A stretch of 64,000 nucleotides of DNA from a virus: positions 56,485 to 120,484 of IMG/VR virus record IMGVR_UViG_3300026097_000013; one strand, written 5' to 3'. The stretch's first letter is position 1. Each line of letters starts with the position of its first letter. The translations under genes were made by a program, and so were the position numbers. The notes below the pieces were generated by a model, which searched no databases, was not told where the DNA came from, and was given only the letters and a program-made list of their open reading frames with translations. Below, in pieces: positions 1 through 64,000 of this stretch.

Positions 1-1424
1 TGCTTTACAATGTCAATTTCATTGTATACATTATAATTCATACCGTTAGCTATACATACAATACCTGCACGTCCAGTATGACTAAGTGTAAGTGTTTTCT
101 TTACATATAGATCATTAAATCCGCTAGTACTAGTGCGTAAATTTGAATCGTAAACTCTTTCTCTATTTTTATTCCAGTAATCTGAATCACTTCTTATAGA
201 CAAAGCGTAATGCAATGCAACAAATTCTGCAAAATTCTGATAAAAATTTCTTATGTGTGCGTTATACACATCTCGATCAAATTGATTAACTACTGGTCGA
301 TCTACATGACGACAAAATTCTAACAAAAATTCATGAACACTTAATAATCCATTACTTTCTAGTGGCTCAATGAATGCAGCAGCCAACCCAATGCCTAATA
401 CATTTTTAACCCATATACGTTCATAAATACCTGTTTTAAAATTAATGTGCTTAAAATTAAGATCATCTGTAACTCTATTAGGATTGTGCAATGTCATTTT
501 ATCCGAATTAAGATGATTTTTAAATTCTTGCAGAGCATCTTCGTCTGATATAAATTCATCTGAATATACGTATCCTGTACCTATTCTAGACCAAAGCGGA
601 ATATTCCAAACCCACCCGTTACTTAGTGCAGTACAATTTGTATATACTTCTAGTTCTTTTTCTTTATCAGTATACGGTATTTGTACAGCCCATGCCTTGT
701 TATTTGGTAAAATATCTCTATAAGATACAAATGGCTCTTCTAGTGCTTTACCTAAAAGTAAACTTTCAAATCCAGTGCAATCTACATAAAGATCTGCTGT
801 TAATTTTGTTCCGTCTTCTAAAATAATTTTAGATATACCGTTATCGTCTGTAGGAGCGTCAACAACTGTTCCTACTACATGTTTAACTCCACGAGGTATA
901 CAATAGCGATCTTTAAGATATTTTCCGAATAATAACGAGTCAAAATGAAAAGCTGTATGATAATCAAATCTAAAATCATCAAAACTACCGTCTTCATTAG
1001 TTGATATTTTATTTTCGTTTACTAATGCCATTACAGGCCAAAAGTTTTCTGCAAAGTCGCTAGAATGAGTTTCAGGATAGTAAGCTTTTTTTAATTGCCA
1101 ATGATTATAATTAATATCTTCAGTTTCTATAGGATCACCAAACGGATAATGGAATCCTCCGTAGTCTTTATCATAAAAGTCAGTAAATTTGATACTAAAC
1201 TTATAACTACCATTTGTATGTTTTAGAAAATCTTTGTCATCTATTCCGAGGTACGCTGTCCAGTCACGAATAAATCCTAAGGTACTTTCACCCACACCAA
1301 TTTTTGGTATATCATCACTTTCAACTAATGTAATAGATTTATCGGGAAATTTTCTAATCAGTGTTGCAGCAGCCATCCATCCAGCTGAGCCGCCGCCTAC
1401 TATTAATATACTATTAAATGCCAT
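1..1424 (-). CDS. Flavin-dependent tryptophan halogenase (3' end cut by window edge)
   Basis: 474 complete codons are visible and the frame is still open at base 1, so the C-terminus is missing. The N-terminus has the FAD-binding GGGSAGW motif (residues 10-16) followed by GVGEST. Lys75 in GSYKFSIKF aligns with the catalytic lysine (Lys79) of PrnA-type halogenases. WVWNIP at 271-276 is the WxWxIP hallmark that separates these enzymes from flavin monooxygenases, and GLAAAFIEPLES further on is also typical. The family uses FADH2, O2 and chloride or bromide to halogenate tryptophan or another aromatic substrate; the substrate cannot be read here. The start is well supported: AGGAGGT lies at 1434-1440 with a short A-rich spacer. 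It sits at the end of a virion-gene block but has its own promoter, as expected for an auxiliary metabolic gene. Family assignment is firm; the biological role is inferred. Confidence 0.9.
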   Translation of the reverse strand, partial: MAFNSILIVGGGSAGWMAAATLIRKFPDKSITLVESDDIPKIGVGESTLGFIRDWTAYLGIDDKDFLKHTNGSYKFSIKFTDFYDKDYGGFHYPFGDPIETEDINYNHWQLKKAYYPETHSSDFAENFWPVMALVNENKISTNEDGSFDDFRFDYHTAFHFDSLLFGKYLKDRYCIPRGVKHVVGTVVDAPTDDNGISKIILEDGTKLTADLYVDCTGFESLLLGKALEEPFVSYRDILPNNKAWAVQIPYTDKEKELEVYTNCTALSNGWVWNIPLWSRIGTGYVYSDEFISDEDALQEFKNHLNSDKMTLHNPNRVTDDLNFKHINFKTGIYERIWVKNVLGIGLAAAFIEPLESNGLLSVHEFLLEFCRHVDRPVVNQFDRDVYNAHIRNFYQNFAEFVALHYALSIRSDSDYWNKNRERVYDSNLRTSTSGFNDLYVKKTLTLSHTGRAGIVCIANGMNYNVYNEIDIVK

Positions 1425-1452
1425 AAAAAAAATACCTCCTATAATGTATTTA

Positions 1453-1480
1453 ATTATAACATCATAGGAAGCATTGTCAA
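1453..1480 (-). promoter_or_regulatory. Consensus sigma70-type promoter of the halogenase gene
   Basis: On the minus strand TTGACA (1475-1480) and TATAAT (1453-1458) are separated by exactly 16 bases. The predicted start near 1446 leaves a very short leader containing the AGGAGGT ribosome site. Both hexamers match consensus perfectly, which is unlikely by chance this close to the start codon. This would let host RNA polymerase express the gene without phage sigma factor. Confidence 0.8.
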
Positions 1481-1483
1481 TGT

Positions 1484-1491
1484 GATTTATA
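1484..1491 (-). promoter_or_regulatory. T4-late-like box upstream of halogenase
   Basis: The minus strand reads TATAAATC, one base from the T4 late consensus TATAAATA. It lies just upstream of the -35 of the sigma70-type promoter and would add a late start near 1478. Such AT-rich octamers occur by chance in this genome, so this is tentative. Confidence 0.35.
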
Positions 1492-1493
1492 TA

Positions 1494-2018
1494 TTACTCT
1501 TCAGGATCTGGATCTGGGCCTGGATCTGGAATCACAACTCCGGGAATTAACGGCCATTCAATCTCAGATTCATGTGATATTGTATCCCAATCAATTGTGT
1601 CGGGCAAGTCTCTTAGTTGCTGTCTATACGTTGCCCATTCTGCTTTTTCTGCATCACTAAGTGGTGCATCCGGCAATTGTGTCCAATCCGAAGCTGGTAA
1701 TAAATTTAGACGGGTACGTTCCATAAATCTAAATCGCTTTTCCAGTATATCAATTGATTTTTCAATCCACTCTTGAGTAAAAGTTCCGTCTTCATTTTTT
1801 ATAATATCGCCTGGCGCTATGTCTACATCAGTATCGCCGTTGACATAGTCTCTAATTGAATCATATACCGGAGCATAACCTTTAGCACGTACTTCTTCTT
1901 CAGTAAAGTCCCATGTTTCTTTCATTATATAATGTATATTTTCGTTAGAAATATATGTAGAGTCAACCATATCTCCATTTTCATCTATTCTTATATAGTT
2001 TACATTTTGTAAATTCAT
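1494..2018 (-). CDS. Phage tail assembly chaperone-like protein
   Basis: 174 residues. The central part (about residues 95-140) contains a segment with SDWTQLPDAPLSDAEKAEW and then a short helix with YRQQLRDLP. This is the characteristic core of the small tail-fibre assembly chaperone domain found beside many phage fibre genes (Phage_tail_APC type). The C-terminus is an acidic, Pro-rich tail (PDPGPDPDPEE). It lies directly downstream of the Gly-rich adhesin gene with only about 20 bases between them, preceded by AAGGAAC, so co-expression and a helper role in adhesin folding or attachment are likely. T4-like relatives carry such domains both as chaperones and at the ends of fibres. Exact partner is inferred from position. 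Confidence 0.7.
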   Translation of the reverse strand: MNLQNVNYIRIDENGDMVDSTYISNENIHYIMKETWDFTEEEVRAKGYAPVYDSIRDYVNGDTDVDIAPGDIIKNEDGTFTQEWIEKSIDILEKRFRFMERTRLNLLPASDWTQLPDAPLSDAEKAEWATYRQQLRDLPDTIDWDTISHESEIEWPLIPGVVIPDPGPDPDPEE

Positions 2019-2038
2019 TGTGCAGTTCCTTAATCTTA

Positions 2039-3562
2039 TTATAAGTTATGTGTGTTACAGCAAGGCCACGCTCTATTTGCGCCCCAAACAATTCTAACAA
2101 CACCCGGCCCGCCCCAGCCGCCGCCGTGTGACGTGCCGCCGCCTCCGGCGCCGCCGCCGAACTTTCCGCCGCAATTATAACCGTTTCCTCGTCCATTCGA
2201 ATACGGCTCACCTGGATTACCACAGCAACCGCCTGATCCGCCTTGGCCTGCTCCGCCGCTTGTGCCGTGACCTGTTCGTCCATGGCCGCATCTGCCTTCA
2301 CTGCTGCTACTACCATAACAGCACATGCCACATGCGCCAGTGCCGCCACCGCCGCCAGTACCGTAAGTTGAACTGTGATAAGAAGTTGCGCTGCCCCCTC
2401 CGCCACCGCAACCACGATATCCCGGAGTATTAGAGTTAGCAGGTGATCGGCCACAATAGCCAGCTCCGCCGCCGCCTCCGCCAGCAGTACCCGGATAAGC
2501 AACCATTCCGTAACTACCGCAGCATGTTCCGCTGCCGCCATTTACATCACTGAAGCTGTAACATCCGCCGTAACATCCACAACATCCGCCGCAGGCTATC
2601 ATACCCGGCCAGCATGAATATCCACCAAGGTTTTGGCTGTTAGACCAGCATGCTCCACGTCCGACGCGGATACAATAAGATTGACCTGGTGTAACTGGAA
2701 TATTATTAGCCCATACAGAGCCACCGCCGTGCCCGCCGCAGCCTGCCCAGTCGTAACGGCCGCTGCCGCCAGCGCCGATTGCTAGTACATTAACACTTGT
2801 AACTCCATCTGGGGCTACCCATGTATAATTACATGTGCCGCCAGCTTGGCCATATACACCTTCATATTGTGCTTGTCCTTTAACGGCTTCAAAATAGAAT
2901 TGTTTGCTAAATGCTGTAGTTCTATACGAACCTTCAGGCATTGATGTATTACGTACACCTAGTGTAAAGTTATAATTATTAGTTGTTTCGTCACTAGATT
3001 TTCCTGGAAAAGTCATTAGTCCGTTGTTATCAATAGTTACATTAGACGGTAAGTTGCCTCTGTTAGTAATTGCCCATTCTGTAGCTGTACCGCTATTACT
3101 GAATTGAAAAGTTTCCGCAGCAGTAAGTGTTACATTATTGTTATTAGTAGTAATACTAGGATAATCGTTTGTTGTGCTAACAAATATAGTTATATCAGCT
3201 TCGTATACAACATCATATTTTGAATCAGTAATATTTATCGTTAATACTGACAATGGATCCATGCTAGCAGCCGATCCTGATAGTGTTCCACTAGATGATA
3301 GAGTTAGTCCGTATTGTGCGCCATCTCGCCACGCAAAGGTATATTCTGAATCACCAAAAGCACCTGTTACGCTAAGTGTAACATTTAAACTTTCGTTTGC
3401 ATTTATATAATCTGGAAGAGGATCTCTATCAAGAGATGCGCCGCCAGCTAAAACAAATCCTGTTCCGTTACTTGTTAAAATTAGTCCAGTATTTTCAAAG
3501 TCTGCATCCTCGATTGCTAGACCACTACCTCTGTTTTTTGTTAATCCTATAAATCTTCCCAT
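2039..3562 (-). CDS. Glycine/cysteine-rich tail fibre adhesin
   Basis: 507 residues in two halves. The N-terminal half (about 1-230) is free of cysteine and contains Ig-like/putative-Ig repeats (YGLTLSSSGTLSG, LPSNVTIDNNGLMTFPG). From about residue 235 (YTWVAPDGVTSVNVLAIGAG) it becomes a glycine-rich sheet ending in GGWGGPGVVRIVWG, the ending typical of Gly-rich phage adhesins. Such domains form polyglycine-II-like receptor-binding tips. This copy is unusual in having about 23 cysteines in that half, including CGGCCGCYGGC and a terminal WPCC. GC content over this half is far above the surroundings because of GGC/GGA codons. The start follows GGAAATTATA; a late box lies 22 bases upstream. Adhesin call is firm from architecture; receptor unknown. 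Confidence 0.75.
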   Translation of the reverse strand: MGRFIGLTKNRGSGLAIEDADFENTGLILTSNGTGFVLAGGASLDRDPLPDYINANESLNVTLSVTGAFGDSEYTFAWRDGAQYGLTLSSSGTLSGSAASMDPLSVLTINITDSKYDVVYEADITIFVSTTNDYPSITTNNNNVTLTAAETFQFSNSGTATEWAITNRGNLPSNVTIDNNGLMTFPGKSSDETTNNYNFTLGVRNTSMPEGSYRTTAFSKQFYFEAVKGQAQYEGVYGQAGGTCNYTWVAPDGVTSVNVLAIGAGGSGRYDWAGCGGHGGGSVWANNIPVTPGQSYCIRVGRGACWSNSQNLGGYSCWPGMIACGGCCGCYGGCYSFSDVNGGSGTCCGSYGMVAYPGTAGGGGGGAGYCGRSPANSNTPGYRGCGGGGGSATSYHSSTYGTGGGGGTGACGMCCYGSSSSEGRCGHGRTGHGTSGGAGQGGSGGCCGNPGEPYSNGRGNGYNCGGKFGGGAGGGGTSHGGGWGGPGVVRIVWGANRAWPCCNTHNL

Positions 3563-3583
3563 TATAATTTCCTTTTATACATG

Positions 3584-3590
3584 TATTTAT
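3584..3590 (-). promoter_or_regulatory. Late promoter box for adhesin gene
   Basis: Minus strand ATAAATA, the T4-type late -10 recognised by the gp55 sigma factor, about 22 bases upstream of the adhesin start codon. It overlaps the stop codon of the upstream gene. Position fits a transcription start near 3577. Confidence 0.6.
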
Positions 3591-3904
3591 GCTGATGTTT
3601 CGATACCAAAAACTACAGCACTAATACTTGCTTCTGATGATAATGCAACTATTTTTTGACCTGCTGCTAACACTAGACCTGTACGTTCTAGTACGTTTTT
3701 AGCAAGTAACCCTGTTTCAAATTCTATGTATTCTCCGTTAGTAGGAGTATCTGCATCTGCAATTGCTAAACTAATATTAGAAGCATCAGCACCTCTATTA
3801 CATATCGATATTGTTGCAACGGCATAAGTGTCTGCTGGACATTCGTATACTGTTGTAAGTGTTGCTGCGCTTAAATCGCTTGCTGCTAATCTTCCTGTAG
3901 CCAT
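3587..3904 (-). CDS. Small beta-rich virion protein (paralogue group A)
   Basis: 105 residues, no domain I can name. It is predicted mostly beta: alternating hydrophobic strands such as YAVATISICN and LAAGQKIVALS, with a terminal IETSA. It has the same plan as the 109-residue product at 13864-14193 and the 118-residue product at 20758-21114: an I.N or similar strand, a central acidic segment, then L..G.KI and a hydrophobic end. All three sit between fibre genes, so a connector or decoration role is plausible but unproven. CGGAG precedes the start at good spacing. Real gene by coding pattern, spacing of 15 bases to the next gene and strong ribosome site. Confidence 0.75.
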   Translation of the reverse strand: MATGRLAASDLSAATLTTVYECPADTYAVATISICNRGADASNISLAIADADTPTNGEYIEFETGLLAKNVLERTGLVLAAGQKIVALSSEASISAVVFGIETSA

Positions 3905-3919
3905 TTTATATATTCTCCG

Positions 3920-6900
3920 TTATGATGATAAAAAGTAATTCAATGCAACTGGTGCACCTTTGATTCCGCCAGTAAAATTAACTTTCTGTGTTATATTTAT
4001 CTGTGCATTAGTTGTAGTTGTAATTTCCTGTCCAGAAACTTTAATTACGCCTGCTGTTAAACTATTAACATTTAGTTCGCCTTGGCCTCCGCCAATTTGG
4101 CTAGCAATATAAGTTTTAATTGCCTTTTGTGTTGGAACAATATTATCACTATTAGCAGTAAACGTACCGTCTACACTAAATTCAGTAATAACAGCACCTG
4201 TGCCGCCTAGTGCAACTGCACCAAGTTGTAGCTCATTCAATCCAGTAATGTTAAACGCATCAGCATTAAGTGTTGCTACACCAGTTGATTGTTCAACGTT
4301 GAACAACCCACCAACTCTAAAGTTACCGTCTTGGTCAGTAGTGGTGTAGAACACTCTACCGCCGCCGCCAGTAAATGTTTCTTTTGTTGGATCGATTGGA
4401 TTAACTGGAGTGTTAGGGTAGTTAGTATCTTCAAAATTTCCAGTACCGATATCCAAGAAGTCGTGTCCTGTTAGACGAACTTGTGAATATCTAATTCTAA
4501 ATTCAATAGGATCGTCGTGATCTGGTGCATGAGTTATAGTTATTTCTGGACTTACTTGTAATTGTGCAGTATAAGGACCAGTTCCTTCAACATTTCTAAC
4601 ATTTACAAGTTTATAGTAATCTCCAGGAATTCCTTGGAATGTTAGGTTGGAGCCAGCTTGTGGTATTTCTGTTAATCCACTTACATTAATAAGCGTACCG
4701 GGCTGATATCTATCAGCATATCCGTCACCAACAACGTCAGCTGCTGCTGTTGCCATTCCACTACCACGATTTGTCCATGTAGGCTGTGTTAATACACCGT
4801 CGCCGATTCTAACTTCATGCGGTGCTTCTACTGTATTATTTGGATCAGTAATAGTCATTGTAGGAGCACTTGTGTATCCTTGTCCAGGATTCCATATACG
4901 AATTTCAGTAATCTTACCGTCTTCGACTCTTGCGCGAGCTGCTGTAGTATCAGCATATAATCCGCTAGCAGGTGCAGTAAACGATAATCTAGGTTCAATC
5001 GAATATGATGTTGTTTCGTTTAGCGTAGTCTCAATAGCAACACCAGTTACATGATCCCAGCCTGCTGTATCATCACTCATTTTCTTAATAGTAGCAAGCT
5101 TTGTACCGCTATTGTAAGTATCAATATATCCGTATTGACCTGCGCCTACTCCGGATGTAATATATATTGCCATGCCTACATATGCTGCATCAAGTCTAGT
5201 ATCGGTGTTTGATAAAGTTATTTGTGTAGCATTACCCGATTGTGCTACATTTTCACTAGTTATATAATCAAGGCCGCCAAAGTTTTCAGCTGGATCTAAT
5301 AATCTAACTTCAAATACGCCGCCATTAACTGTTTGCACTTCATCAATGAGAGCGCCGAAGCCTTCGCCTGATGGTGTAATAGTAGTGGCACCAGCTGTGT
5401 AATTTACTCCTGCATTTCCGTATTCAAGTGTAAGAATATTATTTCCGTCGGTCATAACATTTGTAACAAACGCTTCAAGTGCGTTGTTATTAACGTTACC
5501 AGTGATCGGAGTTTCAGTAATATCAACACCTTCAGCAACTGTACCAAATGCGCCGTATGATGAGTTACCGTTTGTAGCGCGAATCTTACCACCGTTCTCT
5601 GCCAAGTAACCGATGTGTCCATAGTATGAGAACACAGATACAAGTTCTGTTCTGCCTAGGTTAGTACACCATACGCCAATACCATCACTGATAATCTGTG
5701 TAAAGTCGTTAGCAACAATTGAGTCGTTACCGCCATCATGTAGATCGCCGTCAATCTTACAACCGACACAACCTGTACCAAATGTAGTTACGTTTTGTAC
5801 GTACGGTGATTTGTTAATAATCCATGCGTCGAGGTGTTCTGGTCCCCAACCTGGATCAAGACTTACAAATGCACCTGCTGTTGGACGTTTTGTGCCGTAA
5901 ACATTTGCAGTAGTTAGTGACCCAGATAGATCTGCTACAGTACAATTGCGCAAACCTGTTCCGTTACGCATATAAAACATATCTTCTGTTGTACTTCCGC
6001 CGACAGCATTTACATAATAACGTGCATATAATAATGACTTATAGTTTCCTGTATAAATTAAATCATGCTTAATAGCGTCAATATATCTGTGGATATCTCT
6101 TTCGCACTTTGCAACATCATATTCATAAGAAGGATATGTATCTGCAATATACGCTGTAACTTCTGCTACTAAGAATGCTCTGTTTGCTTCAAGTGTTTCA
6201 ACAGCATATGTATAGTCAGTAGTAGTATTTGGAGTATTTGATCCTGCGCTTACAGGTACAGTCGAATCGCCAGTTGCACCGTTAACACCGTAGTCAATAT
6301 AATCATAAATTTGTTGCCATAGACCGGCAGCATCAACACCTGCGCTCGCGCTGCCTGCTGGTGACGTTGTTACTGGATCTAATGAATTTCCTGTAGTCTT
6401 TGTAACTACACCGTGTGTAATAACGTTATTTGTAATTGCTTGTAGTCTACTAATCGCATCAAGAGTGTAAGGTGTATCACTACTATCAACTAGTACACCA
6501 GCAGGTGTAATGCGTGTTGATCGTAATTCGTCGCCGATAACTGCTGTGTTTTCAGGAACAACAATCGGCAGTACTTCTGAAAATTGTCCAGTTTTAACAA
6601 ATATACTATTTTGAGGTTTACGTTCAGCTGGAACTTCTGTAGTATTACCAGCAGTAATTGCATCAGTAACAATATTAACTAGTGTTTCTGCAGTCGCTTG
6701 TGCATCAGCTTCTTCTACAAAGTCAGTATTAATATATTGGTTTAATGAGCCTCTAACTGTTGCAGGAGCAAGGTTTGATAAAATTGCATCTGTTAATGTT
6801 TTAATATAATTTAGTCCTGCTGCTGTTTCTGTTTGATTGCCTGCTGTATATGTATCTCCAGCACTATTAAAGTATGTCAATGATTGTACTCTAGAACGTG

Positions 6901-8668
6901 CATTGCCGCCGTGTGACAAGTCCCATATAATTGCATCAACAACAGCACCTGCATCTTCTCTAAATGCTGCTTTATCGTATACTCCTACAAGTGCAGGGTA
7001 TGTTGCATCAATATATTCAACAACTTCATCTTGAATAAAGCTTCTGTTTCTCTCTAAAAGATGTTTAGCATTATAACGTATTGCACCTGCTTGAATTTGT
7101 TCTGTTGCATAACGAATAGTTTTCCAAGGTCGATCTAGTGTAACACCATACAACGGTGCTGGCTCATCAACGCCAGAAATGCTTTCGACATAAAATACAT
7201 TATTAATACGACCAAGATATGCCCACTCTGGAGCATCACCGCTATTATTAACTCTTAATGCTTGTCCTGGCGTGCCTATTGGCAATCTTGTTGCGCCTGC
7301 GCCGCCGTAGTAGACAATGTCGCCCGAAGTAGTTAAGTTACCAGATTCTGCGCCCGCAACTAATAAATTCCAATTAGTGCCAGTAACATCTTGATCTGGT
7401 CTGTTCTGTTCTATAACTTCATCTGATGTATGTGCTAATACACAAATATATGAGTTTACACCATGTTGTATACTATCTCCTGCATCATAAAATGTTGCAT
7501 CAGTCCATGTTCCCTTCCATTCAACACCTTCGTTTAAACGTTCCCAATATGTTGTATTCGGTGGACGGAATCCTTCATGTTTTTCAATACATAGATATGT
7601 ATATCCTCCTAAGCGAACTACGTCACCTTCAATGTATTCTCTATTTGTACTATCATCTTCGTAGTCGCCAATAAAGCGAAAACCTGTTGTAAATAGATCC
7701 CAATCTGCAGGTGTATCGCTTGGCTTAGAGCCGACATTGTTTGTAATTGAAACATAACTATAACCGCCATAAGTTACAAAGTCACCTGGTTGGTAATTTG
7801 TACCGGCATCCCAGCTGTCTTCAAATTCTAAACCTTCTACAAATTGTGCCCAATTAGCTTCATCTGCTGCTAAGTTTGTAGATCCGCTTGTATGCTGTGT
7901 AGTACAAATCCACAAGCCGCCACCATACTTTACTACATCATTAATTTTATAACGTGTTGTAACAGCCCAGTCTGATTTGTATTCAATGCCTTTGTGTAAG
8001 TAATCCCACTTAGCTTGATCTGCTTCTAATCCTTCTGCTTCTGTTGCAGCACTAGTATGACCTGTATTTGCAACATAAAGTGTGCCGCCAAAGCGAACAA
8101 TGTCATTAACTCTATAACGAGTATCTACATCCCATTCACCTGTCCAATAAAAGCCTTCTGAAAATATATCCCAATTAGCTTGATCTAATTCTAATCCTTC
8201 TGCTTCTGTTGCAGCACTAGTGTGTTCTTGTGTACATATGTAAACTGTGCCATTGTACTTTACAATGTCATTAACTTTATAGCGAGTTCCTGTAAACCAA
8301 TTTGTTTTATAATCAAAGCCTTCTGCATAAAGATCCCACTTGGCTTGATCTGCTTCTAATCCGTCATCTGCATTTAGTGTACTTGTATGTGCTTCATTAC
8401 AGACATATAAGTATCCGCCATATTTTACAATATCATTTACTTTGTAGTATGTTTCTACAAGCCAATTTGATTTCCAATCAGTACCATCTGAAATTTTATT
8501 CCAATATATTGATTGCGAATCTGTAAACATTGTCGGAGCAGTATGGCCTGCAATGCATACATATGTGTTTCCGCCATTGCGAACAATATCGTCTTTGTAG
8601 TAGACTGTAGAAGCTGCCCAGTCGCCCTTCCAAATAAATCTAATTCTACCTAATTTAAACTCTGCCAT
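3920..8668 (-). CDS. Giant tail fibre with eight DIV repeats and beta-helix
   Basis: 1582 residues. The first 420 or so contain eight tandem modules of about 50 residues with the pattern W...T.Y...DIV..GG..Y.C...HTS, resembling type-3 chitin-binding/CBM5-12 modules. A central right-handed beta-helix-like part follows (GVTLDRPWKTIRYA, then VGDELRSTRITP and SIVANDFTQIISDGIG). Two helical inserts with IDATYP and IADTYPSYEYD interrupt it. The C-terminal part has VRLTGHDFLDIG, DQDGNFRVGGLF and NIVPTQKAIKTYI, a fibre-tip signature shared with three other genes here. Likely a trimeric long fibre acting on the cell surface. CGGAG precedes the start; a late box is 25 bases upstream. Paralogue of the next gene. 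Confidence 0.75.
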   Translation of the reverse strand: MAEFKLGRIRFIWKGDWAASTVYYKDDIVRNGGNTYVCIAGHTAPTMFTDSQSIYWNKISDGTDWKSNWLVETYYKVNDIVKYGGYLYVCNEAHTSTLNADDGLEADQAKWDLYAEGFDYKTNWFTGTRYKVNDIVKYNGTVYICTQEHTSAATEAEGLELDQANWDIFSEGFYWTGEWDVDTRYRVNDIVRFGGTLYVANTGHTSAATEAEGLEADQAKWDYLHKGIEYKSDWAVTTRYKINDVVKYGGGLWICTTQHTSGSTNLAADEANWAQFVEGLEFEDSWDAGTNYQPGDFVTYGGYSYVSITNNVGSKPSDTPADWDLFTTGFRFIGDYEDDSTNREYIEGDVVRLGGYTYLCIEKHEGFRPPNTTYWERLNEGVEWKGTWTDATFYDAGDSIQHGVNSYICVLAHTSDEVIEQNRPDQDVTGTNWNLLVAGAESGNLTTSGDIVYYGGAGATRLPIGTPGQALRVNNSGDAPEWAYLGRINNVFYVESISGVDEPAPLYGVTLDRPWKTIRYATEQIQAGAIRYNAKHLLERNRSFIQDEVVEYIDATYPALVGVYDKAAFREDAGAVVDAIIWDLSHGGNARSRVQSLTYFNSAGDTYTAGNQTETAAGLNYIKTLTDAILSNLAPATVRGSLNQYINTDFVEEADAQATAETLVNIVTDAITAGNTTEVPAERKPQNSIFVKTGQFSEVLPIVVPENTAVIGDELRSTRITPAGVLVDSSDTPYTLDAISRLQAITNNVITHGVVTKTTGNSLDPVTTSPAGSASAGVDAAGLWQQIYDYIDYGVNGATGDSTVPVSAGSNTPNTTTDYTYAVETLEANRAFLVAEVTAYIADTYPSYEYDVAKCERDIHRYIDAIKHDLIYTGNYKSLLYARYYVNAVGGSTTEDMFYMRNGTGLRNCTVADLSGSLTTANVYGTKRPTAGAFVSLDPGWGPEHLDAWIINKSPYVQNVTTFGTGCVGCKIDGDLHDGGNDSIVANDFTQIISDGIGVWCTNLGRTELVSVFSYYGHIGYLAENGGKIRATNGNSSYGAFGTVAEGVDITETPITGNVNNNALEAFVTNVMTDGNNILTLEYGNAGVNYTAGATTITPSGEGFGALIDEVQTVNGGVFEVRLLDPAENFGGLDYITSENVAQSGNATQITLSNTDTRLDAAYVGMAIYITSGVGAGQYGYIDTYNSGTKLATIKKMSDDTAGWDHVTGVAIETTLNETTSYSIEPRLSFTAPASGLYADTTAARARVEDGKITEIRIWNPGQGYTSAPTMTITDPNNTVEAPHEVRIGDGVLTQPTWTNRGSGMATAAADVVGDGYADRYQPGTLINVSGLTEIPQAGSNLTFQGIPGDYYKLVNVRNVEGTGPYTAQLQVSPEITITHAPDHDDPIEFRIRYSQVRLTGHDFLDIGTGNFEDTNYPNTPVNPIDPTKETFTGGGGRVFYTTTDQDGNFRVGGLFNVEQSTGVATLNADAFNITGLNELQLGAVALGGTGAVITEFSVDGTFTANSDNIVPTQKAIKTYIASQIGGGQGELNVNSLTAGVIKVSGQEITTTTNAQINITQKVNFTGGIKGAPVALNYFLSS

Positions 8669-8692
8669 TTAAAAACTCCGCTCTATTTAATA

Positions 8693-8700
8693 TATTTATC
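8693..8700 (-). promoter_or_regulatory. Late promoter box
   Basis: Minus strand GATAAATA in the 39-base gap between the two giant fibre genes, about 25 bases upstream of the downstream start codon. Matches the late box used repeatedly in this window. Confidence 0.6.
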
Positions 8701-8707
8701 ATTATGC

Positions 8708-11700
8708 TTACTTTCCGGACGCAAAGAACATTTGTGCTAAGTAATCGCCGTCTATTCCATCTGTCATATCAACATCTACAGGAATATTTATGTCAAGTCC
8801 TGAGGTTGTTGAAATACTACTTCCTGTTATTTTTACTTGTCCTGCAAATAATGTATTTGTTACTGCATCTGCGCCGCCTCCGGATATTCTACTTTGTAGA
8901 TATTCTTGAATAGCTGCTTCTGTAGGAACAATATTATTTGAGTTAGCTGCAAATGTTGGTTCTTTACTAAACTCTCTAATCACAACTGCACTTCCGCCTA
9001 ACTGAACTCCGCCTAAACTAAGTTCTTCTAGTCCCGATAGTTCAAAGAAATCAGCATTAATAGATACAACTCCAGTTGCCTGTTCAACTGCAAACAATTC
9101 ACCAACTCGGAAGTTACCGTCTTGGTCAGTTGATGTATAGAACACTCTACCGCCGCCTTCTTGAGTAACTTCGTTAAACGGTTGCGGTTCATTTTCAGAA
9201 ACATATCCTTCAAGATACAGCTGAGGATATGCTGTACTAGTTGTGTTACCGGAACCGATGTCCAAGAAGTCGTGTCCTGTTAGACGTACCTGACTGTATA
9301 ATTCTCTTAATATCAAAGTCTCATTATGGTCTGGTGAGTTTTCATTAGTCAATGGCGGACTAACTTCAATAGTTACGTCAAAGTTAGGCGATGTTCCTGA
9401 CTGCGACACAATCTTCGTTAGTCTATAGTTAATGTCATTAATTCCGTTGATAACAACGTTTGCACCAGGTCCGGGAACTAATGACACATTCTTAAGATTT
9501 ATACGTTTCCCAGTTTGATAAATGTCTGCAAATCCGTCTCCTGTAATTTCTGCTGTAGCAGTAACATATCCTTCACCTCTATTTGTAAACACAGGTTGCG
9601 GTAATACACCATCGAATATTCTCGGTGCATCTAATGCATCAATAGTATTTTCGTTATCAAATACTAATACTCCTGGAGTTGATGTATAGTTGGATCCGGG
9701 ATCATATATTGTAAAGTTTTGAATTCTACTCGAACTTACTGCTACTCTTGATACAGCACCTGCACCAGAAGCATATTTGTAAACATCGTTAGAGTTTTGA
9801 TTCCAATTCCACAATTCGTTATCGAGAGCATATACTCCGTCTACAGGTGATTGTATTGTAAATTGTGTACTATCTTCATCAAAGAATTTCCAAGTATACC
9901 CGTCTTTAGATCTAGCAATAACTTGAGTTCCGGTTGTATCAGGCCAAGCTAAAAATTGACCATTTTGATAAACTACTCTAAAAAAAGCAGATACAATAGG
10001 TAAGTTTGATAAATGACCATCATCGTTATACCAAGTTATGCCGTCAAAACTATAAGCAGCTTTAACCTCGTTTCCTGTACCTCTACCTACTGCAACAAAT
10101 CTTCCATTTCCGTAAGTAAGATCGTCCCACTCAATATTAATAGGTAAAAGTGTTAAACTTTCGGTCCAAGAATTTCCGTTATCAGTAGAATACGCACCTT
10201 TGCCGTCTTGTTTTATAACTACCCAAGTGCTGTTACCGTAAGCTATACCTGTAGTAGATGCGCCGCCGCCGATAGTTGAGAAAGAATTAACAGATAAGTT
10301 GCCTCCATTTTCATCAAATGTTTGCCAAAGACTAGCATTTCCGTCAATGGCAATATGATTACCAATGTCTGTGTTTACTGCCATAACAACATATTGGTTA
10401 GCTGATAAACCTATACTACTCCAACTGTTTGAATTTGTATTATATCTATAAACTGTATTGTTATTTTGATATAAGAAATAAGCACTTGTGTTATATGTTG
10501 TTACCATTTTTGGATAATTATTAAAAAATCCAGTTCCGGTTATATCAGACACATTAGAAACAAAACTAGTTCCGTTTGTACTAATTGCAGAATCGCCATT
10601 TTCGTTTACTGCTATGTAAGTACCGTCAACATACGCCATACTTAATATACTAGAACTACTTGCAAAAGTTCCAGGCCAAGATAATGTATTTGTAGATTCT
10701 GTCCAACCTGGATCATCAATAATTACTCTTGGTTCTAAACTATATCTAGTAGTTGAATTTAACTCAGTTTCGATTGGTCTGCCTGGATATAAGTTTTCCC
10801 ATCCATTAGTATCGTTGTATTCTTTACTGATGATTGCAACTTTAGTTGTTTCGTTGTATCCACTAATATAGCCATATTGTCCTACACCTTTACCAGAAAC
10901 AATTACAATTCTCATTCCTATATATTTTTCAGGTGTACCAGTGTCGTCTGATGCAGCTAGTATTATTGATCCAGTATCTCCGCCTTGGGCATTGTTAAGC
11001 AAATATTGATAATTTATTCCGCCCGGTGTGCTTGAATCAGAAGGATCAATTAATCTAATTTGTGATATAGCATTATCTCTATATTCTTCGTACACTACAT
11101 TTGCATTAATTCCTGTGCCTGCTATTGTGCCAGTTGCACTAGTGTAATTTTGGCCAGCATGTTCATAACCAAATGCAATTAATTCATTACCATTAGTGTG
11201 TACTATATCTACTTGTGCTTCTAGTGTTTGGTTATTTATTTCAGCAGTAATCGGTGTTTCAGTTAAACTAAATCCTTCTGCTCTAGAACCGTATGTACCA
11301 TAAGAATTGTTACCATTTGTAGCACGTAAGATTCCGCCGTTTTGCGCAAAGTATCCAATATAACAAAAATATGTAAACACACTTACAAGTTCTGATCTGC
11401 CGCCATTTAGTGCCCAATAACCAATACCGTCACTTATTACTTGTGTAAAATCATTTGCTACTATGGATTTATTACCGCTGTCGTGTAAACTACCGTCAAT
11501 TTTCATACCAACACATGCTGTGCCAAAAGCAGTAACATTTTGAACATAACACGATTTATTAGTAATCCATACACTTTCGTCGTCTGATCCTGTTCCTGGA
11601 TCGAGACTTACATATGCTCCACCTGTAGGAAGTCGAGTATTATATTCATTTCCTCCAATTGGCAAATCTCCTGATAGCCCTTGAAGTGTCATGTTTCTTA

Positions 11701-13471
11701 TTCCACTACCATTATTAACGAAGAACATGTGACTAGTTTCGTATCCAGCAGCTGGTGTAATCACGGTACTTCTTAATTCGTCGCCGACTAATGCACAATT
11801 TCTAGGAACTTTAATAGGCAATATCTCTTCATATATTCCAGTTTTAATAAAAATAGTACTATTAGTAGTATTAGTATCGACATTATTTAAAACATATTCA
11901 CATGCATACTTTACAGTTCTAAACGGAGTGTTTAATGACTTTCCGGCATATGATTCGTCAATTCCGTCTATGCTTACATAAAAAACATTTTCTACAACTT
12001 CAAAATCTTGCCAATTAATAATAGATCCAGATGAAGATAGTACAGAACCTGCATTACCAATAGCATTGCGTATAGTTGATAATCCGTCGTGTGTTCTTAA
12101 ATCGCCTATTGAGGTTAATACATTACTAGAAGTGCCTTGTAATAGAACTCTCCAATAATTTTCATTTGTATTTTCAATATCTAAATCTGGACGATTATCA
12201 CTTTCAATTCCTAAATGTTCATTAATACAAATATATGCTGTACCTGCGTAAGTAACTACATCACCTAAATGGTATTCAGTATTATCTGTCCATTCTTTTT
12301 TCCATTTTCGACCTGTTACTAAAATTTGCCATTTAGAATCATCTGTATTTGGTTTTACAGCAGTACTGTCGCCTACTGCAATATAAAGATACCCCTGGTC
12401 TCTTATAACATTGCCAGTTTTATATGAAGTTATTTCTGACCAGTCGCCTAAGTGTGTGTAACCTGCAACTAGTAATTCCCAGTCTCCTGTGTCTTGCAAT
12501 ATGCCATTTACACTAGGTACACTATTTAAATTGTTAGTTAACGCAGTATATGTATATCCGCCATATAAAACAATATCACCTTTTTTATATTCTGTAGCAC
12601 TTTCCCATAAACTTTCATATGTTAACCCAGGTATATATACTTCCCAATTAGATTGATCTTCTCTTAATGTTGTAGTTGAAGTGTGTCCTTGTAAAGCTCT
12701 CCATAAAACACTGCCACTTTTAACAATGTCATATTTTTTATATCTAGTTGTAGTAGTCCAGTCGCCTTTATATTCAATACCTTCTACAAATATTTCCCAC
12801 TTATTTTGATCTTCTTCAAGACCTAATGCTAATGTTTCTGCACTAGTATGTCCAGTTAAACATCGATAACTAATAGCACCGTATTTTACAATATCTTTAG
12901 CAACGTATCTAGTGTTAGTTTCCCAATCAGCTTGCCAACTATCTGAGGTAGTTAAAATAGTCCAACTTGGCTGATTATCTTCTAGACCAAGTGCTTCGTC
13001 TGCTGCTGATTGATGTTTGGAAGAACAAATATAAACAATACCGTTGTTTCTAACAACATCTCCTAGATCATAATATGTATCAATTGTCCATTCATTTAGC
13101 CAATTATATGTAGTTGCAACAATTTTCCAATTTGATATATCTGCAGGCAAGCCTAAATTATTTACAATAGTTGAAGTGTGTGCTGTTACACATTCATATA
13201 CATATCCTTTAAACTTTACTATATCACCAGGTGTATAATACGTTTCGCTTGTCCATACATTTTTCCAAGCTTTTCCGTCAAACATTAATTCCCATTTTGA
13301 ATTAGCATCATTAAGGTCAGTACTTAAATTATCAGTATTTGATGTATGTCCGATCAAACAAACATATGCTTTACCATTGTAGTAAACAATATCGTCTTTG
13401 GTATAAGCTGTGTCACCTGTCCAATCACCTTTCCATCTAAATCTGATTCTATCTAAATTAAAATTTGCCAT
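8708..13471 (-). CDS. Giant tail fibre paralogue with inserted beta-propeller-like domain
   Basis: 1587 residues, colinear with the 1582-residue neighbour. It also has eight N-terminal DIV modules (GDWTGDTAYTKDDIV and so on), a beta-helix region (SIVANDFTQVISDGIG) and the C-terminal VRLTGHDFLDIG, DQDGNFRVGELF and NIVPTEAAIQEYL. It lacks the helical IDATYP-type inserts of its sister. Instead, roughly residues 925-1230 are an extra domain with Asp-box motifs (STDNGNSWTE, SFDGITWYND, SKDGYTWKFF), as in BNR/sialidase-type beta-propellers. The extra domain may bind or trim glycans; no catalytic residues can be assigned. AGAGAGT precedes the start. The gene follows a 123-residue virion gene by about 11 bases, so it is probably in the same transcript. 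Confidence 0.75.
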   Translation of the reverse strand: MANFNLDRIRFRWKGDWTGDTAYTKDDIVYYNGKAYVCLIGHTSNTDNLSTDLNDANSKWELMFDGKAWKNVWTSETYYTPGDIVKFKGYVYECVTAHTSTIVNNLGLPADISNWKIVATTYNWLNEWTIDTYYDLGDVVRNNGIVYICSSKHQSAADEALGLEDNQPSWTILTTSDSWQADWETNTRYVAKDIVKYGAISYRCLTGHTSAETLALGLEEDQNKWEIFVEGIEYKGDWTTTTRYKKYDIVKSGSVLWRALQGHTSTTTLREDQSNWEVYIPGLTYESLWESATEYKKGDIVLYGGYTYTALTNNLNSVPSVNGILQDTGDWELLVAGYTHLGDWSEITSYKTGNVIRDQGYLYIAVGDSTAVKPNTDDSKWQILVTGRKWKKEWTDNTEYHLGDVVTYAGTAYICINEHLGIESDNRPDLDIENTNENYWRVLLQGTSSNVLTSIGDLRTHDGLSTIRNAIGNAGSVLSSSGSIINWQDFEVVENVFYVSIDGIDESYAGKSLNTPFRTVKYACEYVLNNVDTNTTNSTIFIKTGIYEEILPIKVPRNCALVGDELRSTVITPAAGYETSHMFFVNNGSGIRNMTLQGLSGDLPIGGNEYNTRLPTGGAYVSLDPGTGSDDESVWITNKSCYVQNVTAFGTACVGMKIDGSLHDSGNKSIVANDFTQVISDGIGYWALNGGRSELVSVFTYFCYIGYFAQNGGILRATNGNNSYGTYGSRAEGFSLTETPITAEINNQTLEAQVDIVHTNGNELIAFGYEHAGQNYTSATGTIAGTGINANVVYEEYRDNAISQIRLIDPSDSSTPGGINYQYLLNNAQGGDTGSIILAASDDTGTPEKYIGMRIVIVSGKGVGQYGYISGYNETTKVAIISKEYNDTNGWENLYPGRPIETELNSTTRYSLEPRVIIDDPGWTESTNTLSWPGTFASSSSILSMAYVDGTYIAVNENGDSAISTNGTSFVSNVSDITGTGFFNNYPKMVTTYNTSAYFLYQNNNTVYRYNTNSNSWSSIGLSANQYVVMAVNTDIGNHIAIDGNASLWQTFDENGGNLSVNSFSTIGGGASTTGIAYGNSTWVVIKQDGKGAYSTDNGNSWTESLTLLPINIEWDDLTYGNGRFVAVGRGTGNEVKAAYSFDGITWYNDDGHLSNLPIVSAFFRVVYQNGQFLAWPDTTGTQVIARSKDGYTWKFFDEDSTQFTIQSPVDGVYALDNELWNWNQNSNDVYKYASGAGAVSRVAVSSSRIQNFTIYDPGSNYTSTPGVLVFDNENTIDALDAPRIFDGVLPQPVFTNRGEGYVTATAEITGDGFADIYQTGKRINLKNVSLVPGPGANVVINGINDINYRLTKIVSQSGTSPNFDVTIEVSPPLTNENSPDHNETLILRELYSQVRLTGHDFLDIGSGNTTSTAYPQLYLEGYVSENEPQPFNEVTQEGGGRVFYTSTDQDGNFRVGELFAVEQATGVVSINADFFELSGLEELSLGGVQLGGSAVVIREFSKEPTFAANSNNIVPTEAAIQEYLQSRISGGGADAVTNTLFAGQVKITGSSISTTSGLDINIPVDVDMTDGIDGDYLAQMFFASGK

Positions 13472-13482
13472 TTTCTACTCTC

Positions 13483-13854
13483 TTATAATCCGTTAGACGA
13501 TGAATTTTCATCGTATGTGAAACTGTGGTTTACTCTTGCTATTAATTCGCCTTCGTCGTTTACATAGTAAGATATGTTGCGACCATCCCAACGAAATTGT
13601 TCATAATTTAAATTTTCATATACTAAATTATGATCAACATCTCTTCCTTCATAAAAATCTTGTCCTTCTTCAAAACTAGAATAGTTTTGTGACGGATCTC
13701 CGGGTTTATTTATTGTAATCTCGTCAACGGTTGACATCTGATCTATTTTACCAATAAACAACTCGCCGTCGTCAGTTCTACGTAGACCGTAAAAATATCG
13801 ATCAGGTATTGCGCCGTTTATGTGATCTGGTGTTGTTCCTGTGTAATTTGACAT
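13483..13854 (-). CDS. Conserved virion-associated protein of unknown function
   Basis: 123 residues with no domain I can name. It has YFYGLRRTDDGELFIGKIDQ near the N-terminus and RWDGRNISYYVNDEGELIAR near the C-terminus, a beta-rich pattern I associate with small structural proteins in marine T4-like phages. AAGGA lies seven bases before the ATG. It is packed between fibre genes with gaps of about 10 bases, which supports a virion role. Reality of the gene is well supported; function is not. Confidence 0.7.
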   Translation of the reverse strand: MSNYTGTTPDHINGAIPDRYFYGLRRTDDGELFIGKIDQMSTVDEITINKPGDPSQNYSSFEEGQDFYEGRDVDHNLVYENLNYEQFRWDGRNISYYVNDEGELIARVNHSFTYDENSSSNGL

Positions 13855-13863
13855 AACTTTTCC

Positions 13864-14193
13864 TTATACAATATCTACGTAACTAATAACTGCATCTAGT
13901 GCGTTGTCGCCACTAGCAACTAAATATAATTGATTAGTTGGAGCAAGTATTAATTTTTCGCCTGCTGCCAGTGCTTTTAAACTACTATTCGGTGGTATCA
14001 TAACATCTTTCATTAAATAACCTTCAACACTTGTATCGTCATGCACTAATACACTTGCATAAACAATAAAATCTGTTAGATTAGCTAAATTAAGTCCAAT
14101 TATAGTTGAACGTGTAACAGCATCTGTTTCTATTGCAAGGATAGGAACATTTCCTACTTCTTTAACTACTTTGTTTTTAAATTGTGTTGCCAT
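13864..14193 (-). CDS. Small beta-rich virion protein (paralogue group A)
   Basis: 109 residues. It shares its layout with the products at 3587-3904 and 20758-21114: strands around STIIGLNLANLTDF, a central segment with PPNSSLKALAAGEKLIL, and a closing AVISYVDIV that resembles ATISYLEV of the 20758 product. AGGA precedes the start. It begins only four bases after the large fibre gene 14198-17539 ends, so they are co-transcribed. Function unknown; a fibre collar or adaptor role is a guess from position. Confidence 0.7.
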   Translation of the reverse strand: MATQFKNKVVKEVGNVPILAIETDAVTRSTIIGLNLANLTDFIVYASVLVHDDTSVEGYLMKDVMIPPNSSLKALAAGEKLILAPTNQLYLVASGDNALDAVISYVDIV

Positions 14194-14197
14194 TTCT

Positions 14198-17100
14198 TTA
14201 TCCTAAAGTTAATACATATTCAATTGCTAGATCTTCTGCTGCGTTTACACTAATCGATCCTGTTGCACCTGCAACAGATACCCAACTAAATCCATCCCAA
14301 ATTTCAAGATATCTTTGTTCAGTGTTATATCTTGTCATACCAGTTTCGCGATAAGCTTCTTCTGGACGCTCACCATTAGACCCAACTGGTACAACAAATC
14401 CACCTGTACCTTCAATCTTAAAATATCCACTTCCGCTTTGTTGAAAATAAAGTATACCGTCTGGTGTTCTATTAGTTATTGAACTATCTTTAAATGATAG
14501 TTCGTCTATTACAACTTCGCCTGTACCATTAGCACTTAATACTAAGTCAGTGTTAGTAGTTGTTGTTTCAATAACATTTCCATCAATTGTTATATCGTCA
14601 ACAACAATTTTAGGTGTATTCAATCTATTTTCGTCAATGTCTACAACTTGACTGCCGCCAACATAAAATCTTAGGGTATCGTCATTTGCACCAGGAGTTG
14701 CTTCTGCTGTAATGTATGTGTCTAAGTCTAGATCATATATACCATTGAGTGCAATCCAGTTTCCGTCATACCCTTCAAATAAATTTGTATCAGTATTATA
14801 ACGAATCATACCTAGTTCAGGAGTTGGACGACTTGCTGTATTTCCTGACGGAAGTTGTAGTGAACCGGTGCTGTTTATTCTAATAATGCCACTATCTGCA
14901 TCTAAATCAAGATCGCCGCTTAGACTCTCAATAGTGTTGCCGCTTATTCTTAAATTGCCAGTATCTATTCTATCACCAGTGATAGTAGTTGTACTGCCAG
15001 CAGTATTAATAGTTAAACCGCTGGTTGTATCAATATTAAATTCTGAACTAGTAAAGTCAACGGTTCCGTCTGCTTGATTTACATAAAAGAACTCACCAAC
15101 TCTAAAGTCACCTCTATGGTCAACTGAACTATATCTTATTTTTGCATTGTTTAGCTCAACTACTTCGTTTGCTTGTATGACGGTATTTGGATCGTTATCA
15201 ACTTCTTTGCCATTACCAATATATGCAAAGTTTTGACTGATCAAATACATTAATACGCCGTTGCCGTCGCCGTAAGCACCATAGTTACCGTAGATACTTG
15301 CACTAGCAATTGAGCGAAGTTCGCCGCCGAAGTCTGTTCTATCTACAAGTGATATATAACCGGCAGTTGCTCCTCCACTAAATCTTAGATCCTGCGAGTT
15401 TAGTGCATCGTCTTCTATTACATTTGAACTATCATCACCATTAAAGTGAAGCAGCAATACTGTATTAGTGTCACTAGTAAACTCTGCTAGCGGAACACCA
15501 AAGTTAGCATTATATCTTGCTAAACCTTTTGATATTCTTACTTCATCAATATATCCTTCAAAGAATGATAAAGCACCGGTATATAATGCTCCGATTATTA
15601 AAGGTTTTGCAACACCGTAATCTGTATTGTCTGTCCATGAACCGACACTAGTACCATCAACATAAAGTGTTCCGGTTGTACCGTTTCTTACATAAGCTAA
15701 ATGATTCCATGTGTTAATTGTTAGGTCAGAACTACCTGTTATTTGATAAGCGCCATCAATATATACTTGAGGTGTTAGGCCATTTAAATTTATAGATACT
15801 GCATTATCAACAATTGCTCCGGCTCTAAAATCAAATATTCTAGATACTTGCGATGATGTTGGATAAACCCATGTTTCTATAGTAAAGTCGTCTGTTCCAA
15901 ATCCAAAATCATTATTAGCAGCAATACTTAGATAATCATCAACGCCATCTAAAAATAAACTACTTGCGCCAAACTTTGCTTGATCTGTTTCTAGAGCAGC
16001 ATTACCGTAACTGGTGATAGACTTTCCGCCACGCTCGCCAGCTTCTTCTAATCCTGTTAAATTTCCTGTGATATAAAATTTATCATCAGCATCAACACTA
16101 TCAATAGTTCCACTTGCTAATAGTGTAACACCGTCAGTGTCGTAATATTCAAATGTTTCGCCTGCAACAAACGATCCGTCTAATCCGTCTACTCTAACAG
16201 CAGTTTGACCAGTTCCTTTTAAACCGGTTGCACCGTCTAGCGCATACAAACCTTTGTCTGCAAAATAAGTAAAACAATTTAACCATTCGACTCTTGCGCC
16301 GTTAGTAATAGTAAGTGCATCAACTCCCGGTGTAATAAACGTTACACTATGAAATAACATTGCTGCTTCTCTAGAAGCAGCATCAACTGCACTACCATCT
16401 ATAAGTGCACCTTTACCAGCGTCTCCTTGATCAAATCCTCTTGGATCTTCTGATGATGTTATACTGCCTTGAGTAATTACACTTATGTTTCTTACATACG
16501 GAGAGCGTGTTTGTACGTTACACCCCGGAGCAAACTTAAATGCGTAACCATCATCGTTTATACTATCGTAGTAAAAATCTGCAATAGTAATATCTTCAAC
16601 CGTAGTTTCTCCGTTAAGCATAAATGCATCATTTGACTGGGTTGCAGTTGTAGGTACAATTTTAACACTTCTAATGCTGTGTCCTTTAACCGTAACTCCA
16701 GCAGGAACCGTCATCGGAAACGTTTCTTCGTATACTCCTGGGTAAATGTGGATAGTATCACCGGCAGTAGCCTGTGTTAGTGCGTATGTTAAACTTCTGT
16801 AAGGATCGTTTGGGTGATCTCCGCTATACGTATCGTCGCCATTTTCAGCAACATAGAGTATATTTCCTTGACGTAATGCAAGGTCAACTCCGTCAACTTC
16901 TAGTGCTGTTGTAGTAACCGTTCCTGCAAAAAAGTTGTCTGTATGCACATCAGCCCATTGTTTTCCGCCACTAGCTGGATCACTACCTAAAGAATATACT
17001 CCAGTTACATCAGGAATAATATTACTTGCAATTTCTGCGTTGAATGTAACATTATCCGTGTCGGCATCACCGAGTGTAATATTGCCTTCTGCTGTAACCG

Positions 17101-17539
17101 TGCCACTAGCAGTAATATTACCATAGACGTTTGTGTCTGCAAAAACTTCAACAGAACCTGTACCGTTTGGACTTAAATTAATATTTTTGTTATTGTTGTT
17201 AGTACTAATAACATTATTTTCAACATCAAAATCATCAATAACAAGTTTATTTTGATAGACAACATTGTTAGCAGTACCCAAAGAAAGTGTACTTGTGTTA
17301 GAAAATATTTGATTACCAACAATAGATACATCTGCAATATCTGCTCGTGTAGCAATTTCTAATTGTGGTGCTCGTGTTGTTCCAACAACGTCTAAGTCAT
17401 ATTGAGGAGTATCATTGTTAATACCGATACGGCTGTTATTAACATCTAGATATAGTAAATCGTTCTCAAAGGCTAAGTTTACGTTTTCACGTAAAAGGTT
17501 TGCCTTTAAGAGCGGACCACTTATGCGACCTATAGCCAT
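14198..17539 (-). CDS. Tail fibre with beta-helix and inserted LamG-like domain
   Basis: 1113 residues. The N-terminus (AIGRISGPLLKANLLRENV) is an attachment-like segment shared with the 826-residue neighbour. A right-handed beta-helix follows (GNILYVAENGDDTYSGDHP, DTIHIYPGVYEETFP). At about residues 510-675 lies a concanavalin/LamG-like jelly roll (SLFLDGVDDYLSI, DDFTIETWVYP, NTWNHLAYVRNGTTGTLYVD, EGYIDEVRISKGLARY) absent from the paralogue. After it come GDFRVGEFFYVNQADG and RYNTDTNLFEGYDGNWIAL, a fibre-tip-like repeat. The jelly roll probably binds sugars. Start chosen from GAGGAG seven bases upstream; the gene has a leader of about 110 bases with hairpins and a late box beyond it. Confidence 0.75.
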   Translation of the reverse strand: MAIGRISGPLLKANLLRENVNLAFENDLLYLDVNNSRIGINNDTPQYDLDVVGTTRAPQLEIATRADIADVSIVGNQIFSNTSTLSLGTANNVVYQNKLVIDDFDVENNVISTNNNNKNINLSPNGTGSVEVFADTNVYGNITASGTVTAEGNITLGDADTDNVTFNAEIASNIIPDVTGVYSLGSDPASGGKQWADVHTDNFFAGTVTTTALEVDGVDLALRQGNILYVAENGDDTYSGDHPNDPYRSLTYALTQATAGDTIHIYPGVYEETFPMTVPAGVTVKGHSIRSVKIVPTTATQSNDAFMLNGETTVEDITIADFYYDSINDDGYAFKFAPGCNVQTRSPYVRNISVITQGSITSSEDPRGFDQGDAGKGALIDGSAVDAASREAAMLFHSVTFITPGVDALTITNGARVEWLNCFTYFADKGLYALDGATGLKGTGQTAVRVDGLDGSFVAGETFEYYDTDGVTLLASGTIDSVDADDKFYITGNLTGLEEAGERGGKSITSYGNAALETDQAKFGASSLFLDGVDDYLSIAANNDFGFGTDDFTIETWVYPTSSQVSRIFDFRAGAIVDNAVSINLNGLTPQVYIDGAYQITGSSDLTINTWNHLAYVRNGTTGTLYVDGTSVGSWTDNTDYGVAKPLIIGALYTGALSFFEGYIDEVRISKGLARYNANFGVPLAEFTSDTNTVLLLHFNGDDSSNVIEDDALNSQDLRFSGGATAGYISLVDRTDFGGELRSIASASIYGNYGAYGDGNGVLMYLISQNFAYIGNGKEVDNDPNTVIQANEVVELNNAKIRYSSVDHRGDFRVGEFFYVNQADGTVDFTSSEFNIDTTSGLTINTAGSTTTITGDRIDTGNLRISGNTIESLSGDLDLDADSGIIRINSTGSLQLPSGNTASRPTPELGMIRYNTDTNLFEGYDGNWIALNGIYDLDLDTYITAEATPGANDDTLRFYVGGSQVVDIDENRLNTPKIVVDDITIDGNVIETTTTNTDLVLSANGTGEVVIDELSFKDSSITNRTPDGILYFQQSGSGYFKIEGTGGFVVPVGSNGERPEEAYRETGMTRYNTEQRYLEIWDGFSWVSVAGATGSISVNAAEDLAIEYVLTLG

Positions 17540-17647
17540 CTCTTCTCCTCAATACGGGGATCCTGTCCCTCTAGCCAAATTCTCATCCCTAAGGCTCTTT
17601 GCTGGCTAACCACAGTATGGACCTGTAGAATAGGTCTACTCTACATT
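17540..17647 (-). other. Structured mRNA leader of the LamG fibre gene
   Basis: The 132-base gap holds a late box and then about 105 bases of leader. On the minus strand it can form GACCT/AGGTC with a seven-base loop, TAGCCA/TGGCTA across about 25 bases, and GGGA/TCCC just before the GAGGAG ribosome site. No ORF is evident. Most other genes here have leaders under 30 bases, so this one stands out. Role (stability or translation control) is inferred only. Confidence 0.45.
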
Positions 17648-17652
17648 ATAAT

Positions 17653-17660
17653 TATTTATC
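17653..17660 (-). promoter_or_regulatory. Late promoter box
   Basis: Minus strand GATAAATA upstream of the LamG fibre gene, immediately after the stop of the 826-residue fibre gene. Predicted start near 17647. Confidence 0.6.
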
Positions 17661-17671
17661 GTTTTTGAAGA

Positions 17672-20152
17672 TTATCCTAGTACTATGGTATAGATATCGA
17701 CTAATTCTTTGAGGACGTCTTCTGTAACTTCTTCACCCTCGCCGGCACTTCGTTGCCATGCTGTACCGTTATAGGTTTCTAAATAACCTTCCTCTGTATT
17801 CCAGCGAGTGTCTCCAGTATTTGGTGCTACTGGACGTTCTAGTTCAGTTCCGTAAGGAACAACTATGCCTGTTGTTGAGTCGAATTTAACGAACCCTCTA
17901 TCAGTAGTTTTAATAGTAAATGTATCGTTTGTTGTGTTTAATAGATTACTATTTTCAATATCGATATTAAATATTTCAACTATACCTGTACCGTCTCTTC
18001 TTAATTCTATATCAACATTACTATTGACACTAGTTAAATTATTTTCATCAAAATATAAATTTTCGTTAGTTAGACCGTTGAGTCTTAATCCGTAGCTTTC
18101 TATTTCAGCTGTATTAACTTCATTTGCACGTATTAATATTTGATTGTTTGTGTCGTGCGCATCAATGCTAGTTTGTCTGTCTTGAGAATAAATGCCGCCA
18201 AAACTTAGATTAGAACTCGAGTAACCTTCAAATAGATCTGTATCAGTGTTGTATCTAACGCCGCCTTCAACTTCTACAACATTAATAGTTGTATCTCTTG
18301 AAAGCACTAGTCCTGGACTTGTGTCTATATTTAAAATTTCAGTTTGTGGAGAAAGATTTAAATCACCGTCAATCGTTGTTATTTCATTGCCAGCAAATCT
18401 TATGTTACCCGTGTCAACACGTTCTCCATCAATGTATGTAATGTCAACACCGTTTCTTACAATAATAGATCCTACACCACTAAAATCAATTTCGTTAGCA
18501 TCTATACTTGTTGTACCAGTTTCGAAATCTACAAAAAATGCATCTCCAACCCTAAAGTCGCCGTCTGCATCTGTTGATGTATGATATATTTTGCCGCTGT
18601 TTATTTCTACTACTTCGTTTGCCGAAATAGTTAAAGTTCTATCATTAGTAACACTATTGTCAACGCCTATATATGCAAAATTATGTCCAATTAAGTACAT
18701 CAATGTGTCTGCGCCGTCAGCATAAGCGCCATATGTTCCATAAACGTTAGCTGATCCGATTGAGCGAATTTCAGCACCGAATGTAGTTCCATTAGCACCT
18801 AAGCCTAGAATACCCTGTGTTGCATATAATCCTTTGCCTGCAAAATATGTAAAGCTATTAAGCCATTCTACTCTTACACCGTTAGTCATTGTAATACAAT
18901 CTACACCCGGAGTTATGAATGTAGCACTATGAAATAGCATACTACCTTGAGGAGTACTTGTATCTAATATTGCGCCGTCAATTAATGCACCTTTACCTGC
19001 ATCACCAGATAAAAATCCTCTAGGATCGTCAGCAGTTATTGTACTACCTTGTGTGATAACGGTTATGTTTCTTACATATGGAGATCTTTCGGCAATCGTT
19101 GCTCCTGGAGCAAAGCTAAAAGCATATCCTGTATCGTTTAAACTATCGTAATAAAAATCTTTTATAGTTATATTTTCAATAGTTGTATTTTGATTCATTC
19201 TAAATGCATCATTAGTGTTTGTTGCTAGTGTGGGTTTAATAATAGTATTTCTTATATCTTCGCCACTAATAGTAACATTTTCGGGTATTTCTAAGGGAAA
19301 GTTTTCTGCATACTCGCCTGGATAGATATGAATAGTTACTGGCCCAGAACCACTAGCATCTGCAACACTTAATGCATGTTCTAAAGTTAAAAAAGCACCG
19401 TGTTGATGATCTCCAACATTGGTATTATCTCCCAAAGTCGAAACATAAAAAATATTTCCCTGTCTTAGAGCTAGACTAGTATCATCTAAAACTAAAGTAC
19501 CAACTTCTACTCGTTGGCCGTTTAAAAGATTACTATATAAATTACCCCATCGTTTAGTAACACTACCTAAATTTCGTGTACCACCAGAAGAAGGTATTAT
19601 ATCACTATCAAGGTCTGCTTCAAATACTAAACTATCAGCATCACTATCACCGAACTCAATATTACCACCAATAGTAATATCACCGGTTGAATGTAATGCC
19701 CCAGTAATATTCCAATTAGAATTTATTTCTAAAGTGCCAGTGCCGTTTGGCCTTAGTTCTAGGTTAGTATCATTAGATCTACTACTAATAGTATTTTCGT
19801 CAAAGAGTAATTCGTCAGTTGCTATTGTAGTAGCTTGAATTTCAGAACCTGCTGACAATTCGATATTAGCACCTAGGTTATTAATTTCATTATTTTGAAT
19901 GTTAACATTAGGAGCAATGTTAGTTGTAGTGCTTTTTAAGTTTGTTGATTTAACCGTACTAGGAACTTGTAGGGCATCACTAGGTCCATCAATATTAACA
20001 CCTATCTTTTTAGTATTAACATCTAAGTGTAAAAGAGGAGTTGGTGCAGCAACTAGGTTTGTAGATTGATAAAATCTTAAATCAATACCATTTCTTTTTA
20101 AGTTATCTGCTAGTACGCCGCCGCCTATACGGCCATTTTTTGGTTCTGCCAT
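17672..20152 (-). CDS. Tail fibre with beta-helix (paralogue without LamG insert)
   Basis: 826 residues. It aligns by eye with the 1113-residue gene along most of its length. Shared landmarks are GRIGGGVLADNLKRNGIDL near the start, RQGNIFYVSTLGDNTNVGDH opening the beta-helix, VTIHIYPGEYAENFPLEIPE, GDAGKGALIDG, GDFRVGDAFFVDFETG, and VRYNTDTDLFEGY near the C-terminus. At GLYATQGILGLGANGTTFG it passes directly into EIRSIGSANVYGTYGAYADG, where its paralogue carries extra sequence including the LamG domain. AGGAGAGAGG precedes the start and a late box lies 25 bases upstream. Probable trimeric fibre or baseplate appendage; no enzymatic residues recognised. Confidence 0.72.
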   Translation of the reverse strand: MAEPKNGRIGGGVLADNLKRNGIDLRFYQSTNLVAAPTPLLHLDVNTKKIGVNIDGPSDALQVPSTVKSTNLKSTTTNIAPNVNIQNNEINNLGANIELSAGSEIQATTIATDELLFDENTISSRSNDTNLELRPNGTGTLEINSNWNITGALHSTGDITIGGNIEFGDSDADSLVFEADLDSDIIPSSGGTRNLGSVTKRWGNLYSNLLNGQRVEVGTLVLDDTSLALRQGNIFYVSTLGDNTNVGDHQHGAFLTLEHALSVADASGSGPVTIHIYPGEYAENFPLEIPENVTISGEDIRNTIIKPTLATNTNDAFRMNQNTTIENITIKDFYYDSLNDTGYAFSFAPGATIAERSPYVRNITVITQGSTITADDPRGFLSGDAGKGALIDGAILDTSTPQGSMLFHSATFITPGVDCITMTNGVRVEWLNSFTYFAGKGLYATQGILGLGANGTTFGAEIRSIGSANVYGTYGAYADGADTLMYLIGHNFAYIGVDNSVTNDRTLTISANEVVEINSGKIYHTSTDADGDFRVGDAFFVDFETGTTSIDANEIDFSGVGSIIVRNGVDITYIDGERVDTGNIRFAGNEITTIDGDLNLSPQTEILNIDTSPGLVLSRDTTINVVEVEGGVRYNTDTDLFEGYSSSNLSFGGIYSQDRQTSIDAHDTNNQILIRANEVNTAEIESYGLRLNGLTNENLYFDENNLTSVNSNVDIELRRDGTGIVEIFNIDIENSNLLNTTNDTFTIKTTDRGFVKFDSTTGIVVPYGTELERPVAPNTGDTRWNTEEGYLETYNGTAWQRSAGEGEEVTEDVLKELVDIYTIVLG

Positions 20153-20176
20153 AACCCTCTCTCCTTTGACATATTG

Positions 20177-20183
20177 TATTTAT
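20177..20183 (-). promoter_or_regulatory. Late promoter box
   Basis: Minus strand ATAAATA about 25 bases upstream of the 826-residue fibre start and overlapping the stop of the preceding gene. Same spacing as the other late boxes. Confidence 0.55.
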
Positions 20184-20758
20184 TTGTCAAAGTTGTGAAT
20201 TACGGTTACGTCTTTGCCAAAAGGAACAGGACTTGTAAATTCTATCCACCAACCTGTTCCTGTACTTGTGTATGGTGCATTTGGTCCAGTTATATCTACT
20301 TCTGCTGTTTGTCTAATATCGTAGTTATTACCGGGTATTTGTAGTACATTTTCGATAAGAACTAAAATATTTTCACTAGCAGCTGGAACAGGATAATCCG
20401 AATCGCCACTTTGTAATTCTCCAAACACAGTTTCCGTAGCATCGCCTGTTCCGAGATTCTGCCAAATAATTCCCGGATCTTGATTAGGTTCTTTAAAGCG
20501 AATTTCTCTCCAAGCGCCGTTTTGATAAGCTTCTAGTTGATTGTCGGTAGTGTTATATCTTATCTGTCCTTCGTTAGCAGCAGTATTAACAGCAGGATAT
20601 GTTACGTCTCCTGCAAAGCCGGGCTGTTCATTATAAGGTCCTTTAGGAACAACCATCGCACGTTGGCTGTCTACAATAACTTGATCGTCAATATCATACT
20701 GCACACCTTTGCCTGCAATACTTCTAAGATTAGTAGTTTGACGTTTTAATAATCTCAT
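20180..20758 (-). CDS. Conserved virion structural protein
   Basis: 192 residues. It contains EGQIRYNTTDNQLEAYQNGA, a motif repeated in the C-terminal parts of the two beta-helix fibres (RYNTDTNLFEGYDGNW), and a beta-rich C-terminus (GWWIEFTSPVPFGKDVTVIH). The motif suggests it contacts or folds like fibre tips. Its ATG overlaps the stop of the upstream 118-residue gene (TAATG), so translation is coupled. No named domain; structural role inferred from motif and context. Confidence 0.7.
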   Translation of the reverse strand: MRLLKRQTTNLRSIAGKGVQYDIDDQVIVDSQRAMVVPKGPYNEQPGFAGDVTYPAVNTAANEGQIRYNTTDNQLEAYQNGAWREIRFKEPNQDPGIIWQNLGTGDATETVFGELQSGDSDYPVPAASENILVLIENVLQIPGNNYDIRQTAEVDITGPNAPYTSTGTGWWIEFTSPVPFGKDVTVIHNFDK

Positions 20759-21114
20759 TACACTTCCAAATAACTAATAGTTGCTGCTAAGTTAGTTAAA
20801 CTTCCTCCGATGTCAGGTTCTGCAACAAACACAATTTTATCACCTTCTTCTAATACAACTCTTTCCGAATCAAAAGTAAATGTTTCAGCAGCTGGTAGTT
20901 CTAAATCTCTAACAACTATAGTAACATTATTACTTAGAGGTTTTCCAGCTGGAACAATATGCATGTCAAATTTTGCTGTGTCAGTAAGATCTTGATTACA
21001 AACTAAAATGTTTGTTATAGCAAATGTTTTTCCGACTGGCACACCAGTTGAACCTAGTTCACTTCCGATTATATCTAATTGATTATTTTCTAACTGTGCG
21101 TTTAATACTGCCAT
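20758..21114 (-). CDS. Small beta-rich virion protein (paralogue group A)
   Basis: 118 residues. Key segments are FAITNILVCNQDLTDTAKFD, ELPAAETFTFDSERVVLEEG, KIVFVAEP and the closing LAATISYLEV. These match the layout of the 105- and 109-residue products elsewhere in the fibre block. GGATAA precedes the start. The stop overlaps the start of the next gene by TAATG. A single-domain beta sandwich is the likely fold; function unknown. Confidence 0.7.
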   Translation of the reverse strand: MAVLNAQLENNQLDIIGSELGSTGVPVGKTFAITNILVCNQDLTDTAKFDMHIVPAGKPLSNNVTIVVRDLELPAAETFTFDSERVVLEEGDKIVFVAEPDIGGSLTNLAATISYLEV

Positions 21115-21123
21115 TGTTTATCC

Positions 21124-22107
21124 TTAAAATAACATTCCAAAAAGTAATGCTCTATTCTTACTTACTAATTCGTCTCGGTTGTCTTCTGAATTTACGAAAT
21201 AAATTCCAGTTTTACCACTATACTGATTGCTTGTATATACTTTTATACCTTCAGTAGGAGCAATAGGCTCTAGTGATACATCATCTGTATGAGGAGTATA
21301 ATCTATTTCTAAAACATCTTCAACTCTTACTGACCCTGTGCCCGGAGCTCTTAAAATTAAATCTTCATTACTCGACATAGTTTCAATAACCGTGCCAGCA
21401 ATTCTTACTTCTTCAAATTCCCAACGATCTCTATAAATTGTTGATATTGTTTCACCGTCTATGTCAAATTTAATTTGACTAGGATTTCCTGTACTTTCAA
21501 AGTCGTCAATTGTTATACTAGTAATAGTATCACTACCGTCACCAATTTGACGAAGGAAAACTGTAGCAAATGCAAAGTCAATTGCATTGTCTACATATTT
21601 TTTGTTTGTAATGTCGTCGTCATCGGTAACGTTTAATTCGTAATCGACGGTCCCGCTTACACTAACAACACCGTTTCCACTATTAATAAGATATAAATCG
21701 CCGCCGCCTGTACTAATAGAATCTGTTCTGATACCAACTAAGTTTGCTGATTCGTTTCTAAAAACAAATCCGCCTGTTTGAAGCACTCCGTCAGACGGTC
21801 TTCTCCAAGAAATATCTTCGTCAAATACAAAATATGCATTACTAAGAGTACCTCTATCTACTTCTAAGCCTGAATCATTTCCGTTAACACTATTAATACC
21901 GTCACCAGTTTCACCTGCGTTTAAAGTTATAATATTATCAGCAATTGTAGTTATAGTTGATTCAACGGTTGTTGTAGTACCTTGAACTAACAAGTCGCCA
22001 GTTATTACAACTTGACCGTCATTGAACCCAGTATCAAGTGTAATCGAGCCGCCATCTTCGACTCTTACTCTATAATCACCATTTGGTACATTTATATATT
22101 TTGACAT
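21124..22107 (-). CDS. Fibre-like virion structural protein
   Basis: 327 residues. The N-terminus has GDLLVQGTTTTVESTITTI and DNIITLNAGETGDG, a beta-strand repeat common in marine T4-like virion proteins. The middle contains NKKYVDNAIDFAFATVF, a short helical segment seen near coiled coils of fibres. Near the C-terminus LILRAPGTGSVRVEDVLEI echoes the LSPNGTGSVEV motif of the LamG fibre. AAGGAAT precedes the start. It lies between a hairpin and the group A gene. Role as a short fibre or fibre connector is inferred. Confidence 0.68.
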   Translation of the reverse strand: MSKYINVPNGDYRVRVEDGGSITLDTGFNDGQVVITGDLLVQGTTTTVESTITTIADNIITLNAGETGDGINSVNGNDSGLEVDRGTLSNAYFVFDEDISWRRPSDGVLQTGGFVFRNESANLVGIRTDSISTGGGDLYLINSGNGVVSVSGTVDYELNVTDDDDITNKKYVDNAIDFAFATVFLRQIGDGSDTITSITIDDFESTGNPSQIKFDIDGETISTIYRDRWEFEEVRIAGTVIETMSSNEDLILRAPGTGSVRVEDVLEIDYTPHTDDVSLEPIAPTEGIKVYTSNQYSGKTGIYFVNSEDNRDELVSKNRALLFGMLF

Positions 22108-22122
22108 TTGTTAATTCCTTTA

Positions 22123-22146
22123 ATAAGGGGGATTTCTCCCCCTTAT
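22123..22146 (-). other. Strong intercistronic hairpin
   Basis: A perfect nine-base-pair stem (ATAAGGGGG/CCCCCTTAT, six-base loop) fills the 42-base gap between the 146- and 327-residue genes. On the minus strand it is followed by TTATTAAAGG, not a real T-run, so it is a weak terminator at best. It may set mRNA ends or the ratio of the two products. Confidence 0.55.
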
Positions 22147-22149
22147 AGT

Positions 22150-22590
22150 TTATATAGCAGTTAGAACAATCTGATCGCCTGACGAATCGTCGTATTGTGA
22201 CATTTCCCAAGTATAACGATTGCCGCTAAAGTCTGTTGCTACACGCTTTGTAATTTTAGCAATTGCAACTTCTGCACTTCCGTCGTTGAGTGTGCCCAGC
22301 ATTTGAATTTCGCCATTTGCATTTGGTGTAGTTTCTACTAGTGTGCCAGTCTCAAAGTCTGCTGAATCTGGACCTGTAATACTTTCGCCATCTACAAAAC
22401 TATCATTTGCTTCACTTAGTACAACAAATGTTTTTGCACCACGTTGCTTGATAATCATGTAGTCTGTTGCTAGTGCGTCACCGAAGTAGCCGCTTAGTCT
22501 AATACCAGCGTTCTCGTCGCCGGGTGTGTTTGTGCCAAATGTTCTAATTACATCAACACCGTTTACATCTTTTCTTAATGGACGTCCCAT
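22150..22590 (-). CDS. Conserved virion protein downstream of major capsid gene
   Basis: 146 residues, beta-rich, beginning GRPLRKDVNGVDVIRTFG and including YMIIKQRGAKTFVVL and YTWEMSQYDDSSGDQI. I recognise it as a conserved structural protein of marine T4-like phages but know no assigned function. It has its own late box and a hairpin-rich 90-base leader, and follows the capsid-operon terminator, so it is independently and probably strongly expressed. A head decoration or neck role is possible. AAAGGAGAAATC precedes the ATG. Confidence 0.7.
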   Translation of the reverse strand: MGRPLRKDVNGVDVIRTFGTNTPGDENAGIRLSGYFGDALATDYMIIKQRGAKTFVVLSEANDSFVDGESITGPDSADFETGTLVETTPNANGEIQMLGTLNDGSAEVAIAKITKRVATDFSGNRYTWEMSQYDDSSGDQIVLTAI

Positions 22591-22680
22591 AATGATTTCT
22601 CCTTTGTTTAATCATTGCCGTTCTAGGGTCTACGCGGCGAGTACCGCATAAGTCCTACTCGAAGGTAGGCTCCTATATGA
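22591..22680 (-). other. Structured mRNA leader with alternative pairings
   Basis: On the minus strand the leader can form hairpin A (CCTAC/GTAGG, 22654-22669) and hairpin B (ATGCGG/CCGCGT with one G-U pair, 22632-22649). GAGTA overlapping the 3' arm of A can instead pair with TACTC in the loop of B, giving a mutually exclusive or pseudoknot-like fold. No ORF is present. Regulatory meaning is inferred. Confidence 0.45.
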
Positions 22681-22686
22681 CAATAG

Positions 22687-22694
22687 TATTTATC
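22687..22694 (-). promoter_or_regulatory. Late promoter box
   Basis: Minus strand GATAAATA located between the gp23 terminator and the 146-residue gene. Predicted start near 22680. Confidence 0.62.
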
Positions 22695-22717
22695 AATCTT
22701 AGTTGATAGTACATTCA

Positions 22718-22748
22718 ATAAAAAAGGGCAGCGTTGCCGCTACCCTTT
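22718..22748 (-). terminator. Rho-independent terminator of the head operon
   Basis: Minus strand GGGTAGCG-GCAA-CGCTGCCC stem (one G-U pair, extendable by AAA/TTT) followed by six T. It begins 25 bases after the gp23 stop codon and precedes the next late promoter, a textbook arrangement. Confidence 0.88.
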
Positions 22749-22772
22749 GTGTGTTTATTAACTAAAAAGTTA

Positions 22773-23945
22773 TTAGCTGAAGCTAACGTTGCCGTTAGTA
22801 ATACCAACTTGACCTAGGTAATCAGCTGCATTGCCTAGTGACGATGCAGTGTTATTCAACTCAACATATCCATAACGTGTCATGAACGATACTGTTGGTT
22901 CGAATGTACTTGGGTCTAGTACAACGCCTGAGCTCATTAGTGGGATGTATGGGCAGTAGAATGCCGCTGCATCTGATTCACTTGAACCTTTGTAGCCGAT
23001 TAGCACTGGGCTATCGTCTGCTGCATATGTGTTTACATATACTTTCATTGCGTTGTTCAATGTACCAACCATCTTAGTGTTAGTTGGTGCTTCGAATGTA
23101 CCTTCTGTTGTACGTGCAAATGCCGAAGTAGTTGCAGATTGTAGTAGTGTTAGCGCGAATGGCGAAACAACTGCCCAGTTACCTGCGCCACGACGTGTAC
23201 GCTGTGCAATCAAGTTACTTACACGGTTGATTTGTACTGCTAGTGCAGCATGCTCGTCACCGACAAAAGTAGCTGTACCTGATACTGCTGCTTGGTCATA
23301 TGTTTCGTATATACTTGCTAGTGTGTTAAGAGATGCTAGGACCTCTTGGTCAATCTCAGCAGTAATCTCTTGTGCAAGAGCTGCCATGATTTCTGCTTCA
23401 ACATCAATGCCATGCATTGATTGTGCGTCTTGAGCAGCTTCGAATGTCCAACGTGCGCTTAGTTTGCGTGTTTTCGCTTCGACAGTTTGTTTCAAGATCT
23501 GGATTGACATTCTGTTACCAGCTGCGCCTTCTAGTGCTGCTGTTGCTGCTGCTTTTGCAGTAGTTGTGTTACCAGAATATGCTTCCGCAATCTTGAATGG
23601 GCTTAGAGCTTCTTCGCCTGCAACTGCGCCACTTGCGCCTGTACCTGCTGTGTCGCTATAGCGAACACGTAGTGTGTGGATTTGACCCACTGGACCTGTC
23701 ATTGGCTGAACACCAACAAGTTCGTTTGCAATAACTGTTGGCATTACACGACGAATAACTGGTAAAATAACTCTGTTTAGAGTTGCGACATTACCGGCAG
23801 AAGTAGCACCAGCTGTTGCAGTTTCACTCAAATACTTGCGAGTATTTTCTAGTGTTGCTGCCATAACTGACTTTTTGTTGCCTTGAAGGCCTTCAAGAAG
23901 TGCTGTCTTCGTGTCCTGCCAGCGACTTTCTAATAGTTCTGACAT
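22773..23945 (-). CDS. 23: Major capsid protein gp23
   Basis: 390 residues. The N-terminal delta region (ELLESRWQDTKTALLEGLQG, ENTRKYLSE) leads to the T4 prohead-protease site L39-S40-E41, followed by TATAGATSAGNVATLNRVIL. Downstream VIRRVMPTVIANELVGVQPM and GPVGQIHTLRVRY match the start of the HK97-fold capsid in T4-like phages. It forms the capsid lattice and is cleaved by gp21 during maturation. It is shorter than T4 gp23 (521 residues), as in other marine relatives, probably through a reduced insertion domain. AAGGAG precedes the start, 14 bases after gp22 stops, and a strong terminator follows. Confidence 0.95.
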   Translation of the reverse strand: MSELLESRWQDTKTALLEGLQGNKKSVMAATLENTRKYLSETATAGATSAGNVATLNRVILPVIRRVMPTVIANELVGVQPMTGPVGQIHTLRVRYSDTAGTGASGAVAGEEALSPFKIAEAYSGNTTTAKAAATAALEGAAGNRMSIQILKQTVEAKTRKLSARWTFEAAQDAQSMHGIDVEAEIMAALAQEITAEIDQEVLASLNTLASIYETYDQAAVSGTATFVGDEHAALAVQINRVSNLIAQRTRRGAGNWAVVSPFALTLLQSATTSAFARTTEGTFEAPTNTKMVGTLNNAMKVYVNTYAADDSPVLIGYKGSSESDAAAFYCPYIPLMSSGVVLDPSTFEPTVSFMTRYGYVELNNTASSLGNAADYLGQVGITNGNVSFS

Positions 23946-23959
23946 TATTATCTCCTTAA

Positions 23960-25063
23960 TTATAATCCAGCTAGACGACGAATGTCTAATACATTACCAT
24001 CATCTGCTTTTTGTCTACTAACGTTAGTTTGTGACTGAGTGTCACGGTTGCCTGTAATTTCTTTGCCTTCTGCTAATACTGCCTTCTGCTTCGCTGGACC
24101 TTTACTATCAATAACTGACGGTAGATACTTGTTAAACGCCGCATTTAACTTCGGTGTTTGTACTGATTCCAGTAAGTCTGTCATAATCTCTTTTTGATCC
24201 TTTGATAAAGGAGCAATAAGTTCATTAATTGTTTTTTCACGCTTTGCTGATTCAATTAGCATAGTTTTTTCTTTGTTAACTGATTCTGCAAGTGTTTTTG
24301 CTTTTGCTGCAAATGCTTTTGCTTCTGCTAGCTGCTTGTCTTTAGCTGCAAGCACTTGCATTAGCTTTGTTGTTTCTGATTTCTCGTTTAAGTGAGAAGT
24401 CATATACTCGCCTGCAAATGCTTCGAAGATTTTACGACCAAAGTCGTTGCTACGTGCTGTGTCAATATCTTCTTTAAGTGCAGTAATTTCACCTTTAAGT
24501 GTTTTACCGACCATTTCCGATACTGCTGTAGCACTTCTTTCGACAAAGTCTTTTTTGACTTTAGCGAAGTGTGTTTTAGCTTCACGTACAAGACGTACTT
24601 TTGTTTCTGCTAAATCTTTTTTGTCTTCATAAAATTCTGCAATTTCTGAAGATAGAGCTTCTACTACAAACTCTTCAAGCTTGGCATAATTTTCTGCCAT
24701 TGCTTTCTTGTCTGCACGTAGTTCTTGAATTTCACCTTGTAGTTGTTCTACTACAAAGCCTTTTAGAAGATCTGCGTTTTCACGCATTTTAACTGCATAT
24801 TTCGCTTTAGCTTCAGCTAAACCTTTACGGTCTTCAGCAAATTCTGCAATTTCTTCTGCTAGGCGCTCAGATAACATTGTATCGATTGCTTCAACCATTG
24901 TGCTTTTATCATGCTCATACTTCTGTGCGAATTCTTCGCGAAGTTCAGCAGTTGCAGCGCGGCGGTTTTCAGCGACCTTTGCTTCCCAAGCTTCTTCAAT
25001 TTGTGCTCTGACTTCTTCATTAACTACATCGTTTTCAAAGAGTGTTTTCAGTGCATCTATCAT
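23960..25063 (-). CDS. 22: Prohead scaffold (core) protein gp22
   Basis: 367 residues, strongly helical and charged. It has four diverged repeats of a segment like EIAEFAEDRKGLAEAKAKY / EIQELRADKKAMAENYAKL / EIAEFYEDKKDLAETKVRL. It lies between the protease and capsid genes, the T4 position of gp22. The family forms the inner core that shapes the head and is degraded by gp21; [LI]xE sites are frequent. AGGAGAGAG precedes the start. Assignment rests on order, composition and length. Confidence 0.88.
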   Translation of the reverse strand: MIDALKTLFENDVVNEEVRAQIEEAWEAKVAENRRAATAELREEFAQKYEHDKSTMVEAIDTMLSERLAEEIAEFAEDRKGLAEAKAKYAVKMRENADLLKGFVVEQLQGEIQELRADKKAMAENYAKLEEFVVEALSSEIAEFYEDKKDLAETKVRLVREAKTHFAKVKKDFVERSATAVSEMVGKTLKGEITALKEDIDTARSNDFGRKIFEAFAGEYMTSHLNEKSETTKLMQVLAAKDKQLAEAKAFAAKAKTLAESVNKEKTMLIESAKREKTINELIAPLSKDQKEIMTDLLESVQTPKLNAAFNKYLPSVIDSKGPAKQKAVLAEGKEITGNRDTQSQTNVSRQKADDGNVLDIRRLAGL

Positions 25064-25077
25064 TACTCTCTCCTAGT

Positions 25078-25701
25078 TTACTGGAGTTTGTTGATTATGT
25101 TAATCAACGATTCCTTAAGATACTTTTGTGCCTTGTTGTCGTGTTTTGTTGCCTGTGCTAATTCATATGCCTTCATTCCCCCACGTGCATTCATCAAATG
25201 TTCATAAATTGGTGTAGGATATGCACCAGGGGCGCTAGGCTGAGCCACAACGTCCACGGTGATTATTTCAAAGTCAGAAACGGTATTACTGCCGTCTTCT
25301 GCTACATTACCGCTACCACGCGACGAGACACCTAGTTTAACGCCGCTTTCCAGCATTGTTTTAACTAGGTTCCCCATCGGTGTTGGTAAAATTTTCAATT
25401 TTCCGTAACCGTTGTCACCATCCATCCAACATTCAGTTATCATATGGCTTACACGGTCAATGTTTATATTAAGTCCTTCTGGATGATCAACTTCTCCGAG
25501 AACACTAAATCCTCCACTAATTTGATCATTGAGAGTTTTGACAGCCCTGCCAATTTCATTCACAGGATACACTCGCTGATTAGCATTTCGAACACCACCT
25601 TGGATCATAATACCTTTCATATAAAGGTCTTTTCCTTCGTTGGCATTCTCGAGTACTACATTAGCTTGGTCGAATGTCAAATGCTCTCGTAAGTTTATCA
25701 T
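25078..25701 (-). CDS. 21: Prohead maturation protease gp21
   Basis: 207 residues. The serine protease core shows His73 in GEVDHPEG and Ser126/127 in KLGVSSRGSGN, followed by SDFEIITVDVV with Asp150. This matches the T4 prohead protease family (peptidase U9/S78-like), which cleaves after L/I-x-E in gp23, gp22 and core proteins inside the prohead and then itself. GIMIQGGVRNANQRVYP near the N-terminus is also typical. AAGGA precedes the ATG. It lies between the acidic core gene and gp22 with short gaps, the usual T4-like head order. Confidence 0.93.
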   Translation of the reverse strand: MINLREHLTFDQANVVLENANEGKDLYMKGIMIQGGVRNANQRVYPVNEIGRAVKTLNDQISGGFSVLGEVDHPEGLNINIDRVSHMITECWMDGDNGYGKLKILPTPMGNLVKTMLESGVKLGVSSRGSGNVAEDGSNTVSDFEIITVDVVAQPSAPGAYPTPIYEHLMNARGGMKAYELAQATKHDNKAQKYLKESLINIINKLQ

Positions 25702-25721
25702 CTAGTTTTCCTTAATCTTGC

Positions 25722-26708
25722 TTACTTAGCGCGACTTGATACTTTGTTAAGAGTACTTGTTGCAGCTTTGTCAGCAGTTTCAGGCTTACCTTTTTTCTCT
25801 GCTCCGTGACCTGGCTCTGTTTTGCCAGCCTTTGAAGCTTTCCCGCCTGGTACATTGATGTTACCTGTGCCTATATCTTTTGGATTCTGGTCATTTAGTG
25901 CTGAACCTTTGACCTTTGATCCTGCACCTGCTTCACCGTCGTTAGCTGTGTCGCCACGTGCGATATTTGCACTTGTTCCACCCATGTTGTTTGGACCAGC
26001 TGTTGCCGACTTAGTGTTTGCACCGTTGTCGCCCATTGTTGCTGATACTTTTTCTACATATTCACGCATTTGCTCACCTGCGCTTTTTGCTGATTCGTCA
26101 GTTTCTTCTTCTGCTTCTTCAACTTCTTCGTCAGCAGCTTCTTCAACTTCTTCGTCGTCTGATTCAAAAGCAAACGCTTCTTTTTCTTCTTCGTCGTCGC
26201 CTTCGTCGTCCATGTCCATGTCGTCGCCTTCGTCGTCGCCTGCCATCATTTTTTCAAATTCTGCTTTAAGGTCGTCAAGTGCGTCTTCAAGGTCTTCTAC
26301 ACGATCTTCAACATCGCCTTCTTCACCTTCGTCGTCCATATCCATGTCGTCGCCTTCTTCGCCATCGTCCATGCCTAGGTCTGCCATCATGTCGTCTGTT
26401 GGATCGCCGCCCATGTCATCGTCTGCTTCAACTTCAAATGAATCCATGTCAAAGTTTTCCTCAACTTCATCATCGTCGTCATCGTCAGCTGCTTCGTCTA
26501 GGTCTTCATCTGACTCATCTACTTCTTCATCATCAGCTTCGTCTAGGTCTTCATCTGACTCGTCTACTTCAGCTTCGTCTTCAAGTAGTGACTCATAGAT
26601 ATCACGTGATTTTTCTACCACAATCTCGTGGAATAATTCTTCTGCTGCTGCCTTATCTTCGTTGATAAGAAGCTCTAGCATTTTTTCAAATTTATTTTGA
26701 TCTGCCAT
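25722..26708 (-). CDS. Highly acidic prohead core protein candidate
   Basis: 328 residues. After a helical N-terminus (NKFEKMLELLINEDKAAAEE) residues 45-215 are almost continuous Asp/Glu with internal repeats (EVDESDEDLDEADDE twice, GDDMDMDDEG twice), broken by one helix around EDRVEDLEDALDDLKAEFEK. The C-terminal third is Gly/Lys/Ser-rich. It occupies the gp20-gp21 interval, where T4 has core proteins gp67/gp68, and the strong negative charge fits a scaffold or DNA-mimicking core. I do not see convincing sequence identity to gp67 or gp68. AGGAG precedes the start. Core role is inferred from context. Confidence 0.6.
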   Translation of the reverse strand: MADQNKFEKMLELLINEDKAAAEELFHEIVVEKSRDIYESLLEDEAEVDESDEDLDEADDEEVDESDEDLDEAADDDDDDEVEENFDMDSFEVEADDDMGGDPTDDMMADLGMDDGEEGDDMDMDDEGEEGDVEDRVEDLEDALDDLKAEFEKMMAGDDEGDDMDMDDEGDDEEEKEAFAFESDDEEVEEAADEEVEEAEEETDESAKSAGEQMREYVEKVSATMGDNGANTKSATAGPNNMGGTSANIARGDTANDGEAGAGSKVKGSALNDQNPKDIGTGNINVPGGKASKAGKTEPGHGAEKKGKPETADKAATSTLNKVSSRAK

Positions 26709-26734
26709 TTTAAACTCCTATAAATGTTTTTGGT

Positions 26735-26756
26735 GTACAGAAGAAAACTCCTGTAC
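26735..26756 (-). other. Leader hairpin of the acidic core gene
   Basis: Minus strand GTACAGGAG-TTTT-CTTCTGTAC forms a nine-pair stem with one G-U pair, 27 bases upstream of the core gene start. It lies within the predicted leader. It is not followed by a T-run, so a terminator is unlikely. Confidence 0.5.
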
Positions 26757-26771
26757 GGGGCTGTCATAATG

Positions 26772-26779
26772 TATTTACA
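26772..26779 (-). promoter_or_regulatory. Possible late promoter box (one mismatch)
   Basis: Minus strand TGTAAATA, one base from the TATAAATA consensus, in the 119-base gap before the acidic core gene. It would give a leader of about 57 bases containing the hairpin. Weaker than the other boxes. Confidence 0.4.
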
Positions 26780-26827
26780 TAATTGTCGAAAAAGTATGCA
26801 GAAATAGGCTCAAAACGAGCCATTTTC

Positions 26828-27421
26828 TTAACGGTTTTCTAAATTTGAGAAAACTTCAATGAAATCTTCGACATATATGTGTTCAAGATTAGATAATTTT
26901 GAAAATTCTTTCGGTACAAATCCATTTTTTCCTATTACTCTTATATATCGTTTTTTAGGAAATTTTTGTATAGTAGTTACGGTTTGTTTGAGCCAGTTAC
27001 CGAAATATGTAGCTTTATCAGTAGTTTTTTTATAGTTAAATGTTCCTGAATATATATTGTTTACATTTTGACCTAGACCTTGATAATCAAAACCTAAAAT
27101 ATAAATTTCTTCGTTATCGTGATCACTAGCCATATGCATTGCTGTAGGGCCGCTACTCCAACCTTTGGATGTAGGAAAAAAATTAAAGTTTACAAACTTA
27201 TTAAATGCTTTATTACGATTTGTCCAAACTTCGTGGTTATTTTGATATCCTGCTTTGTTGATTTCAAGAATCATCTTAGTATCAACTGCAACAAGATAAT
27301 CAGGAGCAAACTCTCTATACAGAGCATTACATCCGTATGTAGATCCGTGTTCTTTCAATGAAGATAGATCTATCGGCTTACGACTAGTGCCATTTCCCAA
27401 TACAAATGCTATTTTTTTCAA
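26828..27421 (-). CDS. Unknown protein, possible DUF115/MptE-like Rossmann fold
   Basis: 197 residues. It starts KKIAFVLGNGTSRKPIDL, a beta-strand plus glycine loop, then TYGCNALYREFAPDYLVAVD and later DNEEIYILGFDYQG. The pattern (G.G.S, YGCN, P.YLVA.D) recalls DUF115/MptE-like proteins and glycosyltransferase-like domains, but I am not certain. No head function is known to me. It is inserted between the small gp20-linked gene and the acidic core gene, so it would be expressed late with the capsid. The start is TTG with GGAG eight bases before. If it modifies glycans or nucleotides it would be a cargo gene in a head operon. Confidence 0.6.
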   Translation of the reverse strand: MKKIAFVLGNGTSRKPIDLSSLKEHGSTYGCNALYREFAPDYLVAVDTKMILEINKAGYQNNHEVWTNRNKAFNKFVNFNFFPTSKGWSSGPTAMHMASDHDNEEIYILGFDYQGLGQNVNNIYSGTFNYKKTTDKATYFGNWLKQTVTTIQKFPKKRYIRVIGKNGFVPKEFSKLSNLEHIYVEDFIEVFSNLENR

Positions 27422-27424
27422 TAA

Positions 27425-27673
27425 TTATACTCCGCCAGCTTCTGCGTTTGCTGCTATACCATACATCTGTCTGATGAAACCTAGTTCATTTCGACTTTCT
27501 TCTGTATGTAGCTCAGATGCTTTGCGGATTTTATTAATCTGACGAAGAGTTAATCGTGTTTTACGTGTATCATCTTTTTTCATAGGTGTAGAATCATCGT
27601 CTGCCTCGTAGCGTTTGTCTTCTACAGGCTCAATAGTTTCTGGATCAAAGTAAAAAAGTTCACGTAGTATCAT
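27425..27673 (-). CDS. Small conserved protein following the portal gene
   Basis: 82 residues, charged, with KTRLTLRQINKIRKASELH and ELGFIRQMYGIAAN. I recognise this as a small conserved gene adjacent to gp20 in marine T4-like phages; function unknown, probably a head or core component. There is no Shine-Dalgarno before the ATG (TAATAATATG), and a perfect late box ends only six bases upstream. The message from that promoter would therefore be essentially leaderless, unless the gene is translated from the gp20 read-through transcript. Confidence 0.72.
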   Translation of the reverse strand: MILRELFYFDPETIEPVEDKRYEADDDSTPMKKDDTRKTRLTLRQINKIRKASELHTEESRNELGFIRQMYGIAANAEAGGV

Positions 27674-27678
27674 ATTAT

Positions 27679-27686
27679 TATTTATA
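27679..27686 (-). promoter_or_regulatory. Perfect late promoter box at the end of gp20
   Basis: Minus strand TATAAATA, identical to the T4 late consensus, overlapping the gp20 stop codon. Start would fall at about 27672-27673, on or next to the ATG of the 82-residue gene. Confidence 0.6.
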
Positions 27687-29442
27687 TCGTTTGTTCAGTT
27701 CCCGGAGGTGTAGTCGACCCTAGGTCGTCTCCAGTTACTGTATCAGGCTGTGTTCCGTCGCCACCGTCTATCGGTGCTTCGCCGTCAGCAGCTTCGTCTT
27801 CGATGCCTCCTAGATCACTTTCAATACCAGCTCCACTAAGACCAGCACTTCTCATTTCGCCGCTAGCATCAGTTTCTGTTGGTTCAATAACATCGTCATT
27901 CTCTTCGCGCCATAGACGCTCATTTTCTGCAATCTCTTCGTCAGTCATGCCTAAGAATCGTTTCATAGCAAAGCGATTTGAAATATAAGGCACAGCACTC
28001 ATCTGTGTATATGTTGGTACACGAGCGTTGTCAATTTCACTTTGACGATATGCTGCAAAGTTTTGTGGTGGCTGAAATTTAAGATCGAACATTGAAGTAT
28101 CAATGTTAATACCTTTTTCTAGCAAGTAACGTTTAAACTCTGTATTAAATTCTTCTGCTACTAGTCCTTGCAAACGTTCACAATAGGTATTAAAGCGTAG
28201 TTCTTGAATATATGCTGTTCCTACTCTACCATCGTTGTATTGTGAAGCTGAATCATCTGCTCCAGTTGGTAAGTACGAACTTGGTATACGCAAGCCGCGT
28301 ACCAACTTATTAGTAAAGTATCTAAGGTCATCAATTTCTCCAAGGTTAGTACCACCTGGAAGTGTTTCAACTTTACTGCCGCGGCCTTCAGCAGTTTGAG
28401 GGAAAAAGTAATCTTCGTTGATTGATAGAGGATTGTAAGAGCTGTCTATAACATTTTGGCCTCCACCTGTTGACGATGGGATACGTCTTTGATGGATTTC
28501 CGTTTTTACTCTTTCAACAAATTGCATTGCCAAGTGACTTGGCATGTTACCCACATCAACGTAGAATACTCTGCGCTCCGGAGCACGTTGCACACGATAG
28601 ATAATAATCGCATCTTCAAGCAATTCTTTTTGCTTGTAAACTTTAAAAATAGTTTCTAATAGACTATTGCCAAACGGATAGTTGTTATCAAGTCCTTCAC
28701 TAAGCGAAAGATGTACAACATGCTTTGCATCAACCGTCCATTCGTTTTGATCTGTAGCAAATCTACTTCCGCTCATACTTTGTTGTGGTTGTCCTACCAT
28801 TCCTCTTGCGCCGCCGGTTGGTTCATATTGCGAGCCACCGCCGCCGGTAATATTTCCATTTGTTTGATACGGAGTAGTTGCTACTCCTTCAACAAAGTTC
28901 CAGTTAATATTTTTAATAACATATTGCTCTGGTACTTTGCCTTCACTTTCGTTAACGATAATTTTTGTTACGTTTGCAGGATCTACATGAAACCAACGTT
29001 TTGTTTCTGGATCACGTACAAAAAATTGATCGCCAAATTTAAAAATATTTCTTAAAATTTTAAATATTTTTGTTTCAAACTCTTGAAGTTTACACCATTG
29101 CTGTAGGTATTGCTGAATAATAGTAATTTCGCTATTAGTAGCTTTAGTTTTGTATTCTATAATAAACGGTGTTGAATTTTGTTTGTTTTTTTGTGTTGTA
29201 AATTCTGCAAGAATATCAAGAGCAGCATTAACTTCTGAATCTTGATCCATTGTGTTGTATTGTCCGTAGCGTTCAACACGATTAGGAGTACCTACATACA
29301 CATCAGGAAGGTATGAACTATAGTTTGATCGCGCTGGTCCTGCAAGTGCTGATCCTCCGTTTTTCATGTTTGTAAACGGACTATAACTTCCTTGCGGATT
29401 ATTGCCTGTTGGCACTGGGGTGAAGTACTTTTTCCACGACAT
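27682..29442 (-). CDS. 20: Portal vertex protein gp20
   Basis: 586 residues, close to T4 gp20 in length. Recognisable parts are WKKYFTPVPTGNNPQGSYSP at the N-terminus, RVERYGQYNTMDQDSEVNAA, EDAIIIYRVQRAPERRVFYV and LRYFTNKLVRGLRIPSSYLP, all typical of T4-like portals. It forms the dodecameric ring through which DNA is packaged and to which the neck attaches. The C-terminus is acidic and Gly-rich. The ATG overlaps the stop of the upstream endonuclease gene (TAATG). In T4 the upstream neighbours are tail sheath and tube; here they are an endonuclease and the tape measure. Confidence 0.95.
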   Translation of the reverse strand: MSWKKYFTPVPTGNNPQGSYSPFTNMKNGGSALAGPARSNYSSYLPDVYVGTPNRVERYGQYNTMDQDSEVNAALDILAEFTTQKNKQNSTPFIIEYKTKATNSEITIIQQYLQQWCKLQEFETKIFKILRNIFKFGDQFFVRDPETKRWFHVDPANVTKIIVNESEGKVPEQYVIKNINWNFVEGVATTPYQTNGNITGGGGSQYEPTGGARGMVGQPQQSMSGSRFATDQNEWTVDAKHVVHLSLSEGLDNNYPFGNSLLETIFKVYKQKELLEDAIIIYRVQRAPERRVFYVDVGNMPSHLAMQFVERVKTEIHQRRIPSSTGGGQNVIDSSYNPLSINEDYFFPQTAEGRGSKVETLPGGTNLGEIDDLRYFTNKLVRGLRIPSSYLPTGADDSASQYNDGRVGTAYIQELRFNTYCERLQGLVAEEFNTEFKRYLLEKGINIDTSMFDLKFQPPQNFAAYRQSEIDNARVPTYTQMSAVPYISNRFAMKRFLGMTDEEIAENERLWREENDDVIEPTETDASGEMRSAGLSGAGIESDLGGIEDEAADGEAPIDGGDGTQPDTVTGDDLGSTTPPGTEQTI

Positions 29443-29999
29443 TATGCTGCTCTCCTCATAGTTCTACCTGGTCTATAATTACTAGGCTGACCACCTGGTT
29501 CGCAAAATATTGAGTCGGTTCCGTCAGTAAACCATCTTTTGCTTTTCATAGATTCTTTAATTTTAGTATTCCTTTCTACAGAATTTTGTCTTCCTAAGTT
29601 TGCTTGTCTAATTTTTTCTGCGTGTTCAGCAGACTTAGGCTTACTGTAGTTTTTTTTATGTTCTTCTGTTCTAACTTTTCCAGAATTAGCCTTAGAAATT
29701 TTTTGCTTTGCTTCTTCTGAATGAGTCCATCCTGCTTGTACTACCCAACGAGAAATCTTTTTATTTTCTAAAATACCGCCGTCTAATTTTCTTCCGTATT
29801 TTTTTATTAAAGTAAGTTCTAAATCAAATGCTTCTGCTTCGGTTAAATTGTCTTTAATAATTTTTCTAAATTTAGGAGAAGGAATGTCTATCCATGGTGA
29901 ATGACTTTCATTTATTCTATTTTTCGATCCTTTACCAATATAAAAAGGAGAACCGTCTTCTCTTATATACTGATAAACATAAAACTCATTCCAACTCAT
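29442..29999 (-). CDS. GIY-YIG homing endonuclease with NUMOD3 motifs
   Basis: 185 residues. The N-terminal GIY-YIG nuclease shows FYVYQYIREDGSPFYIGKGS (residues 6-25) with the following Arg and, at about residue 61, the conserved Glu in LELTLIKKYG. The C-terminal half carries NUMOD3-type DNA-binding repeats (HSEEAKQKISKANSGK, SAEHAEKIRQANLGRQ). This combination is characteristic of free-standing homing endonucleases such as T4 Seg enzymes, which cut phage genomes lacking the gene and copy themselves in. It sits between tape-measure and portal genes with AAGGAT before its ATG and a TAATG overlap into gp20. All key residues look intact, so it may be active. Confidence 0.88.
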   Translation of the reverse strand: MSWNEFYVYQYIREDGSPFYIGKGSKNRINESHSPWIDIPSPKFRKIIKDNLTEAEAFDLELTLIKKYGRKLDGGILENKKISRWVVQAGWTHSEEAKQKISKANSGKVRTEEHKKNYSKPKSAEHAEKIRQANLGRQNSVERNTKIKESMKSKRWFTDGTDSIFCEPGGQPSNYRPGRTMRRAA

Positions 30000-30009
30000 C
30001 TTTTATCCT

Positions 30010-33000
30010 TTATGGCACTTTACTTATGTAGCCTGATCCTACATTACTGCCTGTAATTCCTTTTGTATTTCGGCTAACTTCTTTGTTATACTCATTTGCA
30101 ACACGAAGTTCACTTATCATTGCATCAAGTGCAGCGCCCATTCTACCAAGTCCTTCAGTAGTATTTCTTGCGTTAATTTGTATGTTACTCATTGCAGTGT
30201 TTGCACTCTCCTGCATCGAACTTACATCACCTAACGAATCTTTTAAATCTTCAATTGTACCTATTAAGGTTTCTATAGCATCATTATACGTTCTAACCGC
30301 GTCAGTGTCAAGACCTTCTTTGATTGTTTCAAATTGTATTCCTAGTCCTTGTACATTTGCAAGAGTTTGCAAACTTTCAGCAGTGTGTCCTAACCCTGTT
30401 CCTAGACCACTGACTCTTTCTAATCTTGCAACTAGGTCTTCTTGTATACTTAGTTCTGAAGATCCGGCTGCATTAAGATTAGAAATAGATGCTGCAAGAT
30501 CGCCTATAATTTGAGCATTTCCTAAAACTCCAGTAAAATCTTTATTACCAAATGTAGCAATGTCGTCCCAATCGAAGTTATTACCGTACCCGCCTGATTT
30601 AGTAAACAGGTTTATATCATCTATTAACTTATCAATATCTGTAGATATTGCAGGCATTGCATTTAATTGCGTTGCAAAATTTTGTATTACGGATGTGTGT
30701 CTTAATATATTTTCAGACGGCAGTGTAATATCATTTCCAAATGATACTAGATTGTCCCAATCGTTTTTAGCAAAATCAATTAAACTCCTTGACGTTCTTG
30801 ATAATTGAGTATTATTAATAGCGGGTATTTCAGAAATTGCATTTGAATAACTTGATATTGCAGACATATTATTTGCAATTCTAGTTGCATCTAATGAGTA
30901 TGCTCCAAACGCAGCAAAAGGTGCCAACGGATCTTCCTCACCTGCAAAGATATCTTTAACCCATCCTAAAGCGCCGCCTTCTCTATTAGTAGATAATTGC
31001 GGCATATTGCCCATTGCTTCGGCAAATGAGTTAAGAACTTCAACATTTGCTACAATTATATCATTAGGATCTAAAAGTTCTGCTCCGAACTTTTTCACTG
31101 CATCCCAAGGCATAGTTTCCCAACCTACCAACAAACCTGTAAGTAATCCTAATAGGCCGCCTTCTCTGCTGGTTTCAACATTTGGCATGCTAGACATTGC
31201 TGATGCAAAGTTAGATATTGTTGTAGCATTAGGTATTACATTTCCATTTGGATCTAAAAGTTCTGCACCAAATTCTTTAACTTTATCCCACGGATATTCA
31301 ACAGAGCCTGAAAATATTGTTGCAAGACTACCGAAGAATCCTCCAACACGTTCTGCATTTATTTCTGGAAAGCCTTGTAATGCTGTTCCAAATATTCTAA
31401 GACTTTCTGCATTATCTTCAATGCCTGTTTTATTAATGCCTCTTATATTACCAAATTCTCTAAGATGATCCCATGGCATTTCGACACCGCCTGCAAATAC
31501 AGATGCAATACCGCCAAACAATCCTCCCGTGCGTTCTGCATTTATATCTGGAACACTACTTAATGCTTCACCAAATGCTTTTAATACTTCTGCATTACCT
31601 GTTATAGCTGTCTCGTCTAGATCGACCTCGCCAAACGCTACCATTTTATCCCAAGGTAATTGAACTCCTCCTCGGAATATATATGCTACTGCGCCGAACA
31701 ATCCGCCGCTACGTTCTTTGTCTATCTTAGGAACACTACTTAATGCTTCACCAAATGCTTTTAATACTTCTGCATTACCTGTTATAGCATCTTGATCTAG
31801 ATCTTGTTCACCGAACTCAATCATTTGTTGATAAGGAAGTTGTACAGATCCGCCAAATATTGTAGTAATGCCATCAAATAATGCACTCACCATATTGGTA
31901 AAGCTAGACCCTAGTCTAATTCCACTAATTGCACTCATACCTTCGCCAAAGGCGATAATAGCATCTGCATTTGATCTAAATTTTTCAGAATCTAGATTAT
32001 ATCTAGCAAATTCATTTATTTGATCGATAGGTAGTCCTGTGCTGCCTCCAAAGAAACTAGTAATACCATCAAATAAGTTAGCCATCATATTTGAAAACCC
32101 TGAACTGCCTAAGTTAAGACTACCCATTGCTTCACCAAATGCAGCTAATGCCCTTGCATTTTGTTGCACTTTAACAGAATCAATATTAAGAGTTGAAAAT
32201 TCTTCTAGTTTTTCAAAAGGTGTAGTTCCGCCGAATAGACTATTAATTCCATTAAGAATATCTCCAGCAATATTACCTATAGCTGAAACAACATTTGCTG
32301 CTCCAAAGGCAACTAACGCACCACTTATTGCAGTTATACCTAATGCTGCACTCTTTAACGCTCTTCCATCTAGGTCAGTAAAGCTTTGCATGCCTTCTGC
32401 AAATTTTGGCAGTGCTGCACCTGTTAACCAAGTAGCGCCTGCAATACCTGAACCAATTGCAAGGATTGCTAATCCTATTGCACCTGCGCCTAATGCTATT
32501 GGTGATGCTAATCCACCAGCAAAAGCTAGTGCAGAAGAAATACCTCTAATAATGCCACCGGCCATACCTCCAAGCCCTGCGCCAATTCCTCTACCGAGTC
32601 CTGCAAGTTGTGCCCCGACACCTCTACCTCTTGAACCTCTAATGTTTCCAGGAGTTGTACTAGGACTTCTAGCCCTTCTTCCAGTGTCTTCGTAGCCTAA
32701 TAGTCTTCGTGTGCCGTTAGCAATATCAACTACTTTCTTAGCTGCAAATAGTGTACCTATAGCACCTACAAGAGCAGTTACTACAGGAGCACTTTCCCAT
32801 AACCCTTTGATGGCTGCTCCGATGCCATCTATTATCAGTCCTACTCCAGAAGATATAGCATTCATAATAGGACCGCCAGGCTGGAATGCTTTGGAAATAA
32901 GTTCAGCAACTTTTTCCATAGCCAATTCTGTATATTTTTCTACTGTGCCAGCAAAGCCTAGTGTTTCAAAATCTTTCATGATATTTGAACCTAGTGTTGT

Positions 33001-34524
33001 AAGACTTTGAACAAATGCTTCCATTTCACCAATAACTTCGTCACTTCCTAAGTAGGTAGCAAACTCAGCCATTTTTCCGTATAGCTGTTCAAATACTCCG
33101 CTGTTTAAAAATTGTTCTTGTATAGCTTGACGAGAGTTTCTCACACTTTGTTCAAATTCAGCAGCAGCAGCAGTTAGTTCATCTCTTTGATCTGCTTGTC
33201 GTCTAGCAGATTCCATGTCAGCTTCTATTGCATTGATAAGTTCATCTCCTGACATGCCTATATAGCGTGTCAGATCCATTCCTGCATTTTGAATGTTTTG
33301 TAATACTTGAGCACCAAAGCCGTCGCCTGTTCTACTTGCGACAGCTAAAACACTTTGCATATCTTCAGCGCCTTCGATCATGCCTGCAAGCATTTGAGCT
33401 GTATTTCCGCTTATTGCCTTATTAAATTGATCTTGACTCATAGTAGTATCACTAATAAGAGATGCACTTCTTTCTAAACTTCTATTAGCATCTCTCGAAG
33501 CAATAGCAAATGCTTGAGTTTCTTCCGTCATTGGAGGAAGTTCTAATAAAATTTCTTTTAGTCTACTTACAGCAGCTGGTCCTGCAAGTTCAGCTTCGGC
33601 CATTAATGAAGCTATTCTTGCTTGCTCTTGTTCAGTTTTGCCGCGCAGCATTTGTTGGAAGGCAAAGTCGTTCATCTGTTGTGCTTGTCTATCTCTAATA
33701 GCGTCAACATCTTCACCTGTTAGCTTACTAAGAGTTTGCAAGGTTTTTGCATATTCAGCTGCATTGGCTGCTACTTCTGCTGTATTTCTACTTTCTAATC
33801 TGCCTTGCTGTCTTGTAAGAAATGCATAGTTTACTAGGCTATCGTTTATCTCTTCATAAGAAAAACCCATATTGAGCAGGTCGTCTCTTTGACTTCCTAG
33901 AGCTTTATTAAGTCTTACTATTTGATTAGCACCATTAGTAACCGTTCCTCCAAATGCTGCAAGTTTATCACTATTGTTAACAATAAAATTAGTAAAATCA
34001 TTTAAGCTCATAAAAGAACCAGCAGCAGCTCTTCTTATATCACCAAGACTATTATTAAATCCTGCGCCACTACTGCTTAGTTCTCTAAAAGCAACCATTG
34101 TTTCGTCAACAAAAGATGTTAGAACTGATAGTTTTCCTCCTATTATAGGTATATGCCGACTAAAGTCTGAAAGTTGACTTCCGCCCATAATAAGTTCTTG
34201 ACCAAAGTTAGTAAAGCTACCGAGAGCAGATCCAATTGCTCCCATGGCTGCGCCGCGCAATCTATTTGAAAATGCACTCAGAGCATCGGTTGCATTTTTT
34301 GTAGCTTTAGTTTCTTTAGGTTTTTCATCATTAAATTCGTCAAGTAGATCAATACTAGTTTTTTGACGCTTGTTATGAAGTTCTTGTAGCTTGCCAGCAG
34401 CAGTTTTGGGATCTTTTCCTGTAGAAGCTGCTAAACGTTCTATTGCTCGTGTGAGGCTGGCTAGTGTGGCCTCACTAGCAACGCCGCCTTCGCCAAAATT
34501 GACTATTTCTACTTCATCTGCCAA
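30010..34524 (-). CDS. Tail length tape-measure protein
   Basis: 1504 residues, about 2.5 times T4 gp29. The N-terminal 560 residues are helical and Ala/Gln/Glu-rich (FRELSSSGAGFNNSLGDIRR, LTGEDVDAIRDRQAQQMNDF). Hydrophobic, Gly-rich stretches follow (about 575-615 and 660-720, for example GAIGLAILAIGSGIAGATWL), as in tape measures that insert into membranes on ejection. From about 765 to 1330 lie some ten repeats of about 60 residues (NAEVLKAFGEALSSVP; LPWDKMVAFGE). The C-terminus is helical. The start is TTG with no strong Shine-Dalgarno, only GGGTTGAATAGA. A perfect late box lies 60 bases upstream. Call rests on length, composition and position. Confidence 0.8.
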   Translation of the reverse strand: MADEVEIVNFGEGGVASEATLASLTRAIERLAASTGKDPKTAAGKLQELHNKRQKTSIDLLDEFNDEKPKETKATKNATDALSAFSNRLRGAAMGAIGSALGSFTNFGQELIMGGSQLSDFSRHIPIIGGKLSVLTSFVDETMVAFRELSSSGAGFNNSLGDIRRAAAGSFMSLNDFTNFIVNNSDKLAAFGGTVTNGANQIVRLNKALGSQRDDLLNMGFSYEEINDSLVNYAFLTRQQGRLESRNTAEVAANAAEYAKTLQTLSKLTGEDVDAIRDRQAQQMNDFAFQQMLRGKTEQEQARIASLMAEAELAGPAAVSRLKEILLELPPMTEETQAFAIASRDANRSLERSASLISDTTMSQDQFNKAISGNTAQMLAGMIEGAEDMQSVLAVASRTGDGFGAQVLQNIQNAGMDLTRYIGMSGDELINAIEADMESARRQADQRDELTAAAAEFEQSVRNSRQAIQEQFLNSGVFEQLYGKMAEFATYLGSDEVIGEMEAFVQSLTTLGSNIMKDFETLGFAGTVEKYTELAMEKVAELISKAFQPGGPIMNAISSGVGLIIDGIGAAIKGLWESAPVVTALVGAIGTLFAAKKVVDIANGTRRLLGYEDTGRRARSPSTTPGNIRGSRGRGVGAQLAGLGRGIGAGLGGMAGGIIRGISSALAFAGGLASPIALGAGAIGLAILAIGSGIAGATWLTGAALPKFAEGMQSFTDLDGRALKSAALGITAISGALVAFGAANVVSAIGNIAGDILNGINSLFGGTTPFEKLEEFSTLNIDSVKVQQNARALAAFGEAMGSLNLGSSGFSNMMANLFDGITSFFGGSTGLPIDQINEFARYNLDSEKFRSNADAIIAFGEGMSAISGIRLGSSFTNMVSALFDGITTIFGGSVQLPYQQMIEFGEQDLDQDAITGNAEVLKAFGEALSSVPKIDKERSGGLFGAVAYIFRGGVQLPWDKMVAFGEVDLDETAITGNAEVLKAFGEALSSVPDINAERTGGLFGGIASVFAGGVEMPWDHLREFGNIRGINKTGIEDNAESLRIFGTALQGFPEINAERVGGFFGSLATIFSGSVEYPWDKVKEFGAELLDPNGNVIPNATTISNFASAMSSMPNVETSREGGLLGLLTGLLVGWETMPWDAVKKFGAELLDPNDIIVANVEVLNSFAEAMGNMPQLSTNREGGALGWVKDIFAGEEDPLAPFAAFGAYSLDATRIANNMSAISSYSNAISEIPAINNTQLSRTSRSLIDFAKNDWDNLVSFGNDITLPSENILRHTSVIQNFATQLNAMPAISTDIDKLIDDINLFTKSGGYGNNFDWDDIATFGNKDFTGVLGNAQIIGDLAASISNLNAAGSSELSIQEDLVARLERVSGLGTGLGHTAESLQTLANVQGLGIQFETIKEGLDTDAVRTYNDAIETLIGTIEDLKDSLGDVSSMQESANTAMSNIQINARNTTEGLGRMGAALDAMISELRVANEYNKEVSRNTKGITGSNVGSGYISKVP
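30530..32230 (-). repeat. Ten tandem ~60-residue repeats in the tape measure
   Basis: Each unit has a W/F-D-...-FG start (DKMVAFGEVDLDE, DHLREFGN, DKVKEFGAELLDP), an N-A-x-x-L-x-x-F-G/A helix, and a Gly-rich hydrophobic GLFG..A.IF.G segment. The period is near 180 bases in the central copies. Outer copies are more diverged. Confidence 0.8.
31550..31788 (-). repeat. Pair of identical 59-base direct repeats
   Basis: Bases 31550-31608 and 31730-31788 are identical, exactly 180 bases apart, and encode the same AITGNAEVLKAFGEALSSVP segment of adjacent tape-measure repeats. Identity at synonymous positions implies recent duplication or gene conversion. Confidence 0.9.
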
Positions 34525-34552
34525 ATCTATTCAACCCGAGTTATATACGCAC

Positions 34553-34559
34553 ATAAATA
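34553..34559 (+). promoter_or_regulatory. Late promoter box for gp26-gp51
   Basis: Plus strand ATAAATA, about 45 bases upstream of the gp26 start codon. Predicted start near 34567. Confidence 0.5.
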
Positions 34560-34583
34560 ATTATGATACATACTTGTACATTG

Positions 34584-34591
34584 TATTTATA
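34584..34591 (-). promoter_or_regulatory. Perfect late promoter box for the tape measure
   Basis: Minus strand TATAAATA, identical to the T4 late consensus, 60 bases upstream of the tape-measure start. It faces the plus-strand box at 34553, so the two transcripts would overlap at their 5' ends. Confidence 0.6.
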
Positions 34592-34602
34592 CGGAGACAA
34601 AA

Positions 34603-35475
34603 ATGGTGGAATTTAACCCCGACAACTATCAAGAGCAAAACCCTCTCAAGCAGTTTTTTAGACAAGCGAAGGTTTATGTAACACTACCTAGTCAAGGTAT
34701 GTTTTATCCCAAAGGTACATTAGACATACCTGAAACAGGCGAATTTCCTGTGTATGCAATGACTGCCAAGGACGAATTGTCATTCAAAACACCTGATGCT
34801 CTTCTTAACGGACAAGCAACAGTAAACGTTATCAAAAGTTGTGTTCCAAATATTAAAAATCCTTGGTTGATGCCTAGTATTGATTTAGACGCAATACTGA
34901 TTGCAATTCGTATTGCAACATACGGCGAAAATATGGAAATTTCAACTAAAACTCCCGGCAGCGGCGAAGAAAAAGATTTTACAGTAGATCTTAGACAATT
35001 ACTAAACAAACTTGTTAGTGCTAAGTTTGATAATATTATTAAACTAAAAGATATGAAGGTTGAAATACGCCCGTTAACCTATAAAGAATTTACTGACTCG
35101 AGTTTAAAAACTTTTGAAGAGCAAAGAATTTTTCAACTTGTCAATGATGAAAGTATTCCCGATGCTGACAAACTTGCTAAATTTAATCAAAGTTTTACAA
35201 AACTAACAGATCTAACAGTAAGTGTGTTAACGCAAAGTATTACAAAAATTACCGTTGGTGACACAGAAGTAACTAATCCTAATCATATTAAAGAATTTGT
35301 CGATAATACCGATAAGGAATTTTATAAAAGTTTAACTGAGCATCTTGATGAACAAAGGAATAAGTTTCAAATAGAACCTATTAAAGTAACTGCAACTCAA
35401 GATGAAGTTGCAGCAGGTGCGCCTGAAACTTATGAAGTTCCGATAACATTTGATCAATCAAATTTTTTCGCATAA
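34603..35475 (+). CDS. 26: Baseplate hub subunit gp26
   Basis: 290 residues. The N-terminal part (VEFNPDNYQEQNPLKQFFRQ, VYVTLPSQGMFYPKG, FPVYAMTAKDELSFKTPDAL, PWLMPSIDLDAILIAIRIAT) matches the T4 gp26 baseplate family (PF12322 as I recall it), though it is longer than T4 gp26 (208 residues). The C-terminal part is helical and acidic. gp26 takes part in assembly of the central hub. GGAGAC precedes the ATG. The next gene, gp51, starts six bases after its stop, the same pairing as in T4. Confidence 0.82.
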   Translation: MVEFNPDNYQEQNPLKQFFRQAKVYVTLPSQGMFYPKGTLDIPETGEFPVYAMTAKDELSFKTPDALLNGQATVNVIKSCVPNIKNPWLMPSIDLDAILIAIRIATYGENMEISTKTPGSGEEKDFTVDLRQLLNKLVSAKFDNIIKLKDMKVEIRPLTYKEFTDSSLKTFEEQRIFQLVNDESIPDADKLAKFNQSFTKLTDLTVSVLTQSITKITVGDTEVTNPNHIKEFVDNTDKEFYKSLTEHLDEQRNKFQIEPIKVTATQDEVAAGAPETYEVPITFDQSNFFA

Positions 35476-35480
35476 GGATC

Positions 35481-35699
35481 TTGTCTTGGAGCCTAGGCGA
35501 GATCCTAGAAGAAGTTAAAAAAATGGAAGGGTTTCAAAAAGAAATCAAGGCCGAGCTTCTTAAAATTTGTTGGTACATGCGCGGCGGCGTTACCTATTCC
35601 GAAGCAATCGAAATGTCTTTCGAAGAACGTAGTTTGATAGGAGATATTGTTAAAGACAACTTAGAAACAACCAAGAAAACTGGAATGGCATTCTTTTAA
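35481..35699 (+). CDS. 51: Baseplate hub assembly catalyst gp51
   Basis: 72 residues beginning with TTG; TAAGGA overlapping the gp26 stop supplies the ribosome site. ICWYMRGGVTYSEAIEMSF and ERSLIGDIVKDNLETTKKTG match the small gp51 family as I remember it from T4-like phages, and it follows gp26 as in T4. The family is required for hub assembly and is not known to remain in the finished virion. The stop is directly followed by the convergent stop of the 176-residue gene. Confidence 0.75.
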   Translation: MSWSLGEILEEVKKMEGFQKEIKAELLKICWYMRGGVTYSEAIEMSFEERSLIGDIVKDNLETTKKTGMAFF

Positions 35700-36230
35700 T
35701 TATTTGTTTCTGTTAGTTTTGAAAGACGGTTTAGTTGCCGTCTTTTTCTTTGGTGTATTGATATTTTTTTGCAAAGCAGTTAGCAATCTCTTCTTTTCTT
35801 TCATACTAAGCTGGTCAAGCTGACCTTTAACTTGACTATAAACTGTTTTAACTTTTTGATTGTCAACATCATCTTGAGGTTTAGCACCTTTACCTGCCAT
35901 TGCTTCTTTAGACTTATCTAAAAAGATAGTGTTTAGTCTATCTTTGTTCATAGGCTTTGTAGTATCTATGTTTGACGTATCAACATTCTTTCCATCTAGA
36001 AAATCGATAACATCTTGAGTAGTTATATCTTTAGGTGATTTATTTTGAGTGCCAATATAAGTCATAAACTGCTGAGAAAGATTGTTTGCTGTTGCAGCAA
36101 GATTTGTTTTACCACGTAAATTAGCAGCAGTGTCTTTAGCACCAAGAGAACCGAGGGCTTTAGCACCAATCTTCATTGCTGATTTTTTTAATCCACTTAC
36201 AGGTGCTTCTGTTACTTCGTTGATTTTCAT
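35700..36230 (-). CDS. Small basic protein of unknown function
   Basis: 176 residues. The N-terminus KINEVTEAPVSGLKKSAMKI resembles a leader seen on several small marine T4-like phage proteins. The middle is helical, and the C-terminus is Lys-rich (KKKTATKPSFKTNRNK). No domain recognised. AAGGATATATCT precedes the ATG and a late box lies 24 bases upstream, so it is a single-gene late unit. Its last 30 codons overlap the plus-strand terminator of gp51. A nucleic-acid-associated or packaged protein is possible from charge alone. Confidence 0.65.
   Translation of the reverse strand: MKINEVTEAPVSGLKKSAMKIGAKALGSLGAKDTAANLRGKTNLAATANNLSQQFMTYIGTQNKSPKDITTQDVIDFLDGKNVDTSNIDTTKPMNKDRLNTIFLDKSKEAMAGKGAKPQDDVDNQKVKTVYSQVKGQLDQLSMKEKKRLLTALQKNINTPKKKTATKPSFKTNRNK
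35722..35752 (+). terminator. Rho-independent terminator of gp26-gp51
   Basis: AAAGACGG-loop of eight-CCGTCTTT followed by TTCTTT on the plus strand, 23 bases after the gp51 stop. It is encoded within the 3' end of the convergent gene. On the minus strand the stem is followed by CAAAAC, so it should act in one direction only. Confidence 0.8.
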
Positions 36231-36253
36231 TTAGATATATCCTTAATACAAAG

Positions 36254-36260
36254 TATTTAT
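36254..36260 (-). promoter_or_regulatory. Late promoter box
   Basis: Minus strand ATAAATA, 24 bases upstream of the 176-residue gene start. Confidence 0.58.
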
Positions 36261-36264
36261 TTTC

Positions 36265-36784
36265 GAATCTATTTAATATCTACTTCGTAGATATTTGTTT
36301 TCGCTAATCGCTCAAACTAAACACTTCGTTTGTTGATAGAAGTAATTAACAAGATATAGATGCATTATGACGAATGTCATAATGTTTAAGTTTCATGTAG
36401 ATCGTTTCAGTCAGACGGAACCTGTTACGGTTCCATCAAACTCGAAAATGTGCTTCATGTGAGTCATGCCACAGCCGAGACTTGGAAGTAGGTAATTTTC
36501 TGCTACACAATGGGCTCTGACCTTTCCCAACCTACGTCGACATCATAATAATATGTTTTTGTAAGCTAACAAGTTAATGTTAGTATACAGAATACATATT
36601 ACTACTACCTCTCGCTTCGTTCCTATTGCTAAAGAGTTTTTATGTGTAATGTGCAGTTTTTCGACAGCCAACATTCCATCTATACCAATCAAACATCCTA
36701 CTACCGGATGCCGCTCAGTATGTTACGTGTGCTCCTATACGGTAGCTTTTTCCACAGCGGTATTTCTAAACTGGCCCGCCAACC
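36265..36784. ncRNA. Hairpin-rich noncoding segment, candidate structured RNA locus
   Basis: This 520-base stretch has no credible ORF on either strand but several strong inverted repeats. These are ATATCTAC/GTAGATAT with a three-base loop (near 36277), CATTATGAC/GTCATAATG with a four-base loop (36363-36384), GATGGAACC/GGTTCCGTC on the minus strand (around 36415-36438), GTAGGT/ACCTAC enclosing TGGG/CCCA (36487-36536), CTAACA/TGTTAG (36566-36583), and GGCATCC/GGATGTT (around 36692-36712). None fits a tRNA cloverleaf. Flanking genes are both on the minus strand, so a minus-strand RNA is slightly more likely. An origin or packaging-related site is an alternative. Confidence 0.4.
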
Positions 36785-37249
36785 TTATGTGTTGGATTGT
36801 TTTGCCTGGATGTGATGTTCTAGCAATGCCTGTTTGAGTTTGTCAGACCCGCCTACTCTAACATTGATAATACCATTGTAGTATTCATCTGTTTCAAGTA
36901 CTCTACGATCAAACTGTTCTCGTGCCTCTATGTAGGACATTTCGCCTCTACCTTTACATAGGTATAATATTTCTCTTGTAAACTTGTCTTCGCCTAGTGC
37001 TGCTACATCTGCGTTTAGCCTGTCACTGGATCCCCAGTAAGTGCGCCAATCGCTTTCTTTATAGCCTCGTCTTTTGTTTTTCTTGCCTTTTAGAGGTGGC
37101 TTAGTAGTTTTAAATTTTGCTAGTTTCTTGCCTATGTATTTTTGGCCTGTAGTGGTATTGGTGATAAGATAAACAAAGCCTTCATACTCGTCTGGTATTG
37201 TGTCAATTGTTTCACCTCGGTAAGTCCACTGCATGAACTTACTTACCAA
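36785..37249 (-). CDS. GIY-YIG-like nuclease-domain protein
   Basis: 154 residues. FVYLITN (25-31) and QKYIGKKL (about 37-44) form a GIY-YIG-type nuclease core, followed by a conserved Lys/Arg-rich loop (KGKKNKRRGYKESDWRTYWG) and EAREQFDRRVL. No NUMOD-type DNA-binding tail is present, unlike the other GIY-YIG gene in this window. A conserved small nuclease of this kind is common next to recombination genes in marine T4-like phages. It is last in the gp47-gp46 operon. The TTG start at 37249 has a weak ribosome site; an ATG at 37232-37234 (MQWTYRGE) is an alternative. Confidence 0.68.
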   Translation of the reverse strand: MVSKFMQWTYRGETIDTIPDEYEGFVYLITNTTTGQKYIGKKLAKFKTTKPPLKGKKNKRRGYKESDWRTYWGSSDRLNADVAALGEDKFTREILYLCKGRGEMSYIEAREQFDRRVLETDEYYNGIINVRVGGSDKLKQALLEHHIQAKQSNT

Positions 37250-37255
37250 TGCCTA

Positions 37256-37456
37256 TTATTTGCCTTCTTCGTTTTTGGCATGATGATGTTGATATTTTAT
37301 TTCATCGCCTCGTTGTTTTGCTAGTTGCCTAATTAGTCTAATAGATTTTTGTACAGCGTAGTATTTGCGAACACTTTGTTTTTGTTCCCACGCTTCGTGT
37401 GCCTTAAAATATTCTAAATATGCCTGGACCATTAGGTCATGTGTGTCGTCATTCAT
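37256..37456 (-). CDS. Small helical protein in the gp46 operon
   Basis: 66 residues, entirely helical by pattern: DLMVQAYLEYFKAHEAWEQK, then a basic stretch KSIRLIRQLAKQRGDEIKYQ. No known domain. It starts three bases after the gp46 stop (TAGATATG), so translation is probably coupled, and ends seven bases before the GIY-YIG gene. A DNA-binding or gp46/47 accessory role is plausible from context only. Confidence 0.62.
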   Translation of the reverse strand: MNDDTHDLMVQAYLEYFKAHEAWEQKQSVRKYYAVQKSIRLIRQLAKQRGDEIKYQHHHAKNEEGK

Positions 37457-37458
37457 AT

Positions 37459-39228
37459 CTATTCAACAAAGTCGATATCATTTGCATAACTAGTAAAGCC
37501 ATTTTCTTTTACAACTTTAAGAACATTATTAACTCTTCCGACTAGTTCATCTTTGTGTGAGATAAGATAGATATTTTTATCTCTTTCTCGAGTCATCTTT
37601 TTAAGAATACCTAGTGAATTTTCTACACCTGCTGTGTCCATACCACTATCAATCAGCTCGTCGATAAACAACAAGTTGATATTTTGATACAAGCTCTCCC
37701 AAACATCACGGAATGCAAAGCTTAGTCCTAAGATAAGTCTGTTACGCTCGCCTCGACTCAAGTTATCAAAGTCTAAGTCTTGTCCTAGCTGAGTGATTTC
37801 AACGTTCAAATCGTTTTGGAACACAACTTGATGAGGCAATCCGATCTTGTCAAGGTAGTATGTAAGTCTGTTGTTAAGGTATGCTAAGTTCTGATCAATA
37901 ATCTTCTTGCGAATGAAACTATCTTTGTTTGTTAGCAACTTTAACAAAAACTCTTGATGTTCTTTGTAGCTTGTAAGTTCATTTACAATGCTCCAATCGA
38001 CTTTTTGGATAGCTGACTCGCTTAATTCTGTAATCTGTGCAGCATACGGATCAGTTTCAACAACTTTATCTTCTAATGTCTTCTTTAGATTGTCTACATT
38101 ACTTCTGTGTTCATATGCTTCTTTAGCATTGTCATAGAATGTTGTAGGCTTGCTGTTGATTTCACCAATTTTTTCAAGTGCTTTCATTACATCAGTAAGT
38201 TTGCCTGCAACTTCTGTTTGATATGCTAGTGCATCAGCAAGTTCTTTGCCCTTACGTTCTGCAATTTCAGCTTTTTTGTCTGCATGCAGTTCTTGACCAC
38301 ATGTGTAACAGGTTGCATCTTCAAGATCTACAATATCTTTCTTTGCTTTGGTTACACTTTTGTCTGCACGTTGTAGAGCAGGCTCAAGTGTGCTTAGTTC
38401 TTTCTTAAGAGCTAGGATAGCATTGTTGTGTTCAGTCCAGTTTGCTAATTTTTCATGTGCATCAAGTTCAGCTTCGATATCTAGTTTTTCTAATTCTTCA
38501 ATAGCATTTGATAAATTTTCTTGGTCTTGTTTATTCTTAGCAATCCAAGCACGTTGAGTACGCTTTAGACCTTCAATACTGCCTTCAATCTTCTCATTAG
38601 CAGTTTGAATAGCGTTAATCTTTAGTGTTTCTTCTGTAATAGCATCTTTGGTCTGACGAACTTGTTCTTTAAGTGTATCGGCTTTCTCTGAAAGGATAGT
38701 AATACCTAACAACTGCTCGATAATTTGTCTTTGATCATTAACACGCATACTTAAGAACGGTTCTGTGTAGGTATTCAGTGCAACGATGTGTTTAAACATG
38801 TCATGACTCATACCTAGCAATGTGTTTACGTCGTCTTGCGTTTGTCTACTGTCGCCTTGTGACTCGTCTACTAGTTTTTCTTGATCATTCATGTAGAATT
38901 TAAAGATATTAGGTGAGCGTCCACGCTCAATACGGTATTCGTTACTATCTTTTTCAAAAGTAAGCGTAACTAACATGCCTTTTGAGTTAGTTTTATTGAT
39001 CAAGTTATTGCGTTTGATGTTTGTAAGTGCTTGACCATATAATGCATAGGACAAAGCGTTGATAATAGTAGTTTTACCTGTTCCGTTGCGTGATCCGCTG
39101 TCATCTCCACCTTGATCTAAGTTCTCACCTAGTACAAGTGTTAGCTGTTCATGGTCAAAGTCTACTGCTTGAGTCTGATTGCCCACACTCATGAAGTTTT
39201 TTACGGTTAAAGCCTTGATCTTAATCAT
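37459..39228 (-). CDS. 46: Recombination endonuclease subunit gp46 (Rad50/SbcC-like)
   Basis: 589 residues. Walker A is GSRNGTGKTT (45-54), preceded by a small insertion LDQGGDDS. Long coiled-coil arms flank a zinc hook CYTC at about residue 305. The ABC signature LSRGERNRL lies near 489 and Walker B LLFIDE near 516. With gp47 it forms the ATP-dependent Mre11-Rad50-type complex that resects DNA ends for recombination-dependent replication and degrades host DNA. The start follows the gp47 stop by one base, as expected for coupled expression of the complex. Confidence 0.95.
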   Translation of the reverse strand: MIKIKALTVKNFMSVGNQTQAVDFDHEQLTLVLGENLDQGGDDSGSRNGTGKTTIINALSYALYGQALTNIKRNNLINKTNSKGMLVTLTFEKDSNEYRIERGRSPNIFKFYMNDQEKLVDESQGDSRQTQDDVNTLLGMSHDMFKHIVALNTYTEPFLSMRVNDQRQIIEQLLGITILSEKADTLKEQVRQTKDAITEETLKINAIQTANEKIEGSIEGLKRTQRAWIAKNKQDQENLSNAIEELEKLDIEAELDAHEKLANWTEHNNAILALKKELSTLEPALQRADKSVTKAKKDIVDLEDATCYTCGQELHADKKAEIAERKGKELADALAYQTEVAGKLTDVMKALEKIGEINSKPTTFYDNAKEAYEHRSNVDNLKKTLEDKVVETDPYAAQITELSESAIQKVDWSIVNELTSYKEHQEFLLKLLTNKDSFIRKKIIDQNLAYLNNRLTYYLDKIGLPHQVVFQNDLNVEITQLGQDLDFDNLSRGERNRLILGLSFAFRDVWESLYQNINLLFIDELIDSGMDTAGVENSLGILKKMTRERDKNIYLISHKDELVGRVNNVLKVVKENGFTSYANDIDFVE

Positions 39229-39229
39229 A

Positions 39230-40246
39230 TTACGATTCTAATCCATTATAAATTTGCAACAACATGCTTTTATCATAGTTGTTAGTGTCTAGTTCTGCAA
39301 TTTCGTTGCTGACAATTTGATCTACACTTTCAAATTGTGCAATATCAAGTTCTGTTGACATCTCTTCAAGATGTTTTTGTGGAATAAGGGTAATTTCACG
39401 ACATTTATACTCTCTTATAAACGTTTCTTTAACAAAACTTGCTTCTTCGTAGCTGATAGGCAAGTCTAGTGTTACTCGCAAGTACATTTTACTTTTTATA
39501 ATAGTATCTGCGTTGTCAATTAGTTCACTTAGTTTAATTGTACGGTACTTAGGACAATCTGGCCAGTTGATATACTCTGGTTCTAGGTTATTTTCTTTAT
39601 CAAGTATCATCATACCGCGATCATCATCGCCTACATCGGCATAATTGTGCGGAAACGCATTACCAATGTAGTGAATAGCACCTTGTTTTTGTCTTTTGTG
39701 GAAGTGTCCACTGAATACATAATCTTGATGCTTAAAGTGTTCAGGTTTTAAGTCACCGTGATCGGGCATACGCACTAGAGCGTTCATATAAAAGCTAGGA
39801 AGTTCAAAGTGTCCAAACAAATACTTTGTTTTGATACTACTCATCTTCTTCCACTCGTCGCCAACCAGCCACGGTACTAGTGCAACGTCATCTTCAATAA
39901 GAATCTCGTCTACAAATGTAATACCTGGAATGTGTTTTGCAAATGCAGTTGAGTTGACGTCACGTTTGTCTTTATAATACAAATCGTGGTTACCATCAAA
40001 GAAATAAAACTTCTCAAACGCTTTGCCTAGCTTCTCCATACTACGAATTGTTGCATCCATAGTAGTTAAGTTTAACGAATTACGATTGTGATGCCAATCG
40101 CCGCAGAAGATTCCGGTTTCGCAACCATGTTCTTTTGCAGTTTCAATATACCAATCAATAAATTCTTCGCAATCTTCGTTATGTACACGACTATTGCCTT
40201 TAAGTCCAAAATGAATGTCTGTAAAGACTGCTGCTTTTTTAAACAA
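39230..40246 (-). CDS. 47: Recombination endonuclease subunit gp47 (Mre11/SbcD-like)
   Basis: 338 residues, the T4 size. Metallophosphoesterase motifs are in order: TDIHFG (9-14), GDWHHN near 48, GNHD near 88, and GHFHKR near 180. These bind two metal ions for nuclease activity. It partners gp46. The start is TTG with GGAG eight bases upstream. A perfect consensus sigma70-type promoter lies 25-55 bases before it, so the gp47-gp46 unit should be expressed early by host polymerase. Confidence 0.95.
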   Translation of the reverse strand: MFKKAAVFTDIHFGLKGNSRVHNEDCEEFIDWYIETAKEHGCETGIFCGDWHHNRNSLNLTTMDATIRSMEKLGKAFEKFYFFDGNHDLYYKDKRDVNSTAFAKHIPGITFVDEILIEDDVALVPWLVGDEWKKMSSIKTKYLFGHFELPSFYMNALVRMPDHGDLKPEHFKHQDYVFSGHFHKRQKQGAIHYIGNAFPHNYADVGDDDRGMMILDKENNLEPEYINWPDCPKYRTIKLSELIDNADTIIKSKMYLRVTLDLPISYEEASFVKETFIREYKCREITLIPQKHLEEMSTELDIAQFESVDQIVSNEIAELDTNNYDKSMLLQIYNGLES

Positions 40247-40271
40247 ACTGAGTTACTCCATAGTTTGTTAA

Positions 40272-40300
40272 ATTATACGTTAAATCTTAACACCTGTCAA
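40272..40300 (-). promoter_or_regulatory. Perfect sigma70-type promoter of gp47-gp46
   Basis: Minus strand TTGACA (40295-40300), 17-base spacer, TATAAT (40272-40277). Both hexamers and spacing are ideal. It occupies the 57-base gap between gp55 and gp47. Confidence 0.88.
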
Positions 40301-40303
40301 CCA

Positions 40304-41146
40304 CTATTTTTTAGAATATGGCGAAATAGTTGCATCCTCATTACGTTTTACACTAGCTTCCCATTCTCCGGCATGTTGTCTAGTATGACTAGGAGATAAG
40401 TCGTTCATTTCTAAGATATCGTCACGAATATTTTGATTGCGTTTTTCTATATTAATAACACGTACAAAACTATTTGTAACGGCTGCGGTGTAGTATGCAA
40501 AAGGATTATTTGACTTAGATTCGTCAAATTGTAGTCCTATTTGTGAAAGTTGCAGGATTGCTTGACCTTTCATCTCGTCATTATAGGTGTATCCACGTAC
40601 ATTACCTCGAGTAGCATAACGATCAACAAGTTTCATCCACATCATAGCAAGTTTGTTAGTTGCCTTTCCGTGATCTTTGGAAAAATGTCCATTTTCCATA
40701 CCGCCTACCCAATGGCTTTTACCTACAAGTTGTAATTCTCCGTCTTCGTCAAATTTGTAGTGTACAAATGGAGGAAAATTTAGTTTTGTTTTTGTATCAG
40801 CAACGGTTTTTGGATTCTTCTTACGACCAGGCTCTTCTGGAATGTGATCAAATGTCATTACACGGAAGATAAGTTCTTCTTTTGTAATTGAAGTGTAAGG
40901 AACTTCACAATCTGCTTGTTTAACTTTCTCTCCAGCTGTTCGTCTTGATTCGTATGCTTCGGTTGAAAGTCGTTTTGCTTTGTTTCTTTTAGCTTCTGCT
41001 ATTGTTAGTCGATTAATTTTGTCTACACTGGGCAAAATAATGTCAAAATGTGCATACTCTGGTGCTACATAGCTATTAAATGTATTTTTTGATCTATGTA
41101 TTTCTGATAGTAAATCTCTATTGTTTAAATAATTTCTTTTTTTCAT
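40304..41146 (-). CDS. 55: Late-transcription sigma factor gp55
   Basis: 280 residues from the ATG preceded by GGAGAGATC; an upstream in-frame ATG at 41272 would overlap the promoter and the divergent gene and is rejected. The C-terminal half carries the sigma70 region-2-like core: MWMKLVDRYATRGNVRGYTY, MKGQAILQLSQIGLQFDESK, NPFAYYTAAVTNSFVRVIN. It replaces host sigma on RNA polymerase to read ATAAATA promoters, of which many are in this window. The N-terminal part (KSHWVG..., VTFDHIPEEPGRKKN) is longer than in T4 gp55 (185 residues). Gene order 55-47-46 is as in T4. Confidence 0.88.
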   Translation of the reverse strand: MKKRNYLNNRDLLSEIHRSKNTFNSYVAPEYAHFDIILPSVDKINRLTIAEAKRNKAKRLSTEAYESRRTAGEKVKQADCEVPYTSITKEELIFRVMTFDHIPEEPGRKKNPKTVADTKTKLNFPPFVHYKFDEDGELQLVGKSHWVGGMENGHFSKDHGKATNKLAMMWMKLVDRYATRGNVRGYTYNDEMKGQAILQLSQIGLQFDESKSNNPFAYYTAAVTNSFVRVINIEKRNQNIRDDILEMNDLSPSHTRQHAGEWEASVKRNEDATISPYSKK

Positions 41147-41173
41147 GATCTCTCCGACGGATATGTTACTTAT

Positions 41174-41202
41174 ATAATAATATACATAGTTAATTTTGTC
41201 AA
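41174..41202 (-). promoter_or_regulatory. Sigma70-type promoter of gp55
   Basis: Minus strand TTGACA (41197-41202), 17-base spacer, TATTAT (41174-41179), one base from consensus. A start near 41167 gives a 20-base leader with GGAG. Confidence 0.72.
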
Positions 41203-41209
41203 CTAAATA
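41203..41209 (+). promoter_or_regulatory. Late promoter box of the baseplate operon
   Basis: Plus strand CTAAATA, the marine T4-like variant of the late box, 25 bases upstream of the first baseplate gene. It directly abuts the -35 of the divergent gp55 promoter. Confidence 0.6.
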
Positions 41210-41233
41210 TATGTATAGAATATAGGAAAAATT

Positions 41234-41959
41234 ATGAGTGTAGACCTTGGATCTCAAATAAGAATGGCACAAAATGCACTACAAAGCATTAATAGTGGAG
41301 CAAGACCACCTACAGCTGAACGTTCTGTTGCAACCGTTAGTAATGCAACCGCAGATGATGCTTCAATAGACTGGCGTGTTTCATTGTCTGTACCAAATGA
41401 ATTTCAATCTAGTCCTATTTTAACACCTTTTGGAAATACCGACAATAAAATGATATTTCCTTTTAATCCTCAAGTACTTTTAGGGCATACTGCAAACTAT
41501 AATTTGATAGATCCTACTCACAATAATTTTCCTTATCATGCATATCAAAATAGCCAAGTTGATAATATTACACTAACAGGCGAATTTTTTACAGAAAATC
41601 AAGAAGATGCAAAGTATTGGATTGCCTGTGTACATTTTTTAAGAAGTGCAACTAAAATGTTTTATGGTGAAGGCAATGATCCTCAAGGTAATCCTCCTAT
41701 TATTAGTAGATTGAATGGATACGGTAAACATGTTTTAAACAACATTCCGGTTGTAATTACAAACTTTACAACTGATATATCAAATGATGTTGACTACATT
41801 GAATGCGAAGTCGGCAATGGCGAAGTAAATTATGTTCCAACACAAAGTGTTATAACGGTAACCTGCGCACCAAATTATGCTAGACGTCAACAAGCAAGAT
41901 TTAGTCTTAACAAATATGTAAACGGAGAATTTATTGGCGGACCGGAGGGCTTTGTATAA
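41234..41959 (+). CDS. Baseplate tail-tube cap protein (gp48-like candidate)
   Basis: 241 residues. NKMIFPFNPQVLLGHTANYN and AKYWIACVHFLRSATKMFYG are conserved landmarks that I associate with the protein annotated as gp48 in marine T4-like phages, where it precedes gp53. T4 gp48 caps the central hub and starts the tail tube. By fold it may be a tail-tube/LysM-baseplate relative; gp54 is the main alternative. ATAGGA precedes the ATG, and the stop overlaps the gp53 start (TAATG). It opens the plus-strand baseplate operon. Confidence 0.55.
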   Translation: MSVDLGSQIRMAQNALQSINSGARPPTAERSVATVSNATADDASIDWRVSLSVPNEFQSSPILTPFGNTDNKMIFPFNPQVLLGHTANYNLIDPTHNNFPYHAYQNSQVDNITLTGEFFTENQEDAKYWIACVHFLRSATKMFYGEGNDPQGNPPIISRLNGYGKHVLNNIPVVITNFTTDISNDVDYIECEVGNGEVNYVPTQSVITVTCAPNYARRQQARFSLNKYVNGEFIGGPEGFV

Positions 41960-42267
41960 TGGCATTACCTAAATATAAACAGACTAGTGTATATTCAAAT
42001 ACAAAAATAAACAAATCGGGTTATTTAGATTTTTTTAAACCTAATAGTGTACCGATTGCAAGAAACGATGTTAGATATGAAATAACAACTGCTTATACAT
42101 ATAGACCTGATCTGCTCGCACATGACTTATATGGTACTAAAGATCTTTGGTGGGTATTTGCACAACGCAATCCTGAAGTTTTAAAAGATCCTATATTTGA
42201 TTTTGTTGCAGGAACAACAATTTTTCTTCCACAGCGATCTTTAATGCAGGACACAATGGGATTATAA
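41959..42267 (+). CDS. 53: Baseplate wedge subunit gp53
   Basis: 102 residues. RPDLLAHDLYGTKDLWWVFA, EVLKDPIFDFVAGTTIFLP and the closing QRSLMQDTMGL correspond to the conserved core of gp53, which also resembles LysM-type baseplate proteins. It is about half the length of T4 gp53 (196), as in other marine relatives. It joins wedges to the hub. The start overlaps the previous stop and the next gene starts directly after its stop. Confidence 0.85.
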   Translation: MALPKYKQTSVYSNTKINKSGYLDFFKPNSVPIARNDVRYEITTAYTYRPDLLAHDLYGTKDLWWVFAQRNPEVLKDPIFDFVAGTTIFLPQRSLMQDTMGL

Positions 42268-45200
42268 ATGTTTAATCTAGGAAATATCAGTAGAACTATT
42301 AACTCAGGATTCAGTCAGTTAAACACTATTACATCAAATGTTAATAGTTTTTCTTCTAATCTAAACACTGCAATAAACAGTAATCTTTCGGGAGTCACTT
42401 CTCAAATTAATCAGTTCACCGGCGGATTAACATCTCAAATTGATCAGTTCACTGGCGGATTAACATCTCAAGTAAACAATCTGACCGGTCAATTTCAAAA
42501 TCAGATCAATTATTTAATTCCTGGATTTAATAATGCATCATTTCCGTTGCCTAGTCCAATCTCTCAATTAAAACAACAATTAAATGGAGTTACACAAGGA
42601 CTAAACAACTCATTAGATCAAGCATTGGGCGGAATTAATGGTCAATTTGATCAAGCTTTTGGTGATATTACTGGTTCATTAACTGGAAAATTAAACGATG
42701 CAATATATAATGTTGATCAACTTACCGGAAGCCTTAATGCAAATCAATTATTACAACCGTTAAATCAAAATCTAGAAAATTTAACCAATCAAATAGATGC
42801 ATTTGGTGATAGTATTACTGATCAAATAGGATCGATATCGGGATCAGTACAACAGGATTTTAATAGTGCATTATCTGGAGCAACAGATAAAATAACCAAT
42901 GTGTTAAATTCTAATATAACTAGTGCTGTTTCTAATATAACTGATCAGCTAGACGCATTTGGCGGTCTTGGATCAGAAATTGAAAATGTATTAGATGCAG
43001 GAATATCAAATGTTGAAGCAACACCTAATAACATTATTAGTGTATTGGGAGGAGATGCGCAAGATATTTTGTCAAGCGCAGGCTCAATAATGTCAACTAC
43101 ACTAGGAACATTTTTTGGAGAAAATGGATTTACAGGGCTAGAACAATTCTTAAATAATCTAGGTAATACAGATATAATTTCAGGCGACGATGCTCTATTT
43201 TCGCAACCAGTAGGAAACGGAAACCAACGTCAAGAAAATCTACTTAGAGAATATAATACTTATAATTATATTATTACTCTTGGTATACTCGGTGTCGACG
43301 AATATAACAATCCTTCTACTTACAGAGAAAGGGGCGGGTTTACTAAAATAATTTTAAAAAGCGGTGGCGGCAGTCTTGACATTAGACAGCAAGTTGCTGA
43401 AGAAGGCAATGATCATGCAGAATATTTTATTGAAGATCTTTTTATAGATAGTGTTATTACTCCTAATTCTAATACAGGTGTTGCGTCCGGAACAACTATA
43501 AGCTTTAAGGTGTTAGAGCCTTATTCAATGGGAAACTTTATACAAGCTATTATTGCTGCTGCGGCTGAAAAAAATTATCAAAACTATGTTGATGCTCCGT
43601 TCTGTCTTAAGATAGAGTTTACCGGATGGAATCAGTATGGTGATACTGCACTTACAAATCGTGTTCCACCTAAATTTATTCCTATTAAATTTACAAAAAT
43701 AGATTTTAATGTTTCTTCCGGCGGGTCTGTTTATCAAGTTGAAGCTGTTCCGATGAGTGAAACAGGACTAGAAGATGGTGTTGCAAATGTAAGAACAACT
43801 ATTAATGTTAATGGAGCCTTTGTTCATGAAATGCTGTTAACATCAAACAATAGTGTAACACAAGCATATAACGATCATATTGCTTCTCTTGAAGACACTG
43901 GGATACTTGCATCTCATGATCGAGTTCTTGTAGTTTTTCCTAAAAACAATAGATCTGTGCTAGAAGCAGTAGAACAGGGTAATGGCCCTACAGACACAGT
44001 AACTGGTGCAGAACAATTAGGAATTGACAGAGGTTCGCAAATACCTAATGCAGACCAAAGTGAAGAACTACAACCAGATGACCCTGATACAATACCGTCT
44101 AATGAATCAACTCCTGAACGAGTAAGACCTAAAGGACAAATATTTACAAGGCTTGAAGGCTGGGCAACTAATACCGAAAATATGAATGAAATTGGTACTA
44201 GTCAGCTAGTTGAAGATCCCAATGCTGCTGGCGATCAAACACAAACTGACCAAGTAGATAGTCACGATGCAACAACTGATGTGCATAACAGAGGAACTGT
44301 TGAAAATAGTGTTAGTGAAACTTCAAGAAGCTTAGACAATGCTCAAAATGAAAATATTTTAAGATTGATCGATCGAGTGGTTTTATCTAGTCAATGGGCT
44401 CGAGAAAAAGTTGATGAAGAAACAGGCCCTACAGGTGTAAGAAATTGGTTTAAAGTTGAGACTAGAGTATTTCTTGAAACTGATCCAGAAGCTGAAATTA
44501 AAAATGGACGTCCGCCTAGATACTATGTTTACGAAGTGTTACCTTATTTTCCTGACGAAGCTAAGTTTTTATCAAACAACGAAAGGCCTAGAGGAACACT
44601 AGCACTAATGGCTGCTGCTCCTAAAGAATACAATTATATCTATACTGGTAAAAATGAAGACATAATTGATTTTGATATAAACTTTAATAATGCATTTATG
44701 CAAACTGCATTTTCTGACTTTGGTACAAATAATGGCGGAATTGCATCAACATTATCAGATAGTGTTAGGTCGCACTTTCAACCCGCAGGTGCAACACGAA
44801 CCAATAGAAATCAAGGCGGAACAAATGAAACTGGTGGAGCAAACTCACTTGCATCAAACGTTAATGCTGAAGGCGGAGCACTTAGATCAGGCGATATTCG
44901 ACAACAAATTGCTCATATGTTCCATCAAAGATTATTACATCAAACCGTAGACATGGTTACTGCTGAAATGAAAATTTGGGGAGATCCTTTTTATATTCCG
45001 CAACTAACAGGAAACTGGGCACCACCACCGTCGAGTAATCCTATGGTAGCACAAGACGGTAGTATGAATTACGGTACTCACGAAATTTTTGTACTATTTA
45101 ACTTTCAAAATCCAGTCGATCAGCAAAAAACTGGACCCTATTATGATTTTCCACAAATTGTAAGAGGTTTTAGTGGATTGTTTAGTGTCAGAGCAGTAGA

Positions 45201-45558
45201 AAATCATTTTAATGACGGAAAGTTTACACAAACGCTAAAATTAATTAGACGCTTTGGTCAAGACGACGATGAAACAACAAACAACAAACCGTTTGTTGAA
45301 ACAGCAGCAGAACAAATTAGAGAAAATTTAACTGGTGATGCACAAACCGACAGAGCAACTGCACTTAGTGCAACCGGTAATAATTCGAATGTAGGATATG
45401 AAGCAGGACAAGTCGACCCAGGCTTAGCTGCTGCCGCTGCACTAGCAAGAGCACAAAGCACTACTACTACAGCAGGTGATGATGTAGTATTTTCACAACC
45501 TGTTGTTCCAGCTACTAGTATAAACACTGGAGGTCCTGGATTTAGACCAGGAGATTAA
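42268..45558 (+). CDS. Large baseplate hub/virion structural protein
   Basis: 1096 residues. Residues 1-300 are low-complexity Gln/Asn/Gly repeats of coiled-coil type, including NQFTGGLTSQIDQFTGGLTS. A folded core starts at YNTYNYIITLGILGVDEYNN and includes GGGSLDIRQQVAEEGNDHAE and ISFKVLEPYSMGNFIQAIIA, which looks like the hub protein (gp27-type) of marine T4-like phages, although I cannot prove homology. The C-terminus is flexible, with GQVDPGLAAAAALA and GDDVVFSQPVVPATS, motifs repeated in the next gene. A third GDDALFSQPVG sits just before the core. It lies between gp53 and gp5, the expected hub place. Confidence 0.62.
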   Translation: MFNLGNISRTINSGFSQLNTITSNVNSFSSNLNTAINSNLSGVTSQINQFTGGLTSQIDQFTGGLTSQVNNLTGQFQNQINYLIPGFNNASFPLPSPISQLKQQLNGVTQGLNNSLDQALGGINGQFDQAFGDITGSLTGKLNDAIYNVDQLTGSLNANQLLQPLNQNLENLTNQIDAFGDSITDQIGSISGSVQQDFNSALSGATDKITNVLNSNITSAVSNITDQLDAFGGLGSEIENVLDAGISNVEATPNNIISVLGGDAQDILSSAGSIMSTTLGTFFGENGFTGLEQFLNNLGNTDIISGDDALFSQPVGNGNQRQENLLREYNTYNYIITLGILGVDEYNNPSTYRERGGFTKIILKSGGGSLDIRQQVAEEGNDHAEYFIEDLFIDSVITPNSNTGVASGTTISFKVLEPYSMGNFIQAIIAAAAEKNYQNYVDAPFCLKIEFTGWNQYGDTALTNRVPPKFIPIKFTKIDFNVSSGGSVYQVEAVPMSETGLEDGVANVRTTINVNGAFVHEMLLTSNNSVTQAYNDHIASLEDTGILASHDRVLVVFPKNNRSVLEAVEQGNGPTDTVTGAEQLGIDRGSQIPNADQSEELQPDDPDTIPSNESTPERVRPKGQIFTRLEGWATNTENMNEIGTSQLVEDPNAAGDQTQTDQVDSHDATTDVHNRGTVENSVSETSRSLDNAQNENILRLIDRVVLSSQWAREKVDEETGPTGVRNWFKVETRVFLETDPEAEIKNGRPPRYYVYEVLPYFPDEAKFLSNNERPRGTLALMAAAPKEYNYIYTGKNEDIIDFDINFNNAFMQTAFSDFGTNNGGIASTLSDSVRSHFQPAGATRTNRNQGGTNETGGANSLASNVNAEGGALRSGDIRQQIAHMFHQRLLHQTVDMVTAEMKIWGDPFYIPQLTGNWAPPPSSNPMVAQDGSMNYGTHEIFVLFNFQNPVDQQKTGPYYDFPQIVRGFSGLFSVRAVENHFNDGKFTQTLKLIRRFGQDDDETTNNKPFVETAAEQIRENLTGDAQTDRATALSATGNNSNVGYEAGQVDPGLAAAAALARAQSTTTTAGDDVVFSQPVVPATSINTGGPGFRPGD

Positions 45559-45567
45559 GGAAAACAT

Positions 45568-46635
45568 ATGCCGTATCAAGATTTAGATAGCCCAGAAGAA
45601 AATAGTGCAGGCAATATTAATACACCTAGATCTAGTGATCCTAGAGATGAACGATCTAATATTAATGTTAACCTTCCTAGTAATAAAAATCTAAGTTCTG
45701 TAGTTTCACCTACCGCAGTGTCAAAGTCAAGAGTCACTGGCAGTAGTGAAGGATTAAATCCTGTTAGAGGCGAAACAGAATCTGCATATCTTAATAGACA
45801 GCGTCAAACTACTGGAAATCAAAATTTACAATTAAGTATCGATGCAATTAATCGTGTAATTTCTGGTAGAGAACATGTATGGGATGGAAACAATTTTGTA
45901 GATGTTAATAGTGCTACACTTGATCCACGCGGCAGAAATCAAATACCAAGTCAACAAATTCCGCCAACTGAGTTACCAGATCAGCCAGCTGAGCAATCAA
46001 TGACTGCTTCGTCGAATATTGGATATGGTGCAGGACAAATAGATCCTGCCTTAGCGCAAGCAGCTAAGATTCAAGGTGTAGATGTGGGTTTTGGAGAAGG
46101 TCAAGTAGATCCTGCATTAGCAAAAGCAGCAGGACTAATAGACGGACCAGTTCCTATTTCATCACCGTCTAGTACAGAATTAGGAAATATTAATGCACCA
46201 ACTACACCTGCCGGCGGCAGTAGCGGCGGAGGCGGCACAAGTTCGAGAAGTGCTCCGTCGGGTGTTGCTACTCCTACTAGTTTTAATGATAGATATGACT
46301 TTTTAACTAGACAAAAAGTACGTGAAGGAAAGCATGGAGGACAAGGCGGCGGTGCTGGCACAAGCCAGCCATGCGGAGTAGCACCCGGTGCAAGCGGTGG
46401 AGGGTCTAATGGCACAGGCAGTGGTCAATCTGTCCCACCGGCTACAACGTCAACAACAGCAGGTGATGATGTATTATTTTCACAACCAGTAGTTCCAGCT
46501 ACAACGTCAACAACAGCAGGTGATGATGTATTATTTTCACAACCAGTAAATTCAAAGCCTTTGCCTAGACCTGAAACCCAACAAAATAATGACGCAGGTA
46601 TATCTTCAAATCCGTTTGGATCTAATTTTGCTTAG
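45568..46635 (+). CDS. Disordered hub-associated protein with peptide repeats
   Basis: 355 residues, mostly low-complexity Ser/Thr/Gly/Pro and probably unfolded. It has one helical stretch (QLSIDAINRVISGREHVWDG) and a short one around FNDRYDFLTRQKVREGKHGG. GYGAGQIDPALAQAAK and GFGEGQVDPALAKAAG repeat a motif of the upstream hub protein, and TAGDDVLFSQPV occurs twice at the C-terminus. AAGGAAAACAT precedes the ATG. Position between hub and gp5 suggests a baseplate linker or chaperone. No family recognised. Confidence 0.65.
   Translation: MPYQDLDSPEENSAGNINTPRSSDPRDERSNINVNLPSNKNLSSVVSPTAVSKSRVTGSSEGLNPVRGETESAYLNRQRQTTGNQNLQLSIDAINRVISGREHVWDGNNFVDVNSATLDPRGRNQIPSQQIPPTELPDQPAEQSMTASSNIGYGAGQIDPALAQAAKIQGVDVGFGEGQVDPALAKAAGLIDGPVPISSPSSTELGNINAPTTPAGGSSGGGGTSSRSAPSGVATPTSFNDRYDFLTRQKVREGKHGGQGGGAGTSQPCGVAPGASGGGSNGTGSGQSVPPATTSTTAGDDVLFSQPVVPATTSTTAGDDVLFSQPVNSKPLPRPETQQNNDAGISSNPFGSNFA
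46441..46548 (+). repeat. 57-base tandem repeat, two copies
   Basis: 46441-46497 and 46498-46548 are identical over 51 bases and encode ATTSTTAGDDVLFSQPV twice. It is an in-frame coding duplication. Confidence 0.92.
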
Positions 46636-46666
46636 TGTTAAGTACACAATAGAATAGGATTAAAAT

Positions 46667-49102
46667 ATGGCAAGCTCATCGTATACAAGAACACCTATGT
46701 ATGGTACAAAAATAAGAGACGGAGGCCCTTATGAAGCTATCGTAGTGAACCACTTAGATGTTAAGTATATGGGAACACTAGAAGTTGAAATTCTTCGTTA
46801 TACCGGCGCTGGACAAACTCCCGAACGCAGCGGTCAGCTAATAAATGTAAAATATCTTTCTCCGTTTTACGGTGTTACTCCTACAGCAGGATTAACAGCT
46901 ACAGACGGTTATGCTAATACACAAAAAAGCTATGGTTTTTGGGCAGTGCCTCCTGATATAGGAACTAAGGTACTGGTAGTATTTGCTGAAGGAAATCCAA
47001 ACTATGGATACTGGATTGGTTGTGTTCAAGACGAATACATGAATTTTATGTTGCCAGACGGCAGAGCAGCAACTACAAAAACAACTGATATTACTCCAGG
47101 AAATTTAAAGGGTGCAAAACTTCCTGTAGGCGAATACAATAAAAAGTTTGAAGACAGCGGCGAAGTAGATCCTACACTTTTCCTAAAACCTTACAATAAT
47201 GATTTTACACAAGTTTTAGAAATACAAGGTTTAGTTTTTGATGAATCTAGAGGAACAACAACTTCTAGTGCTAGACGAGACATACCTAGTATGGTTTTTG
47301 GAATGAGTACTCCTGGACCTTTAGATAAGCGTCCTGGTGCTCCTAGAGTTGATTTAGGCGCCATTGGTTCAAAAGCTAACCTAGCATACAACAGACTGGG
47401 CGGACATTCGATTGTAATGGACGACGGAGATGATAAATTTGTAAGAGACACACCTGCTGAACTAGGCCCCCCGATCTATAAAAATAGAGAAGCTGGTGAT
47501 TTATCGGGCGATGTTACAATTCCGCAAAATGAACTATTTAGAATTCGTACTAGAACAGGTCATCAAATATTGCTTCATAATTCAGAAGACTTAATCTATA
47601 TAGGCAATAGTCGAGGAACTGCCTGGTTAGAAATGTCTAGTGACGGAAAAATAGATATTCATGCACAAGATAGTGTTAGTATTATGACTGACAATGATCT
47701 CAATATTACTGCTGAACGTGATATTAATATGGAAGCTGGTAGAAACATTAATATGAAAGCTAGTGCAAGATATAGCGAATATGAAGAAACTGATTCTAAA
47801 GGAAACGAAAGCGGCAGAATACAATTTGAATCAGCATACAACTATAATCTGTTGGTAGGTAAAACTGGTAAAATCTTAGTTGGATGTGATTATCATACCA
47901 AAGTTGCACGTAATCAATTTAACACCACAGGCGAATATCATCACATAAGAAGTGGTAAAGACAATAGGTTAACAGCTGGCGCATATACTCATATACTTTC
48001 AGGAAAAGAACATAGAGAAACTGCGGTTTATATTCATATGAACGGTCCCGCCGCTTCACCAGCTGTATTAGCACAAGATGTTATACAATTAGAAACACTA
48101 AATTTACCATATGTATTTCCGAGTATTCCTACACCGGTTGCATATCCAACAATTGTTCCTAGAGCACCTCAACACGAACCTTGGCCGCATCACGAAAATA
48201 TGGATCCTTTGACCTTTAAAAAGGATCAAACTGATAGAGAATCTCCGGGTGGATTAAATGCAGCAGATAGAATTCTTACTCCAGACACATTCTTAAAAAA
48301 CAAAGAAGGACAACAATCTAGTCAATCAGTCCCAGGCAGCGGCGGCGGAATTTCGTCAGGATTTAACAATAGCGGCGGAAGCGCCCCAGGCGGCGGCGCA
48401 GCAACAGGAACAGGACGACCTGGTAATCCAGATGCGACACCTGAAACAAGTGATTTTTCTTTTTCTGGAGATGGCAGACTAGGTGCGTTATCAGAAAGAT
48501 ACGAGTCTCGTGGCGATCCAACTATTATCGGCAATGATCGTACAGGCGGTCCAAGTTATGGTACATATCAAATTGCTACTAGAACAGGTACATTTAATGA
48601 CTACATGAATTATCTCCAGCAAAACGATCCAGCAGTATACCAAGAATTGCAATCTGCAGGCGGTGCCCAGGCAGCTAGACAAGGCACAGCAGCATTTAGA
48701 AATAAATGGCAACAGGTTATGTCTAATCCGCAGGCAGCAGAAACTCAACATCAGTTTATTCAAGCAACACATTATGATCCTGCGGCACGTAGAATTGCAA
48801 ATTCTACAGGAATTAATATTAGTACTAGAAGTAAAACACTAAATGACGTAGTATGGTCTACTTCTGTTCACCAAGGCGCCGGCGGCGCAAATACAGTATT
48901 TCGCCGAGCATTAGAAAGAACAGGTTCTAGTAATCCCTCAGATGAAGCTCTTATTAATGCAATATACGCAGAACGCGGTGCAGAAAATGGTATGCGATAT
49001 TTTCCAAGTAGTACACCAAATGTAAGACAAAGTGTTGTTAATAGATTTAGAAACGAAAATGCTGATGCACTTGCTTCGTTACGTCAAGAGCAGTCAGGAT
49101 AA
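46667..49102 (+). CDS. 5: Baseplate hub spike with C-terminal lysozyme-like domain (gp5)
   Basis: 811 residues. The N-terminal OB-fold begins YGTKIRDGGPYEAIVVNHLD and continues to GTKVLVVFAEGNPNYGYWIG. The middle has HQILLHNSEDLIYIGNSRG and short beta repeats (SDGKIDIHAQDSVSIM, ERDINMEAGRNINMKA) that form the trimeric beta-helix spike. After a Gly/Ser linker, residues 605-811 hold LSERYESRGDP, GGPSYGTYQIATRTG and VVWSTSVHQGAGGANTVF, a peptidoglycan-hydrolase domain with a goose-lysozyme/SLT-style catalytic Glu in YESRGDP. In T4 the lysozyme domain is of a different type and lies between OB-fold and spike. It pierces the envelope and opens the cell wall. Confidence 0.82.
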   Translation: MASSSYTRTPMYGTKIRDGGPYEAIVVNHLDVKYMGTLEVEILRYTGAGQTPERSGQLINVKYLSPFYGVTPTAGLTATDGYANTQKSYGFWAVPPDIGTKVLVVFAEGNPNYGYWIGCVQDEYMNFMLPDGRAATTKTTDITPGNLKGAKLPVGEYNKKFEDSGEVDPTLFLKPYNNDFTQVLEIQGLVFDESRGTTTSSARRDIPSMVFGMSTPGPLDKRPGAPRVDLGAIGSKANLAYNRLGGHSIVMDDGDDKFVRDTPAELGPPIYKNREAGDLSGDVTIPQNELFRIRTRTGHQILLHNSEDLIYIGNSRGTAWLEMSSDGKIDIHAQDSVSIMTDNDLNITAERDINMEAGRNINMKASARYSEYEETDSKGNESGRIQFESAYNYNLLVGKTGKILVGCDYHTKVARNQFNTTGEYHHIRSGKDNRLTAGAYTHILSGKEHRETAVYIHMNGPAASPAVLAQDVIQLETLNLPYVFPSIPTPVAYPTIVPRAPQHEPWPHHENMDPLTFKKDQTDRESPGGLNAADRILTPDTFLKNKEGQQSSQSVPGSGGGISSGFNNSGGSAPGGGAATGTGRPGNPDATPETSDFSFSGDGRLGALSERYESRGDPTIIGNDRTGGPSYGTYQIATRTGTFNDYMNYLQQNDPAVYQELQSAGGAQAARQGTAAFRNKWQQVMSNPQAAETQHQFIQATHYDPAARRIANSTGINISTRSKTLNDVVWSTSVHQGAGGANTVFRRALERTGSSNPSDEALINAIYAERGAENGMRYFPSSTPNVRQSVVNRFRNENADALASLRQEQSG

Positions 49103-49110
49103 ATATTACT

Positions 49111-49548
49111 ATGAGTAATTTAGAAAAAAATCTATACAAACGAGTTGCAGTAAAACCTACAAAGTCATCTGCTAAATCCAGCAGAACCTATAGAGGGTTT
49201 TCTACAGTTAGTGCTGAAAATTTAAACTACTCGCTTTACGATTTTGAACTAATAAAACAAAATTTGTTAAATCATTTTCATATTAGGCAAGGTGAAAAAT
49301 TAACTGATCCTACATTTGGAACAATAATTTGGGATATGTTATATGAACCATTTACTGTAGAAGCTCAAGAAGCTATTATTGAAAATGTCACAGAAATTGT
49401 AAACTACGATCCTAGACTGAGTGTTAATAATATTAACGTCAATACGTATGAACAAGGCATTCAAATAGAGTGCGATCTAACTTATATTCCTTATAATATT
49501 TCAGAGTCATTAAAGTTCACGTTTGATCGTGAAAATGGCTTAGTATAA
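49111..49548 (+). CDS. 25: Baseplate wedge subunit gp25
   Basis: 145 residues. The conserved gp25/TssE lysozyme-like fold shows RQGEKLTDPTFGTIIWDMLY, FTVEAQEAIIENVTEIVNYD and ITYIP-like C-terminal strands (CDLTYIPYNISESLKFTF). GEKL.DP.FG and the E-x(2)-V pattern are hallmarks of the family, which anchors the sheath to the baseplate. The start follows the gp5 stop by eight bases. No strong ribosome site is visible, so coupling to gp5 is likely. Confidence 0.9.
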   Translation: MSNLEKNLYKRVAVKPTKSSAKSSRTYRGFSTVSAENLNYSLYDFELIKQNLLNHFHIRQGEKLTDPTFGTIIWDMLYEPFTVEAQEAIIENVTEIVNYDPRLSVNNINVNTYEQGIQIECDLTYIPYNISESLKFTFDRENGLV

Positions 49549-49572
49549 TAATATACGCACATTTTCCTTTCA

Positions 49573-49580
49573 GATAAATA
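49573..49580 (+). promoter_or_regulatory. Late promoter box upstream of gp6
   Basis: Plus strand GATAAATA, 25 bases before the gp6 start codon; a GAGGAAC ribosome site follows. Confidence 0.62.
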
Positions 49581-49604
49581 TCATAGTAATCGAGGAACAA
49601 ACAC

Positions 49605-52600
49605 ATGTCGGCAAGTGATAGACAGTCTAGACTCTTAGTAACCGAAGACTGGAAAAGAATTTATCAAACCTTTAGGAACGCAGATTTCCAAAGCTATGAT
49701 TTTGATAATCTAAGACGTACAATGATCAATTATCTGCGTCAAAATTATCCAGAAGATTTTAACGATTACATTGAGTCAAGCGAATATCTTGCACTAATTG
49801 ATATGATTGCTTTCCTCGGGCAAAACTTATCATTCCGTATTGATCTAAACGCACGTGAAAACTTTCTTGAAACAGCAGAACGTAGAGAATCAATTCTCCG
49901 TCTTGCTCGCATGTTGTCTTACAATCCTAAACGTAACCAAGCAGCAAACGGTCTTTTAAAATTAGAAACTATTAAGACTAACGAAGTAATCACAGATAGT
50001 GCAGGAAGAAGTTTAGCTGGTGTTGTGATCAAGTGGAACGATCAAACTAACAGAAATTATTTAGAACAATTTATTCGTATTTTAAATGCAGCACTACCAG
50101 TTAACAATCAAATTGGTTCGCCTTTAAAAACTGAAAATATTGACGGCGTGCAAACGCAGAAATATCGTTTTAATGCTACTAATACAGGAAGTGCTATATT
50201 TCCTTTTTCAAAACTTATTGAAGGTGTTTCTTCTAGATTTGAAGTAGTTAGTACAGATATTCAAGGAGATAAAATCAAAGAAGAGCCACCTGTCCCCGGA
50301 ACTAGTCCTGCGTTTTTATTTAGAGATGACGGTCAAGGGGCCGGATCAAACAATACTGGGTTCTTTATGCACTTCCGTCAAGGTAGATTAGATAACGGTA
50401 CATTTAGTATTGCAAGTCCTACTCCAAATCAAATAGTTAATATTGATGCAGAAAATATCAACGATACTGATGTGTGGGTATATAATATAGATACTAACGG
50501 TATAGAAACTACTCCATGGACAAGACTAGATAGCCTCGAAGGATCTAATATTATCTATAATAGTTTATTTGACAATATTAGAAATGTTTATAATGTAACA
50601 ACGCGAGTAGGCGACAGAATTAACCTAAACTTTAGTGACGGTGTGTTTGGTAATTTACCTAGCGGTAATTTTAAAATATACTACAGAACTAGTCAAAATA
50701 CCAACATGGTTATTACGCCCGGAGCAATGGGCCAAGTATCGATTACAATTCCTTATCAGACCAAAACAGGTCAAATAGCTGAACTTACACTTGGTCTAAG
50801 ATTAAAGTATACGGTGTCTAACGGGTCGCCAACAGAATCAAATACTAGTATTAGACAAAATGCTCCTGCAACTTATTATACACAGAATAGATTAATCACA
50901 GCAGAAGATTACAATCTAGGACCGTTGTCTATAAGTCAAGATGTGGTCAAAACAAAAAGTGTAAACAGAATCTCAAGTGGCATTTCTAAATATTTTGATC
51001 TAAAAGATGTAACTGGAAAATATTCTAATACTAATCTTTTTGCAGACGATGGAATTTTATATAACGAATATTTTGAAACAAGAACAGATTTTAAATTTTC
51101 TAATCAGCGAGATATAGAAGGAATATTATATAATGTTGTTGAGCCTATACTAGGACTAAGCACGGTTAATAATTTCTATCTAGCTAACTTTCCAAAAATT
51201 AGTGTAACCGATCTAAATGCTACATGGAATAGAACAACCGTGAGTACTAATAGAAGTACAGGTACTCTAAAAGAAGTTGACGGATCAAATTATAAATTAG
51301 GATCATTTACAACAAATAGCCTACGTCTTATACAAGCAGACACATTACTTAAATTTTTGCCACCTGAAGGTAACTACTTTTTAGAAGACGGCACACTAAC
51401 TACAGATTCTAGTGCGTTTGGCGCACGTGATTATAAATGGGTTAAAGTAGTTAGTGTTATAGGCGACGGATCAGGAGAAACTGATGTAAATGATATAAGT
51501 CCTGTAGCAATAAATGATAATATTCCAACTGGATCACAACTAGTACAAATAATACCTAAGTATAGTAAGACTTTAGTAAATGATCTTAAAGTACAACTAA
51601 TTGACCAAATGTTTGCTTTTAGAGATTTTGCACTGCGTTTTGATCCTGAAGTTAGCCAATGGAAATTAATTACCGGACAGAATGTTAATACAATCAATAA
51701 CTTTAGTACAGGAAAAGCTGGCGATGCAACAGGTCAGGCTCTTGACTCAAGTTGGATTTTGTATTTTAAAACAGATGGTACAAAATATACTATTACTCAT
51801 AGAAATTTAAGATACATTTTTGAAAGTGCAAATGATATTAGATTCTTCTTTGATAGCAGTGACAAAATATATGACTCGAAAACAGGGCAAATTATTAGAG
51901 ATAAAATTGATATTCTAAGTATCAACAGACGTTTAGATAACAATCAACCATTTACTCAAAACTTTACTTGGAATATCTCAGATGCATATAGAGATAGTGA
52001 AGGATATACAGATACTAGGAAAATACAGGTTAGATTTTTTGATTTAAACGACGATGGCGTATATGACGATCCGGAAATATTTACAACTCTAGTAAGGCCT
52101 ACTGAAGATCCAAAAACAAAATTAGTATTCCAAAAAAGATATGTTACTAGTGACGGAGTTGAAGATTTTAAATATTATGATAACTCTGACAACACAATAA
52201 TTGTTGTACAAAACGAATCTGAAATAACACCTTCTAATCCTGGTTGGGTAGAAGGACAAGTTTTTTATCTTATAGATGAAGGCGTTTTCAAAACACTTAA
52301 TATATCAAGAAACAACAAAACAATTAATACAAACTGGAAAGCATTTACAGGTAGAGATAAATTAAAGTTCCAGTATGTGCATGTTGCAGATAGCAATTAT
52401 AGAATTGATCCTGCTGCAAGTAATATTATTGACACTTATATACTTTCTAAAAACTATGACACTGAAATACGCAAATGGATTACTGGCGGCAGACCAACTA
52501 AACCATTCCCGCCAAGTTCGGATCAAATTTTTAGAGAATACGGAGATTCAATTAATTCAATTAAATCAATAAGCGACGAAGTTGTTTACCATCCAGTTAA

Positions 52601-53123
52601 GTATAAAATATTGTTTGGCACAAAGGCAGCAGAAGACTTGCAGGTTAAATTTAAAATTGTTAGAAACAAAAACTTAGTTATAAATGATAATGAATTAAAA
52701 GCAGATATCATAACTGCTATTGAAAAATTCTTTGCAATTGAAAACTGGGACTTTGGCGAAACATTTTACTTCCAAGAATTGAGTGCATACATACAAAACG
52801 ATCTAGCACCAAAACTACAAAGTGTAGTAATTGTTCCTAGAAAAGGCACACAGGCTTTTGGTAGTTTATTTGAAATTAAATCAGAAGCAGATGAAATTTT
52901 CCTCAGTGGCGCAACGGTATCAGATATTGAAATTATTGATGAAATCACAGCAACAGAACTTCAAGCATCAGGCGATGTTATTACAAGTGTAACCACAGCA
53001 GTTACATCAGGTATATCTAGTGCGCCAGCAGCATCTACATATTCTTCTTCAACAAGTAATACATCGACTAGTACAACAACTAACACAACAAATAATACAA
53101 GTAGCGGAGGCTATAGTTACTAA
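49605..53123 (+). CDS. 6: Baseplate wedge subunit gp6
   Basis: 1172 residues, nearly twice T4 gp6 (660). The N-terminus (TEDWKRIYQTFRNADFQSYD, SSEYLALIDMIAFLGQNLSF, ARENFLETAERRESILRLAR, MLSYNPKR) is the conserved gp6/gpJ-like wedge ring segment. The middle is a beta-rich expansion typical of marine relatives, and the C-terminal core has KFKIVRNKNLVINDNELKAD and FFAIENWDFGETFYFQELSA. The last 40 residues are a Ser/Thr/Asn-rich tail. It forms the ring of the inner baseplate. The stop overlaps the ATG of the next ORF (TAATG). Confidence 0.9.
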   Translation: MSASDRQSRLLVTEDWKRIYQTFRNADFQSYDFDNLRRTMINYLRQNYPEDFNDYIESSEYLALIDMIAFLGQNLSFRIDLNARENFLETAERRESILRLARMLSYNPKRNQAANGLLKLETIKTNEVITDSAGRSLAGVVIKWNDQTNRNYLEQFIRILNAALPVNNQIGSPLKTENIDGVQTQKYRFNATNTGSAIFPFSKLIEGVSSRFEVVSTDIQGDKIKEEPPVPGTSPAFLFRDDGQGAGSNNTGFFMHFRQGRLDNGTFSIASPTPNQIVNIDAENINDTDVWVYNIDTNGIETTPWTRLDSLEGSNIIYNSLFDNIRNVYNVTTRVGDRINLNFSDGVFGNLPSGNFKIYYRTSQNTNMVITPGAMGQVSITIPYQTKTGQIAELTLGLRLKYTVSNGSPTESNTSIRQNAPATYYTQNRLITAEDYNLGPLSISQDVVKTKSVNRISSGISKYFDLKDVTGKYSNTNLFADDGILYNEYFETRTDFKFSNQRDIEGILYNVVEPILGLSTVNNFYLANFPKISVTDLNATWNRTTVSTNRSTGTLKEVDGSNYKLGSFTTNSLRLIQADTLLKFLPPEGNYFLEDGTLTTDSSAFGARDYKWVKVVSVIGDGSGETDVNDISPVAINDNIPTGSQLVQIIPKYSKTLVNDLKVQLIDQMFAFRDFALRFDPEVSQWKLITGQNVNTINNFSTGKAGDATGQALDSSWILYFKTDGTKYTITHRNLRYIFESANDIRFFFDSSDKIYDSKTGQIIRDKIDILSINRRLDNNQPFTQNFTWNISDAYRDSEGYTDTRKIQVRFFDLNDDGVYDDPEIFTTLVRPTEDPKTKLVFQKRYVTSDGVEDFKYYDNSDNTIIVVQNESEITPSNPGWVEGQVFYLIDEGVFKTLNISRNNKTINTNWKAFTGRDKLKFQYVHVADSNYRIDPAASNIIDTYILSKNYDTEIRKWITGGRPTKPFPPSSDQIFREYGDSINSIKSISDEVVYHPVKYKILFGTKAAEDLQVKFKIVRNKNLVINDNELKADIITAIEKFFAIENWDFGETFYFQELSAYIQNDLAPKLQSVVIVPRKGTQAFGSLFEIKSEADEIFLSGATVSDIEIIDEITATELQASGDVITSVTTAVTSGISSAPAASTYSSSTSNTSTSTTTNTTNNTSSGGYSY

Positions 53124-56100
53124 TGGCTTATAACGATAATCAAAACGAGTCGGCTCTTCCAGTACCCGGAAAAAATAACAAAAGAACAGCGTCTGATTTT
53201 TTACCTAAATATTTTAGAACAGCCGCTAATAGAAAGTTTTTGCAAGGTACTCTAGATCAGTTAATACAACCCGGTGTTGCTGAAAAGTTAAACTTTTATG
53301 CTGGCCGAGAAACAGCAAAAAGTTTTCAAGCTGAAGATCTGTATCTAAATGACGTAAGCGACAATAGAAAAAATTATCAATTAGAACCAGCACTAGTAAT
53401 TAAAGATGATTTAGATAATGTAAAATATTACAAAGACTACAACGATTATATGAATCAGTTAAGCAATTTTGGTGCTAATACTCAAGACCATAGTCGTACT
53501 AATACTCAAGAAAGTTATGCTTGGAACCCAAATATTGACTGGGACAAGTTTGTAAATTTCCGTGAATATTACTGGTTACCAAACGGTCCGATGTCGGTAA
53601 ATGTAAGAGGTCAGTCTAAAGAAGTTACTAGTACATATACCGTAACACTAGCAGATAATGTTGACAACGTAAGTTATTTGTTTTCTCCAGATGGTCTTAC
53701 TTCTAATCCTACACTAAAACTATTTAGAGGACAAACTTATAAGTTTGAAATTGATACTCCTGGATACCCGATTGCATTTGCAATTAGCAGAACGTTTACT
53801 CCAGGCAGTGCTATTGTACAAGCAGGTAACGAAGGAATACGTGACAATGGTACCTTCGGCGGCACATTATACGATGAAACTGGTACTACTTATGATGTAG
53901 GTGGATTTATTGTTGAACCATCAGCAGGCGGAGTACTAGGATTTGAAGACGACGATAATGTTTCAACTCTTTATCCTGATGGAATTTCAAAATTTGATGA
54001 AAATGGAAATGAGATAGAAATTGTTTGGGTAGAAAAAGGAACAATTGAATTTACTATCCCTGATAACGCACCTGACAGACTATATTATATTAGTAGAAAT
54101 AATATAGATACTAGTGGATTAATTAGAATTTACGACATTGAAGAAAATAGCTTTTTAGATGTAGGAAATGAAGTACTAGGTAAGAAAACATATACTAGTG
54201 CTAATGGGGTAACATTTAGTAACGGCATGAAAATTCGTTTTCAGGGTGATATTACACCAGATGTGTATGAAGAAAATGAATGGTATATCGAAGGCGTCGG
54301 TGACAAAATACGTCTAGTTAGAGATGTAGATTTAACTATTCCGTCTGCATATTCACAAAATATACAAGTTCCGTTCGATTCAGTAGGATTTGATAATCTT
54401 CCATTCGCAAATGCAAGTGCATATGCAGCTGATAAAGATTACTTGGTTATTAATAGAGCAAGCCAAGATAGAAATCCATGGAGTAGATATAATAAATGGT
54501 TCCATCGAGATGTTATTGAACAAAGTTTTACTTATAATAACACACCAGTAGAAATTGATCAAGATGCTAGAGCAAAACGTCCTGTTATTGAGTTTGAAGC
54601 AGGATTAAAACTTTTTAACTTCGGTACAGAAGCAAAGCAAGATGTAGATGTAGTAGATACTTTTACAAAGGATGTATTTTCTACTATTGAAGGTAAAGAA
54701 GGATACAACATAGACGGCATAGAACTAGCAGAAGGCATGCGAATTCTATTTACTGCTGACACTGATATCTTAGTCAGCGGAAAAATCTATCAAGTTAAAT
54801 TTATTAAGATTGGTAATACAAGACAAATTAGTCTAGTTGAAACAGATGATACTATGCCTTTAGAAAATGAAACAGCTTTTGTTACACAAGGTAACAAATA
54901 TGCTGGACAAACTTTCTATTTTAACGGTAGTGTATGGAATCAAGCACAGCAAAAAACTAAAAGAAACCAGCCACCGTTGTTTGATTTATGTTGCCCATTT
55001 GGGTCTGAATATGCAGATGTAACTACATTTGAAAGTTCTACATTTAGCGGAACTAAAGTATTCAGCTATAGAGAAGGTACAGGAACTGATGACAGCGAAC
55101 TTGGATTTCCTCTGACTTATAGAACTATTGAAAATAGTGGTGATATTGTTTTTGATTTTAATTTATTAAATGATAGTTTTACATATCAGTTAGATGAAGA
55201 ACTTATTACCGTTACTACTGATACTTCTAATCTAAGAAAATATACATCTAGAAATACATTTAATTATGTTAACGGTTATAGCTCTATTCCAACCCAAAGT
55301 AAACAATATGTTATTAGACAATATGTAGCTGACGAACTTAGTTTGAATAATTATACTATTGATGTTTACGATAATGCAGGTGATCTTAATGATTTAAAAG
55401 TAGTTGTTTATGTAAATAATAAAATTAAATTTGAGTTTACTGATTTTGAAATTGACAGAGTTAATAAAAAAGCTTTAGTTAGATTTTATAACGATCTAAA
55501 TGAAAATGATGTTGTTAAAATAAAAACTTCTAGCAGTACTGCAAAGAATTCTAATGGATATTACGAGTTTCCACATAACCTCGAAAGAAATCCGTTAAAC
55601 AATGATATAACTGAATTTACACTAGGCGAAGTTATTGATCATGTTGATACTATGATTGAAGAAATAAATGGCTTTGCAGGAACCTACCCTGGCACAAGTA
55701 ATCTTCGTGATTTAGGTGACTTAGATAGATTTGGCAAACGTTTTGTAAAACATAGTGGTCCTATCAATTTACCGTTATATCACACTACTAGTAAAAAGTA
55801 TAATATTATAAATGCAATAAGATATTCAAAACAAGAGTATGCAAAATTCAAAAGAATATTTTTAGAAACAGCAGAAAAGTTAGGATTAGATACTCTTCCA
55901 AAACAACATGTTGATGCAATATTAAAAGAAATAAACAAAGATAAAATTAAAAGTCAGCCATTCTACTTCAGTGATATGATTCCTGTTGGAGCCAATAATG
56001 CTATTGAATATAAAGTTTTAGATAGTAGAACTAGACTCTATGCATTATCAAATGATTTTAATTTAGCATCGTTAAGTCCAAAAGCAGTTTTAGTTTATCT

Positions 56101-59100
56101 AAACAATAAACAACTAAAGCATGGACTAGATTATAATTTTGATAATCAAGGCTTTGTGAGTATCAATGCAGGACAACAAGTAAATGATATAATTACAATT
56201 TATGAATACGAAAGTACTGACGGATCTTATGTTGCACCTACACCAACTAAACTAGGATTGTTTCCTAAATACGAACCTCAATTATTAATTGACGACACTT
56301 ACCAAACAAGTGAACCAATTACTACAGGCCCATTTAAGATATACGGTGAAGTTGCAGAAGGATTTTTCCGTGCAGGAACTAGAGGTTGGTTCTATCCTGT
56401 GTTCACTTCAGAAGCAGCAGCACAGGAATATGCAGAGCAGCAAGGCTTACAAGAAACAACTTCACATACTCATCAGTTTTTAGGACTCAATAGAGTACTT
56501 TATATGCCGAACATTGGCAGCACACACGGTGGCCAAGATAATCCAAGTTTTGATACATACCCAGTTGGCATTCCTATGATCAAAGGCCACGACGGAAGTT
56601 ATGTTAGAGCGTATCTTGATTATCGAGATGAATTGTTAATTGAATTAGAAAATCGTATTTTTAATAATATTAAAATTGATTACGACATTAATAAAATTGA
56701 TATTAAAACATTCGAAGGTGGTGAATTTAGAAATAGTTTATTTACTAGAGAAGAAATTAATAATACCTTACTAGGTGATTTTACAGAATGGTTACAATTA
56801 GTAGATAACGATTATACAGATAATTTCTTTTATCTAAGACAAAATGAATTTACATTTAATTACGGATCTTTTAGTAGCCCGACTGGTAAATCGTTAGCAG
56901 GTTTTTGGAGAGGTATATACAATTATATCTATGACACAGATACTCCTCACACAACTCCTTGGGAAATGTTAGGGTTTGCGATTAAACCAGATTGGTGGAA
57001 CAAGACGTATGGTCCTGCACCATACACTAGAGAAAATAATATTTTATGGAAAGATCTAGAAGAAGGTGTAGTCCGCAGACCTAATCAGCCTATAGAATAT
57101 AGACCAAATTATTCCCGTCCTAATCTGCGTAACTTTATTCCTGTTGATAGCCAAGGACGATTGAAAGCACCACTTGCTGCTGGTGTAGTTAATGGGTTTG
57201 TACTTCGCCAAGCTTCTGATAATTTTACATTCGGAGATCAATCTCCTGTAGAAGCTGCATGGAGAAGAAGTTCTGAATATCCATTTGCAATTATTACATC
57301 TTATTTGCTTAACAATCCTGCTAAGGCACTTGGATTAGGTTTTGATTTAAGTAGAATAGAAAGAAATTTAGCAGGTCAGTGGAGTTATACTGAAACACAA
57401 AAACCGTTGCAACTTAATAATGTTTTATTACCAAATACATATCAAAGTTCACAAAGAATACAGACTTCAGGCTTTGTAAACTACATTTATAATCTAATTT
57501 CAAGTGATATATTATCAGTGTATAACGAATATGTTGATGATATATCAAGAATTACAAATCAATTAGGATTTAAATTAGGCGGCTTTACTGATAAACAAAA
57601 AATTAATTTGTTATTAGATTCTAAGTCACCTCAGCAAGTTCAAACTGATGGCGGAATTTTTGTACCACAAGAAAATTATAAGGTATTTTTAAATACTAGT
57701 TCTCCTATTGATATTATTACTTACTCCGGTATTGTTATTGAAAAAATATCTTCAGGGTTTGTAATTAGAGGATACAATCAAAATGACCCTGTTTTCAAAT
57801 ATTACGATTACATTAGCAGCTCTAAAACTATTCCAGTTACTGTCGGCGGGATTTCCGAAGCAACAACACCGTGGGAATCAGGCAAGCGTTATGAAAAGGG
57901 CACGGTAGTAGAGAATAACAATTCTTATTATAGAGTTGTAACTACTTTTACAGCCGGTGAGCAATTTGATACAGAAAATTTAGCCAAACTTCCAGGACTT
58001 CCTACATTAGGCGGCAAAACTGCATTGTTCCGTAGAAATTTTGACAAAAGACAAATTAAACTTTTATCATACGGCTCTAAACTAAACACTAGTCAAGAAG
58101 TAGTTGATTTTATTTTGGGTTATGGTGAATATTTAAAAGCCCAAGGTTTTACTTTTGATAATGTCGAAGTTGACGGATCGGTTGAAAATTGGGATAAATC
58201 TGCTAGAGAATTCCTATTTTGGACAACACAAGGTTGGGCAAGCGGCACGGTTCTAAGTATTTCACCGAGTGCCGGTAAGTTAGAATTTGATCCGATTTAT
58301 AGCGTAGTAGACGATTTATCAGATCCGTTCTATCCTTATAGTATACTCAAATCAAATGGTGATCCATTAGATGTATCATTTAGGACAATGTTAAGAGATG
58401 GAAATAGTTTCGGCATCCAAACAGCAGTCAATAATGACCAAGAAGGATTGTATAACGTTTCATTACCTTTGGTACAAAAAGAGCACGTAGTGCTTTTAGA
58501 TAATAGTACTATCTTTAATGATGTCATTTATAAACCAGAAACTGGTTATAGACAAGAACGTTTAAAAGTTCTGGGATATAGATCAGATGAATGGGAAGGT
58601 GGTTTAAACATTCCTGGATTTGTTTACGATGATGCAAAGGTTGTTGATTGGGAAACATGGGAAGATTATACAATTGGTAGTATTGTTAAATTTAAACAAT
58701 TTTATTATGTTGCTACTAAAAACGTTACTGGCGCAGCAGAGTTCGATCCAACTGGCTGGTATCGTCTTAGCGAAAAACCTGAATCAGAATTAGTTACTAA
58801 CTTTGATTATAGAATTAATCAATTTGCAGATTTTTATGATTTAGATACTGCTGGGTTTGATGAAGAGCTACAAAAAATGGCTCAACATTTAACTGCATAT
58901 CAAAAAAGAGATTATCTAGCAAATATTATTAATGATGATGTAAGTCAATATAAATTCTATCAAGGATTTATACAAGACAAAGGTACAAAAAACGCTTTAG
59001 ATAAACTCTTTAAAAAACTAAGCAGTGCAAACAAAGAAAGTCTAGAATTTTATGAAGAGTGGGCATTACAAGTTGGTCGTTATGGCGCAACTGACAATAT

Positions 59101-62100
59101 TGAACAGGTTGAATTTAACCTAGAAGAAAACAAAATGGTCGAATCTCCTCAGATAATTGAATTAGCTGAAAGATTACCGGAAACTAATTTTGAAAAAATA
59201 TACAGAATACTTCCTCAAGAAGTTTATGACAGGCCACTAGACTATGATCACAATCCGTTCCCTATAACCGTATTAAACATTGATTCTAGATCTAATGTAG
59301 TCAAAAGCGGCGGCTATGTTGCAGAAGACGATGTAACTTACATTGCCGGAACTATAGAAGAACTTGCTGGCACAGATACTAATCTTATTAGCTTGTCTGA
59401 TTATATATGGATACCTGGATTTAGAGATCAAGAATGGGCAGTATTCCAGAATACTGATTCTGGATTGCGAGTTAATCGAGTTGTAAAAACAGGCAGAACA
59501 GCTAGCACTGGCGAGTTTATTGCAGAAGTTTATACAAATAAATGGGCTGCTAATTTTGTAACAGAAGACGATTTAATATCTATTAGAGGATCTCAAACTC
59601 AACGTATTACTGGCATATATAAAATTAACTCTATCAACTTAGACAAAATTGAAATATTATTACCGAGTAATAATTTTATTCAATTTGCCGACGAAGATTT
59701 TATGTTAACCAAACTTAGAAATGTTCGTGTTCCAGACTTAGAATCTCTAAATGCTCTAGTACAAGAAAACATCTACACTGGACAAAAAATATGGGTCGAC
59801 GATTTTGATAACAACGGTAATTGGTCAGTTGTTGAAAACACTAGACAATTTACTAGATCTAATAGTATTTCTAACCCAACAGAATTTGACAGCACTCAGC
59901 ATGAGTTTTCAAAATCAATAGCTGCATCAAGTAATAACTTAGATGTGTTTATTGGCGCACCTGGTGATCAAAATGGCAAAGTTCATGTGTTTAAGAGAAC
60001 AAAAGAAAATTGGGATCTTCGTAATACACAAGAACTAGGATTTAATTCATATCCTTTAGAATGGAAGCCTAACACACAATTTTTTGTATCTAACAAGATT
60101 GCTTACTACAATGATATGCTATCAACTCCTCGATGGGAATATTATGTTGCAAATACTACGCATATAAGTGGATCGTCTCTTAACAAAAGATTGTTAGAAG
60201 ACGGCACAGAAGAAACACTTACAACTTTGTGGAGATCAGTTAGTGATCCTCAAGAATTCTTAAATCCGATTGGAAGTAATTTTGGTGAAAGTGTTGCTGC
60301 ATCACCAGACGGTGAATATGTAGTAGTTGGTATTCCAAATGCTAGTGAAGTAAAAACTAGAGACAAAGGCGAATTTGATCCGTCGCAAACATATGCTAAA
60401 AATGATATTGTAAGATATAGGAGTTCTATCTGGAAAGCAAACAGAGAAATCTTACCCGAAGTATCTGCCCAGCCTTTCTCAACTTTTGATACGTATAACA
60501 ACATTATCAGTGCATCGGACGCTGATAGTACCAGTATTACTTTGTTAATGACAGCTGATCCTGGTATTAACAGAAATATTGCTGACGGCGACGATAATTT
60601 AAAGCATTTCTTAGTCAAAGCACCAAAGGATATGTACCTAGGAACTAAGCCTAATGACCGTGTAACACTATATTGGAATGAAGTAAGTTATGCATATCCT
60701 ACACTAGATCCTAACGAACCATTCGATGGTGAAATTGACAATATAGATTTTGCTAGCCTATCAAGAACACATACGATTGAAGAAAAAATTGATCATGTAT
60801 TCTTTTTTGATACATTTGTAACTATTCCAAATGTAGGCGACATAATCGAAAATGATACCGGTAGTGCAGAAGTTCATTATGTGTCTGTAAAAAATGACAG
60901 CATGGTTGTTTATGTTAAAAACACAAATGGCATCTTTGGAATATCTGGAGAGCTATTTACGGTTGACGAAAACTTCTTAGGATTTTATGAAGAACAAGGT
61001 TATAGCACTTCTGATAACTTAGGCGGCTTTTGGTTTATAAGCAACTACGATGCAGAGAATCCTGCAGATCCAAACAACTTTGTCTATTACAATAACGGAA
61101 GATATTTCGATCAAGGCAAAGGCTTAGTCTATGTTGATGTACAAGTAAGTGACGATCAGTTAGACCCTAATCCGTATTATAACATACAAGGTACTATACA
61201 AGAAATTGGACCTTACGTAACTAAGAAAAATCAAGTTAGTTTTATCACCCAACTTAGTTTTGAAGGAGACCTAGGCGGCGTTGAAAGCATTTACCCATCA
61301 GACTTATGGGTAGTACGTGCAGGTAAGGAATTTACTAATACTATTGATGCTGGTGATATAATTGAATTTGAATTGTTTGAAGGCGACAACAGAGTAGTAG
61401 ATTTTACAAATACAGGCCTAAGCTACGATGCAATAAATGGAACACAAACCGTACAAGAAAAATGGGACGGATATATTGATTTCGATCTAGTACCTGGACG
61501 TACAGGAGATGTATTTGAACCTAAGGCTGATTGGGAATTTGATACTGAGTCGAATAACTTTGTTTATGTTGGCGATGGAGACACGGTAGAAGATGCACAA
61601 ATACCATTCGATGAGTTCGGCGGGCTAGCTGCTACAAGTTCAACAACAAGTAGTGCTAAAGTCAAATTTGTACAAAGAAACTTTAACAGACTAAGAGTTT
61701 ATCTTAAAATAGAACCTACTAGTGTTGGTAGATTTGTTGAACTTAATAATATTGGTAGCTATCAGTTACGCAGAGTGCGTGCAGGCACAGCTGACAGAAT
61801 TATGGGTATTGTTGACGATACTAATAACAACATTAACTTAGGTACAGAAAAAGTCGGTGAACTTATTGTTTTCCGTAATACAGAAACATTTGATGCTGTT
61901 AGTGAATGGAATAATGTTGTTCCTCTCGTTGACGAAGAATATATTATTTACAACGAAGGTTCTGATGTTGATGGTGTTTCGCGTGCAGCTAATCCTCCGT
62001 ATAGTTTAAACAAAGATTATACTCAGATCTATAATATACCTGCTGATAAATCGGGAACAGCTGGACCTGATAATGAAGGTGCAATTGCAATCTATAGAAG

Positions 62101-64000
62101 AAAACGTGACGGCGCTTACGAATTACAACGCATACTAGTAAGTGAGTATCGAACAACTGATAGACAATTTGGTAAACATATACAAATAGCCCAAGACGAA
62201 AGCTATTATACACTTATGGTATCTAGTGATCCAGTAGGTTTAGCTAGAGACCAAGAAGGAGAATGGAGAAAAAATCCTGGCAGCATCGAAATATTCCGAC
62301 ATGGTAGCAAAGATGTTAACTTTGCAGGTGAATACCAATTTAGAGAGTATAGTGAAGGCGAAGTTGTAACATTCAAAGACGACTATTACGAAGCAATAAA
62401 AGATTCTCCAATAGACGAAAATTTACAATTTATTAGAAATAGTTTGTATTGGAAAAACATTAGTTGGCGCCGTTCTACAGATGAAAACTTTAGAGGCGAG
62501 TTTAATTCTGCACAAAGCTATGCAACAGGCAATATTGTTGAATTTAATAATAATTTATATAGTGCATTAACAAATATTTCTCAAGGCGCTGCATGGAATA
62601 GTGCAGACTGGAATCTAATAGATTACAAAATTGACTATATTGGATATTTGCCTAATCTAACTGGCAAAGCTTATTTTGACGAAGAAGTTTTCGATCCTAT
62701 TGAAAATATTGATCAATTTGCACAATCATTTAGTTTAAGTGAAGATGCAAATACTTTAGTTGTAAGTTCTAGACAAACTGAAACAGATAGTACAGAAACT
62801 ATTAAAATTATAGTTTACAAGCAGTTTGACGACAAGTATATGGTTTCTCAAATCGTAGAAAGACCAGTAGATGCTGATAAAGAATCATGGGGCCAGCAGG
62901 TTACTATTAACCCTCAAGGCACATCTTTTGCAGTAAGTGCAAACTTAGCTGACAACATTAAAAACGATCAAGGATTAGTTTATGTTTATTCTTTAGGTAC
63001 TGACGGATTCTTTGGAGTCGCTGGCAATCCAACACAAACACTAGCATCTCCAAACAACGAAGTAGCAGAGCAATTTGGACATAAAATACATTTTGGCAAT
63101 GATAATCTTGTTGTAACAAGTTTAAATGGCGATCAGCTTATACCTACTAGATTTGATACAAAAACCGAATATGTTGATTCGTACTTAGTTGGATATGATT
63201 CTGGTATAGATCTAAAATCCTTAAATGATATACTATTTAAATCAGTAGTAGATGGTGTTTTCGAGTATAGAGATTATAAACTTTATACTAATGATTTAAT
63301 TAACTATTTTGGTAAAACTTATAAAGTACTAGTTGATACGGTTTATAATCCTAGCTCTTTTGATGTAACAGATACTTTAACATTTAATGAAGTAGAACCT
63401 CAGCCGATATATGTTGATACGGTTTTTGACTCAACATCGGCTGATTCAGAAAGCGAAACTACATTTGATAGTGGATTTACAACATTCCAAAATATTAAAC
63501 TAGACACTGGAGTAGTTTATGTATACGAGAACCTTTCTGATAGACTAGTTTATGCAGAGTCGTTTAGATATGAAAATGCGGGTGTTGAATTTGGCGAAAA
63601 CATACATTCAGTGAATAATCACGTTTATGTTGGAATGACTGATCAGTTATTAAACAGCACTAAAGGTATAGTACTTGACTATAGAAAAGGCAAAGGATTG
63701 TCTAGTTGGAATAAAATTAGACAATCGATACCTGCTGTAGATATAACTAAAATTCGTGGAGCATTCCTATATAACAAGCGTACCGATCAAATTGTTTCTT
63801 ACATAGACTACATTGATCCTATACAGGGAAAAATTGCAGGCCCAGCAGATCAAGATATTACTTATAAAACTGGATTCGATCCTGCAAAATATAACACAGG
63901 GGCAACAGCTGATAGTAGTGTTGATAAAGATCTAGCGTGGGGCAAAGATTATGTAGGTCAGGTATGGTGGAATATTCACAGCGCAAGATTTGCTTATCCT
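53123..64000 (+). CDS. Giant modular baseplate-region structural protein (3' end outside window)
   Basis: 3626 codons remain open to the window edge. I checked the frame at several points up to the last codon. It holds the position of T4 gp7, the wedge initiator, but is far larger than T4 gp7 (1032 residues). Features in order: a leading YFRTAANRKFLQGTLDQLIQ segment; DWDKFVNFREYYWLPNGP; several W/Y...G.IV.....YY modules (SGKRYEKGTVVENNNSYYRV, DYTIGSIVKFKQFYYVATK, SYATGNIVEFNNNLYSAL); FG-GAP-like propeller blades (FSKSIAASSNNLDVFIGAPG, FGESVAASPDGEYVVVGIP, GQQVTINPQGTSFAVSANLA); and VGQVWWNIHSARFAYP at the end. Similar giant ORFs occur after gp6 in marine T4-like phages as I recall. Wedge or peripheral baseplate role is inferred from place. 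Confidence 0.75.
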   Translation, partial: MAYNDNQNESALPVPGKNNKRTASDFLPKYFRTAANRKFLQGTLDQLIQPGVAEKLNFYAGRETAKSFQAEDLYLNDVSDNRKNYQLEPALVIKDDLDNVKYYKDYNDYMNQLSNFGANTQDHSRTNTQESYAWNPNIDWDKFVNFREYYWLPNGPMSVNVRGQSKEVTSTYTVTLADNVDNVSYLFSPDGLTSNPTLKLFRGQTYKFEIDTPGYPIAFAISRTFTPGSAIVQAGNEGIRDNGTFGGTLYDETGTTYDVGGFIVEPSAGGVLGFEDDDNVSTLYPDGISKFDENGNEIEIVWVEKGTIEFTIPDNAPDRLYYISRNNIDTSGLIRIYDIEENSFLDVGNEVLGKKTYTSANGVTFSNGMKIRFQGDITPDVYEENEWYIEGVGDKIRLVRDVDLTIPSAYSQNIQVPFDSVGFDNLPFANASAYAADKDYLVINRASQDRNPWSRYNKWFHRDVIEQSFTYNNTPVEIDQDARAKRPVIEFEAGLKLFNFGTEAKQDVDVVDTFTKDVFSTIEGKEGYNIDGIELAEGMRILFTADTDILVSGKIYQVKFIKIGNTRQISLVETDDTMPLENETAFVTQGNKYAGQTFYFNGSVWNQAQQKTKRNQPPLFDLCCPFGSEYADVTTFESSTFSGTKVFSYREGTGTDDSELGFPLTYRTIENSGDIVFDFNLLNDSFTYQLDEELITVTTDTSNLRKYTSRNTFNYVNGYSSIPTQSKQYVIRQYVADELSLNNYTIDVYDNAGDLNDLKVVVYVNNKIKFEFTDFEIDRVNKKALVRFYNDLNENDVVKIKTSSSTAKNSNGYYEFPHNLERNPLNNDITEFTLGEVIDHVDTMIEEINGFAGTYPGTSNLRDLGDLDRFGKRFVKHSGPINLPLYHTTSKKYNIINAIRYSKQEYAKFKRIFLETAEKLGLDTLPKQHVDAILKEINKDKIKSQPFYFSDMIPVGANNAIEYKVLDSRTRLYALSNDFNLASLSPKAVLVYLNNKQLKHGLDYNFDNQGFVSINAGQQVNDIITIYEYESTDGSYVAPTPTKLGLFPKYEPQLLIDDTYQTSEPITTGPFKIYGEVAEGFFRAGTRGWFYPVFTSEAAAQEYAEQQGLQETTSHTHQFLGLNRVLYMPNIGSTHGGQDNPSFDTYPVGIPMIKGHDGSYVRAYLDYRDELLIELENRIFNNIKIDYDINKIDIKTFEGGEFRNSLFTREEINNTLLGDFTEWLQLVDNDYTDNFFYLRQNEFTFNYGSFSSPTGKSLAGFWRGIYNYIYDTDTPHTTPWEMLGFAIKPDWWNKTYGPAPYTRENNILWKDLEEGVVRRPNQPIEYRPNYSRPNLRNFIPVDSQGRLKAPLAAGVVNGFVLRQASDNFTFGDQSPVEAAWRRSSEYPFAIITSYLLNNPAKALGLGFDLSRIERNLAGQWSYTETQKPLQLNNVLLPNTYQSSQRIQTSGFVNYIYNLISSDILSVYNEYVDDISRITNQLGFKLGGFTDKQKINLLLDSKSPQQVQTDGGIFVPQENYKVFLNTSSPIDIITYSGIVIEKISSGFVIRGYNQNDPVFKYYDYISSSKTIPVTVGGISEATTPWESGKRYEKGTVVENNNSYYRVVTTFTAGEQFDTENLAKLPGLPTLGGKTALFRRNFDKRQIKLLSYGSKLNTSQEVVDFILGYGEYLKAQGFTFDNVEVDGSVENWDKSAREFLFWTTQGWASGTVLSISPSAGKLEFDPIYSVVDDLSDPFYPYSILKSNGDPLDVSFRTMLRDGNSFGIQTAVNNDQEGLYNVSLPLVQKEHVVLLDNSTIFNDVIYKPETGYRQERLKVLGYRSDEWEGGLNIPGFVYDDAKVVDWETWEDYTIGSIVKFKQFYYVATKNVTGAAEFDPTGWYRLSEKPESELVTNFDYRINQFADFYDLDTAGFDEELQKMAQHLTAYQKRDYLANIINDDVSQYKFYQGFIQDKGTKNALDKLFKKLSSANKESLEFYEEWALQVGRYGATDNIEQVEFNLEENKMVESPQIIELAERLPETNFEKIYRILPQEVYDRPLDYDHNPFPITVLNIDSRSNVVKSGGYVAEDDVTYIAGTIEELAGTDTNLISLSDYIWIPGFRDQEWAVFQNTDSGLRVNRVVKTGRTASTGEFIAEVYTNKWAANFVTEDDLISIRGSQTQRITGIYKINSINLDKIEILLPSNNFIQFADEDFMLTKLRNVRVPDLESLNALVQENIYTGQKIWVDDFDNNGNWSVVENTRQFTRSNSISNPTEFDSTQHEFSKSIAASSNNLDVFIGAPGDQNGKVHVFKRTKENWDLRNTQELGFNSYPLEWKPNTQFFVSNKIAYYNDMLSTPRWEYYVANTTHISGSSLNKRLLEDGTEETLTTLWRSVSDPQEFLNPIGSNFGESVAASPDGEYVVVGIPNASEVKTRDKGEFDPSQTYAKNDIVRYRSSIWKANREILPEVSAQPFSTFDTYNNIISASDADSTSITLLMTADPGINRNIADGDDNLKHFLVKAPKDMYLGTKPNDRVTLYWNEVSYAYPTLDPNEPFDGEIDNIDFASLSRTHTIEEKIDHVFFFDTFVTIPNVGDIIENDTGSAEVHYVSVKNDSMVVYVKNTNGIFGISGELFTVDENFLGFYEEQGYSTSDNLGGFWFISNYDAENPADPNNFVYYNNGRYFDQGKGLVYVDVQVSDDQLDPNPYYNIQGTIQEIGPYVTKKNQVSFITQLSFEGDLGGVESIYPSDLWVVRAGKEFTNTIDAGDIIEFELFEGDNRVVDFTNTGLSYDAINGTQTVQEKWDGYIDFDLVPGRTGDVFEPKADWEFDTESNNFVYVGDGDTVEDAQIPFDEFGGLAATSSTTSSAKVKFVQRNFNRLRVYLKIEPTSVGRFVELNNIGSYQLRRVRAGTADRIMGIVDDTNNNINLGTEKVGELIVFRNTETFDAVSEWNNVVPLVDEEYIIYNEGSDVDGVSRAANPPYSLNKDYTQIYNIPADKSGTAGPDNEGAIAIYRRKRDGAYELQRILVSEYRTTDRQFGKHIQIAQDESYYTLMVSSDPVGLARDQEGEWRKNPGSIEIFRHGSKDVNFAGEYQFREYSEGEVVTFKDDYYEAIKDSPIDENLQFIRNSLYWKNISWRRSTDENFRGEFNSAQSYATGNIVEFNNNLYSALTNISQGAAWNSADWNLIDYKIDYIGYLPNLTGKAYFDEEVFDPIENIDQFAQSFSLSEDANTLVVSSRQTETDSTETIKIIVYKQFDDKYMVSQIVERPVDADKESWGQQVTINPQGTSFAVSANLADNIKNDQGLVYVYSLGTDGFFGVAGNPTQTLASPNNEVAEQFGHKIHFGNDNLVVTSLNGDQLIPTRFDTKTEYVDSYLVGYDSGIDLKSLNDILFKSVVDGVFEYRDYKLYTNDLINYFGKTYKVLVDTVYNPSSFDVTDTLTFNEVEPQPIYVDTVFDSTSADSESETTFDSGFTTFQNIKLDTGVVYVYENLSDRLVYAESFRYENAGVEFGENIHSVNNHVYVGMTDQLLNSTKGIVLDYRKGKGLSSWNKIRQSIPAVDITKIRGAFLYNKRTDQIVSYIDYIDPIQGKIAGPADQDITYKTGFDPAKYNTGATADSSVDKDLAWGKDYVGQVWWNIHSARFAYP

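Follow-up and report, generated by a model that had tools for sequence, protein, structure and literature searches.

The shared cassettes and the genes that carry them

Why do two neighbouring tail genes of an uncultured phage carry the same short peptides? The question is raised by the window, by which we mean the whole stretch of 64,000 nucleotides analyzed here (positions 56,485 to 120,484 of IMG/VR record IMGVR_UViG_3300026097_000013), where the initial annotation had pointed at two motifs shared by a 1096-residue hub protein and a 355-residue protein and had proposed that they dock on a common partner. The genes concerned are the following:

41234..41959, + strand: gp48-like virion protein (phrog_12050), context gene
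41959..42267, + strand: gp53-like baseplate wedge, context gene
42268..45558, + strand: gp27-like baseplate hub protein, 1096 aa (phrog_11190, E 3.6e-24; Foldseek)
45568..46635, + strand: middle protein (MID), 355 aa, mostly disordered, a conserved neighbour of the hub gene
46667..49102, + strand: gp5-like spike with a C-terminal VgrG3-like lytic domain (phrog_13211, PF21277)

The 1096-residue protein is a gp27-like baseplate hub. Judged from the pLDDT profile of an AlphaFold2 model built with 46 relatives, it consists of a helical N-terminal tail (residues ~1-320), a folded core (~320-1012) and a disordered C-terminus (1015-1096), and the fold of the core resembles T4 gp27 (1k28 chain D), Mu gp44 and VgrG with a Foldseek probability of 1.00, albeit with modest TM-scores. 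The gene order gp53, hub, MID, gp5, gp25 provides the gp5-like spike and the baseplate neighbours that accompany gp27-like hubs. The likeness to T4 gp27 and Mu gp44 is found in the structure of the folded core and in the adjoining gp5-like gene, whereas the window hub differs by its long cassette-bearing tails, helical at the N-terminus and disordered at the C-terminus, and by the DRYDF middle gene that comes after it. Among isolates the closest one found was Pseudomonas phage PA5oct (28% across part of the hub core); its hub has 674 aa, and gp5 follows directly without a middle gene.

We defined cassette A as GDDxxFSQPV and cassette B as GYxxGQxDPxLAxA. Together with members of two further cassette families (C and D, see below) and the DRYDF anchor they are located as follows:

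42943..42972, + strand: cassette C-like, DQLDAFGGLG, hub residue 226; family recognised among relatives
43183..43212, + strand: cassette A copy 1, GDDALFSQPV, hub residues 306-315, ahead of the folded core
45391..45435, + strand: cassette B of the hub tail, VGYEAGQVDPGLAAA, hub residues 1042-1056; helix predicted at 1051-1061
45475..45504, + strand: cassette A copy 2, GDDVVFSQPV, hub residues 1070-1079, in the disordered C-terminus
45922..45948, + strand: cassette D, DPRGRNQIP, MID residues 119-127; also in MIDs of relatives and in the hub of one relative
46018..46062, + strand: cassette B copy 1 of MID, IGYGAGQIDPALAQA, residues 151-165; helix predicted at 158-168
46084..46128, + strand: cassette B copy 2 of MID, VGFGEGQVDPALAKA, residues 173-187; helix predicted at 182-187
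46288..46320, + strand: DRYDF anchor of MID, residues 241-251; beta-hairpin predicted, pLDDT about 88
46441..46548, + strand: perfect 57-bp tandem duplication with both MID A cassettes
46462-46491 and 46519-46548, + strand: MID A copies, GDDVLFSQPV, residues 299-308 and 318-327

The placement given by the initial annotation was correct: two A copies and one B copy reside in the hub, two copies of each in MID, and the pLDDT profile agrees that one hub A copy precedes the folded core and the other lies in the C-terminus. Copy 1 lies inside residues 300-319, modelled with pLDDT below 50, and copy 2 in a tail that is disordered except for a helix across B; neither A copy is confidently placed on the hub core by AlphaFold2. 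Matches were scored with fixed-seed PSSMs, as iterated PSSMs drifted to unrelated conserved sites, and every A or B match scored above the maximum of shuffled proteins (10 shuffles per protein), showing that the matches are not due to chance. When 3 mismatches were allowed for A and 4 for B, no further copies were found in ORFs of at least 60 aa across the 120-kb genome, and the gp5-like spike carries neither cassette by the same scan.

The two A copies of MID form a perfect 57-bp tandem duplication and therefore count as one independent occurrence, and over 69 nt the DNA of the MID A cassettes is 81% alike with that of the hub tail. The internal hub A copy differs from the other hub copy by five synonymous and two non-synonymous codons, and the B copies of the window phage look old.

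Origin of the middle gene

The initial annotation had also suggested that the 355-aa gene could be a detached and amplified hub tail acting as a competitor or assembly regulator of the hub. As an origin of the gene as a whole this did not hold. A gene is found between hub and gp5 in all 46 nonredundant relatives (47 loci with the twin of the window), and among the 47 MIDs, which range from 224 to 847 aa, only M1 and RYDF are invariant columns. Since MID thus has a positional orthologue with its own invariant anchor in every relative, an origin as a detached hub tail was rejected; in addition, the MIDs of loci L004 and L007 carry an endolysin-family (muramidase-like) domain. The model of the window MID has low confidence overall (mean pLDDT 53) with a confident DRYDF hairpin. 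A family search with the window MID gave no match, and tblastn with this protein and a typical relative MID gave nothing among 50,697 isolate phages.

For the A cassettes, the idea of an amplified tail fared better. The hub tail is the nearest sequence to the MID A segment, and among the 47 loci A is present in the hub tails of some relatives, whereas all the other MIDs lack it. Together with the 81% match this makes it probable that the A piece of MID is hub-derived, the simplest history compatible with the sequences being a copy taken from the hub tail that was later duplicated in tandem. As an account of the middle gene and its function, the detached tail nevertheless appears very improbable to us.

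Cassette A is lineage-specific. Its pattern was matched in three IMG/VR contigs, and A or weaker forms of it occur within a longer conserved stretch in the hub tails of L004, L011, L013 and L026. Of the 47 hub loci approximately 90% lack A and about as many lack B, often with other cassettes there instead, and consequently no single cassette is essential. Measured against the condition named in the initial annotation, absence of the motifs from relatives, the outcome is mixed: this frequent absence weighs against the docking idea, while the recurrence of the peptides in some relatives with hubs only 32-41% identical weighs in its favour. One of the relatives is an Octadecabacter virus, which is among the things that suggest a probable aquatic origin of these phages.

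Cassette B recurs in dissimilar virion proteins

A search for the motifs in other phage hub proteins, as proposed in the initial annotation, gave very different results for the two cassettes. In contrast to the lineage-specific A, B was common to hubs and many other virion proteins: its pattern was found in at least 119 IMG/VR stretches and, among the matches listed, inside an ORF at 117 of 118 loci. A residue-reversed pattern of equal composition and information gave 0 matches in the same IMG/VR collection, and the B pattern itself gave 0 matches in the 84,980 genomes of bacteria and archaea searched (257 Gb). A tblastn search with a 26-aa B peptide found nothing in the 50,697 isolate phages, which for such a short query is weak evidence. 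In the PDB no usable match was found for the B peptide or for profiles made from MIDs and from proteins that carry B. The literature searched had nothing relevant on the peptide or on disordered baseplate tails, the core string GQVDP occurring there in a single, unrelated paper.

The carriers of B fall into at least 25 strict protein clusters. Those with an annotation are hubs (phrog_11190), tube caps (phrog_230), gp5 proteins (phrog_430/694) and a tail protein (phrog_350); one further carrier matches a DNA-ejection protein, and others adjoin ejection-protein, portal or terminase genes. Among annotated cases the cassettes are restricted to genes of the virion axis, a statement that concerns roughly half of the B carriers, as the other proteins with B match no family. 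The position of the cassette is not fixed: in hubs B may be N-terminal, C-terminal or within an internal loop, while in the gp5 cluster it is always at 115-124 between the OB and lysozyme domains. Judged from this spread, B is a portable peptide in otherwise dissimilar phage proteins.

The fixed residues of B are set by the search pattern, but conservation extends to positions outside it, where V or I precedes B in 71 of 80 and G follows it in 45 of 80 of the matches listed. The flanks of B are less hydrophobic than the remainder of the carrier proteins (p=4e-8). Among the 92 distinct instances in the matches listed, third codon positions are close to free and synonymous entropy is high, and since the invariant residues use all their codons, selection acts on the peptide. 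The cassettes are short conserved peptides in disordered tails, in agreement with the initial annotation; their residues are kept while synonymous codons drift, and B extends to many unrelated virion proteins, as would be expected of docking peptides.

These data bear on the idea of a mobile DNA element that inserted in frame, like the Rickettsia palindromic elements. Repeated in-frame insertion in different genes is what such an element would produce, but close to free third positions in so many distinct instances and the absence of B from the 84,980 cellular genomes searched both speak against it, and we consider it hardly credible. An element of the Rickettsia type in particular was rejected, as identity of the repeats at the DNA level is lacking and synonymous entropy is high even at invariant residues.

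Another explanation is that the cassettes are mere spacers, i.e. low-complexity linker modules that recombination has spread between neighbouring disordered regions. They do reside in regions rich in Gly, Ser, Thr and Pro, their copy number varies with frequent absence, and both the perfect 57-bp duplication and the DNA similarity between hub and MID fit this view. A spacer would be expected to drift, however, whereas the B residues are kept in at least 25 clusters with varying synonymous codons and unrelated flanks, and the reversed peptide, which has the same composition, gave no match in IMG/VR. We therefore regard the spacer explanation as rather unlikely.

Matching of cassettes between hub and MID

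Four more cassettes, E (YDDAILRQAR), C (DPLDAFGGAG), D (DPRGRxQ) and F (GRGNGAAE), behave alike within hub and MID. Cassette E, for which 0 matches were found in cellular genomes, is also present on a gp48-like protein (at the N-terminus of the L231 homologue), at either end of hubs and at gp5 C-termini, and in L230 both hub and gp5 terminate in E.

Hub and MID carry matching cassettes in several phages. B occurs in all three genes, hub, MID and gp5, of L109/L146 and in both hub and MID of L143/L178, twice in each protein in the case of L143. The two tandem B copies of the window MID align to those of the L143 MID at 67% across 42 aa, despite hubs that are only 32% identical, and their position relative to DRYDF is flipped, the pair standing before the anchor in one of the two MIDs and after it in the other. 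In 49 nonredundant pairs, with no correction for phylogeny, sharing between hub and MID exceeded expectation, with 3/6 versus 1/43 for B (odds ratio 42, p=0.004) and 7/10 versus 10/39 for C (p=0.013). These p-values need caution, as an earlier co-occurrence test of A-F with stricter patterns on 47 loci was not significant and significance for B and C arose after pattern-positive loci and looser patterns were added; local copying between neighbouring genes is likewise uncorrected in the association test.

Matching cassettes could also arise if they bind each other and in this way stitch hub, MID and spike together without any further partner. The presence of the same cassette in neighbouring hub-module genes and the partly helical prediction for B fit such an interlock, and gp27 and gp5, the homologues of hub and spike, are oligomers. 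Most B loci, however, have one copy in one gene among the matches listed (B is in more than one gene at 6 of 118 loci, each spanning only ~6 kb to either side). There is then no second protein for the cassette to bind, and the interlock becomes improbable.

Docking peptides as the preferred reading

The reading towards which we lean, with some reserve, is that A and B are portable docking peptides in disordered parts of central-axis tail proteins. The cassettes resemble linear motifs in being short, independent of position, embedded in disordered sequence (pLDDT below 50 for the A copies) and conserved as peptide and not as DNA. A docking tag that can be reused is suggested by the near-unchanged state of B in at least 25 dissimilar protein groups, of which many belong to the cell-piercing tail tip or have DNA-ejection genes as neighbours. 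Two observations weigh against this reading, namely that B is confined to one gene at most of the loci listed and that AlphaFold2 gives neither A copy a confident place on the hub core. The proposed mechanism would involve a set of 10-16-residue peptides in disordered tails, loops and linkers, carried by the tube cap, the gp27-like hub, the DRYDF middle protein, the gp5 spike and some podovirus-type ejection proteins. Each copy would bind the same kind of surface, with several copies providing avidity, and the reason that hub and MID share a cassette may be a common partner, one that holds them or that they recruit while the hub is assembled or DNA is ejected.

One may go further and suppose an exchangeable docking code, by which unrelated phages with different tail types would put one and the same peptide, most commonly B, on whichever protein leads the way into the cell, and so recruit one widely available partner for genome delivery. 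The spread of B from hubs to genes next to podovirus ejection proteins makes it attractive to think of one partner shared across tail types, for which a factor of the host envelope or a universal surface of the virion would be candidates, but as a whole we consider the code speculative and unlikely. If B docks both in contractile-tail hubs and in podovirus-type ejection proteins, it would represent a common interaction, not described so far, by which uncultured phages deliver their genomes, and the near-fixed 15-residue B sequence could be used directly as bait.

Comparison with known systems

Mosaicism at the domain and sub-domain level has been described, with fragments shared by unrelated phage proteins including those of the baseplate, where shared fragments were counted only from 50 aa (Smug et al. 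2023, PMC10684548). The cassettes differ from such fragments in being 10-16 aa long, unfolded and present in several places within one protein, and if the docking reading is true, the exchange of pieces between phage proteins reaches far below this threshold. In the podovirus ejection proteins T7 gp14/15/16, tape-like residues stitch the disordered arms, and the partners swap lytic domains (PMC8954989). The present system is similar in that lytic domains are found in MID or gp5 and that B lies within or beside ejection-type genes, but here the carriers are mainly contractile-tail hub proteins.

Phage Ig-like domains are optional, portable modules on diverse virion proteins, and they are folded, surface-exposed and ~80-100 aa long. 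The cassettes are likewise optional, portable and found on diverse virion proteins, but with 10-16 aa in a disordered or short helical state they are not Ig-like domains.

Lytic domains and further cassettes in the tail-axis proteins

A lytic domain was found in the middle protein, encoded between the hub and gp5 genes, of two loci related to that of the window:

L004, 8673-9719: middle protein, phrog_90 endolysin-like
L007, 8802-11345: middle protein, phrog_90 endolysin-like

Unlike these two proteins, the 355-residue middle protein of the window showed no lytic domain in domain and family searches, while the C-terminus of the window's gp5 spike protein (46667-49102) is a VgrG3-like lytic domain. 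This difference in placement looks like domain swapping between partners.

Residues 1-300 of the 1096-residue hub protein form a long amphipathic helical N-terminal region, to which tape-measure and apolipoprotein profiles gave weak matches in profile searches, and its coding sequence contains 33-nt repeats (42391-42489) encoding the peptide GGLTSQINQFT. At the other end of a hub relative (L127, 4524-7802), the C-terminal tail carries four copies of the GYxxGQxDPxLAxA cassette. An additional cassette, GDGxRGxST, is present in the hub, middle protein and gp5 of a single phage (L031), and the cassette DQT[IV]DY[TS]D is common to the middle proteins of L020 and L069 and the start of a gene lying upstream of the hub (L020, 3258).

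Elsewhere in the window, an ORF on the minus strand (36785-37249), which from its sequence reads like a GIY-YIG endonuclease, is flanked by putative recombination genes.
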